This document shows positions 1 through 37,334 of a DNA stretch of 37,334 nucleotides, one piece after another. A program made the position numbers and the translations under genes. The notes under the pieces are model-generated. The model did no database searches, was not told where the DNA came from, and worked only from the letters and a program-made list of their open reading frames with translations. The DNA is from a virus, in the IMG/VR virus record IMGVR_UViG_3300043331_000274, positions 1 through 37,334 of that record; one strand, written 5' to 3'. Position 1 is the stretch's first letter. Every line of letters starts with the position of its first letter.

Positions 1-663
1 TACTCCGGCAAGGACACCGCGTGGGTCGACGACGGCGAGTTCAAGGAGCACATCCGCTTCGGCGTCAAGGGCGTCGTCCCGTTCGTCCACAACCAGGCCG
101 GGGTGCCCCTCGTCAACCGACCGCTCCTGGTCGGCCCCGAGAAGACGCCGTCCTACTCGGACATCACCCGCCGCCCGGCGTGGTGCATCGACCTGTACGC
201 CAAGTACCCCGGTGGTCAGATCGAGACGTTCAAGTGTGCCCACCTGCTGTGGGGCAGCTCGACGATCGGAACCGCGGGCTATCAGGAGTACGACTTTCCC
301 GAGATGAAGTTCGGGGATGGCCTGCGCGGAAACGCCTTCTTCCACAACGAGGGGACGGTCGGTGGCCAGGACAGCTTCCGGTTGAACATCGACACCACCC
401 AGTGGCACCTGTACCGGCTCGTCTTCCACGCCAAGGGCTACAGGAACCACCCGACCGGCTACGCCGAGGCGTGGCTGGATGGCAAGCTCATCCTCCGCAA
501 GACGACGAACATCGGGACCGGCTCGCTGTACTACGCCAAGCAGACCGAAACGTACCTCAAGAAGGACAAGATCGCAGGTGAGACGGGTGGCCCGGCGCTC
601 AACAGCTCCGGTCCGCAGGGCATCATCACCACCCGCCTGTTCCAGATCTGCGAACCGGACTAG
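1..663 (+). CDS. C-terminal part of a tail-fibre-like protein with a concanavalin-A-like lectin/glucanase domain
   Basis: The frame is open from base 1 (codon TAC) to the TAG at 661-663, so the 5' end is missing from the window: 220 residues are visible. The sequence is rich in aromatic residues and beta strands, with a jelly-roll-like stretch (FHNEG, then TQWHLYRLVFH, then AWLDGKL) of the type seen in concanavalin-A-like lectin/glucanase and polysaccharide-lyase folds. Such domains in phages bind or cut host surface glycans. No catalytic residues are assigned. The partial ORF starting at 36843 ends in the same frame at 37334; if the genome is circular the two are one 384-residue protein with an N-terminal FN3-like part. 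The fold call is from pattern only; the exact family is not resolved. Confidence 0.7.
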   Translation, partial: YSGKDTAWVDDGEFKEHIRFGVKGVVPFVHNQAGVPLVNRPLLVGPEKTPSYSDITRRPAWCIDLYAKYPGGQIETFKCAHLLWGSSTIGTAGYQEYDFPEMKFGDGLRGNAFFHNEGTVGGQDSFRLNIDTTQWHLYRLVFHAKGYRNHPTGYAEAWLDGKLILRKTTNIGTGSLYYAKQTETYLKKDKIAGETGGPALNSSGPQGIITTRLFQICEPD

Positions 664-669
664 TGACCC

Positions 670-861
670 ATGCGCAAGGTGTCGGAGCGACTGGCGCAGG
701 ATCGAGCCACCGATGAGGATGACTCCCATCGGCTGATCGAGCTCTGCCCGCCCCACGAGTTCGCTCAGGGCTGGCAGGACAACGACCACGGCTGCATCTT
801 CTGCGTGGCCTGTGGGGACGTGCGCGCCTTGGTCACGCCGTCGCTGGGCCCGATCGACTGA
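670..861 (+). CDS. Small hypothetical protein with a Cys/His cluster
   Basis: 63 residues from ATG 670, six bases after the stop of the fibre-like gene. The middle holds CPPHEF and CIFCVACGD, a spacing that could bind one zinc ion. The stop TGA overlaps the ATG of the following HNH gene by one base (859-861), so the two are probably translationally coupled. I do not recognise a family. No clear Shine-Dalgarno sequence is visible before the start. Confidence 0.6.
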   Translation: MRKVSERLAQDRATDEDDSHRLIELCPPHEFAQGWQDNDHGCIFCVACGDVRALVTPSLGPID

Positions 862-1172
862 TGCCGGTGCTCCGGGCCTGCCTCGAGCCGGGCTGCCGCG
901 AAGTGGGGCTGTTCACCCGCTGCGCCTACCACACCCGGATCCGGGACCACCGGCGCAACGCCCGCCCCGAGCGGGTGGCGCTGTACGGTGGCGACTGGCC
1001 CGCCGAATCGCGGCGTATCCGGGAGGCCCACCCCTACTGCGTGGTGATGGGCTGCGACCGGACTGATCTCACCGTTGACCATGGTTCAGGAGGGACCGTG
1101 CTATGCCGAAGTCACCACTCCCAACTGGAAGCTCGACGCCGTGAAGAAGTGCGCGGTCGACGGCTGCCCTAG
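861..1172 (+). CDS. HNH endonuclease next to the terminase genes
   Basis: 103 residues. The N-terminus has Cys pairs (CLEPGCREVG, then CAYH). The C-terminal half reads like a phage HNH nuclease: HPYC, MGCDR, LTVDH, then VLCRSHH followed by LEARR. The spacing between the VDH and LCRSHH elements is shorter than in most HNH proteins. HNH proteins beside terminase assist DNA cleavage in packaging in some HK97-like phages (family knowledge); that role here is inferred from position. The last ten or so codons overlap the following endonuclease ORF in another frame, and may be a tail created when that gene was inserted. Confidence 0.7.
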   Translation: MPVLRACLEPGCREVGLFTRCAYHTRIRDHRRNARPERVALYGGDWPAESRRIREAHPYCVVMGCDRTDLTVDHGSGGTVLCRSHHSQLEARRREEVRGRRLP

Positions 1173-1770
1173 GCCCTATGAGGCGCGGGGCTACTGCGCT
1201 ACCCACTACATGCGGGTCAGGCGGCACGGTGATGCATCCATCACCCTCTGCGCGCCCAACGGGATGGGCCGCTTCCTCACTTCGAATGGGTACGTCCGCA
1301 TTAAGCGTCCTGGTCATCCCGTAGCGACGGTGGGCGGCAACGCCTACGAACACCGCGTCGTCCTGTGGGACAAGATCGGATCAGGGCAGCACGCCTGCCA
1401 TTGGTGCGGAACGATGGTGGACTGGTTCGTCGAACCGCTCCTGCAAACCGACCACCTCAATCAGCAGCGCGGCGACAACAGGCCGGAGAACCTTGTCCCG
1501 TCTTGTGGCAAATGCAACGGCGGCAGGAACGCCGAGACGGCGAAGGCGGGTTTTCGCGCGTTTCTCAACGACCCTATTCGTCGAGCGCCTTGGTTCGCCG
1601 CGTTGCACGCTCGCCGCCGTCGCATACAGCGTGACTGCGAATGGTGCCGCTCACCCTTCGAGACGACCCCGCGAGGACGCAAGCGGTTCTGCGATCACCG
1701 ATGCGCTGCCTTCGCCCGCGAGCGTGCTCGGTCCGCACGGTCTATACCCGTGGCCGGTCAACATCGCTAG
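1141..1770 (+). CDS. HNH homing-type endonuclease with zinc-finger flanks
   Basis: About 209 residues from GTG 1141; upstream TTG 1075 and ATG 1081 are in frame but lie inside the previous HNH gene. GTG 1141 is preferred because it has GGAAG about ten bases upstream and begins right before the first domain. Domain order: an N-terminal Cys/His finger (CAVDGCPRP, GYCATHY), an NGYVRIKRPGHP segment typical of phage homing endonucleases, the HNH core (CHWCG, LLQTDHLNQQRGDNRPENLVP, CGKCNGG), and a C-terminal finger (CEWCRSPF, RFCDHRC). Codon use is less GC-rich at third positions than in the neighbouring structural genes, as expected for a mobile gene. It probably spreads by cutting genomes that lack it. 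Confidence 0.75.
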   Translation: MKKCAVDGCPRPYEARGYCATHYMRVRRHGDASITLCAPNGMGRFLTSNGYVRIKRPGHPVATVGGNAYEHRVVLWDKIGSGQHACHWCGTMVDWFVEPLLQTDHLNQQRGDNRPENLVPSCGKCNGGRNAETAKAGFRAFLNDPIRRAPWFAALHARRRRIQRDCEWCRSPFETTPRGRKRFCDHRCAAFARERARSARSIPVAGQHR

Positions 1771-1837
1771 CCGCTGCTAATCACCCAACCCCGCGCCACC
1801 GCGCTGAGATTGTTTACGGATCGGGGAGTTGACCGAC

Positions 1838-2272
1838 TTGCCAGGAGTTCCACCGAAGAAACCCGGCCAACGGCGTCGGGCCAACAAGCCGGTCCGCGGC
1901 GAGTGGACCCCCGCGCCGGGCGTCGGCTGGCAGCACGGCGACATGCCACCGCCGCCTGACGGGCTGATGCCCGCCTCGCTCACCGCGTGGCAGACCTGGA
2001 TGCGCTCGTGGGTCGCCGCGCATTGGACGCCCGACGACCTGCCCGGTCTGCGGGCGCTGATCCGCACCTACGACCAGCACGAGCGCGGCGAGTTCCAGCG
2101 CGGCCCCGAGCTGCGGCTGCTGATGGACACCTACGGGATCACGCCCAAGGGCCAGCAGGACCGCCGGTGGACACGACCCGAGGAGGAGGCCACGCCATCG
2201 TCACCGCAGCCGCGCCGCAAGCGCGCCGCAGCCGCCGACCAGTACGCCCACCTGCGGGTCGTCAACGAATAG
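1838..2272 (+). CDS. Terminase small subunit (P27-like)
   Basis: Binds phage DNA and guides the large terminase for packaging. 144 residues from TTG 1838, chosen because GGGGAG at 1822-1827 lies ten bases upstream; the in-frame TTG at 1829 is too close to that site. Features are a basic, proline-rich N-terminus, a helical core (LTAWQTWMRSWVAAHWTPDD, LIRTYDQH, LRLLMDTYGITPKG) and a short C-terminal end (YAHLRVV), a layout familiar from P27-type small terminases. Directly followed by the large subunit in an overlapping frame. The call rests on pattern and position. Confidence 0.75.
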   Translation: MPGVPPKKPGQRRRANKPVRGEWTPAPGVGWQHGDMPPPPDGLMPASLTAWQTWMRSWVAAHWTPDDLPGLRALIRTYDQHERGEFQRGPELRLLMDTYGITPKGQQDRRWTRPEEEATPSSPQPRRKRAAAADQYAHLRVVNE

Positions 2273-3837
2273 GCGTCCCGTCCCTCGGGTTCGGGGTTCT
2301 GTACTGGCTCCGCGACCACCTGCCCTCGCCGGCCAACGAGCACGAGCCGCTGATCCTGACCGATGAACAGGCCCGCTTCGTCATCGCCATGTACTCGCTC
2401 GATGACCGGGGCGAGCTCCTGTACCGCCGCTCGCAGATCGAGATGGCCAAGGGCTGGGGCAAGTCCCCGCTGGCGGCGGCGATCTGCGTGGCCGAGCTCG
2501 CTGGCCCGGTGTGCTTCGACGGCTGGGACGTGGACGGCGAGCCGGTCGGTGTCAAGTGGGGCACCGGGGAGCGTCCTCCCCCGCTCGTCCAGGTGGCGGC
2601 CGTGTCCGAGGACCAGACCGACAACACCTACGGTGCGCTGTACCAGTACCTCACCGCCCGCGGCGGCAAGGTGGCCGACTCCATCCATGTTGACCTGGGC
2701 CGCACTCGCCTGTACCGGACCGACGGACCGGGCGAGCTCCACCCGGTCACCGCGTCAGCGGGCTCCCGCGAGGGGCAACGCCTGACGTTCGGGCTCATGG
2801 ATGAGACGCACCTGTGGACGACCCAGAACGGCGGCGTCCGGCTGGCCGACACGATGCGCCGCAACGCGGCGAAGATGGGTGGCCGGACCCTCGAGACGAC
2901 GAACGCGCCGATGCTCGGCATCAAGTCGGTCGCCGAGCGCACCGGCCACGATGTCGACCGCGGCTGGTCCGGCATCCTGCGCCTGGCGCGGTCGCCGAAG
3001 CCCGAGCCGATGCCCGACTGGTCCGACGATCAGCTCCTCGCCACCCTCGACGAGGTGTACGGCGAGGCGCGCTGGATCGACCGCAAGCGCATCCTCCGCG
3101 AGATCCGCGACCCGGCCACCTCATGGGACGACGCCCTCCGCTTCTACTTCAACACCCGCGCCGCGGGCACCGGCCGAGCCGTTGACCCCCGCCGCTGGGA
3201 CGAGCTGGCACGCCCGCAGGACGTACCGCCGGGCACAGCCATTGGCCTCGGCTTCGACGGCTCGATCAGCCAAGACGAGACATGGCTGGTGGGCTGTACG
3301 GCGACGGGCTACTCGTTCCGCATCGACCGCTGGCACCGACCACCGGGCGATGCGACCTGGACCGTCCCCCGCTCCGAGGTGATGGCCAAGGTGGCCTGGG
3401 CCTTCAGCACCTACCGCGTCGGTCGCTTCTACTACGACCCGCCGAAGTGGTCGACCGAGGGGGAGCAATGGACTGCCGACTTCGGTGGCGGCGAGGAGAA
3501 GCGGGTCGTGTCGTTCGACACCAACCAGGCCCGCCGGTTCGCGCCGGCCGTCGACCGCTGGCTGGTTGGCATCCGCGAGGGAACCCATACCCACGACGGA
3601 GATCCCGACTTGGCAGACCATGTGAAGGCGGCCCACCTGCGGAAAGTCCACCTCAACGCCGCCGAGGATGACGGTCGGACCAAGTACGTCATCGTCAAGG
3701 GCGAGGACCGTCGGAAGATCGACGGCTGTATCGCCGATGTCCTGGCCTACGAGGCGGCGATGACCATGCCCGACACGACCCCCTTTGTCAGCAACTACGA
3801 GCGCGAGGGGCTCACCTTCTCTGGCCCGCGAGGTTAG
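2167..3837 (+). CDS. Terminase large subunit
   Basis: ATP-driven motor and nuclease that packages DNA into the prohead. Visible parts: ATPase Walker A variant AKGWGKS near residue 94, Walker B with catalytic Glu MDETH near residue 211, nuclease aspartate in GFDGS near residue 362 and a second acidic metal site DGCIADVLAYE near residue 519. The start is uncertain: GTG 2167 has AGGA six bases upstream and gives 556 residues, overlapping the small subunit by 106 bases. Clear homology-like sequence begins only around 2272 (VPSLGFGVLYWLRDHL), where no ATG is available. The open frame runs further upstream to 1987, but that part is a shadow of the small subunit. Confidence 0.93.
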   Translation: MDTTRGGGHAIVTAAAPQARRSRRPVRPPAGRQRIGVPSLGFGVLYWLRDHLPSPANEHEPLILTDEQARFVIAMYSLDDRGELLYRRSQIEMAKGWGKSPLAAAICVAELAGPVCFDGWDVDGEPVGVKWGTGERPPPLVQVAAVSEDQTDNTYGALYQYLTARGGKVADSIHVDLGRTRLYRTDGPGELHPVTASAGSREGQRLTFGLMDETHLWTTQNGGVRLADTMRRNAAKMGGRTLETTNAPMLGIKSVAERTGHDVDRGWSGILRLARSPKPEPMPDWSDDQLLATLDEVYGEARWIDRKRILREIRDPATSWDDALRFYFNTRAAGTGRAVDPRRWDELARPQDVPPGTAIGLGFDGSISQDETWLVGCTATGYSFRIDRWHRPPGDATWTVPRSEVMAKVAWAFSTYRVGRFYYDPPKWSTEGEQWTADFGGGEEKRVVSFDTNQARRFAPAVDRWLVGIREGTHTHDGDPDLADHVKAAHLRKVHLNAAEDDGRTKYVIVKGEDRRKIDGCIADVLAYEAAMTMPDTTPFVSNYEREGLTFSGPRG

Positions 3838-3840
3838 TCC

Positions 3841-4062
3841 ATGACTGTCCGAACCCGAACCCGCCTCGGGGTCCGTGCCGGGGCCAGCCTCCGGCGCACG
3901 ATCGCCCGCTTCGACCTGACCGACGTGGCCCTCATCGGCGGCCTCATCCTGCTGTGGGTCGGCGTGGCCCGGCTGGCCCCCGGCTGGGAACCGATCGTGG
4001 TCGGCACGATCATCGTCCTGTACGGCGCGGCACCGATGCTGGCCGCCCTGCGGGGCCGCTGA
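3841..4062 (+). CDS. Small two-helix membrane protein
   Basis: 73 residues: a basic N-terminus (MTVRTRTRLGVRAG) and two hydrophobic segments, VALIGGLILLWVGVARL and IVVGTIIVLYGAAPML, joined by a short turn. It lies between the terminase and portal genes, where small membrane or linker proteins occur in many actinophage-type genomes. Its stop TGA shares the A with the portal ATG (4062), so the two are probably coupled. Function unknown. Confidence 0.7.
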   Translation: MTVRTRTRLGVRAGASLRRTIARFDLTDVALIGGLILLWVGVARLAPGWEPIVVGTIIVLYGAAPMLAALRGR

Positions 4063-5429
4063 TGGGCGTCCTGGTCAAGAGCTTCAAGCAGGGATTGGGC
4101 TGGCCGAACCCCGGCTGGGCACCGCCGCCGGGCGCGTCGCGGGGCATCACCGACATCCTCGTCACCAACGACACGGCCCTCACCGTCAGCGCCTTCCACA
4201 CCGGCGTCCGGCTCATCGCCGAGGACATCGCCGGGCTGCCGCTGAACATCTTCCGTAAGGACGGGCCGCGCCGGATCGAGGCGCCCAGCCACCCGTCGTA
4301 CACCGCCCTCCACGCCTCGCCCAACCCCGAGATGACGGCCATGGTGTGGCGCGAGACGATGATCGGCCACTACCTGACCTGGGGCAACGCCTACTCCGAG
4401 AAGGAGTTCAACGCCCTCAACCAGGTCGTTCGCCTGTGGCCGCTGCGCCCGGACCGAATGAAGGTCGAGCGCGACGACGCCGGCGGGCGGGTCTACAAGT
4501 ACCGGCTGCGCTCGGGCGAGCAGGTCATCCTCCCGCAGCGCAACGTCTTCCACGTTCCCGGCTTCGGCTTCGACGGACTGGTCGGCTACTCGCGCCTGAC
4601 GATGGCCCGCCGGGCGCTGGAGAACGCCATCGCCATCGAGGAATATGGCCTCCACACCTTCGCCTCGGGCGGCCAGCGGTCGGTGGTCATCAAGCACGCC
4701 CAGCAGCTCTCCACCGAGGCAAAGCAGAACATCGTCGCCTCGTGGGAGAAGAACCACTCGGGCCTGGAGAACGCCCAGCGGACCGGCATCCTCGACGAGG
4801 GCATGGACCTCGAGGAGGTCGGCTTCCCGCCCGAGGACGCGCAGTTCATCGAGTCGAAGAAGCACTCGGTCGAGGAGATCGCCCGCTGGCTGCGGCTCGC
4901 GCCCCACAAGCTCTCGGACTTCAGCCGGGCCACGTTCAGCAACATCGAGGAATCGAACCTCGACCACGTCACCAGCACGCTCATGCCGATCGGCAACCGG
5001 TTCGAGCAGCAGTACGACAAGGATGTGCTCGGCGGCGGCGCGTTCTACACCAAGCACAACTTCGCCGCCCTCCTGCGGGGCAACAGCAAGGACCGGGCCG
5101 AGTTCTACAAGGCGATGCGCGAGATCGGCGTCTACACCGACGACGAGATCCGGGCCTTCGAGGACATGAACCCGCTCACCGACGAGGACCGCCAGCGCGT
5201 CCTGTGGCCGCTGAACAGCGTCCCGGCCGCGGCCTACGACGAGCAGGGGATGACCATGCAGAACCGGGTCGACGCGGCCGGCGTCCTCGTTCGCGCCGGC
5301 TACGACCCGATGGCCGCCCTGCGCGTTCTCAACCTGCCACCCATCGAGCACACCGGCCTGGTGCCGGTGACGGTCACGCTCGACCCGCTTACCGCGCCGC
5401 AAAACGGCCAAGGAGCCACCGTTCCATGA
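4062..5429 (+). CDS. Portal protein (HK97 type)
   Basis: Forms the ring at the capsid vertex through which DNA enters and leaves. 455 residues from ATG 4062. Typical portal features are the TVSAFHTGVRLIAEDIAGLP segment near residue 40, the W-RETMIGHYLTWGNAY helix, the LWPLRPDRM motif, the HVPGFGFDGLVGYS loop and the C-terminal region around FSNIEESNLDHV. Length fits HK97-type portals. Overlaps the small membrane gene by one base and the protease ATG by four bases. The long open frame on the other strand across this gene is a GC-rich shadow. Confidence 0.95.
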   Translation: MGVLVKSFKQGLGWPNPGWAPPPGASRGITDILVTNDTALTVSAFHTGVRLIAEDIAGLPLNIFRKDGPRRIEAPSHPSYTALHASPNPEMTAMVWRETMIGHYLTWGNAYSEKEFNALNQVVRLWPLRPDRMKVERDDAGGRVYKYRLRSGEQVILPQRNVFHVPGFGFDGLVGYSRLTMARRALENAIAIEEYGLHTFASGGQRSVVIKHAQQLSTEAKQNIVASWEKNHSGLENAQRTGILDEGMDLEEVGFPPEDAQFIESKKHSVEEIARWLRLAPHKLSDFSRATFSNIEESNLDHVTSTLMPIGNRFEQQYDKDVLGGGAFYTKHNFAALLRGNSKDRAEFYKAMREIGVYTDDEIRAFEDMNPLTDEDRQRVLWPLNSVPAAAYDEQGMTMQNRVDAAGVLVRAGYDPMAALRVLNLPPIEHTGLVPVTVTLDPLTAPQNGQGATVP

Positions 5430-6166
5430 CAGATCGCAAAGCCTTCACCCCCCACGAGCTCAAGGTGGATGAGGCGGGGTCCATTGAGCTCGCCTTCGCC
5501 CAGCTGAACACGATCGACGCCGACGGCGACGTGACCGTACCCGGTGCGTTCCCGTCCAAGACGGTGCCGATGTCGGCCTATGGGCATACCTCGTGGGACG
5601 GCGCGCTGCCGGTTGGCAAGGGCTCGATCAGCGAGCGCGACAACTGGGCGGTCTACACCGGCCAGTTCTTCATGGACACCACGGCCGGGCGTGACACCCA
5701 CGCCACCCTGAAGGGGCTGGGCGAGCTCGCGGAGTTTTCGTATGGCTACAACGTCCTCGACGGCGGGCCGGGCACCTTTGACGGCCAGCCCGTCCGATTC
5801 CTTCGCAGCCTCGACGTGTTCGAGGTGAGCCCTGTCCTCAAGGGTGCCGGGGTCGGCACCCACACCCTCTCGATCAAGAGCGGCGCCCCGGCATCCGATG
5901 CGCCGATCGCCGATCTCCTGGCTTGGTACTCCGAGGCGGAGAAGGCAGTTCTGGATCGGTTCACGAGCCACGCGCTGGCCCGTGCCAGCGAGGGCCGCAA
6001 GCTCTCGCGGGCCGACCGCGCCCACCTCGAGGACAACGTCGAGTCGATCGGCGACGTCCTGGAGAAGCTCCTGGACCTGATCGAGGCCGACGACTTCAAG
6101 GAGGTCGATCCGGTCACCCTGGAAGTCCTGCTCGGGACCGCCCGAGCCTACGGCGTCGCCATCTAG
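5426..6166 (+). CDS. Prohead maturation protease (HK97 family, S78-like)
   Basis: Cuts scaffold parts of the capsid proteins during maturation. 246 residues from ATG 5426, overlapping the portal stop. The likely catalytic His is H54 in YGHTSWDG and the likely Ser is S105 in EFSYGY, matching the family order. The N-terminal half (IELAFAQLNTIDADGDVTVP, then GAFPS) is typical of this family. The C-terminal 80 residues are helical and charged and may act as scaffold. Located between portal and major capsid genes as usual. Confidence 0.93.
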   Translation: MTDRKAFTPHELKVDEAGSIELAFAQLNTIDADGDVTVPGAFPSKTVPMSAYGHTSWDGALPVGKGSISERDNWAVYTGQFFMDTTAGRDTHATLKGLGELAEFSYGYNVLDGGPGTFDGQPVRFLRSLDVFEVSPVLKGAGVGTHTLSIKSGAPASDAPIADLLAWYSEAEKAVLDRFTSHALARASEGRKLSRADRAHLEDNVESIGDVLEKLLDLIEADDFKEVDPVTLEVLLGTARAYGVAI

Positions 6167-6202
6167 GACGACGCACCCCCTCACCACGGAGTACCCCAAA
6201 CC

Positions 6203-7426
6203 ATGGCAACCTCAACCGAACTCGGTCAGAAGCTGACCGAGAAGCGCCAGGAGCACGGCGCGTGGCTGACCGACCACAAGGACGGCGACGGCTACAAGAT
6301 GTCGCCCGACGAGATCGTCGAGTTCCGCACCCGGAACGACGAGCTGGCGAAGATGCAGGGCGAGTACGACACCGCCCTGGAGATCGAGAAGTCGGTCGCC
6401 GAGAACGAGGCCAAGCTGGCTCCCCAGGGCCGCCTCGTCAAGGACACCGAAGCCGAGATCAAGGTTACCGAGCCGGTCGCCTACAAGGCGCAGGTCGACG
6501 CGGCCTTCAAGTCGGCGTTCGAGGCCAACAGCTCGATCCTCGACCGCCTCGCCAAGGGCGGCCGCGGCTCGTTCGCGTTCCAGCTCCCCGGCAACCTCAA
6601 GACCGTGCTGGCCACCACGGCCCACGCGCCGCAGGCCGATCGCCAGGGAACCTTCCCGTCGGCCCTGTTCTTCGGTGACACCGAGGACCAGTTCCCCCAC
6701 GGCGCGTCGACCAGCAAGTCGATCGACTACTACCTCCAGACGACCGACACCGACAACGCGGCCGCCGTCGCCGAAGGCTCGGCAGCCACCGACTCGGCGT
6801 TCGCGTGGACGCTGACGACCGACCCGATCGAGACGGTCCAGACCTGGATTCCGATGACCCACGAGGCCATCGCTGACAACGTGGGCCTCCAGTCCACGGT
6901 GACCGGGATGCTGGCCCGTCGGCTCCAGAAGAAGTCGAACAACCTGATCCTGGCGGGCGACGGCGTGACGCCCAACCCGACCGGCGTGTTCATTCGCACC
7001 GGCTTCCAGACCCAGGCCAAGGGCGGCGACCCCGCTTTCGACGCGATCTTCAAGGCCATCACCAAGATCGAGGTCACCGGGGACGCGAACGCCAACGCGA
7101 TCTTCATGCACCCGACCGACTGGCAGAACCTCCGCCTGACCCGGACGACCGATGGTGTGTACATCCTCGGCAACCCGGCGGACGCGGCCAGCAAGTCGCT
7201 GTTCGGCCTGCCGGTGATGACCACGACCGGGATCGGCGCCGCCGGCACGGCCGGTGTCATCGACACCTCGTTCATGGAGGTCGTCGAGCGCGAGGGCCTG
7301 ACCGTCGAGGTCAGCACCGAGCACTCGACCTACTTCACCGAGCGAAAAGTGGCGGTCATGCTCTACCGTCGTTTCGCCGTGGCCGACTATCGTCCGTCGG
7401 CTGCGTGTACCGTCACCGGGCTGTGA
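6203..7426 (+). CDS. Major capsid protein (HK97 fold) with N-terminal scaffold domain
   Basis: 407 residues. Residues 1 to about 100 are charged and coiled-coil-like (delta domain or scaffold, probably removed by the protease). Residues after about 115 carry the HK97 capsid body: WTLTTDPIETVQTWIPMTHE, then LQSTVTGMLARRLQKKSNNLILAGDG, the N-P-TGV loop, and the C-terminal ITTTGIGA/VEREGLTVE-like strands ending in LYRRFAVADYRPSA. No cleavage site is assigned. It is followed by a strong hairpin that may end or stabilise its message. The order portal-protease-capsid is diagnostic for HK97-type heads. Confidence 0.95.
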   Translation: MATSTELGQKLTEKRQEHGAWLTDHKDGDGYKMSPDEIVEFRTRNDELAKMQGEYDTALEIEKSVAENEAKLAPQGRLVKDTEAEIKVTEPVAYKAQVDAAFKSAFEANSSILDRLAKGGRGSFAFQLPGNLKTVLATTAHAPQADRQGTFPSALFFGDTEDQFPHGASTSKSIDYYLQTTDTDNAAAVAEGSAATDSAFAWTLTTDPIETVQTWIPMTHEAIADNVGLQSTVTGMLARRLQKKSNNLILAGDGVTPNPTGVFIRTGFQTQAKGGDPAFDAIFKAITKIEVTGDANANAIFMHPTDWQNLRLTRTTDGVYILGNPADAASKSLFGLPVMTTTGIGAAGTAGVIDTSFMEVVEREGLTVEVSTEHSTYFTERKVAVMLYRRFAVADYRPSAACTVTGL

Positions 7427-7445
7427 TAGGCCTCTAGAAGCGAAT

Positions 7446-7474
7446 GAGGGGGCGGGCAAGGCAGCCCGCCCCTC
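7446..7474 (+). terminator. Hairpin after the major capsid gene
   Basis: GGGGCGGGC (7449-7457) pairs perfectly with GCCCGCCCC (7464-7472) around a six-base loop. There is no T run after it, so it may weaken read-through or protect the 3' end of the capsid message rather than stop transcription fully. The next gene's Shine-Dalgarno (AAAGGAG) follows directly. Confidence 0.55.
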
Positions 7475-7491
7475 CTGAAAGGAGCAACTAG

Positions 7492-7959
7492 ATGCCTGTC
7501 ATCTCCGGGGGCAATGTGGCCCAGCCGGGCCGCACCCTCACCGAAACCATCCTGTTCACCGAGACGACCGGGGCCGGCACCTACACCGGCTCGCTCACCG
7601 TCCCGGCGAACGCGCTCATCCTGGACATCAAGGTCTGGTCGACTGCCCTGTGGACGGCCACCACGTCCGCCCTCATGGACGTGGGCGACGCGGGTGACCC
7701 CGACGGGTGGTACACCCAGATCAACCTCAAGGCCACCGACCTGCTGGTCGGCGAGCAGATCCGCTTCGGCTCCACCGGCGGCAAGGAAGGCGCCTACATG
7801 GTCGTCGCCACCGGAGAGCTGGAGACGGCCTTCTCGGCATCCGCCCGAGTCATCACCGGGACCGTGGTCACGGTGGGCGCCGCCGGCAACGCCGGTCGGA
7901 CCTACCTGTCGGTGGAGTACACCGACCCGACCACGATCGCCAACGCGACCAAGGCGTAG
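7492..7959 (+). CDS. Probable virion protein, beta-rich (decoration candidate)
   Basis: 155 residues, preceded by GAAAGGAG eight bases upstream. It is rich in Gly, Thr, Ala and Val, with alternating strand-like segments (ILDIKVWSTALWTATTSALMDVGDAGDPDGWY, given here only as a region; TYLSVEYTDPTT near the end) and no signal peptide. The pattern GDAGDPDGWY resembles capsid decoration or head-spike-like domains seen after capsid genes, but I cannot name a family. Being right after the capsid gene makes a role on the head surface likely (inference). Confidence 0.7.
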   Translation: MPVISGGNVAQPGRTLTETILFTETTGAGTYTGSLTVPANALILDIKVWSTALWTATTSALMDVGDAGDPDGWYTQINLKATDLLVGEQIRFGSTGGKEGAYMVVATGELETAFSASARVITGTVVTVGAAGNAGRTYLSVEYTDPTTIANATKA

Positions 7960-7970
7960 GAGGGACACCC

Positions 7971-8219
7971 ATGAGCGACCAACTGTTCGTGAACGCGGAC
8001 TGGTCGGCCCTGGTGCCGGCCGGTTCGTCCGAGGCGGCCTTCGGCATCCAGCCGGAGGACGCCAAGCGGCGGGGGCTCCTGGCCCTCGAGGAGGGAGAAA
8101 CCCTCGAGGAGCCGAAGGAGCTGAAGAACCAGCCGGACCCCGAGCCCGAGGCCAAGGAGGCCGAGAAGCCCGAGGACAAGGCCGCCGCCAAGCCCGCGAA
8201 CAAGGGCCGCCGCAAGTAG
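7971..8219 (+). CDS. Small acidic/basic low-complexity protein after the capsid genes
   Basis: 82 residues from ATG 7971, with GGAGGGA just before it. The first half (LFVNADWSALVPAGSSEAAF, then GIQPEDAKRRG) looks folded; the second half is a run of Glu, Lys, Pro and Ala ending in KGRRK. Small proteins with such charged tails are common after capsid genes in high-GC phages, with no known job. It may be a head protein or an assembly helper. Function unknown. Confidence 0.65.
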   Translation: MSDQLFVNADWSALVPAGSSEAAFGIQPEDAKRRGLLALEEGETLEEPKELKNQPDPEPEAKEAEKPEDKAAAKPANKGRRK

Positions 8220-8225
8220 TCCCCG

Positions 8226-8255
8226 GAGCCCCGGCTGCCTCCCCAGCCGGGGCTC
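8226..8255 (+). terminator. Strong hairpin (12-bp stem)
   Basis: GAGCCCCGGCTG (8226-8237) pairs perfectly with CAGCCGGGGCTC (8244-8255) around the loop CCTCCC. No T run follows. It lies in the 59-base gap before the next virion gene and could partially terminate or shield the upstream message, helping set high capsid and lower downstream expression. Confidence 0.6.
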
Positions 8256-8278
8256 ACATCCCCCACTAGGAGTCGAAC

Positions 8279-8677
8279 ATGGCTGGGACTGTCAGCATCG
8301 TTCACAACCTGCCCCAACCGTCCATCGGACGGATCGTGGCGACCTGTACCGGCGATGCCGCCAACGGCAGCTTCCCGGCCACGGCCCTCCCCGCGTTCGA
8401 GGGTCACCTGCTCGAACTCATCACCGACCCCGGTGCGACCGCGCCCACCGACAACTACGACATCACGCTCGTCGACGCCAACGGCTTCGACCGGCTCCAG
8501 GGCGTGGGCGCCAATCGCGACACAGCGACGACCGAGGCGGCCCGCATCGTCTACTCCGGCACGACCACCAATCCGGTCGTGGCGTTGAGCGATGTGCTGA
8601 CCCTGACCCTCGCCAACAACTCGGTGAACTCGGCGGTCACCGTGGTCACCATCCTGTACGGGACGGGTCCGGGCTAG
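8279..8677 (+). CDS. Probable virion structural protein
   Basis: 132 residues, preceded by TAGGAG. Strand-rich with no long helix; the segment NYDITLVDANGFDRLQGVGA followed by NRDT and the end (NNSVNSAVTVVTILYGTG) recall small phage structural proteins found beside repetitive fibre-like proteins. The following 1224-residue gene starts three bases after the stop, so the two are probably partners. Family not named. Confidence 0.65.
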   Translation: MAGTVSIVHNLPQPSIGRIVATCTGDAANGSFPATALPAFEGHLLELITDPGATAPTDNYDITLVDANGFDRLQGVGANRDTATTEAARIVYSGTTTNPVVALSDVLTLTLANNSVNSAVTVVTILYGTGPG

Positions 8678-8680
8678 CCG

Positions 8681-11600
8681 ATGGCCGACAACGTCACCTT
8701 CCAGTCCGGCACCCTCGCCACCCCGCCGGCCGGTACTGGCGTCGCCACCGACAAGGTCACCCACTCGGGAGACGCGGACCAGGACGTTCAGTTGATGCGG
8801 CCGGTCCATGTGACCGGGGCCGAGGGTTCAAAGACGCCCGTCGATATCACGAGCGCCGATGGTCTGCTCGTGAACCTCGGCGCCAACAACGACGTCACGG
8901 TCACCGGCACCGTCTCGGTCACCGAGCCGGTCAGCGTCGATGACAACGGCGGATCTCTGACCGTCGACGGATCGGTCACGGCCAACGCCGGGACGAACCT
9001 CAACACCTCCGCGCTGGCCCTCGAAACCGGCGGCAACCTCGCCGGAGCCGCCACGTCGCTGGCCGCCATCGACGACTGGGACGAGTCCGACCGGGCCAAG
9101 GTCAACCCCATCGCTGGGCAGGCCGGGGTCCAGGGTGGCGCCGGCACGGTCAGCGCCAACACCCAGCGGGTGGCCATCGCCACCGACGCCAACGCGGTCA
9201 GCGTGAGCGGCGTCAGCACGCTCGCCGAGCAGCAGACCCAAACCGGGCACCTCGCCACGATCGCGGGCGACACGACCGACATCGAGACGGCCGTCGAGCT
9301 GCTGGACGACGCGGTCCACACCGACAACCAGGCCCGCGGCAAGTCGCTCCTCATCGGCGCGGTGCTCGACGACGCCAGCACGACCGCCATCACCGAGAAC
9401 CAGGCCGGGTTCCTCCGCATGTCCTCGGACCGCCGCCTGCTGGTCGACGGCTCGGGCGTCACCCAGCCGGTGTCGGGCACGGTCAGCGTGACCGAGCCGG
9501 TGTCGATCGACGACAACGGCGCCTCGATCACCGTCGATGGGACCGTCACCGCCAACGCCGGATCGGGCCCGTTCCCGGTCAGCGACAACGCAGGCTCGCT
9601 CACGGTCGACGCTCCGACCGGGACGCCGGTCAACGTCCAGATCGGCGATGGCTCGCTCCAAGCCACCGTCCGTAACACCGGCTCGTCCGACTCGCTGAAC
9701 GTCGCCATCGTCGACGCATCCGGAAACCAGATCACCGGCTTCGGCGGCGGCACCGAGTACGACGAGGACACCGCCCACAGCTCGGGCGACAAGTTGACAC
9801 TGGCTGGCGTCGTTCAGCAGACCGCGGACTCAGCCCTGTCCAGTGACGGCGACCGCTCGCTGCTCCAGGTTGACTCGTCTGGCTTCCTCAAGGTCAATGT
9901 CAAGGCCGGGTCGGCCGGAGCCACTGAATACACCGAGGACGCGGCTAGTGCCGCCAATCCGCAGGGCGGTCAGGTCATGGCCCGCCGCCGCGACGCGCTG
10001 TCGGGGGAGACGACTACCGACGGCGATGTCGTCGCCCTGAACAGCACCGACAAGGGCGAGCTATACGTCAAGCACGTCGACGCCATCCCGGTCACCGACA
10101 ACGCCGGGTCGCTCACGGTGGACGGCACCGTCACGGCCAACCTCGCGGCCGGGTCGAACAACATCGGCGATGTTGACGTCCTGACCGTCCCCGCCCCGCT
10201 GTCCACGACCGGCGGCGGCACCGAGGCGGCGGCCCTGCGGGTCACGCTGGCCAACGACTCGACCGGTGTCGTGTCGGTCGATGACAACGGGTCGAGCCTG
10301 ACCGTCGATGGCACGGTCGCGGTCACCGGCGTCTCGACGTTGGCCGAGCAGCAGACGCAGACGACCCACTTGGCGACGATCGCCGGGGATACCACCGACA
10401 TCGAAACCGCGGTCGAGCTCATCGACGACACGGTCGCCACCCTCGGGACCACGACCTACACCGAGACGACGACCAAGGGCCTCGTTATGGGCGCGGTCCG
10501 CCGCGACGCGGACACGACGCTGGTCAACACAACCAACGAGGTCGCCCCCCTCCAAGTCGATGCCAACGGTCGCCTGAAGGTCGAAGCCTTCAGCGGCGAG
10601 GCGCTGCCGATCACCGACAACTCGGGCTCGCTGACCGTCGATGGCACCGTGGACATCGGCTCCCTGCCCAACGAGGGGCAGCAGACGATGGCCAACTCGA
10701 TCAGCGTGGCCGTCGCCTCGAACCAGTCCGCCATCCCCGTGTCGCAGTCGGGGACGTGGGACGAGGTCGGCATCCACGACAGCGGCAACAGCATTACCGT
10801 CGATGCTCCCGCCGGCACCCCGGTCAATGTCCAGGTCGGGGACGGCAGCAACACCGCCACCATCCGCAACCTCGCAGCCAACGACGCGCTGAACGTCGCG
10901 CTGGTCGATGGCGCGGGCGATCACATCACCTCGATCGGCGGCGGCGTCCAGTACACCGAGGCCGACACCGACGCCTCGATCACCGGCACGGCCATGCTGT
11001 GGGAGGACACCAGCGACACGCTGCGGGCGGTGAGCGCGGCCAAGCCGCTGCCGGTCGGCGACGCGGGCGGCAGCCTGACGGTGGACGGCACGGTCGGCGT
11101 CAGCGGCACCGTGGCCGTCACCCAGTCCGGCACCTGGGATGAGGTCGGCATCAACGACTCGGGCAACTCGATCACCGTCGATGACGGTGGCGGTTCGCTC
11201 ACCGTGGATGGCACGTTCACCGCCGCCGGTGACGTGGCCCACGACGACGCCGACAGCGGCAACCCGGTGAAGATCGGCGGACGAGCTGATACGACTCTCC
11301 CGGCGGCCGTGGCTGATGGTGACCGCGTGGATGCGTGGTTCAACGAGCGTGGAGCTCTCAGCGTTCAGATCACCGATCAGGCCGGGATACGCGCTGATGT
11401 GTCAAGCGGTGCCATCTTCACCGGGGACGGGCAAGGCTCCTTCGGCGACGCCCTTTACACCCTCTCCCCCGGCTGGTTATACAACGGGACGAACTGGGAC
11501 CGCGCCCGCGGCAACACCTCCGGTGCGTTCGCACAAGGCCCAGCCGCCCACGATGCCGCCGTCGCCGGCAACCCGCAGCTCGTCGGCTTCGAGGCCAAGG

Positions 11601-12355
11601 ACCAGGACGGCGCCGCGCTTCCGAACGCCGTCAACGCCGAAGGCGACATCGTCCGGGCCGCGGCTTCCCTGTCCGGCGTCCAGTACGTCATGGCCGTCAA
11701 CGAGGACGGCTCGGCGGTCGGCACCGTCAAGCTCGATGCGGGCACCAACAACATCGGCGACGTCGATGTTCTCTCCATCGCCGCCGGCGACAACAACATC
11801 GGCAACGTCGATGTCGTCACGATGCCGAACGTCACCCTGGCGGCGGGCACCAACACCAACGAGGTGGTCGGCGACGTCGCGCATGACAACGCAGCGGCCG
11901 GCAACCCGCTGCCGGTGGCGGCCATCGCCCAGGACACCGACGACACCGCCCCGCCCAACGCGGTCAGCGCCGAGGGCGACGTGGTCAGGATCGCGGCCAA
12001 CCGCGACGGCGCGCAGTTCGCCTTGCCCCACGGCCCGCGCATCTGGTCCTACCACGAGAACAGCTCATCGGCCCTGACCGACACCTCGGTCAAGGGCGCG
12101 CCCGGCTCGGGCCTGTCGCTGTACGTCACCGACATCGTCATCAGCAACGGCTCGACGACGGCGCTCAACGTGTTCTTCGAGGAAGGCTCGACCACGATCC
12201 TCGGCCCGTTCTACCTCGAAGCGGTCAACGGGCGCGGGCTAGCCATCCAGTTCCGCACGCCGAAGAAGTGCACGGCCAACACGGCCCTGACCGTCACCAC
12301 CAGCGCCGCCGTCGCGCACAGCATCGAAGTGCTCGGCTACACCGCGGCCGGCTAA
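8681..12355 (+). CDS. Giant modular repeat virion protein (1224 residues)
   Basis: By far the longest protein here, built of repeats. I count about ten copies of a DNGGSLTVDGTV-like unit (SLTVDG, SITVDA variants), two copies of a long unit beginning GVSTLAEQQTQT and containing IAGDTTDIETAVEL (near 9207 and 10330), two GTPVNVQIGDG-type units, two TQSGTWDEVGI units and three VAHDxAxxGNP units in the C-terminal third. The last 90 residues (from LSLYVTDIVIS) form a separate non-repeat domain that may be the binding head. Asp, Thr and Val richness suggests a beta-solenoid or string of small beta domains. It sits between capsid and connector genes, so a capsid fibre is as likely as a tail fibre. 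Unit edges are by eye. Confidence 0.8.
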   Translation: MADNVTFQSGTLATPPAGTGVATDKVTHSGDADQDVQLMRPVHVTGAEGSKTPVDITSADGLLVNLGANNDVTVTGTVSVTEPVSVDDNGGSLTVDGSVTANAGTNLNTSALALETGGNLAGAATSLAAIDDWDESDRAKVNPIAGQAGVQGGAGTVSANTQRVAIATDANAVSVSGVSTLAEQQTQTGHLATIAGDTTDIETAVELLDDAVHTDNQARGKSLLIGAVLDDASTTAITENQAGFLRMSSDRRLLVDGSGVTQPVSGTVSVTEPVSIDDNGASITVDGTVTANAGSGPFPVSDNAGSLTVDAPTGTPVNVQIGDGSLQATVRNTGSSDSLNVAIVDASGNQITGFGGGTEYDEDTAHSSGDKLTLAGVVQQTADSALSSDGDRSLLQVDSSGFLKVNVKAGSAGATEYTEDAASAANPQGGQVMARRRDALSGETTTDGDVVALNSTDKGELYVKHVDAIPVTDNAGSLTVDGTVTANLAAGSNNIGDVDVLTVPAPLSTTGGGTEAAALRVTLANDSTGVVSVDDNGSSLTVDGTVAVTGVSTLAEQQTQTTHLATIAGDTTDIETAVELIDDTVATLGTTTYTETTTKGLVMGAVRRDADTTLVNTTNEVAPLQVDANGRLKVEAFSGEALPITDNSGSLTVDGTVDIGSLPNEGQQTMANSISVAVASNQSAIPVSQSGTWDEVGIHDSGNSITVDAPAGTPVNVQVGDGSNTATIRNLAANDALNVALVDGAGDHITSIGGGVQYTEADTDASITGTAMLWEDTSDTLRAVSAAKPLPVGDAGGSLTVDGTVGVSGTVAVTQSGTWDEVGINDSGNSITVDDGGGSLTVDGTFTAAGDVAHDDADSGNPVKIGGRADTTLPAAVADGDRVDAWFNERGALSVQITDQAGIRADVSSGAIFTGDGQGSFGDALYTLSPGWLYNGTNWDRARGNTSGAFAQGPAAHDAAVAGNPQLVGFEAKDQDGAALPNAVNAEGDIVRAAASLSGVQYVMAVNEDGSAVGTVKLDAGTNNIGDVDVLSIAAGDNNIGNVDVVTMPNVTLAAGTNTNEVVGDVAHDNAAAGNPLPVAAIAQDTDDTAPPNAVSAEGDVVRIAANRDGAQFALPHGPRIWSYHENSSSALTDTSVKGAPGSGLSLYVTDIVISNGSTTALNVFFEEGSTTILGPFYLEAVNGRGLAIQFRTPKKCTANTALTVTTSAAVAHSIEVLGYTAAG

Positions 12356-12358
12356 TCC

Positions 12359-13096
12359 ATGGCCATCTCCTACTACGGGTCGATGACGGCCCTGACCGCC
12401 AGCAACCCCACATCTGGAACCTGGACCCTTCCCGCAGCTCCCGGTGGCGGCTGGACGGACCGCTACCTGGGCATCTTCTGGCTCGGCTCTCGGGCCGGGG
12501 TCTACAACATCACCGAACCGACCGGCGTTGGGATCACGACCAAGTACCTCTACGCGGGCGGCTCGAACTGCCGCGGCTACGTCGGCTACCGCTACCTCCA
12601 ATCGGGGGATACCACGTTCGCTTGGTCGCGCTCCGCCGGCTCGTCCAACTCCGACACGATCTGGTCGGTGGATGTCATCGACCTCGGGGCCACCGGAGGC
12701 TCGGGAGATCCGTTCAACGCCTCATCCGGCGCCAGCCCCACCAACTTCACCGACGTCAACGACCCCGATCCCCCTGCCGTCACCCCGGCCACCAATGACA
12801 ACCTGATCTGGACGATCTTCGTCAAGAACAACGACCACACCGGCATCACCGCGCCGACGAACTACACCAACGCCAGCAACGGGTCGAGCACCGCCGGCAC
12901 CGACGGCTGCGCCGGAACCGCCTACCGCATCCTGTCCGGCGGCGGCGGTGCGTCGGAGGATCCCGGCGCGTGGGCCCTGTCGGGTGGCGCGGCCACCGAC
13001 GACGGCCATGCGTGGACCGGCGCCATCGCCCCGGTCAGTGCCCCTGGCGGCGCCACCTTCGCCGGCTGGACCGGCTCGATGGGAGGCCCGTGGTGA
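12359..13096 (+). CDS. Probable exposed virion protein, Gly/Ser/Thr rich
   Basis: 245 residues from ATG 12359, four bases after the giant repeat gene. It has regular aromatic and glycine positions (YLGIFWLGSRAGVYNIT, YVGYRYLQSGDTTFAWS, LIWTIFVKNN, GTAYRILSGGGG) resembling a jelly-roll-type beta domain. The C-terminus (GATFAGWTGSMGGPW) is similar in style to ends of phage surface proteins. No signal peptide or helix. Probably part of the same exposed structure as the preceding gene; function unknown. Confidence 0.65.
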   Translation: MAISYYGSMTALTASNPTSGTWTLPAAPGGGWTDRYLGIFWLGSRAGVYNITEPTGVGITTKYLYAGGSNCRGYVGYRYLQSGDTTFAWSRSAGSSNSDTIWSVDVIDLGATGGSGDPFNASSGASPTNFTDVNDPDPPAVTPATNDNLIWTIFVKNNDHTGITAPTNYTNASNGSSTAGTDGCAGTAYRILSGGGGASEDPGAWALSGGAATDDGHAWTGAIAPVSAPGGATFAGWTGSMGGPW

Positions 13097-13278
13097 GCCT
13101 GTTGATCCTGTGGGCCGGGGCATCGTCGGCGCCGGCGACGTTCAGCGGCGGCTTCCCGCCCGGCGTCACCGCCATGTCCCATGTCCCCCACGGGTCCGCG
13201 ACCGCTCCTGGGCCGTCTGGTGGCGCCACAGGGCCTATTCCGCGGGGCGCCGCGACTCATCCGAAACCGGAGCGATAG
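13093..13278 (+). CDS. Small Pro/Gly-rich protein
   Basis: 61 residues from GTG 13093, whose last two bases start the stop TGA of the preceding gene (overlap GTGA). The start VSLLILWAGASSAPATFSGG is followed by a Gly/Pro/Ser/Ala-rich stretch. Short proteins beginning LLILWAG occur between exposed virion genes in similar phages, but I can assign no role. Could be an unfolded linker or a non-coding coincidence. Confidence 0.45.
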   Translation: MSLLILWAGASSAPATFSGGFPPGVTAMSHVPHGSATAPGPSGGATGPIPRGAATHPKPER

Positions 13279-13281
13279 CCC

Positions 13282-14184
13282 ATGCCCAACCAGGTCAAGC
13301 TCACCGTCGAGGCACCCGACGAGATCCTCAACGCCGGGGCCTACGACGCGGGCGCGCTCATCCGGCTCCAGACCAGCGCCACCGAGGGCGGCGCCTACGC
13401 CGACGTGGCGGGCACCGGCTCGACGCCGACCATCGCGGTCGTGGCCGGGACCCGGATCTACACCGGCTACGACCCGGCCGGGACGAGCACCAGCTGGTAT
13501 CGGACCCGGTTCGAGAACGCGGCCACCACTCGGACCTCGGACTGGTCCGCTGCGTTCCAGGTCGCGCCCGAGGGCAGCGGCCTGCTGGCCAGCCTGTACG
13601 ACCTGCGCCAACGGCTGGAGATCCCGTACACCGACACCAGCCAGGACGAGAACCTGATCGAGTGGCTGCGTCAGGTGACGGCCTTCATCCACACCTACAC
13701 CGGGCGCCAGCTCATGCCCGACGCGGCCACGACCTACACCGTCGACGGCTACGACGCGGTGCGCGGCGGGCAGTGCCTCCTGTTCCCGCGGGGCATCCGC
13801 TCGCTGACCATGCTCGAGGTGGCCGACACGACCGGCGGCACCTTCACCGAGATCACGACGGGCAACTACTTCCTCCGCCCGTCGGAGGCCAACCGCACCC
13901 CCGGCTGGCCGTTCACCCAGGTCTGGCTGTCGGACACCGCGGGCCGCTTCTTCCGCCCCGGCTACGCCAACGTCCGGCTGACCGGCGCCTTCGGCTGGGC
14001 CAGCATCCCGGCCGATGTCAGCGGGGTGGCCCTCAACCTCGCGGTCGCCGCGGCCCGTGAGCGGGGCGCCGGTGGCGGCGACACCATCACCATCGGCATC
14101 GGCGGTGAGCGGACCTTCGAGCGGGCCCTGTCGTACAAGGACAAGATGACCCTCGACATCTACCGGGTCCGGCTCGTCGCATGA
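13282..14184 (+). CDS. Head-tail connector (gp6-like) fused to an Ig/FN3-like N-terminus
   Basis: 300 residues. Residues 1 to about 95 form an FN3-like beta domain (VKLTVEAPDEILNAGAYDAG, then STSWYRTRFENAATTRTSDWS). From about residue 108 follows a gp6-like connector domain: LYDLRQRLEIPYTDTSQDEN, LIEWLRQVTAFIHTYTGRQL, typical of the ring that joins portal and tail. The fusion of a beta domain to the connector is uncommon and suggests part of it is exposed at the neck. The stop overlaps the next ATG (14181). Confidence 0.8.
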   Translation: MPNQVKLTVEAPDEILNAGAYDAGALIRLQTSATEGGAYADVAGTGSTPTIAVVAGTRIYTGYDPAGTSTSWYRTRFENAATTRTSDWSAAFQVAPEGSGLLASLYDLRQRLEIPYTDTSQDENLIEWLRQVTAFIHTYTGRQLMPDAATTYTVDGYDAVRGGQCLLFPRGIRSLTMLEVADTTGGTFTEITTGNYFLRPSEANRTPGWPFTQVWLSDTAGRFFRPGYANVRLTGAFGWASIPADVSGVALNLAVAAARERGAGGGDTITIGIGGERTFERALSYKDKMTLDIYRVRLVA

Positions 14185-14636
14185 CCTACGCCGACGCCCT
14201 GACGGTCTACCACGCCCACCTCGTCGCGGCCGGGGCGGCGGTCAGCCCCGCCATCACGACCGTCGTCCGGGGCGAGCCGTCCGCCCTGTCCACCGTCCCG
14301 GTCATCGCCTACTGGTGGGGCGGCCGGCGCGAGTCGGTGTTCGGCGGCAACACGCTGTCGAGCGTCCAGCTCGACGAGGCGATGGTGACCACGGTGTATG
14401 TCCCCGACGGCATCCGCCTCCCGAACCGCAACCAGACCGTCGAGGACTACCTGCGCGACGTGATCCACCAGATCCACGACCGCCTGTGGGCCGACGCTCA
14501 CCTCGGCGAGAACGTCATCGGCCTCGACCTCTCCGAGACGGTGGCCGCCTGGGCGGTCCTGTCGAACATCACCGCCCGGACGGCGAGCTTCACCTGCTGG
14601 CTCCCGTTCGTGGACGTCCACGCGATCGCCAACTGA
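14181..14636 (+). CDS. Neck or tail completion protein
   Basis: 151 residues from ATG 14181, overlapping the connector stop by four bases and sharing its last A with the next ATG (14636). The segments MTYADALTVYHAHLVAAGA, VIAYWWGGRRESVFGGNTLS and VEDYLRDVIHQIHDRLWADA suit the small alpha/beta tail-terminator or neck proteins found here in siphoviruses. The exact family is not certain; the order connector - this gene - gp10-like - tail tube supports a neck role. Confidence 0.65.
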   Translation: MTYADALTVYHAHLVAAGAAVSPAITTVVRGEPSALSTVPVIAYWWGGRRESVFGGNTLSSVQLDEAMVTTVYVPDGIRLPNRNQTVEDYLRDVIHQIHDRLWADAHLGENVIGLDLSETVAAWAVLSNITARTASFTCWLPFVDVHAIAN

Positions 14637-15097
14637 TGGCCACCGTCACCTCGGGCCGCGGCAAGTCCACGGTCAGCGTCGACGTCGAGCTTCGGGGCTT
14701 CTTCTTCCAGGGCAACCCGCAGGGCCGCCTACGGAAGAACACCTACACCGTCCTGCGCGATGAGGGCGAGGTGGCGGTCCGCGCCGCGGCCGATCTTCTC
14801 CGCGGTCGCCAGCGGCAGACCGGCGGCGGCTACCCCGACATCGTCCTCGCCGACGAGATGCGCGCCGTCCCGATGCGGATGCGGTCCGGCCGGGCGCGGC
14901 TCGTGGTCAGCGCCAGCTACGGCTCCCACCCTCTGGTCCGCAAGTACAACCGCTGGGCGGAGGATGCCAGCACCGCCCGCCCGCGAGGCGGCTTCCGCGG
15001 CCACCACATGTACCGCGAGGCCGCACGCCTTACCCAATCCCACATCGACTCCCGCATCGGCGCAATCGCCGCGAAGCTCACGGAAGGACTGACGTAG
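14636..15097 (+). CDS. HK97 gp10-like neck/tail protein
   Basis: 153 residues from ATG 14636. An N-terminal beta part (VSVDVELRGFFF) is followed by a basic helical region (YTVLRDEGEVAVRAAADLLR) and a basic strand pair (MRSGRARLVVSASYGSHP), as in gp10-like head-tail joining proteins. The 3' end overlaps the 3' end of the opposite-strand HNH gene by 20 bases. Confidence 0.65.
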   Translation: MATVTSGRGKSTVSVDVELRGFFFQGNPQGRLRKNTYTVLRDEGEVAVRAAADLLRGRQRQTGGGYPDIVLADEMRAVPMRMRSGRARLVVSASYGSHPLVRKYNRWAEDASTARPRGGFRGHHMYREAARLTQSHIDSRIGAIAAKLTEGLT

Positions 15098-15755
15098 CCT
15101 TTCGCCTCGCCCAAGCCCGAGTCGCCGCCTCTGACAACTTGCGGCGGTGTTCGGCAGTCACCGGGACACCGATGGGACGCCCGTGGTGGCGTCCATGCTC
15201 GGCTCGCGTCAAGAGCAGGAGATTCTCGGGCCGATTGTCCGTCTTGTCGTGATTCATGTGGTGGACGGTTTCGTGTCGAGCGAGTATCCGACCGAGCTGC
15301 TGTTCCATAACCAGTCGGTGTTCCAGGACATATCCCTTCATCGCGTTCGGATGATCGGGCTTTCGCACAAGGACGTACCCAAATCCGTTGACGTACCGGC
15401 CAGATCCTCGCTTCACACCTCGATTCCCGTGGTGACCGATGAAACGCCGGCCCACATTGGCCAGATCACCGCACCCGCATTGACACGGCATGGGCACCTT
15501 TCGGCGCCTCGACGCTCTGGCTTTCGTCAGTTGATGGCCGTCTACATATGTGGCCTTGGGGTTTCGGGGATTCACCGGCCGCCCACAGCCGCACGCGCAA
15601 GTGGCCGTGTTGGGTGGACGACGCAATCGGGCATGTACCTCCGCCAAGTGATGTCCGGCGATGAATCTCATCGGCTGGCCCTTTACCCATCCCCTTCGTC
15701 GTTGAGTTTGTGGGGCGAGTGGTGCCACACCACCGCATCCGCATTGACAGTACAT
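15078..15755 (-). CDS. HNH homing endonuclease on the opposite strand
   Basis: 225 residues. The N-terminal half has three Cys-rich repeats (CQCGCGGVA, CACGCGRPV, CQCGCGDLA), each probably a small zinc knuckle for DNA binding. The C-terminal half is the HNH core: NGFGYVLVRKPDHPNAMKGY, EHRLVMEQQLGR, HETVHHMNHDKTDNRPENLL, then LTRAEHGRHHG. It is the only gene opposed to the structural operon between the neck and tail tube genes and has its own promoter, so it is probably a mobile insertion. Third positions are less GC-rich than in neighbours. Confidence 0.85.
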   Translation of the reverse strand: MYCQCGCGGVAPLAPQTQRRRGWVKGQPMRFIAGHHLAEVHARLRRPPNTATCACGCGRPVNPRNPKATYVDGHQLTKARASRRRKVPMPCQCGCGDLANVGRRFIGHHGNRGVKRGSGRYVNGFGYVLVRKPDHPNAMKGYVLEHRLVMEQQLGRILARHETVHHMNHDKTDNRPENLLLLTRAEHGRHHGRPIGVPVTAEHRRKLSEAATRAWARRKATSVLP

Positions 15756-15762
15756 AGCCGCA

Positions 15763-15768
15763 ATTATA
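15763..15768 (-). promoter_or_regulatory. -10 element TATAAT of the HNH gene, leaderless layout
   Basis: Read on the minus strand, a perfect TATAAT ends seven bases before the HNH start codon (ATG 15755). Transcription would start at or next to the A of ATG, giving a leaderless message. A weak -35 match, TTCACG, lies 18 bases further upstream. Leaderless genes with -10 boxes at this distance are common in Actinobacteria and some other phyla. Confidence 0.6.
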
Positions 15769-15787
15769 CAGGAAGCGAGTTAGACCC

Positions 15788-16525
15788 GTGAAGGAAGGCG
15801 GCCTCGGCCACTATCTCTACTGCAATGGGTTCGATCTTTCGGGCGACACCGGCTCGGTGAGCACCATCGCCACCCGCCGCGCCGCGCTCGACGTCACCGG
15901 CATCGACAAGTCGGCGCATGAGCGGATCGGCGGGCTGGTGGACGCCGAGCTCGGCTTCGACTCGTGGTTCAACCCATCCGATGACCAGGAGCACGAAGCC
16001 CTGTCGGTCCTGACCGACGGCGACAAGCTGATGTCCTACTTCGCCGGCGCCGTGGTCGGCAACAACTGTTTCAACCTCACCGCCAAGCAGACCGACTACG
16101 CGCCGGCCCGCGCCGCCGACGGCTCGCTGGCCATCAGCATCACCGCGATGGGCAACGGCCGGATCGGCCATTGGGCCGACATGCTGACCACCGGCAAGCA
16201 GACCTTCGCCTCTGCGACCAACGGGACGGGCCTTGACTACGGAGCCACCATCGGCTCGACCGCCTTCGGCGGGATGGGCTTCCTCCATGTGTTCAGCGTC
16301 GGCTCGGGCACGGCCACCGTCGCCATCCAGGACTCGGCGGACGGCTCGGCGTGGGCCAATGTCACCGGGCTGGTGTTCGCCGGGGCCACCGCCCGCACGA
16401 CCGAAGTGCTGGCCACCGGCCTGACTGCCACCGTCCGCCGCCATCTCCGGGTCAACGTCACCGGCGCCTTCACCAACGCGGTCATCGCCGTCGGCGCTGT
16501 CAAGTTCCTGGCCGCGCAGTCCTAA
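15788..16525 (+). CDS. Tail-tube-like protein with C-terminal beta domain
   Basis: 245 residues from GTG 15788, with AGGAAG 12 bases upstream. The N-terminal 135 residues share a signature with the next gene: DVTGIDKSAHERI here, DITGLDKSAIERI there, and DYAPARAADGSLAISIT versus DYTLNRGADGNLTASAT. This marks the two as paralogues of the tail tube fold. The last 85 residues (from FLHVFSVGSG to AVIAVGAVKFLAAQ) form an extra Ig- or discoidin-like beta domain that probably faces outward. One of the pair is the main tube subunit. Confidence 0.7.
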   Translation: MKEGGLGHYLYCNGFDLSGDTGSVSTIATRRAALDVTGIDKSAHERIGGLVDAELGFDSWFNPSDDQEHEALSVLTDGDKLMSYFAGAVVGNNCFNLTAKQTDYAPARAADGSLAISITAMGNGRIGHWADMLTTGKQTFASATNGTGLDYGATIGSTAFGGMGFLHVFSVGSGTATVAIQDSADGSAWANVTGLVFAGATARTTEVLATGLTATVRRHLRVNVTGAFTNAVIAVGAVKFLAAQS

Positions 16526-16558
16526 CGCCCTGCGGGGGCGCTCCCCGCCTGTGTTCTG

Positions 16559-16577
16559 GCCCGCCTCGGCGGGCTTT
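16559..16577 (+). terminator. Intrinsic terminator
   Basis: GCCCGC (16559-16564) pairs with GCGGGC (16569-16574) with loop CTCG, followed by TTT. It lies between the two tail-tube-like genes and could set their relative dose. Confidence 0.6.
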
Positions 16578-16594
16578 CCCATTGGAGGCCCACC

Positions 16595-17011
16595 TTGGCC
16601 AAGTCAAGCGGTATCACCTCAACTGTCTCTGTGGACGACGGCTCTGGGTCGCTCCAGAACATCAGCACCTCAGTCCTGTCGTTCGACATCAGCACCCCCC
16701 GCGGCAACGCGGACATCACCGGCCTCGACAAGAGCGCGATCGAGCGGATCCTGCTCTTGGCCGACGGCCAGGTGACGCTCAACCTCCAGTACGACCCGAC
16801 CGCGACCACCGGCTCACACACCGTGTTCCGCACGATGAGCTCGACCAACCAGACGCGGACGGTGACCATCGTCATCAACAGCACGCCGTCGGCCACGCTG
16901 TCGATGGAGATGATCTGCACCGACTACACGCTGAACCGTGGCGCGGACGGCAACCTGACCGCTTCCGCCACGCTTCAGCTTCAGAGCGGGACCGCCCCGA
17001 CCTGGTCGTAG
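16595..17011 (+). CDS. Tail-tube-like protein (short paralogue, likely major tail protein)
   Basis: 138 residues from TTG 16595, preceded by GGAGG (16584-16588). It has the plain tail tube pattern with alternating strands (QVTLNLQYDPTATTGSHTVF, RTVTIVINSTPSATLSMEMI, DGNLTASATLQLQSG) and no extra domain. Together with the preceding paralogue it would build the tube; as the gene just before the chaperone pair and tape measure it is the better candidate for the main tube subunit. Confidence 0.75.
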   Translation: MAKSSGITSTVSVDDGSGSLQNISTSVLSFDISTPRGNADITGLDKSAIERILLLADGQVTLNLQYDPTATTGSHTVFRTMSSTNQTRTVTIVINSTPSATLSMEMICTDYTLNRGADGNLTASATLQLQSGTAPTWS

Positions 17012-17020
17012 GACTGACAA

Positions 17021-17070
17021 GCCGGGGCGCGGTGCCCCTCGCGGGACCCTCCCGCCGCCGCCCCGGCCCC
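17021..17070 (+). terminator. GC-rich terminator-like structure
   Basis: GCCGGGGCG (17021-17029) pairs with CGCCCCGGC (17059-17067); an inner hairpin CGGGACCCTCCCG fills the loop, and CCCCCTTT follows. Located between the tail tube and chaperone genes. A natural point to lower expression after the abundant tail protein. Confidence 0.5.
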
Positions 17071-17098
17071 CTTTCGGTGGAGGGATGGAGGGATCACC

Positions 17099-17536
17099 AT
17101 GCCTCGGCGTAAGCCGTTTCGCCTGCCGGAACGGATCGTCACCCTGTTCTTCGAGGACGGCCCCTACGAGGGGATGGAGCTGGACGTCAGCCTGACCGTC
17201 CCGCAGTCGGTGTTCTGGTGGATCGCCACCCTGACCACCGACGACCAGCCCGAGGAGCCCGGCGAGCGGGTCCGCCAGGAGCGCGACGCCCTGCTCCGCT
17301 TCGGCCGCCAGATTCGCGGCTGGAACCTCACGAGCCCGGATGGAGCGCCCATCCCGGCCACCGCCGAGGCGTTCGCCGACGATCTCGACCCGGTGACTCA
17401 GGGACTCATCGTGTCCCGCTGGCTGTCCGCGGTTCGGAAGCCGCCGGACCCTTTATCGCCGGGGCGCAACGGTCAAGGCACCTCGGACCGCAAGCAGCGC
17501 CCCCGCCGATCGAAGTCGTCCGCGCGCACGTCGTAG
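17099..17536 (+). CDS. Tail assembly chaperone, short form (gpG-like)
   Basis: 145 residues from ATG 17099 with GGAGGG upstream. Helical and acidic in the middle, with a Pro/Arg-rich end after residue 115. Position between tail tube and tape measure is the hallmark of the G/GT pair, which coats the tape measure during tail assembly. A -1 slippery heptamer near residue 118 gives the longer GT form. Confidence 0.8.
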   Translation: MPRRKPFRLPERIVTLFFEDGPYEGMELDVSLTVPQSVFWWIATLTTDDQPEEPGERVRQERDALLRFGRQIRGWNLTSPDGAPIPATAEAFADDLDPVTQGLIVSRWLSAVRKPPDPLSPGRNGQGTSDRKQRPRRSKSSARTS

Positions 17537-17649
17537 ACCAGATCGCCCGCCGCTACGGGGTGCTGCCGACCGAGGTGCTCGAGGCCGACGCCGCCGAGCT
17601 GTTCCACATCATCGAGCTGGCCGACGCGGCCGTTGAGCAGGAGTCCTGA
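17099..17649 (+). CDS. Tail assembly chaperone, frameshift product (gpGT-like)
   Basis: Made by ribosomes that slip back one base at CCCTTTA (17449-17455): 119 codons of the first frame, then 64 codons of the -1 frame from 17455 to the TGA at 17647-17649, 183 residues. The added part continues IAGAQRSRHLGPQAAPPPIE and then a well-formed helical domain (HVVDQIARRYGVLPTEVLEA, LFHIIELADAAVEQES). That domain has no good start codon of its own. The stop overlaps the tape measure ATG. Confidence 0.8.
17449..17455 (+). promoter_or_regulatory. -1 ribosomal frameshift slippery site CCCTTTA
   Basis: The heptamer has the form XXXYYYZ and is read in the correct phase as C-CCT-TTA in the first frame. Slipping by one base aligns CCC and TTT. 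It is located just before the sequences of the two frames diverge in quality, as in other G/GT genes. Confidence 0.8.
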
Positions 17650-19286
17650 TGGCCTCAGAAGCCCGCATCAAGATCACGACCGATACCAAGGCTGCCGAGC
17701 AGGGCGTCACCAGCGTCCGGGGGATGTTCTCGAACTTGGCTAAGGATGCCAAGTCGTCGATCCTGACCGGCGTCGGACTCGGCGCCGGGGTCACCGCCTT
17801 CGCCGCGCTGGGCAGCGCCGCCGGCGCCGCCTCGGACTTTCTGGCCGACTCGATCCAGGCCGCCCGCGACGAGGAAGTCGGCATCCGCCAACTGACGACG
17901 GCCATCGAGGCCAACGTCGCCGGCTGGGACGGCAACATCGACGCCATCGAGCGGGTCATCGACGAGCGGGAGAAGCTGGGCTTTGCCGACGGCCAGCAGC
18001 GCGAGTCCCTGGCGGTCCTGACCAGCGTCACCAAGGACCACACCAAGGCCCTTGACCTTCAGCGGATCGCCATGGACCTCGCCCGGCTGCGGGGCATGGA
18101 CCTCGGCGCGGCGTCCGAACTGATCGGCAAGGTCTACGCGGGCAACGTCGGCATCCTGTCGCGGTACGGGATTCAGCTCGCCAAGGGCACGAGCGCCACC
18201 GAGGCGCTGGCCGAGATCCAGAAGCGGGCCGCGGGGCAGGCCGAGGCGTTCGCCGACACCGCAGCCGGCGCCGCCGAGACGCTGGCCATCGAGTTCGAGA
18301 ACCTCCAGGAGGACATCGGCAAGGAACTGCTCCCGGTCATGGTCGAGCTCGCGGGCGTCCTCCGCGACGACATCGTGCCCGCAGCGCGGGACGCCGTCGG
18401 ATGGTTCGCCGAGAACGGCGAGGTGATCGGGGCCGTGGCCGACGCCGTGATCGGTCTGACGAACCCGCTCCACAACGTCACCGACGAACTCATGGACCAG
18501 GCCGAGATGTACACCCACGCGACGGGTGCCGCCGCCGGGTTCGTGGAGAACATGGGCGGCGTGCCGCAGGCCGTCAGCGAGGTCGGCGAGGCGTTCGCTG
18601 GGGTCAGCGATGCCGGCGATGAACTGGTCGAGGACATGCGGGAGCTGCCGGGTGACATCGCCGACGCCCTGCGCGAGGGGCGCGAGGACTGGCAGGACGC
18701 GCTGACCCAGTTGTCCACCGACCTCGAGGACGAGACCACCCGCGCCGCACGGATTGCCGAGCTCCAGGGCGCGCTTACCGGGGCCGCGCTGGCCGAGGGG
18801 CTGGCGTCCAGCGACCCGCTGGTCAGCGCGCAGGCCGCCGCCACCCGCGACCTCATCCTCGAGCAGCTCGCCATCGAGGGCGTGTTCCAGCAGGGCTACA
18901 ACGTCGGCGCCCTGTGGTCGAAGGGCCTGGCCGGCGGCGTCCTGAGCCACCTCGAACTGGTCCAGGCCCAGCTCTGGCAGTACAAGCAGCTCATGGTCGG
19001 CAAGTCGCCGCCGCCGAAGGGTCCGCTGAAGGACGTCGATACCGGCGGCTTCAACATCGGCGCCGCGTGGGCCGAGGGCATCGCCAAGGGCGCCGGGACA
19101 TTCCAGGTGCCCGACCTCGGGCTGATGGGCGGGGCGGCCGGTCGCACCGGGAGCGTCGCGGGAGGCGGCGGCGCGGCGGGCAACATTCACACCCACGTCT
19201 ACCTCGACGGGCGGCAGATCGCCGAAGTCATTGACCGCCATCACTACTACCAGTCCCCCGGCGGGGCATCCCGCCTTCCCCGCTAG
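17649..19286 (+). CDS. Tape measure protein
   Basis: 545 residues. Sets tail length and passes into the host membrane at infection. Features: long alpha-helical regions with heptad-like patterns; a hydrophobic stretch (LTGVGLGAGVTAFAALGSAA) at residues 39-58; a helical middle (ALDLQRIAMDLARLRGMDLG, AASELIGKVYAGNVGILSRY); a Gly-rich end and a conserved-looking C-terminus with HTHVYLDGRQIAEVI. It is short for the family; at about 0.15 nm per residue the tail would be near 80 nm (inference). The 749-residue open frame on the other strand is a shadow. Confidence 0.9.
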   Translation: MASEARIKITTDTKAAEQGVTSVRGMFSNLAKDAKSSILTGVGLGAGVTAFAALGSAAGAASDFLADSIQAARDEEVGIRQLTTAIEANVAGWDGNIDAIERVIDEREKLGFADGQQRESLAVLTSVTKDHTKALDLQRIAMDLARLRGMDLGAASELIGKVYAGNVGILSRYGIQLAKGTSATEALAEIQKRAAGQAEAFADTAAGAAETLAIEFENLQEDIGKELLPVMVELAGVLRDDIVPAARDAVGWFAENGEVIGAVADAVIGLTNPLHNVTDELMDQAEMYTHATGAAAGFVENMGGVPQAVSEVGEAFAGVSDAGDELVEDMRELPGDIADALREGREDWQDALTQLSTDLEDETTRAARIAELQGALTGAALAEGLASSDPLVSAQAAATRDLILEQLAIEGVFQQGYNVGALWSKGLAGGVLSHLELVQAQLWQYKQLMVGKSPPPKGPLKDVDTGGFNIGAAWAEGIAKGAGTFQVPDLGLMGGAAGRTGSVAGGGGAAGNIHTHVYLDGRQIAEVIDRHHYYQSPGGASRLPR

Positions 19287-19295
19287 GAGAGAAGC

Positions 19296-19940
19296 GTGGC
19301 CAGTTCCTTTCCCGCCAGCTATGACGCGCTGACGAACCCGACCGCCGGGTCGCTGCTCACCTCGCCGTCGCACGCCACCCAGCACATCAACGTCAACGAC
19401 ATCGTCGAGGCCATCGAGCAGCGGGTCGGCCTGTCGGGCTCGTCGTTCCCCGGCAGCCCATCGTCGGGCCAGTTCTTCCACCACACGACTCGGCGCCTCG
19501 ACTACTACTACGACGGGACACGGTGGCTGTCGACCAAGCTCGACACCCTGCCCATCGGCTACTCCTCGACCACGATCCCGCTGAGCGGCACCGGGTCGAT
19601 CACCCACCACGTCACCCTGCCCTACTCCAACACCTACGAGCTGTGGCTGGAGGATATCCGCGCCTCGTTCATCGTGAACGGCGGCACGGCTCTCAGCGGC
19701 TCGCACAAGTGGGAGTGCGTCGTCACCAAGATCCAGGGCGGCACGTCCTCGAGCATCGCCACCATCACCATCGACTCGGGCGCGTCCGACACCTGGCGCG
19801 AATCGGGGACGATCAACGCGGGGGGCTCCTCGAAGGTCAGCGGAACGAACGCCATGGCGCTGTACGTCACCAGCACAAAGACAGGCACACCGGGCACCCT
19901 CCACATCATCCCGGTCCTGTCCTTCCGGCTTGTCGGATAG
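19296..19940 (+). CDS. Minor tail or fibre-like protein
   Basis: 214 residues from GTG 19296, with GGAGAG upstream. The N-terminus (MASSFPASYDALTNP-like, SHATQHINVNDIVEAIEQRVG) is a pattern often seen at the start of phage adhesin or fibre proteins; the rest is strand-rich (TYELWLEDIRASFIVNGGTA, KWECVVTKIQGGTSSSIAT). The end HIIPVLSFRLVG suggests a closing beta strand of a jelly-roll. Lies between the tape measure and the large minor tail gene. Confidence 0.65.
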   Translation: MASSFPASYDALTNPTAGSLLTSPSHATQHINVNDIVEAIEQRVGLSGSSFPGSPSSGQFFHHTTRRLDYYYDGTRWLSTKLDTLPIGYSSTTIPLSGTGSITHHVTLPYSNTYELWLEDIRASFIVNGGTALSGSHKWECVVTKIQGGTSSSIATITIDSGASDTWRESGTINAGGSSKVSGTNAMALYVTSTKTGTPGTLHIIPVLSFRLVG

Positions 19941-21059
19941 ATGGTCACCTACAACGAGTCGGGCCAGACCTACGACGACGCCGACTTCCTGTGGGACGGG
20001 TTCGATCCCGACTTGCCGCTGGCGGTGATGATCGGCGACGAGGCGGTCACGACCGACTACACCGGCTCCATCAGCTACGACTCGCTGGTCGCCACCGACA
20101 ACGCCTCATCGGGGCGCGGGACGATCAGCCTGCGCCTCGAGGCCACGCTGGCCTCGCTGACCAACGTCAAGGACCAGGCACTGGTCAAGATCGTCCGCGG
20201 GGATCCGCTGAACACCGAAACCCACCGCGGCTTCATCCGCGCCCGGCGGCCGATCAGCCGACCCCGCTATGACGCGGTCGAGATCATCGCCGACGACCCC
20301 GGCGGGCTGCTGGACGACGTGGTCATCGACTACGCCTGGCGCCCGGCCGAGTCGATGAACGCCCGCATCAGCGGCCTGTGGCTGGCCTACCGCCCGAACT
20401 TCCTCGACGGCAGCATGGCCTTCGTGGACTCGCCCGGCGGCACGCTGGAGGAGGTCGAGTTCCGGCGGGTGACGCTCCGCCAAGCGATCGAGTCCACGAT
20501 CCAGCTCACGGACCCCGACGCCGACTACTTCGTGGACCGGCTGGGCGTCCTCCATGTCTTCGTCGCCGGATCGGGCCTGGCCGCGCCGCTCGACGTGGAC
20601 AACGATGCGCCGGGCGCCGGCGAGACGGCAGTCGAGGAGCTGACCGTCGAGTACGACACCAACACCTACGCCAACCGGGTGTACGTCGAAGCCGCCACCG
20701 ACGAGGCGTCGGGCTACTACCAGGACGACGCCGCCATCGCGGCGGCCGACGGCCTGATCCGCACCGCGTCGATCTCGGCGCCAGAGGCCACCACAGCCGA
20801 CATGGCCGAGGCCGCGGCCATGGCCTACCTCGAGCGGTCGAGCTCGGCCATCGTCCGCGGGTCGTTCGAGATCACCGACGTCGACGGCTGGGAGGCGGGC
20901 CAGAATGTCCTCATCACCGACTCGTCGTTGGGCCTTTCCGCCGTCGAGTTTCGGATCTTCCGGGTGACGACGCGGGTCATCCGCCCCGGCAGCGCGCCGG
21001 TGTTCCGCTACCGCATCGAGTTCGGCGCGGCGGCCATCGTCCAGCGGGTGACGACCTAG
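19941..21059 (+). CDS. Minor tail / baseplate hub-like protein
   Basis: 372 residues starting directly after the stop of the previous gene. Two alpha/beta halves: the first with repeated strands (LVKIVRGDPLNTETHRGFIR, YDAVEIIADDPGGLLDDVVI), the second with VEELTVEYDTNTYANRVYVE, then a helix DMAEAAAMAYLERSS and a final domain like those of tail hub proteins (VDGWEAGQNVLITDSSLGLS, YRIEFGA). This resembles gp27-like or distal tail hub proteins that form the tip of the tail tube, though no motif is decisive. Confidence 0.65.
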   Translation: MVTYNESGQTYDDADFLWDGFDPDLPLAVMIGDEAVTTDYTGSISYDSLVATDNASSGRGTISLRLEATLASLTNVKDQALVKIVRGDPLNTETHRGFIRARRPISRPRYDAVEIIADDPGGLLDDVVIDYAWRPAESMNARISGLWLAYRPNFLDGSMAFVDSPGGTLEEVEFRRVTLRQAIESTIQLTDPDADYFVDRLGVLHVFVAGSGLAAPLDVDNDAPGAGETAVEELTVEYDTNTYANRVYVEAATDEASGYYQDDAAIAAADGLIRTASISAPEATTADMAEAAAMAYLERSSSAIVRGSFEITDVDGWEAGQNVLITDSSLGLSAVEFRIFRVTTRVIRPGSAPVFRYRIEFGAAAIVQRVTT

Positions 21060-21280
21060 CGCATCAACTGCGGAAAGGCGACCGCCAGCCCGATGACGGC
21101 GATGACCGCCACCACGACGAACAGCAGGCCGCTCGTTCGCGGCGTCCGCTTCGGGACCATGCCCATCGGCTCGCCCGCCAGCCCGGTCTGATGGTTGCAG
21201 ACCCGACATTGGTAGACCCGATGGTCGGCGTCGTACCACTGGCGCATGAGGACGGCCCCACAGTTCGCGCAGACTGACAT
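21056..21280 (-). CDS. Zinc ribbon protein with C-terminal membrane helix
   Basis: 74 residues. CANCG and CRVCN (two CxxC pairs near residues 4 and 25) form a zinc ribbon; LLFVVVAVIAVIGLAVAF near the end is a membrane helix. GGAGG lies six bases upstream of the ATG on the minus strand, so the gene is real although it opposes the tail operon; its 3' end overlaps the end of the preceding gene by four bases. Could be expressed in the lysogen along with the XRE regulator. Function unknown. Confidence 0.7.
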   Translation of the reverse strand: MSVCANCGAVLMRQWYDADHRVYQCRVCNHQTGLAGEPMGMVPKRTPRTSGLLFVVVAVIAVIGLAVAFPQLMR

Positions 21281-21293
21281 ATCAGACCTCCCT

Positions 21294-21328
21294 GCCCCGC
21301 CTTCGGGCGGGGCGCTTTCGTGTTTTCT
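21294..21328 (+). terminator. Intrinsic terminator of the tail operon (UUCG tetraloop)
   Basis: GCCCCGCC (21294-21301), loop TTCG, GGCGGGGC (21306-21313), then GCTTTCGTGTTTT. The T-rich side is on the plus strand, so it stops rightward late transcription before the regulatory region. Confidence 0.75.
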
Positions 21329-21367
21329 GACAGACTACCTGTCGCGGCCTAGGACGATGGTCATGGT

Positions 21368-21526
21368 GTGCCCACCCCAGCCGAGCTCGCCGCCATCATC
21401 GACCGCGCCGTCCTCATTGCTCGTCAGAAGGGCGCTCATGTATCTGACGAGGAGCTGCGGCGCCGCCTGGCGGAACGGCTGTTCGCCGAGCTTCGCGCAG
21501 AGATTCGGCTAGAGCCGCATCGCTGA
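21368..21526 (+). CDS. Candidate small helical protein antisense to the end of the XRE gene
   Basis: 52 residues from GTG 21368: VPTPAELAAIIDRAVLIARQ followed by KGAHVSDEELRRRLAERLFA and ELRAEIRLEPHR. It is helical, charged and evenly GC-rich at codon third positions, more so than the overlapping part of the XRE frame on the other strand. An upstream in-frame TAG at 21350-21352 leaves only this start; AGGA lies 13 bases before it. Either a real convergent gene or a shadow. Confidence 0.4.
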   Translation: MPTPAELAAIIDRAVLIARQKGAHVSDEELRRRLAERLFAELRAEIRLEPHR

Positions 21527-21788
21527 CCAGCGCGTCCATCTTGGCGTCGAGGACCCGCGCCCACTCGGGCCATGACGCCCGGCTGTCATCTCCAACTCGG
21601 ATGACGATCGGCTGACCCAGCAGGTCGGCCAGCGGGCCGAGACGGTCGAGCGGGATGTCCCCGCCCATCCATTGGTAGACGGTCTGTCGCCGCACGCCCA
21701 TCGACTCGGCAATGGCGCTGACCTGGAGTCCGCTGTCATTGACCGCCCGCGTGATCGAATCCCTGACCGCGATTCGGGCATCGGTCAT
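21414..21788 (-). CDS. XRE/Cro-CI-type regulator, likely lysogeny repressor
   Basis: 124 residues from ATG 21788. Residues 5-55 form a helix-turn-helix domain: SITRAVNDSGLQVSAIAESM, GVRRQTVYQWMGG, LDRLGPLADLLGQ. The rest is helical, and the last 35 residues are disordered, Pro/Ala rich and possibly an overrun across the antisense ORF. The gene faces the early operon with divergent promoters, the classic place for a CI-like repressor. No self-cleaving protease domain is present, so induction would have to work by another route. Confidence 0.8.
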   Translation of the reverse strand: MTDARIAVRDSITRAVNDSGLQVSAIAESMGVRRQTVYQWMGGDIPLDRLGPLADLLGQPIVIRVGDDSRASWPEWARVLDAKMDALVSDAALAESLREARRTAVPPGGAAAPRQIHERPSDEQ

Positions 21789-21798
21789 TAGGTGACGG

Positions 21799-21827
21799 TT
21801 TGTAAACCTGTACGGCCTGATTGTCAA
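21799..21827 (-). promoter_or_regulatory. Leftward promoter for the XRE regulator
   Basis: Minus strand: TTGACA (21827-21822), a 17-base spacer and TACAAA (21804-21799). The start codon at 21788 is 10 bases beyond the -10 box, so the leader would be only a few bases long. The stretch CAGGTTTACA overlaps the -10 region and is nearly repeated in the rightward promoter. Confidence 0.7.
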
Positions 21828-21841
21828 GCCCCGGCCGGACA

Positions 21842-21850
21842 CCTGTCAGG
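21842..21850. promoter_or_regulatory. Candidate operator CCTGTCAGG
   Basis: A nine-base odd palindrome about midway between the two divergent -35 boxes. A related inverted pair GACAG / CTGTC is at 21329-21343. Possibly bound by the XRE regulator; only a suggestion from symmetry and place. Confidence 0.35.
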
Positions 21851-21887
21851 CCATTCGTTGTCAGTACCATCGTCTCGTCGCAAAGTC

Positions 21888-21916
21888 TTGACACCGACAG
21901 CGCCAGGGTTTACAGT
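21888..21916 (+). promoter_or_regulatory. Rightward early promoter, leaderless layout
   Basis: TTGACA (21888-21893), a 17-base spacer and TACAGT (21911-21916), followed by exactly seven bases and the ATG at 21924. Transcription would begin at the start codon. CAGGGTTTACA (21904-21914) overlaps the -10 box and nearly matches the element in the leftward promoter, a good shared operator candidate. Confidence 0.75.
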
Positions 21917-21923
21917 CCGGCAC

Positions 21924-22097
21924 ATGGGCACGCGACCGGAACCGACCGACCTTCGGAGGGTGATCGAGGAGGAACCGTCCTTGACCGCCGCCGCAATCCG
22001 TCTGGGCATCAGCCGTCCGACCCTCTACCGCTGGCTCCGCGAGGCGGGCATCACCGACTTCCGCCGCCGCGTCCGGGTGACGGAGGTAGCACGGTGA
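21924..22097 (+). CDS. Small HTH protein, first gene of the early operon (Cro/CII-like position)
   Basis: 57 residues from ATG 21924. A helix-turn-helix of the Fis or homeodomain-like kind is clear: LRRVIEEEPSLTAAAIRLGI then SRPTLYRWLREAGI. It is the first gene after the rightward promoter and has no Shine-Dalgarno of its own, in line with leaderless translation. The stop TGA overlaps the next GTG. Likely a regulator of the switch or of early genes. Confidence 0.75.
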   Translation: MGTRPEPTDLRRVIEEEPSLTAAAIRLGISRPTLYRWLREAGITDFRRRVRVTEVAR

Positions 22098-22546
22098 GGA
22101 TTCTTCGGAGTACGGCCCTGGCCGTCGCCCTTGTGGTGGCCGTGGCCGCCCCCGTCGTGGGGGGCACCACGGTCATCGCCATCGGCGGCGAGGTGGACTG
22201 TGACGGGTACGCCGTCACGGTCGACGCCAATGTCAACGACGACCATCGGCTGGTCATCGAGATCAACGCGGTCGCGGTGTTCGACCAGGTGATCGGGGGC
22301 GAAGACGCCACCCACACCTTCGGCCCGTTCACCGGCGACGACACCACGCTGTCGGTGCGGGCGATGATCTTCGAGCCGGACGGCGACCTCGAGGACGAGA
22401 TGGTCGAAGGCTTCGTGGCCGATTGTCCGACGCCCGAGCCGCTGCCGGACACGGCCATGCCGACCGCGAGCGGCGGAAGCGCGCCCGTCCTGATCGCCCT
22501 GATTGTGGCGCTCGGTGCGCTGGCGCGTCGGAGGGCCGTCGCATGA
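22094..22546 (+). CDS. Secreted surface protein with LPXTG-like C-terminus
   Basis: 150 residues from GTG 22094, with GGAGG seven bases upstream. Signal peptide: basic start then LAVALVVAVAAPVVGG (residues 9-24). A small Asp-rich beta domain follows (residues 30-110), with two Cys (36 and 111) that may pair. The C-terminus carries LPDTA (117-121), a hydrophobic helix (PVLIALIVALGALA) and RRR, the layout of a cell-wall sorting signal, though Ala replaces the usual Gly. It lies in the early operon, so it could coat the host cell and block superinfection (inference). Confidence 0.75.
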   Translation: MRILRSTALAVALVVAVAAPVVGGTTVIAIGGEVDCDGYAVTVDANVNDDHRLVIEINAVAVFDQVIGGEDATHTFGPFTGDDTTLSVRAMIFEPDGDLEDEMVEGFVADCPTPEPLPDTAMPTASGGSAPVLIALIVALGALARRRAVA

Positions 22547-22743
22547 CCGCCATGACCGTCGAGTGCCGTCGCTGTCAAAAGGCCATCACGATCCAGGAAT
22601 GGTGCCTGCACGTCGACTGGCATCGCGCCGACGATGAGTGGCTGACGCTCATCGAACAAGCACATGACCTTATGGAGGGGGCCACCGCGTCCGGTGACGG
22701 CGCGGGTCGCTGGGCGGCGACAAGGGCAGCCCCCTCCACCTAA
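22543..22743 (+). CDS. Small zinc-finger-like protein
   Basis: 66 residues from ATG 22543, overlapping the surface protein stop by four bases. The first half has CRRCQKAITIQEWCLHVDWH, a C-x2-C and C-x-H-x3-H set that could bind zinc like a classical finger; the rest is acidic then Ala/Gly rich. Function unknown. Confidence 0.65.
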   Translation: MTAMTVECRRCQKAITIQEWCLHVDWHRADDEWLTLIEQAHDLMEGATASGDGAGRWAATRAAPST

Positions 22744-22746
22744 CCG

Positions 22747-22908
22747 ATGACGATGGGCACACGCGGCCGCATCCAACAGGCGTACCGCCCCGAGCGGGGC
22801 TGGACGCTGTGGAACGTCCTGACCGCGCTGGCGTGGTTCGTGTCCTACACCGTCCTGTTCAGCGCCCTTGTCTACGGCTCGGCGCTCCTGCTGGCGGTGC
22901 TGGCGTGA
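22747..22908 (+). CDS. Tiny single-helix membrane protein
   Basis: 53 residues from ATG 22747. Basic N-terminus (MTMGTRGRIQQAYRPERGW) and one long hydrophobic stretch (LWNVLTALAWFVSYTVLFSA, then LVYGSALLLAVLA). It starts three bases after the preceding stop, and its own stop overlaps the GTG of the exonuclease gene. Function unknown. Confidence 0.6.
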   Translation: MTMGTRGRIQQAYRPERGWTLWNVLTALAWFVSYTVLFSALVYGSALLLAVLA

Positions 22909-23726
22909 GGCCGCCGACGACGGGCCTCTGGCACGACGCCCGCCATCGCTACTTCGGCAACTACCCCGACCTCGGGGCCTTCGGTCCGCTGACCAGCGTG
23001 ACGAGCGCCATCGGGATCTTGGACAAGCCAGGCATCGCCATCTGGCGCGGGCAGACGGTGGCCCGAACCATCGCCGAGAAGCTGCCGATGTTTACCGAGA
23101 TGGTGGCCAGCAGCGGTGTCGACAACGCCGTGAAGTGGGCGTCCTCGCTCCCCGACTACCAGCGCGATACGGCGGCCGACATCGGCTCCCGCATCCACCA
23201 GCTCACCGAACAGGTGGCCCGCGGCGGTGAACCGGATATGACCGACGACGAACGCCGCTACGTCGAGGCTGACATGGCCGCCCACGCCGATCTCGGTTTC
23301 CGCCCGATCAGCCTGGAGAAGCAGGTCGTGAACCTGACGGAGGGCTTCGCGGGCACCTTCGACGAGATCGCCGCGCTCGATGGCGAGAACTGGATGATCG
23401 ACCGCAAGACGTGGCGGCGGGCGCCCCGCCCCGGTGGCGACATGTTCGCTGAGACGGGGATGCAGTTGGCCGCCTACGCCCACGGCGAGTTCGTCGGCGT
23501 CCCCGACGACCCGAAGCGATACCGGCTTCCGCACATCGACCGCTTCGCCGTCCTCCATCTCCGCCCCGAGCTCTACGAGCGCGGCTATGCGCTCTATCCA
23601 TTCGACGTGACGGCTGCCGACTACGCCGGGTTCCTTGGCCTGTTGGCGGCCCACAAGTGGAAGCAGTCGCGGGCGCGGCTGCTCATTCAGGAACCGATGC
23701 AGCAGAAGGAAGTGGCAGCAGCATGA
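22905..23726 (+). CDS. RecB/Cas4-like PD-(D/E)XK exonuclease
   Basis: 273 residues from GTG 22905. The nuclease signature is clear: GTFDE with D153, then WMIDRKT with D166-x-K168, then TGMQLAAYAHGEF as the QxxxY motif. The helical N-terminus (ADIGSRIHQLTEQVARGGEP) supplies the usual GxxxH element. These enzymes degrade DNA ends for phage recombination. The next gene is a likely ssDNA-binding protein, so the pair probably forms the recombination module. The stop overlaps the ATG of that gene (23723). Confidence 0.85.
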   Translation: MRPPTTGLWHDARHRYFGNYPDLGAFGPLTSVTSAIGILDKPGIAIWRGQTVARTIAEKLPMFTEMVASSGVDNAVKWASSLPDYQRDTAADIGSRIHQLTEQVARGGEPDMTDDERRYVEADMAAHADLGFRPISLEKQVVNLTEGFAGTFDEIAALDGENWMIDRKTWRRAPRPGGDMFAETGMQLAAYAHGEFVGVPDDPKRYRLPHIDRFAVLHLRPELYERGYALYPFDVTAADYAGFLGLLAAHKWKQSRARLLIQEPMQQKEVAAA

Positions 23727-24208
23727 CCCTCGACATACCCGAGAACCAGACCATCGATCAGGGGGTGTACCCCGCGATCCTGACCAGTATCGGCACCAAG
23801 GTCATCGAGAAGGGTGCCTACGCCGGGGAGACCATCCGCATCTGGAAGTTCCAGGTCGAGGTGGACGGCAAGAGCGAGTCCATCGAGGCGTCGTCGAGCC
23901 TCGCCTTCGGGCCGAAGTCCAAGGCGTACCAATGGTTCACGGCTCTGATGGGCCGCAACCCGGTGTTCGGTGAGAAGAACGTCCAGCTCGCGGGCCGCCC
24001 CTGCCGGCTCCACCTGATTGTGGACGAGGAGAGCGGCTACAACCGTGTGGCTGCCGTCCTACCCGCCGAGAAGGGGCAGCGCGTCGCAGCGGCCGTCCCA
24101 TTGGCTCCTACGGCCATCAACGACGGCCTGCCCGAGATGCCCGCCACGTTCCAGGACGGCACCCCCATTGAGGATCCGCCCGTCGAGCCCGAAGACATCC
24201 TCGCGTAA
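23723..24208 (+). CDS. Probable ssDNA-binding protein (DUF669-like)
   Basis: 161 residues from ATG 23723. An OB-like beta barrel pattern (GVYPAILTSIGTKVIEKGAY, IRIWKFQVEVDGKSESIEAS, RPCRLHLIVDEESGYNRVAA) ends in an acidic tail (PIEDPPVEPEDILA), which is common in SSB-type proteins as a protein-protein contact site. It directly follows the exonuclease, as in many phage recombination modules. Confidence 0.7.
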   Translation: MTLDIPENQTIDQGVYPAILTSIGTKVIEKGAYAGETIRIWKFQVEVDGKSESIEASSSLAFGPKSKAYQWFTALMGRNPVFGEKNVQLAGRPCRLHLIVDEESGYNRVAAVLPAEKGQRVAAAVPLAPTAINDGLPEMPATFQDGTPIEDPPVEPEDILA

Positions 24209-24211
24209 GCC

Positions 24212-24367
24212 ATGGCTACCCGTCCATTCATCGGGCTGGGGAGGGCGTCAGGGGGCACCTCCGTCCTCGCCCAGCTCGTCTGCCTCGTCATTGGCCACGG
24301 CCGGCTCGTCATCCCGATCGCCGGCGGCATGGCCTGTGAGCGGTGCGGCCGGAAGGGGCGGCGCTGA
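24212..24367 (+). CDS. Tiny zinc-knuckle-like protein
   Basis: 51 residues from ATG 24212. The C-terminus reads CLVIGHGRLVIPIAGGMACE followed by RCGRKGRR, similar to small phage proteins with C..GH..CxxCG. Its stop TGA shares a base with the next ATG (24367). Short but with plausible codon use. Function unknown. Confidence 0.55.
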   Translation: MATRPFIGLGRASGGTSVLAQLVCLVIGHGRLVIPIAGGMACERCGRKGRR

Positions 24368-24618
24368 TGGGCACCGCCGCCGGCCTGTGGTTCGGTCGCC
24401 AGAGCGAGTACCCCGTCCGGCTCCACCAGGGCGCGCCGATGCGCGCCTACGTCGACGTGGCCGACGTCCGCGACAGCCGAGGGCGGTCGATGTGGCGCGT
24501 CTACCGGCTCGTCGAAACCACCAAGGAATACGTCGGCCCTGCCGCGCTGCCATGGCGCGAGGCCGTCCGCTTGGCCCATCGCCTCAATCGCGAGGCGGGG
24601 CTGGAGGGCACATCGTGA
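24367..24618 (+). CDS. Small hypothetical protein
   Basis: 83 residues from ATG 24367. Contains a strand-rich middle (MRAYVDVADVRDSRGRSMWR) and a C-terminal helix (WREAVRLAHRLNREAG). Overlaps the neighbours at both ends by one and four bases, so it is part of the coupled early chain. No family recognised. Confidence 0.6.
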   Translation: MGTAAGLWFGRQSEYPVRLHQGAPMRAYVDVADVRDSRGRSMWRVYRLVETTKEYVGPAALPWREAVRLAHRLNREAGLEGTS

Positions 24619-24947
24619 AGATCCGCACCGCGGTCCTGACCGCACTCCTGGTCCTGTTCGCCGCCGTCGTTCCGGTGACCGCCGATGGCGAAACCATCTT
24701 CGACGACATCATCACCGGCAACCTCGACACCGGCACCCTGTCGGTGGAAACCAACGCCTCGATCGGCGGCAACCTGTCGGTCGGCGGCGACGTCTACGCG
24801 CAGAACATCGCCCGGCTCGAGGAGCAGATCGCCACGCAGGCGCGCTTCATCGACAAGCTGACGACCCGCGTGACGAACCTCGAACGCCGCCTCGCGTGCG
24901 TCGAGAACAAGCCCAACCAGGTGCGGCCGAAGTGCCCGACCAGTTGA
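24615..24947 (+). CDS. Secreted protein with C-terminal coiled coil
   Basis: 110 residues from GTG 24615. Signal peptide VKIRTAVLTALLVLFAAVVP with a likely cut after TADG; then a short repeat-like beta part (SVETNASIGGNLSVGGDVYA) and a coiled coil (IARLEEQIATQARFIDKLTT, RVTNLERRLACVENK) with two Cys near the end. This trimeric-fibre-like design suggests an exported protein acting at the cell surface. It is the second exported protein of the early operon. Confidence 0.65.
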   Translation: MKIRTAVLTALLVLFAAVVPVTADGETIFDDIITGNLDTGTLSVETNASIGGNLSVGGDVYAQNIARLEEQIATQARFIDKLTTRVTNLERRLACVENKPNQVRPKCPTS

Positions 24948-25120
24948 GCCTCGCCGAGATCCGCCGCCGCCTCGGGCTGGACGACCATGACTCGTACTGG
25001 CTGTACCAGCAGCGCCGGCTGTACCGCGAGGCGCGCCACGAGCCGCTGGTCCTGACCGGCAGCGGGCCGTTCACCGTCGAGCAGGCGATCGGCTGGGCGT
25101 CGCGGGAGTTGGAGCGATGA
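24932..25120 (+). CDS. Small DNA-binding-like protein
   Basis: 62 residues from GTG 24932, overlapping the previous gene by 16 bases. LSLAEIRRRLGLDDHDSYWL and YQQRRLYREARHEPL suggest a helix-turn-helix-like fold; the last part FTVEQAIGWASRELER is helical. Its stop overlaps the next ATG. Possible small regulator; not recognised. Confidence 0.55.
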   Translation: MPDQLSLAEIRRRLGLDDHDSYWLYQQRRLYREARHEPLVLTGSGPFTVEQAIGWASRELER

Positions 25121-25266
25121 GTCGCCTCGACCAGATCGCCGACAAGGCGAAGGCCGGCAAGCCGCTGTCAGACGACGACGTTCGCTATGTGCTGGCCCAG
25201 GCGATCGACTGGCGCGCGAAGTACCGCGCGCTGTTCGTCGAGCTGGCGAAGGGACCACGCAAGTGA
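25117..25266 (+). CDS. Tiny helical protein
   Basis: 49 residues from ATG 25117: MSRLDQIADKAKAGKPLSDD, then VRYVLAQAIDWRAKYRALFV ending ELAKGPRK. Fully helical and amphipathic. Overlaps its neighbours by four bases each side. Function unknown. Confidence 0.6.
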   Translation: MSRLDQIADKAKAGKPLSDDDVRYVLAQAIDWRAKYRALFVELAKGPRK

Positions 25267-25574
25267 CTACCTCGCGTGTCTTGACCGCCATCCCCTACGG
25301 CGAGCACGAGGCGATCACCTACGCCGAGCTCGCGGCCCGCACCGGGTTGCCCCGGAGAGCCTGTGAGAAGGCCGTGGAGGGCCTGCGGGCGGCCGGGGCG
25401 CCGATCTGTACCGGCAACGCCGGCCTGTGGCGCACGACCGATCCTGACGAGCTGCTGGAGCACTACCGCCGCCTCCGCTCACGGGCGCTCCACCAGCTCG
25501 CCAACCTGCGGGCCATGCAGCGCACGGCCGAGCGGCTGCGGACGCCCCTGACGCTGTGGGATCGGGTGGCATGA
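25263..25574 (+). CDS. Winged-helix DNA-binding protein
   Basis: 103 residues from GTG 25263. A winged helix is clear: ITYAELAARTGLPRRACEKA, VEGLRAAGAPICTGNAGLWR, followed by a coiled-coil helix (LEHYRRLRSRALHQLANLRA). Such proteins occur as small regulators in phage early operons. The stop overlaps the methyltransferase ATG. Confidence 0.65.
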   Translation: MTTSRVLTAIPYGEHEAITYAELAARTGLPRRACEKAVEGLRAAGAPICTGNAGLWRTTDPDELLEHYRRLRSRALHQLANLRAMQRTAERLRTPLTLWDRVA

Positions 25575-26785
25575 GCCCCGCCTACGCCGACGACTGGCTG
25601 ACGATCTACGGCGGCGACGCCCGCGCCGTGCTGCCGACGCTGGCCGCCGAGAGCGTGGACTGCATCGTGACCAGCCCGCCCTACTGGGGGCTGCGGGACT
25701 ACGGGACCGCGACATGGCTCGGTGGGGATGCGGACTGCTCTCACCGCGTCGGCGGCCAGGTGCAGGACTCCAAGTGGCAGGGCGCGATTACTACCGGGCA
25801 GCGCCCCGGCGTGAACGCCTCCCGGTGTGTGACGTGCGGTGCCACCCGCCAAGACGCGCAGCTCGGCCTCGAACCCACGCCCGAGGAGTACGTCGCCAAC
25901 CTCGTCGGCGTGTTCCGCGAACTGCGGCGGGTGCTCAAGCCGACGGGCACGGCGTGGCTGAACCTCGGGGATAGTTACGCCTCGAACGGCGTCTACATCG
26001 GCGACTACAAGAAACGCCACCCCGACCACGTTGACCTTCACACCGCTAACAGCGACCGCTACCCGCAGGCCCGCAAGGGCCCACGCGGTGGCGAGTACCG
26101 TATCAAGGCGAAGGATTTGATCGGCATCCCATGGCGCGTGGCGATCGCGCTCCAAACCGACGGCTGGTGGCTCCGCAGCGACATCATCTGGTCCAAGCCG
26201 AACCCGATGCCGGAGTCCGTCACCGACCGCCCGACGAAGGCCCACGAGTACCTGTTTCTGCTGACGAAGGCGGAAAGGTATTTCTTCGACCAGGAGGCGG
26301 TGCGGGAGGCGGACGCGGGCTACGCCAGCGGCAACGGCTTCAACGGACGACAGGGTGGAGCTCGGCAGACGGCCGTGGATGGCGGGCACGGCTCGGCTGA
26401 ACGATTCACGCCGGGAGCTGGTCGCAACATCCGCTCGGTGTGGACCATCGCCACCCGCCCGTACCCCGGCGCCCACTTCGCCGTGTTCCCGCCGGAACTG
26501 CCAGAGCGGTGCATCAAGGCGGGGAGCAGCGAGCGCGGCGTCTGTCCGGCGTGTGGTGCGCCGTGGGTGCGGATGGTGGAGCGGACGAACACGGCGGGCT
26601 GGCAGCCGTCCTGCGCCCACGACGCGCCGCCTCAGCCCGCTGTCATCCTCGACCCCTTCGCCGGAAGCGGCACCGTCGGCCTCGTCGCCAACCGCCTGAG
26701 CCGCCGGGCCATCCTGATCGACCTGAACCCGGAGTACCTGCGTCAGCAGATGGCGCGCAACGCGCAAGTGCCGGTGGGACTGTGA
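25571..26785 (+). CDS. Orphan DNA N4-cytosine/N6-adenine methyltransferase (beta-type order)
   Basis: 404 residues from ATG 25571. The catalytic motif IV is SPPYW (residues 35-39) and the AdoMet-binding motif I is DPFAGSGT (from 361), so the order is IV before I as in beta-class enzymes. Two Cys pairs (CVTCG; CPACG) may bind zinc in the target recognition part. The central segments GTAWLNLGDSYA and RSDIIWSKPNPMPESV are typical. No restriction enzyme is nearby, so it probably protects phage DNA from host restriction or marks its own genome. The target base and site cannot be read from the sequence. Confidence 0.88.
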   Translation: MSPAYADDWLTIYGGDARAVLPTLAAESVDCIVTSPPYWGLRDYGTATWLGGDADCSHRVGGQVQDSKWQGAITTGQRPGVNASRCVTCGATRQDAQLGLEPTPEEYVANLVGVFRELRRVLKPTGTAWLNLGDSYASNGVYIGDYKKRHPDHVDLHTANSDRYPQARKGPRGGEYRIKAKDLIGIPWRVAIALQTDGWWLRSDIIWSKPNPMPESVTDRPTKAHEYLFLLTKAERYFFDQEAVREADAGYASGNGFNGRQGGARQTAVDGGHGSAERFTPGAGRNIRSVWTIATRPYPGAHFAVFPPELPERCIKAGSSERGVCPACGAPWVRMVERTNTAGWQPSCAHDAPPQPAVILDPFAGSGTVGLVANRLSRRAILIDLNPEYLRQQMARNAQVPVGL

Positions 26786-27051
26786 CACCCGCCGAGGCCC
26801 GCGCCCGCTTCCTCTGGTCCCTAGCGGCGCCGTGGGACATCTACGACGCCATCCGTAGGGTGCCACCCGGCGAGCGGGGCGCGCTGACCCGCGCGGCGGC
26901 GCGGCACCTGGGCGTGTCGGAACGCACCGTCCAGCGCAGGGTGGCCCGCTGGTGGCCCGCTCGCCGCGAACCGCAGGAGCCTGGCGGGCTGCACCGCGTC
27001 CGGTGTCCAGGACCGGCTGAGTGCATCTGCGACGAGGTCATTCTGATATGA
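26782..27051 (+). CDS. Small HTH protein
   Basis: 89 residues from GTG 26782, overlapping the methyltransferase stop by four bases. LTRAAARHLGVSERTVQRRV forms a helix-turn-helix, with a basic RWWPARRE tail and a Cys pair (CPGPAECIC) near the end. Probably a regulator or a part of the early DNA metabolism set. Confidence 0.6.
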   Translation: MTPAEARARFLWSLAAPWDIYDAIRRVPPGERGALTRAAARHLGVSERTVQRRVARWWPARREPQEPGGLHRVRCPGPAECICDEVILI

Positions 27052-27482
27052 GCCGACCCATCACGCGGCTTCCTCTCCTAGAGTGCTTCACGCGACCCGC
27101 CCAAGGCTGTTGGCTCTGGACGGCGAAGATCGACACGAGTACGGGATATGGGCGGTGGGGCAAGGCGTTCGCACACCGCGCCGTCTACCAACTCTATGTG
27201 GGCGCCATCCCCGATGGTCTACAGGTTGACCACCTTTGCCGCACGCCCCCCTGCGTCAACCCAGCACACATGGAGCTGGTGACGCCACGGGAGAACTTCC
27301 TCCGGGGTGAACATCCGAGCGCCATTCGACACCGGTCCTCGACTTGCGCTCGGGGTCATCTGTTCTCCGAGCATGGGGCCATCACGCGCCGGGGCCGGTA
27401 CTGCAAGGCGTGTCGTCGGGATAAGCAGCGAGCCGCCTGGCGAGCGCAGATATGGCCCTCCAAGCGGAGGAAGGCAGCATGA
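27048..27482 (+). CDS. HNH endonuclease
   Basis: 144 residues from ATG 27048. HNH core: CWLWTAKIDTSTGYGRWGKA, AHRAVYQLYVGAIPDGLQVD, HLCRTPPCVNPAHMELVT. A Cys-rich tail (CARGHLFS, YCKACRRDKQ) follows, probably zinc-bound. The GCWLW...LQVDHLCR...PPCVNPAH pattern is the common phage homing HNH type. Codon third positions are less GC-rich than in neighbours, which suggests a mobile gene. Confidence 0.82.
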   Translation: MSRPITRLPLLECFTRPAQGCWLWTAKIDTSTGYGRWGKAFAHRAVYQLYVGAIPDGLQVDHLCRTPPCVNPAHMELVTPRENFLRGEHPSAIRHRSSTCARGHLFSEHGAITRRGRYCKACRRDKQRAAWRAQIWPSKRRKAA

Positions 27483-27778
27483 CCACCCCCACCGCCGCGC
27501 TGGCCGCCGCCTTCGTCCGGGTCGGCTTCGACCTGGCCGATGGGCTGACGCCCGAGGATGGGCGGGCGGCAGTCCGGCAACTGCTCGACGCCCTCGCCGC
27601 CGCAGGCTGGCACCTGGTGGACCGCGACACGCTGGCGGTGGCGCTGTACGCCATCGAGGGGTCAGCGAACCACGGTGTCCCGTGGGCGGACGCCCCGACC
27701 GATGCGATGAACGCCCACTACGACCACGCCGACGCCATCCTCGCCGCTATCGCCCAGACGCCGGAGGGTGAGGGGTGA
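27479..27778 (+). CDS. Hypothetical helical protein
   Basis: 99 residues from ATG 27479. Ala-rich helical segments (ALAAAFVRVGFDLADGLTPE, VRQLLDALAAAGWHLV) end in IAQTPEGEG. The last bases carry the first copy of the 21-base repeat that also serves as ribosome-binding region for the next gene. Function unknown. Confidence 0.6.
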   Translation: MTTPTAALAAAFVRVGFDLADGLTPEDGRAAVRQLLDALAAAGWHLVDRDTLAVALYAIEGSANHGVPWADAPTDAMNAHYDHADAILAAIAQTPEGEG

Positions 27779-27975
27779 CCACGAACATTCCGTCGAACGG
27801 GTACTGCTACGACTGCTCGAAACTGACCGGCGGGCGATGCTGGCGGCACTCCGCGCCCATCGTCATTCAGCCCGAACCGCGAGGCATCGAGCCGTACTTC
27901 GTCTACGAGCGCATCGCCGCTGCCCTAGAGCGGATCGCAGCCGCTCTGGAAGCCCAGACGCCGGAGGGTGAGTGA
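27775..27975 (+). CDS. Small Cys-rich protein ending in the repeated AQTPEGE tail
   Basis: 66 residues from GTG 27775. YCYDCSKLTGGRCWRH could bind zinc; the helix FVYERIAAALERIAAALEAQ follows. The end AQTPEGE is the same as in the preceding, otherwise unrelated protein because both genes end in a copy of the 21-base repeat. Function unknown. Confidence 0.6.
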   Translation: MTTNIPSNGYCYDCSKLTGGRCWRHSAPIVIQPEPRGIEPYFVYERIAAALERIAAALEAQTPEGE

Positions 27976-28062
27976 ATGAGTCGAGAACCGAACTGGTGGC
28001 GGGCGCTCGCCGCCATCTGCGCCATCGGATTACTCATCCTTCTGATCGGACGGCAACTGTGA
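27976..28062 (+). CDS. 28-residue single-helix membrane protein
   Basis: ATG 27976, with GGAGG in the repeat just upstream: MSREPNWWRALAAICAIGLL followed by ILLIGRQL. One membrane helix with charged ends. It is flanked by two copies of the repeat, as if inserted or shuffled as a unit. Function unknown. Confidence 0.55.
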   Translation: MSREPNWWRALAAICAIGLLILLIGRQL

Positions 28063-28088
28063 TAGCCCAGACGCCGGAGGGTGAGTGA

Positions 28089-28580
28089 ATGGCGGAGCCC
28101 GTCGTGTTCGGCCGCCCTCGGCAGGTCAGTCACCCTGGCCGCCCGCATCGGTACGAGGATGTCTGGGAGCCATCGGTCATGGGATTCCCACCGCTTCTCG
28201 TTTCGCGCTGTCCGTGCGGAGCCGTCCGCGACGAGGCGGCGGTGAAGCGGGGACGGAATAACCGGGCAAGGGGCAACGCTTTCGAGCGCGAGGTAGCCCA
28301 CAAGCTCGGCGTGTCCCGCGTCGGCCAGTACGGTGGACCCGAGGACGTCGGCAACGCGGGCGAGTGGATCATGGTGCAGACCAAGGTGGGCAACAGCACC
28401 TACCCGACGCGCATCGACGCTCTGCTGCGGCGGATCCCGTTCCGGGCCAACCAGTTGCGGGCGGTGGTCCACGGCGACGCACCGGGGTCAGCCGGCAAGC
28501 GGCGGGCGCTCATCACCCTCGACTTGGACGAGTTCTGTGCGTGGTTCGGAGGCAGGGGGGACTCCGTTGAGCTGGGTTAG
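28089..28580 (+). CDS. Holliday-junction-resolvase-like nuclease (Hjc type)
   Basis: 163 residues from ATG 28089. The PD-(D/E)XK-like pattern is present: E66/E68 in FEREVAHKLG, D86 in GGPEDVG, and Q97-x-K99 in MVQTKVG, in the order and spacing of archaeal Hjc-like resolvases. A Cys pair CPCG (41-44) precedes it. Role: to resolve branched DNA before packaging or during recombination. It precedes the replisome organizer. Confidence 0.65.
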   Translation: MAEPVVFGRPRQVSHPGRPHRYEDVWEPSVMGFPPLLVSRCPCGAVRDEAAVKRGRNNRARGNAFEREVAHKLGVSRVGQYGGPEDVGNAGEWIMVQTKVGNSTYPTRIDALLRRIPFRANQLRAVVHGDAPGSAGKRRALITLDLDEFCAWFGGRGDSVELG

Positions 28581-29238
28581 GGTCGACGACCAGTTCCCCG
28601 ACCACCCGAAGCTGATGCGACTCGGCAAGGACCGGCTGGCCGGCATGGGCCTGTGGGTCGTGGGCCTGTGCTACTGCGCCCGGTTCCTGACCGACGGCTA
28701 CATCCCAGCCATGGCCCTGCCCTGGGGCTCGCGGCGGATCGCCACCCTGCTGGTCAGCGTCGGCCTGTGGGACGTCGAGGGCGACGGCTACCGAATCCAC
28801 GACTACCACGAGTACCAGCCGACCAAGGCCGCCGTTCTCGAAAAGCGGGCCGAGCTCCTGGCCGGAAAGGTGGCCGGCGGGAAGGCTCGGGCGGCGTCAG
28901 CGGGCCGGGATGGGGGCCGCTTCGCACCAGCAGACCACCAGCAGACCACCAGCAGCCCTGCTGGTGACGAGCTGGTGGGCCCTCACCAGCAGACCACCAG
29001 CCCCATACCCATACCCAGTAAACAGGTACTTACTAACGTATCTGACTGGGTGGAGCCGGCCGCCTTCTTCGAGGAGCGAACTGGACGAAGGCCCTCACAG
29101 AAGGTGCGGGACTGGCTCGAGGATCTCCACGCCCGGTTCAGCCGACGCGAGCTGCTCCACGCGATGACCGTGGTGCCCGACCCGAAGGCCACCGACTGGC
29201 TCAAGAAGGTCGACGCCTACCTGGAGGCCGCGGCGTGA
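28567..29238 (+). CDS. Phage replisome organizer / replication initiator
   Basis: 223 residues from TTG 28567, with AGGGGGG upstream. Residues 1-90 are the common N-terminal winged-helix part (WVRVDDQFPDHPKLMRLGKD, LWVVGLCYCARFLTDGYIPA, GLWDVEGDGYRIHDYHEYQP). The middle linker (about 118-155) is Gln/Thr/Pro rich because the DNA below it is an iteron cluster. The C-terminus is helical (WLEDLHARFSRRELLHAM) and probably recruits the host helicase loader. The gene overlaps the resolvase by 14 bases. Confidence 0.8.
   Translation: MSWVRVDDQFPDHPKLMRLGKDRLAGMGLWVVGLCYCARFLTDGYIPAMALPWGSRRIATLLVSVGLWDVEGDGYRIHDYHEYQPTKAAVLEKRAELLAGKVAGGKARAASAGRDGGRFAPADHQQTTSSPAGDELVGPHQQTTSPIPIPSKQVLTNVSDWVEPAAFFEERTGRRPSQKVRDWLEDLHARFSRRELLHAMTVVPDPKATDWLKKVDAYLEAAA
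28927..29050. other. Candidate replication origin inside the initiator gene (iterons plus AT-rich stretch)
   Basis: CCAGCAGACCA repeats in tandem at 28927-28937 and 28938-28948 with a partial third (28949-28955), and again at 28986-28996. The partial copy forms an inverted repeat CCAGCAG cc CTGCTGG (28949-28964); a second inverted repeat is GCTGGTG / CACCAGC (about 28971-28990). Next comes a stretch (29005-29045) that is much richer in A/T than the genome, with CATACC twice. This is the layout of the lambda origin inside the O gene. Confidence 0.65.
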
Positions 29239-29765
29239 GGCGACGGAAGAACATCACCCCTCAGATCTACGAGGTATGTCGCCTGTTCGTTGGAGGTCAC
29301 AGTCAGGGGGAAATCGCTACCATCCTTGCCCGAACGCCGAATGCAGTTCGGCTCGCCCTTCGGGATGCCCGGAGCATCCTTGGTGGCGCCGACTACCTAC
29401 AAGCGGCGCGCAACGCTGTGGTCGTCGGGGTGCAACCGACGAGATTTGGCTATTCGCCTGAGAACCCAACAGAGCGGTTTTGGCGGAAGGTCCGAAAGGG
29501 CGAGGAGTGCTGGGAATGGACGGGGTTCCGTGTTCCCCCGCTTGGCTATGGTCGCTTCCGTCTGAATGACGAGCAGACGTGGGCGCATCGGGTGTCCTGG
29601 GAACTCACTTTCGGGCCGATCCCTGAGGGGCTTCAGGTCTGCCATCGTTGCGATAACCCACCCTGCGTTCGACCGGACCATCTGTTCCTCGGGACACCCC
29701 TCGATAACGTCCGAGACATGATTGGGAAGGGCCGCGCGTCCTTCCAGAAGCGAGCTAGTTTGTGA
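29235..29765 (+). CDS. HNH endonuclease with N-terminal HTH
   Basis: 176 residues from GTG 29235. Residues 10-50 form an HTH (YEVCRLFVGGHSQGEIATIL, then ARTPNAVRLALRD). The HNH core follows: ECWEWTGFRVPPLGYGRFRL, AHRVSWELTFGPIPEGLQVC, HRCDNPPCVRPDHLFLGT, then the DNVRDMIGKGR tail typical of this homing type. Less GC-rich than its neighbours. It overlaps both flanking genes by four bases, which is neat for a mobile gene and suggests a recent, precise insertion or selection for coupling. Confidence 0.85.
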   Translation: MRRRKNITPQIYEVCRLFVGGHSQGEIATILARTPNAVRLALRDARSILGGADYLQAARNAVVVGVQPTRFGYSPENPTERFWRKVRKGEECWEWTGFRVPPLGYGRFRLNDEQTWAHRVSWELTFGPIPEGLQVCHRCDNPPCVRPDHLFLGTPLDNVRDMIGKGRASFQKRASL

Positions 29766-30145
29766 ACAGGCTCGCCTACCGCGTCAACGAGGTGGCCGAG
29801 CTGTTGGCCGTAGACGCTGAGACCGTCCGTCGGTGGCTCGTCGCTGGTCGCCTTCCCGGTCGAAAGGTCGGCGGCCTGTGGCTGGTCCCCGCGTCGGGGT
29901 TGGAGGCGTGGCTAACATCGGAGGATGAGCAGGCGGATGGCGGGATCGGGCTCGGTGTACCGGGAGCGGGGGCAATGGGTGGCGCAACTGTCGGTCGGGC
30001 CGAGGGGCCAGCGCCGCTACATCCGTCGAACGCGAGCCACACGGCGCGACGCCCTGGCCGCCCTCGCCGAGCTGCGCGCCGCGCGAACGCGCACCTCGCC
30101 GACCAGGCTGACCCTTGGAGCCTACCTCGCCGAGTGGGTGGCTAG
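29762..30145 (+). CDS. Excisionase-family HTH protein (Xis-like)
   Basis: Domain in residues 1-60 from GTG 29762: LAYRVNEVAELLAVDAETVR, RWLVAGRLPGRKVGGLWLVP, then SGLEAWL, the MerR-like fold of phage excisionases. The frame stays open for another 65 low-complexity residues across the start of the integrase gene; those may be translated or not, as the codon pattern there is set by the integrase. Directly upstream of the integrase, as in many temperate phages. Confidence 0.75.
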   Translation: MNRLAYRVNEVAELLAVDAETVRRWLVAGRLPGRKVGGLWLVPASGLEAWLTSEDEQADGGIGLGVPGAGAMGGATVGRAEGPAPLHPSNASHTARRPGRPRRAARRANAHLADQADPWSLPRRVGG

Positions 30146-31055
30146 CGTGCGGAACCTTCGACCCGAGACCCTCCGCGGCTACCGCAACGCCATCCGCGAC
30201 CACGTGATCCCGACCATCGGGGACGTTCGGCTGGTCGACCTGGCACCCTCCGACGTCGAGCGGATGCTGACCGTCACCAGCGGGCGCATCGGCCCGAAGT
30301 CCCTCCGCAACATCCACGCCGTTCTGCGCCGCGCGCTGACGATGGCCGTCCGGCAGGGCCTCGTCACCCGCAACGTGGCCGCCCGTGAGTTCGTCGACCC
30401 GCCCCGCGTCCCAGCCTCCGAGCCGCGGGCGTTGAGCGCCGACGAGGTGCGCCGGTTGCTCGACGAGGCGAAGGGCGACCGGCTCGAAGCCCTGTTCGTC
30501 ACGGCGGTCGGCACCGGGCTCCGCCAGGGCGAGCTGCTCGGTTTGGCTTGGGAGGACGTCGACCTCGACGTGGGCCGGATCTCGGTCCGTCGTGAGCTGG
30601 TTCGGCGCGAAGGCCGCTACCAGCGCGACGAGCTCAAGACGCCGCAGTCGCGGCGGGCGGTGCCCCTGCCGCCGGCGGTTGTCGACGCCCTGATCGCCCA
30701 CCGAGGGCGCGTCATCGTCGAAGGCTTCTTGCCGACGGCCACCGGCCCGGTTTTCACCAACGCCAAGGGCGAGCCGTTGAGCGGGTCATGGGTGACCCAC
30801 CACTTCTACCGCCTGCTCAACCGGGCCAGCATCGAGCGCATGGCGTTCCACCGGCTGCGTGCGACGTACAGCTCGCGCCTGGCCGAGGCTGGGGTCAGCG
30901 ATCTCGACATCGCTCGGCTCCTCGGCCACAGTCGCACCCACACCGCCAAGAAGCACTACATCGCTCCCGGCCCCATTCCGGCCTCCGGGCTGGAGGCCGT
31001 CCAGATGCTCCTCGTGCCAACGGGTCACCAACGGGTCACGGTGCTGTCGGAATGA
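29925..31055 (+). CDS. int: Tyrosine recombinase integrase
   Basis: 376 residues. Catalytic residues are visible: R200 in GTGLRQGELLGL, H309-x-x-R312 in FHRLRATYSS, H335 in LLGHSRTHT and Y345 in KKHYIAP. The N-terminal arm-binding (GSGSVYRERGQWVAQLSVG) and core-binding (TLGAYLAEWVASVRNLRPET) domains are present. ATG 29925 directly abuts GGAGG; ATG 29937 (MAGSGSVY) is 12 bases beyond it and may be the true start. The 3' end contains two of the arm-type repeats of attP. It integrates the phage into a host tRNA-Arg(TCG) gene. Confidence 0.93.
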   Translation: MSRRMAGSGSVYRERGQWVAQLSVGPRGQRRYIRRTRATRRDALAALAELRAARTRTSPTRLTLGAYLAEWVASVRNLRPETLRGYRNAIRDHVIPTIGDVRLVDLAPSDVERMLTVTSGRIGPKSLRNIHAVLRRALTMAVRQGLVTRNVAAREFVDPPRVPASEPRALSADEVRRLLDEAKGDRLEALFVTAVGTGLRQGELLGLAWEDVDLDVGRISVRRELVRREGRYQRDELKTPQSRRAVPLPPAVVDALIAHRGRVIVEGFLPTATGPVFTNAKGEPLSGSWVTHHFYRLLNRASIERMAFHRLRATYSSRLAEAGVSDLDIARLLGHSRTHTAKKHYIAPGPIPASGLEAVQMLLVPTGHQRVTVLSE

Positions 31056-31184
31056 GTGGGCAGGACGGGGCCAATCGTGCTCAGAAGTGGCGCGCCGGGC
31101 AGGATTCGAACCCGCGGCCTGGTGGTCCGAAGCCACCTGACTTCGAGCTCAATCGGCACGGAAACGGGTCACCGAACGGGTCAC
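31019..31184. other. attP: tRNA-Arg core flanked by two pairs of AACGGGTCAC repeats
   Basis: The repeat AACGGGTCAC is at 31019-31028, 31030-31039, 31163-31172 and 31175-31184, all in the same orientation, 11 and 12 bases apart within pairs (one helix turn). The core between them (31088-31137) is the 3' half of a tRNA-Arg gene. This is the usual plan of a tyrosine-recombinase attP, with arm sites on both sides of the crossover core. Confidence 0.8.
31088..31137 (-). tRNA. 3' half of a tRNA-Arg(TCG) gene, the att core
   Basis: Read on the minus strand: anticodon stem GGTGG/CCACC with loop CTTCGGA (anticodon TCG), variable AGGCC, T arm GCGGG-TTCGAAT-CCTGC, acceptor strand CCGGCGC, G and CCA. 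There is no D arm and no matching 5' acceptor strand (GCGCCGG) nearby, so it is not a working tRNA but the piece that restores the host gene after integration. Confidence 0.85.
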
Positions 31185-31260
31185 GCTACCCCCATTGGCC
31201 CGCTGACCGCCTGACCTTCCTCATGGTCGCCGTGTGGTGGCCCGAGTCGAGGACGCGGCG

Positions 31261-37334: not shown

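Follow-up and report, generated by a model that had tools for sequence, protein, structure and literature searches.

A predicted replication origin with iterons and a strand-specific C tract inside the initiator gene of actinobacterial phages

Introduction

Lactococcal and Bacillus phages have origins within their initiator genes, and the iterons of phage lambda are about 18 bp long. One study (PMC7466680) describes the lambda and Stx-phage origin as lying midway within the initiator gene, where initiator-binding iterons adjoin an AT-rich stretch, and origins are the subject of a review (PMC10797057). For extrachromosomal mycobacteriophages such as Miko, the authors of PMC7157519 place the origin next to or within repA and report no repeats in the examined region.

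Here, we analyzed a virus record of 37,334 bases (hereafter the window, meaning this whole stretch; G+C 62-72% in 1-kb windows). A sequence-only reading had proposed a lambda-like origin in its initiator gene, and we compared this locus with its relatives, with other initiators and with the described systems.

Results

Profile matching and translation revealed that the gene in question, rep (28567..29238, + strand, TTG start), encodes a replication initiation protein of 223 aa. In the PHROG profile search, residues 2-164 matched phrog_2447 ("replication initiation protein") at E 6.8e-29, which makes the window's gene a member of this actinophage family. Up to E 1, Rep had no Pfam match and matched six PHROG families. 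None of the six is O-like, so "lambda-like" refers here to a plan and not to kinship. AlphaFold2 predicts a folded N-terminal domain (residues 1-114, 28567..28908, + strand; pLDDT at least 94 for the block of residues 11-110), a disordered linker (residues 115-160, 28909..29046, + strand; pLDDT 40-57 for the block of residues 121-160), and a helical C-terminal domain (residues 164-223, 29056..29235, + strand). The N-terminal domain is winged-helix-like by weak fold matches: comparison of Rep with known folds gave Z at most 7.0 (VIA best, Z 7.0). On a possible likeness to the fold of the lambda O DNA-binding domain, the comparison yielded only these weak winged-helix matches. Against solved structures, there was no sequence match and no Foldseek match at E 0.001 or below. 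Nearly all of the proposed origin elements lie inside the disordered linker, where the earlier reading had put the repeats and the AT-rich tract.

A tblastn search identified 211 phage records with a Rep-related protein, all below 60% identity and all from actinobacterial phages by organism name. Many of these proteins are annotated as hypothetical. In Streptomyces phages Darolandstone and Raleigh (NC_048072.1, NC_047795.1) Rep carries the annotation "mucin-2", for which the repetitive linker is the probable cause, and in six relatives (L028, L060, L073, L076, L114, and L122) an HNH-like motif follows the winged-helix (wHTH) domain. The name "RepA-like replication initiator" is given to two proteins that are unrelated by family HMM, Miko gp36 and Blett gp42 (L423, L424). 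Miko RepA carries this annotation but has no family HMM match and no C tract (defined below). It was the sole experimentally tested "RepA-like" protein that we met, and we rejected it as an experimental anchor because it is not in the family.

In lambda, a helicase-loader gene lies directly 3' of the initiator gene (the O-P arrangement). The window does not have this arrangement: no helicase loader or helicase gene follows rep within it, and the next gene encodes an HNH endonuclease. In Blett, rep is followed by genes annotated as helicase loader and DnaB-like helicase. Two HNH endonuclease genes (27021-27482 and 29235-29765) flank the Rep region of the window, and at 29925-31159 an integrase gene precedes an oppositely oriented tRNA-Arg gene, where an attachment site is likely. 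GC skew, which had been suggested as a check, was uninformative. It forms a local positive island at 28-30 kb with no genome-wide switch across the record, and we dropped it as an origin mark.

As in lambda-type origins, iterons lie within the initiator gene, here with a length of 11 bp, which differs from lambda. Three stand head to tail on the + strand, two exact copies of ACCAGCAGACC (28926..28936 and 28937..28947) and ACCAGCAGCCC with one mismatch to it (28948..28958); a further exact ACCAGCAGACC stands separately on the same strand (28985..28995). The earlier reading had described four such copies as two in tandem, one partial, and one separate. The copies are real, and the head-to-tail group has three members instead of two. 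A partial iteron (28996..29003, + strand), the end of a third 18-mer copy, runs into the C tract. Both inverted repeats that had been noted are also present, the core ACCAGCAG on the - strand at 28958..28965 and a shorter, partial copy at 28971..28978, listed on the + strand as GCTGGTGG, which forms the outer stem of the predicted DNA fold. The fold of 28926-28995 is a nested hairpin (z -3.3), and TRF reports 2.8 perfect copies with period 11 at 28925-28955.

In the window, the core ACCAGCAG is present 10 times where 1.09 copies would be expected (at most 4 in 100 shuffles), and five of the ten, four direct and one inverted, fall within 67 bp. Short tandem repeats grow by slippage, and a linker predicted to be disordered could be a Pro/Gln-rich spacer that expanded during replication and has no role as DNA. 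Such a spacer does not predict the inverted copies or the AT dip described below, and the periods of 11 and 5 are out of codon register. Nor does the protein account for the repeats. With the Rep sequence held and its codons redrawn from the phage's own gene usage in 20,000 resamplings, a 20-nt run at period 11 was reached in 1/20,000 draws and five cores in 0/20,000. The linker repeats are a DNA-level excess beyond protein constraint.

The E. coli Chi octamer, GCTGGTGG, occurs 11 times in the window (2.4 expected), four of them in the iterons; we set the Chi reading aside as a by-product of the repeats. Other tandem repeats in the window, at 8143-8213 and 25287-25343, have a 24-bp period and are therefore in codon register.

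The earlier reading had pointed to a downstream AT-rich tract. We identified it as the stretch at 29017..29046 (GC 0.367), which is the lowest-GC 30 bp of the record and our proposed unwinding element. A GC this low occurs in 6 of 37,305 windows of that size, all in one cluster at 29011-29048. As in lambda, the AT-rich stretch adjoins the iterons, with a C tract between them that the earlier reading had overlooked. This tract, CCCCATACCCATACCC at 29001..29016 on the + strand (CCCC-ATA-CCC-ATA-CCC), is G-rich on the - strand and has a counterpart in most relatives. Its spaced C-run pattern has 3 matches in the record against 2.2 expected. The window's tract is therefore unremarkable by itself and matters only because the relatives keep it.

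DNA folding predicts an imperfect hairpin over the AT-rich stretch (29013..29051, + strand), with a 7-bp outer stem, a 3-nt bulge, a 7-pair inner stem, and the loop TTACTAAC. Its 14 pairs and bulge have a folding energy of -8.2 kcal/mol (z -3.3), equalled in 1 of 200 shuffles. This hairpin failed the strict test for six or more perfect pairs. The window also contains CTAACG. The canonical G-quadruplex motif (four G runs of three or more, loops 1-7) is absent from the window's tract, which has three runs close together. The fold tool gave no quadruplex there (z 0.0), and for the window itself we set the quadruplex reading aside.

A cluster of repeats, some of them inverted, would also fit repressor binding, so the iterons might serve Rep or another regulator as control sites for the operon, with no part in an origin. 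We consider such an operator very unlikely, given its position about 360 bp into the gene and the AT-rich stretch and conserved tract that follow it.

To compare the locus across the family, we collected relatives through a pattern scan of viral contigs (at least 120 matches) and eight loci found with the window's protein. From 130 candidates, 92 non-redundant Reps were kept, the window's included; owing to shared descent, they are not independent samples. Significant self-repeats are present in 60 of the 92 in the interval from the N-terminal domain to the C tract, and 32 have no significant iteron. The same scan found repeats in 5/86 members downstream of the C tract and in 2/86 in the part coding for the wHTH domain. 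Among the 60 repeat-bearing relatives, 58 have a period of 11, 12, or 21-24 bp, that is, one or two helical turns. The iteron words vary between phages (for example GAACAAACGTT, CGAAGCAAACG, and GGCGTTACGGAT), as one would expect were each Rep to recognize a word of its own. A linker kept as protein and not as DNA repeats, which the earlier reading had named as a refuting outcome, was looked for and not seen.

We defined the C tract as three or more CCC runs spaced 2-3 nt apart on the coding strand. It is present in 86/92 relatives, against 3/92 on the other strand and a mean of 5.1 (maximum 10) in shuffles, and it was found in 2/92 upstream and 6/87 downstream control stretches. Six of the 92 relatives have no tract, and prophiGD36-2 gp26 is a family member without one. 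Four or more C runs occur in 71/92 relatives, and just three in 14 of the 86 tracts. The spacers are mostly GA, GT, CGA, GTA, and AT; the window differs from the family in its ATA spacers and its three C runs. The canonical quadruplex motif is present in 76/92 relatives on the - strand and in 2/92 on the + strand. In the 76 motif-bearing relatives, 259 of 333 loops are 2 nt long, a closer spacing than a quadruplex by itself would require. As a second set we took 28 loci from species genomes that are not redundant with those of the first set and are actinobacterial by title (L325 aside). The counts were similar: 26/28 with the tract, 0/28 on the other strand, and 23/28 with the quadruplex motif.

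The tract is followed by an AT dip. Mean GC in the first 20 nt after it is 0.46, compared with 0.66 after other C runs and a profile mean of 0.63, and in 73/84 members GC there is lower than the member's own 60-nt mean. Within 50 nt after the tract, 46/86 members have a perfect stem with at least six pairs (7.7% in shuffles). The following stretches contain such stems in 8, 14, and 5 of 86 members, and the iteron side in 20/86. In the second set, the hairpin was found in 15/26 loci and in 1/26 control stretches. The loops include TAAA (12), TGAC (6), TAAC (5), and TAC (4), and the 46 hairpins have 45 distinct stems. The order of wHTH domain, iterons, C tract, and AT dip is conserved.

The strand preference of the tract could also reflect a role in RNA. 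Rho-use sites are C-rich, G-poor RNA, and a C-rich transcript followed by a hairpin resembles them, so the element might act in the mRNA, for instance by loading Rho or by controlling translation. This account leaves the iterons at one helical turn and the AT dip unexplained, and we think it improbable; an RNA-level element could coexist with an origin.

Several further features were weighed. Iterons of 11 bp pair with tract units of 6 nt and iterons of 12 bp with units of 5 nt (13:9 vs 4:27, Fisher p 7e-4; 92 relatives), an association that may reflect descent only. A bias in Arg, Pro, and Thr codons is present in the tract, and we rejected it as proof: for a tract identified through its DNA pattern, the argument is circular. 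Host DnaA boxes lie near the tract in only 3/86 members and were dropped as an origin component. A pentamer scan of 142 loci gave 84 matches in sense in a Rep frame, 1 antisense, and 66 in other places. Of these 66, several lie just 3' of short Reps and many are in unrelated DNA, so the pentamer is not enough by itself to identify an origin.

Genes that end before the tract separate a DNA function from a protein function without an experiment. Among 12 short Reps (106-129 aa), ten are followed by the tract at 33-103 nt 3' of the stop codon; six of these ten belong to the set of 92, and the other four (L133, L164, L219, and L231) came from the pentamer scan and were thus chosen for having the tract. 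Of the remaining two short Reps, one belongs to a locus with just 50 nt of downstream DNA and one has no tract. In Propionibacterium phage Anatole (L006), the annotation shows a gap separating genes 45 and 46, and this gap contains the iterons and (CCCGTA)3. In several of the short-Rep cases, one of the three frames is open past the tract, so an undetected reading of it is possible in some, and in L101, L109, L164, and L231 none of the three stays open beyond 150 nt. Because the gene stops before the tract in ten relatives and the tract is still found downstream, the element is DNA and not a protein linker. The earlier suggestion that the linker peptide simply follows the DNA repeats agrees with these ten relatives and with the protein-fixed resampling. 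A linker grown by slippage with no DNA role is strongly disfavoured, and we give it next to no credence.

We searched for the window's repeats in other genes. The 18-mer CACCAGCAGACCACCAGC matched five contigs, in a distant Rep (L233), another initiator (L234), and three other genes. L233 carries six direct copies and one inverted copy of the window's core in the same place and has no CCC tract. A degenerate 26-mer of the iteron word matched seven stretches, all in initiator-like genes and comprising four distinct sequences. All four match the DnaD-like PHROG 2514, L234 only at E 9e-6. The window's iteron word, ACCARCARACC at 11-bp spacing, thus recurs in initiators of a different PHROG (L234, L328, L329, and L331).

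In 60 non-redundant DnaD-like relatives, linker repeats were significant in 60/60, with a best period of 11, 12, 22, or 23 in 38/60. A 9-bp AAGAATGAT repeat occurs in 22/60, a count favoured by the search peptide NKNDKNDK. In the rep linkers of L334-L422, this 9-bp repeat might be a single-strand motif. The DnaD-like initiators resemble the phrog_2447 family in having repeats right after the wHTH domain, some with ACCARCARACC, but differ in that the 9-bp repeat is common and the C tract is absent (0/60). Iterons that follow the wHTH domain are thus general among these initiators, and the C tract is, in these samples, a feature of the actinobacterial family.

Discussion

Our analyses predict that the linker repeats are, with high probability, a phage replication origin inside the initiator gene. 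The earlier comparison with lambda holds as a likeness of plan: iterons and an AT-rich stretch sit in the disordered linker of an initiator, as the iterons and adjoining AT-rich stretch sit within gene O. Unlike lambda, this locus adds a C tract and a looped hairpin. The plan of an origin within a gene is known, and the C/G tract and the hairpin look new, with roles that we infer. Among the open-licence papers that our searches found, some judged by title, there was no prior description of such a tract or hairpin. We also considered recognition of CCC by primase; the part of one review covered here names no actinobacterial site.

We suggest the following mechanism. The N-terminal domain of Rep would bind the 11-bp iterons and, because these are spaced one helical turn apart, Rep protomers would stack on one face of the DNA. 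The resulting complex may strain the adjoining C tract and AT-rich stretch and open them. The G-rich lower strand could then stay out of the duplex, either as a quadruplex or bound by protein, and the hairpin and the C-terminal domain may help to bring in the helicase. The holding of the G-rich strand is the least certain step, because 14/86 tracts have only three runs and the narrow spacing also fits a repeated protein site.

Tentatively, and with considerable doubt, we extend this to the family. Its actinobacterial phages may share a composite origin in which 11-12 bp iterons are followed by a strand-specific CCC/GGG tract and this in turn by an AT-rich hairpin whose loop is often CTAAAG, CTAACG, or CTGACG. 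By folding into a quadruplex or by binding Rep, the G-rich strand would hold the strands apart and set the side on which the helicase is loaded, unlike in lambda.

The locus provides a candidate origin, defined at single-base resolution, for a large set of phages and prophages of actinobacteria. Its strand-specific C/G tract beside an AT-rich stretch is a candidate for origin opening assisted by a quadruplex or by protein, and the segment could provide actinobacterial genetics with a compact replicon.

Follow-up and report, generated by a model that had tools for sequence, protein, structure and literature searches.

A tRNA-Arg(TCG) half between paired repeats as the probable attP of a temperate siphophage with a predicted host lineage related to Thermomicrobiales

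The window, a linear IMG/VR record of 37,334 nucleotides, very probably carries at 31019–31184 the attP of a temperate siphophage that targets the tRNA-Arg(TCG) gene of a host of the class of genome G811; integrase binding, crossover point, excision factor and host are predicted elements of this reading. This yields a host and an insertion site that can be tested, for a phage known from its sequence alone. The features are listed in Table 1.

Table 1. Features of the attachment region in the window
Feature	Position	Strand	Remarks
HTH_17 (excisionase-type helix-turn-helix) ORF, candidate directionality factor	29762..30145	+	Pfam PF12728 9.6e-13, residues 6–53
int, tyrosine integrase, 376 aa	29925..31055	+	Pfam PF00589 5.7e-24; PHROG integrase 2.1e-63
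Arm pair 1, AACGGGTCAC twice, 11 apart	31019..31039	+	within the last codons of int
CTGAGCACGA, host-lineage tRNA 3′-trailer motif, 3 nt after CCA	31075..31084	−	shared with tRNAs of the order of G811
Common core, tRNA-Arg(TCG) 3′ half, anticodon stem to CCA	31088..31137	−	50/50 with the G811 gene
Anticodon loop CTTCGGA, predicted overlap (crossover) region	31126..31132	−	edges of identity in L157 and G843:C84
Arm pair 2, AACGGGTCAC twice, 12 apart	31163..31184	+	exact copies, shuffle control

Core and arm-type repeats

The core comprises 50 bases, from the anticodon arm through CCA of a tRNA-Arg(TCG). The 76-bp tRNA-Arg(TCG) gene of G811 matches it at 50 of 50 positions, and the identity ends at both edges. 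The sequence-only reading of this DNA had proposed an attP with such a 3′ half, CCA included, between two repeat pairs, and the exact match to a real gene bears this out. ARAGORN and Rfam both call a full-length tRNA at 31088/31091–31159, the latter with 30.1 bits at a cut-off of 29. The call is not meaningful: the same core also gave an arginine call with shuffled flanks (223/1000) or random phage flanks (352/1000), so only the 3′ half is supported. These controls bear on a rival explanation, in which the phage would carry a whole tRNA gene of its own, either for translation or to rescue a host tRNA disrupted by integration. Apart from the two program calls, the evidence is against it. The 5′ part of the called tRNA does not resemble the 5′ half of the G811 gene, no tRNA was called in the corresponding regions of the viral loci L157–L162, and ARAGORN detected no second tRNA gene in the window. 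In tRNA-dependent lysogeny, the host tRNA is broken at a common core of about 10 bp, and the phage has its own tRNA gene apart from this core (PMC10865867); the window has a 50-bp core and no other tRNA. A complete phage tRNA is thus extremely improbable.

Four exact copies of AACGGGTCAC are located on the plus strand (31019–31028, 31030–31039, 31163–31172 and 31175–31184), with start-to-start distances of 11 in pair 1 and 12 in pair 2. They are the only four matches in the whole window with up to one mismatch allowed. Isolated near-copies are not unusual, as shuffles average 3.1 matches with one mismatch, but four exact copies within 166 bp are rare. The quartet score of 10 was reached by none of 2000 dinucleotide shuffles (best 5) and by none of the 119 other 600-nt windows of the same phage (best 4). 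The quartet in two helix-turn pairs is beyond chance. The positions, spacings and placement on both sides of the core are as claimed earlier, including the location of one pair in the final codons of int: pair 1 is coding DNA, part of int ...VPTGHQRVTVLSE. Exact core and arm-pair patterns had no matches in the viral contigs searched.

Integrase

The integrase consists of an N-terminal sheet-and-helix domain (residues 1–53), a core-binding domain and a catalytic domain. The catalytic residues are R200, K238, H309, R312, H335 and Y345. Among 16 integrases, K238 is conserved in at least 90% and the other five are invariant, which completes the R-K-H-R-H-Y set. In an AlphaFold2 model (ma212b5ae97dc), strands at 9–14, 17–25 and 28–34 and a helix at 37–53 form what is predicted to be a separate domain of the arm-binding type; the pLDDT is only 54–81 there (blocks of ten). 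Foldseek identified the Tn1549 integrase and lambda Int as structural neighbours of the model, and phmmer also matches lambda Int. Catalytic residues and domain order are as in lambda Int; the lambda attachment site is not known to involve a tRNA gene, and its arm arrangement differs from that of the window. The HTH_17 ORF adjoins int upstream, its tail overlapping int in another frame. Its product is probably the excision factor.

Viral relatives

The useful relatives came from a terminase scan and not from the integrase scan. A single-sequence integrase scan of the viral and genome collections yielded 24–37% identity over long stretches and up to 66% over short ones alone. With the terminase, 48 viral loci were found, and 8 of the 48 records had an integrase match. 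L157 is the closest relative, with an integrase identity of about 70%. It retains the core, the arm positions and the spacings (AACGNGTCAC): arm pair 1 is AACGTGTCAC/AACGGGTCAC, 11 apart, and arm pair 2 is AACGTGTCAC/AACGAGTCAC, 12 apart. Its core equals the window core except at the edge of the anticodon stem, and its identity to G811 runs on a few bases past CCA; the other flanks have diverged. About 1.9 kb of other sequence is located between int and attP of L157 (2272–4133). In the L157 integrase (G399; 1620–1840), about 60 residues are inserted in frame into the catalytic domain, and the inserted DNA contains a second small ORF in another frame. A broken integrase was considered and ruled out, as the translation is an open frame through the insert.

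Three further loci have the same attP plan with other arm sequences: L158 with a tRNA-Arg(GCG) half, L159 with a tRNA-Thr(CGT) half (both anticodons read by eye) and L160 with its own arm pairs and a core without a recognisable tRNA. The phage of L103 and L160 (G401) was compared with 29.8–31.3 kb of the window. Its terminase is 96% identical, but the integrase only 38%, and arm sites and core differ. In this pair the integration module has been swapped as a unit. A full quartet near the integrase stop is absent in L157, L161, L162 and every cellular locus examined. Integrated copies are expected to lack it, and so is L157, with its attP further away.

Integrated relatives

Related elements in the order of G811 were located at tRNA 3′ ends. 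On G843:C84, a 47-bp direct repeat (14938–14984 and 43069–43115) bounds a 28.1-kb element. The repeat is a tRNA-Cys sequence from the first base of the anticodon loop to three bases past CCA, with a complete tRNA at one end of the element and the 3′ half at the other. A ATAGGCTGTC pair with a spacing of 12 lies inside each end; one of the copies has a single mismatch. Few phage-like genes were found among the 10 ORFs scanned, so the element is better regarded as a related island than as a certain prophage. In G940, a relative integrase (40%) lies 175 bp from its own tRNA-Arg(TCG), with a TTTTGTTGTCA pair between them. An integrated relative with its own tandem pair thus occupies the predicted target gene; other relatives are at other tRNAs, as expected if integrases switch targets.

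Tandem pairs were counted in 18 loci with an identified tRNA end; integrase loci without one were left out, and the CCA of L190 was set 12 nt off. Tandem runs of at least 8 at lag 11–13 within 330 nt of CCA were present at 15 of these 18 integrase-linked tRNAs, all but L157, L213 and L196. In 12 of the 18, the run was matched by at most 1 of 200 shuffles. The best run started 46–86 nt from CCA in 15 of all 18 loci and 5–7 nt from it in three. A count around the integrase stop (−80 to +800), made without shuffle control, gave an exact 8-base pair at lag 11 or 12 in 17 of 29 loci. It was absent in 12; L222 and L197 had no exact pair at all in this range. The relatives present one layout with varying arms and targets, a natural series for arm-site choice by the N-terminal domain. 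Behind one integrase remnant in G843 (L199, 2420–2680), two tandem pairs of the ATAAGGGTGCTT and GGGGTCAGATTG types are located about 210 nt apart, the second resembling the pair behind the integrase of L215. These are possibly stacked attachment sites.

The sequence-only reading had suggested that the repeats are integrase arm sites. The recurrence in relatives of paired repeats that flank the core and differ in sequence supports them as putative arm sites bound by the integrase. The rival explanation, operator or excision-factor sites, is very unlikely. Other proteins, too, can bind to tandem repeats with a spacing of one helical turn, and regulation is possible at the 3′ end of int, where pair 1 is located. 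Yet the pairs flank the core in attP and lie inside both ends of an integrated element, and in L160 the repeats change together with the integrase. The layout also equals that of the proposed arm sites in mycobacteriophages of Clusters J and K (PMC3706429, PMC3203893).

As arm sites, both pairs would be bound by the N-terminal domain of the integrase, while the core-binding and catalytic domains would bind the core. Bridging of arms and core would form the intasome. Strand exchange would occur within the anticodon loop of the tRNA-Arg(TCG) gene in the host. The crossover is placed there because of the mismatch in the anticodon stem of L157 and the repeat edge in G843:C84. PMC4383910 names the anticodon loop as one of the usual sublocations of integration in tRNA genes. 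Integration would join the host 5′ half to the phage 3′ half, resulting in a complete tRNA next to int, and would leave the old host 3′ half next to arm pair 2 at the opposite end.

Host lineage

The core search covered 395 genomes from the class that contains a Ferrithrix-titled MAG, 396 from the phylum of a Pseudonocardia genome and 350 from the phylum of a Thermomicrobiales MAG; these large searches scored just the two best candidates per genome. NCBI places Thermomicrobiales in Thermomicrobiota, and the phylum of Thermomicrobiales and G811 is named Chloroflexota in GTDB. In this phylum, 17 of the 350 genomes had a core match at E 1e-8 or better. A tRNA-Arg(TCG) was called in 11 of 12 fetched loci, all except L177. 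The other tRNA-Arg(TCG) genes of the phylum reach 42–46 of 50 positions in 8 of 8 compared, which makes the exact match in G811 informative. The earlier reading had held that the core predicts the attachment gene of the host, and the genome search did locate such a bacterial tRNA-Arg(TCG).

A true host in Actinomycetota, with tRNA conservation alone behind the G811 match, is unlikely. It could be argued from the terminase matches among deposited phages, which are mostly to actinophages (best 33–37%), and from the wide matching of conserved tRNA 3′ halves (one Actinomycetota genome reaches 97% over 34 nt). The two actinobacterial groups had nothing comparable to the core among the scored candidates: the best matches were without a TCG anticodon arm and, where an overlapping tRNA was called, were other arginine or proline tRNAs. 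A terminase search limited to the class of G811 gave relatives of 53–58% over most of the protein. In this class, 7 of 177 genomes have terminase relatives (37–65% over matched stretches), and in the order of G811, 7 of 22 genomes have integrase relatives. Moreover, the trailer motif CTGAGCACGA of attP adjoins tRNAs of this order. The evidence points to a predicted host from the same class as G811, within an uncultured lineage that is related to Thermomicrobiales. Neither an integrase nor a terminase relative was detected in G811 itself at the thresholds used, so this genome documents the target site but not the phage. No integrated copy of the window phage was found in the genomes searched.

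tRNA trailer

CTGAGCACGA occurs within a few bases after CCA in the window and in several relatives. The pattern is enriched in the order of G811, with 52 matches against 9 for the backward control (summed over 22 rows). Most matches are away from tRNAs: 34 of 53 places in the search of this order, and 27 of 30 in another count, the other three abutting CCA. A further recombination site was considered, since CTGAGCACGA recurs at integrase-linked tRNAs. This was rejected; the motif adjoins tRNAs without integrases too. There are 17 distinct tRNA-adjacent places in the order, 13 of them without an integrase match nearby, which identifies CTGAGCACGA as a host trailer motif. In each of five other folded trailers, CTGAGCACGA or one of its variants leads into a hairpin (z −2.05 to −4.66). 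The window trailer folded next to CCA gave no terminator hairpin (z +1.46). The phage carries a host-type trailer, and the window copy is without the hairpin.

CTGAGCACGA lies outside the block identical to G811. Tentatively, and with slightly more doubt than belief, this may mean that the phage replaces the 3′ half of the target tRNA together with its downstream control. Such a spacer would explain the distance of about 46–86 nt between CCA and the first arm pair in most relatives. If true, lineage-specific trailers could label the hosts of uncultured temperate phages.

Comparison with known systems

The region is very probably an attP for a tyrosine integrase of the lambda type, with the layout seen in Cluster J mycobacteriophages (PMC3706429). 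In the Cluster J phages Omega and BAKA, attP has a 44-bp core from a tRNA gene, and the left end of attB is in the anticodon loop. Shared with the window are the location of attP 3′ of a tyrosine integrase gene, the tRNA-derived core, paired direct repeats of 10 bp that flank it and an HTH gene upstream of int. The arms (TGCATACg/tPuPy), the target tRNA-Leu and the host Mycobacterium are different. The Cluster J core is about 100 bp beyond int (PMC3706429), whereas the window core starts 33 nt past the stop codon and pair 1 is inside int.

Cluster K1 (CrimD) also has two pairs of arm-type repeats, of 11 bp, flanking the core, and its arm sequences drift between close relatives (PMC3203893). 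A stem-loop terminator between core and arms is a feature of K1 and of several relatives, but not of the window. According to the same source, K1 differs by the tmRNA 3′ end as target, an attP 5′ of int and inverted P3/P4 sites. The attP design is already known from other phages; what is new is the predicted host lineage, an attB that matches exactly and a series of arm sequences across the family. Attachment-site studies on temperate phages of the class of G811 were not found among open-licence papers.

Phage genome

The gene content suggests a temperate siphophage. The window encodes a terminase, head protease, major head protein, head-tail adaptor, tail proteins and an endolysin, as well as exonucleases, a methyltransferase and a replication initiation protein. 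For the DNA methyltransferase (25556–26785), family matches cover the two ends separately, as if the middle holds a long insert. In an HNH endonuclease gene (29584–29699), 116 nt share 76.7% identity with Myxococcus phage Mx9, the sole DNA match of 29500–33000 among 50,697 phage records.
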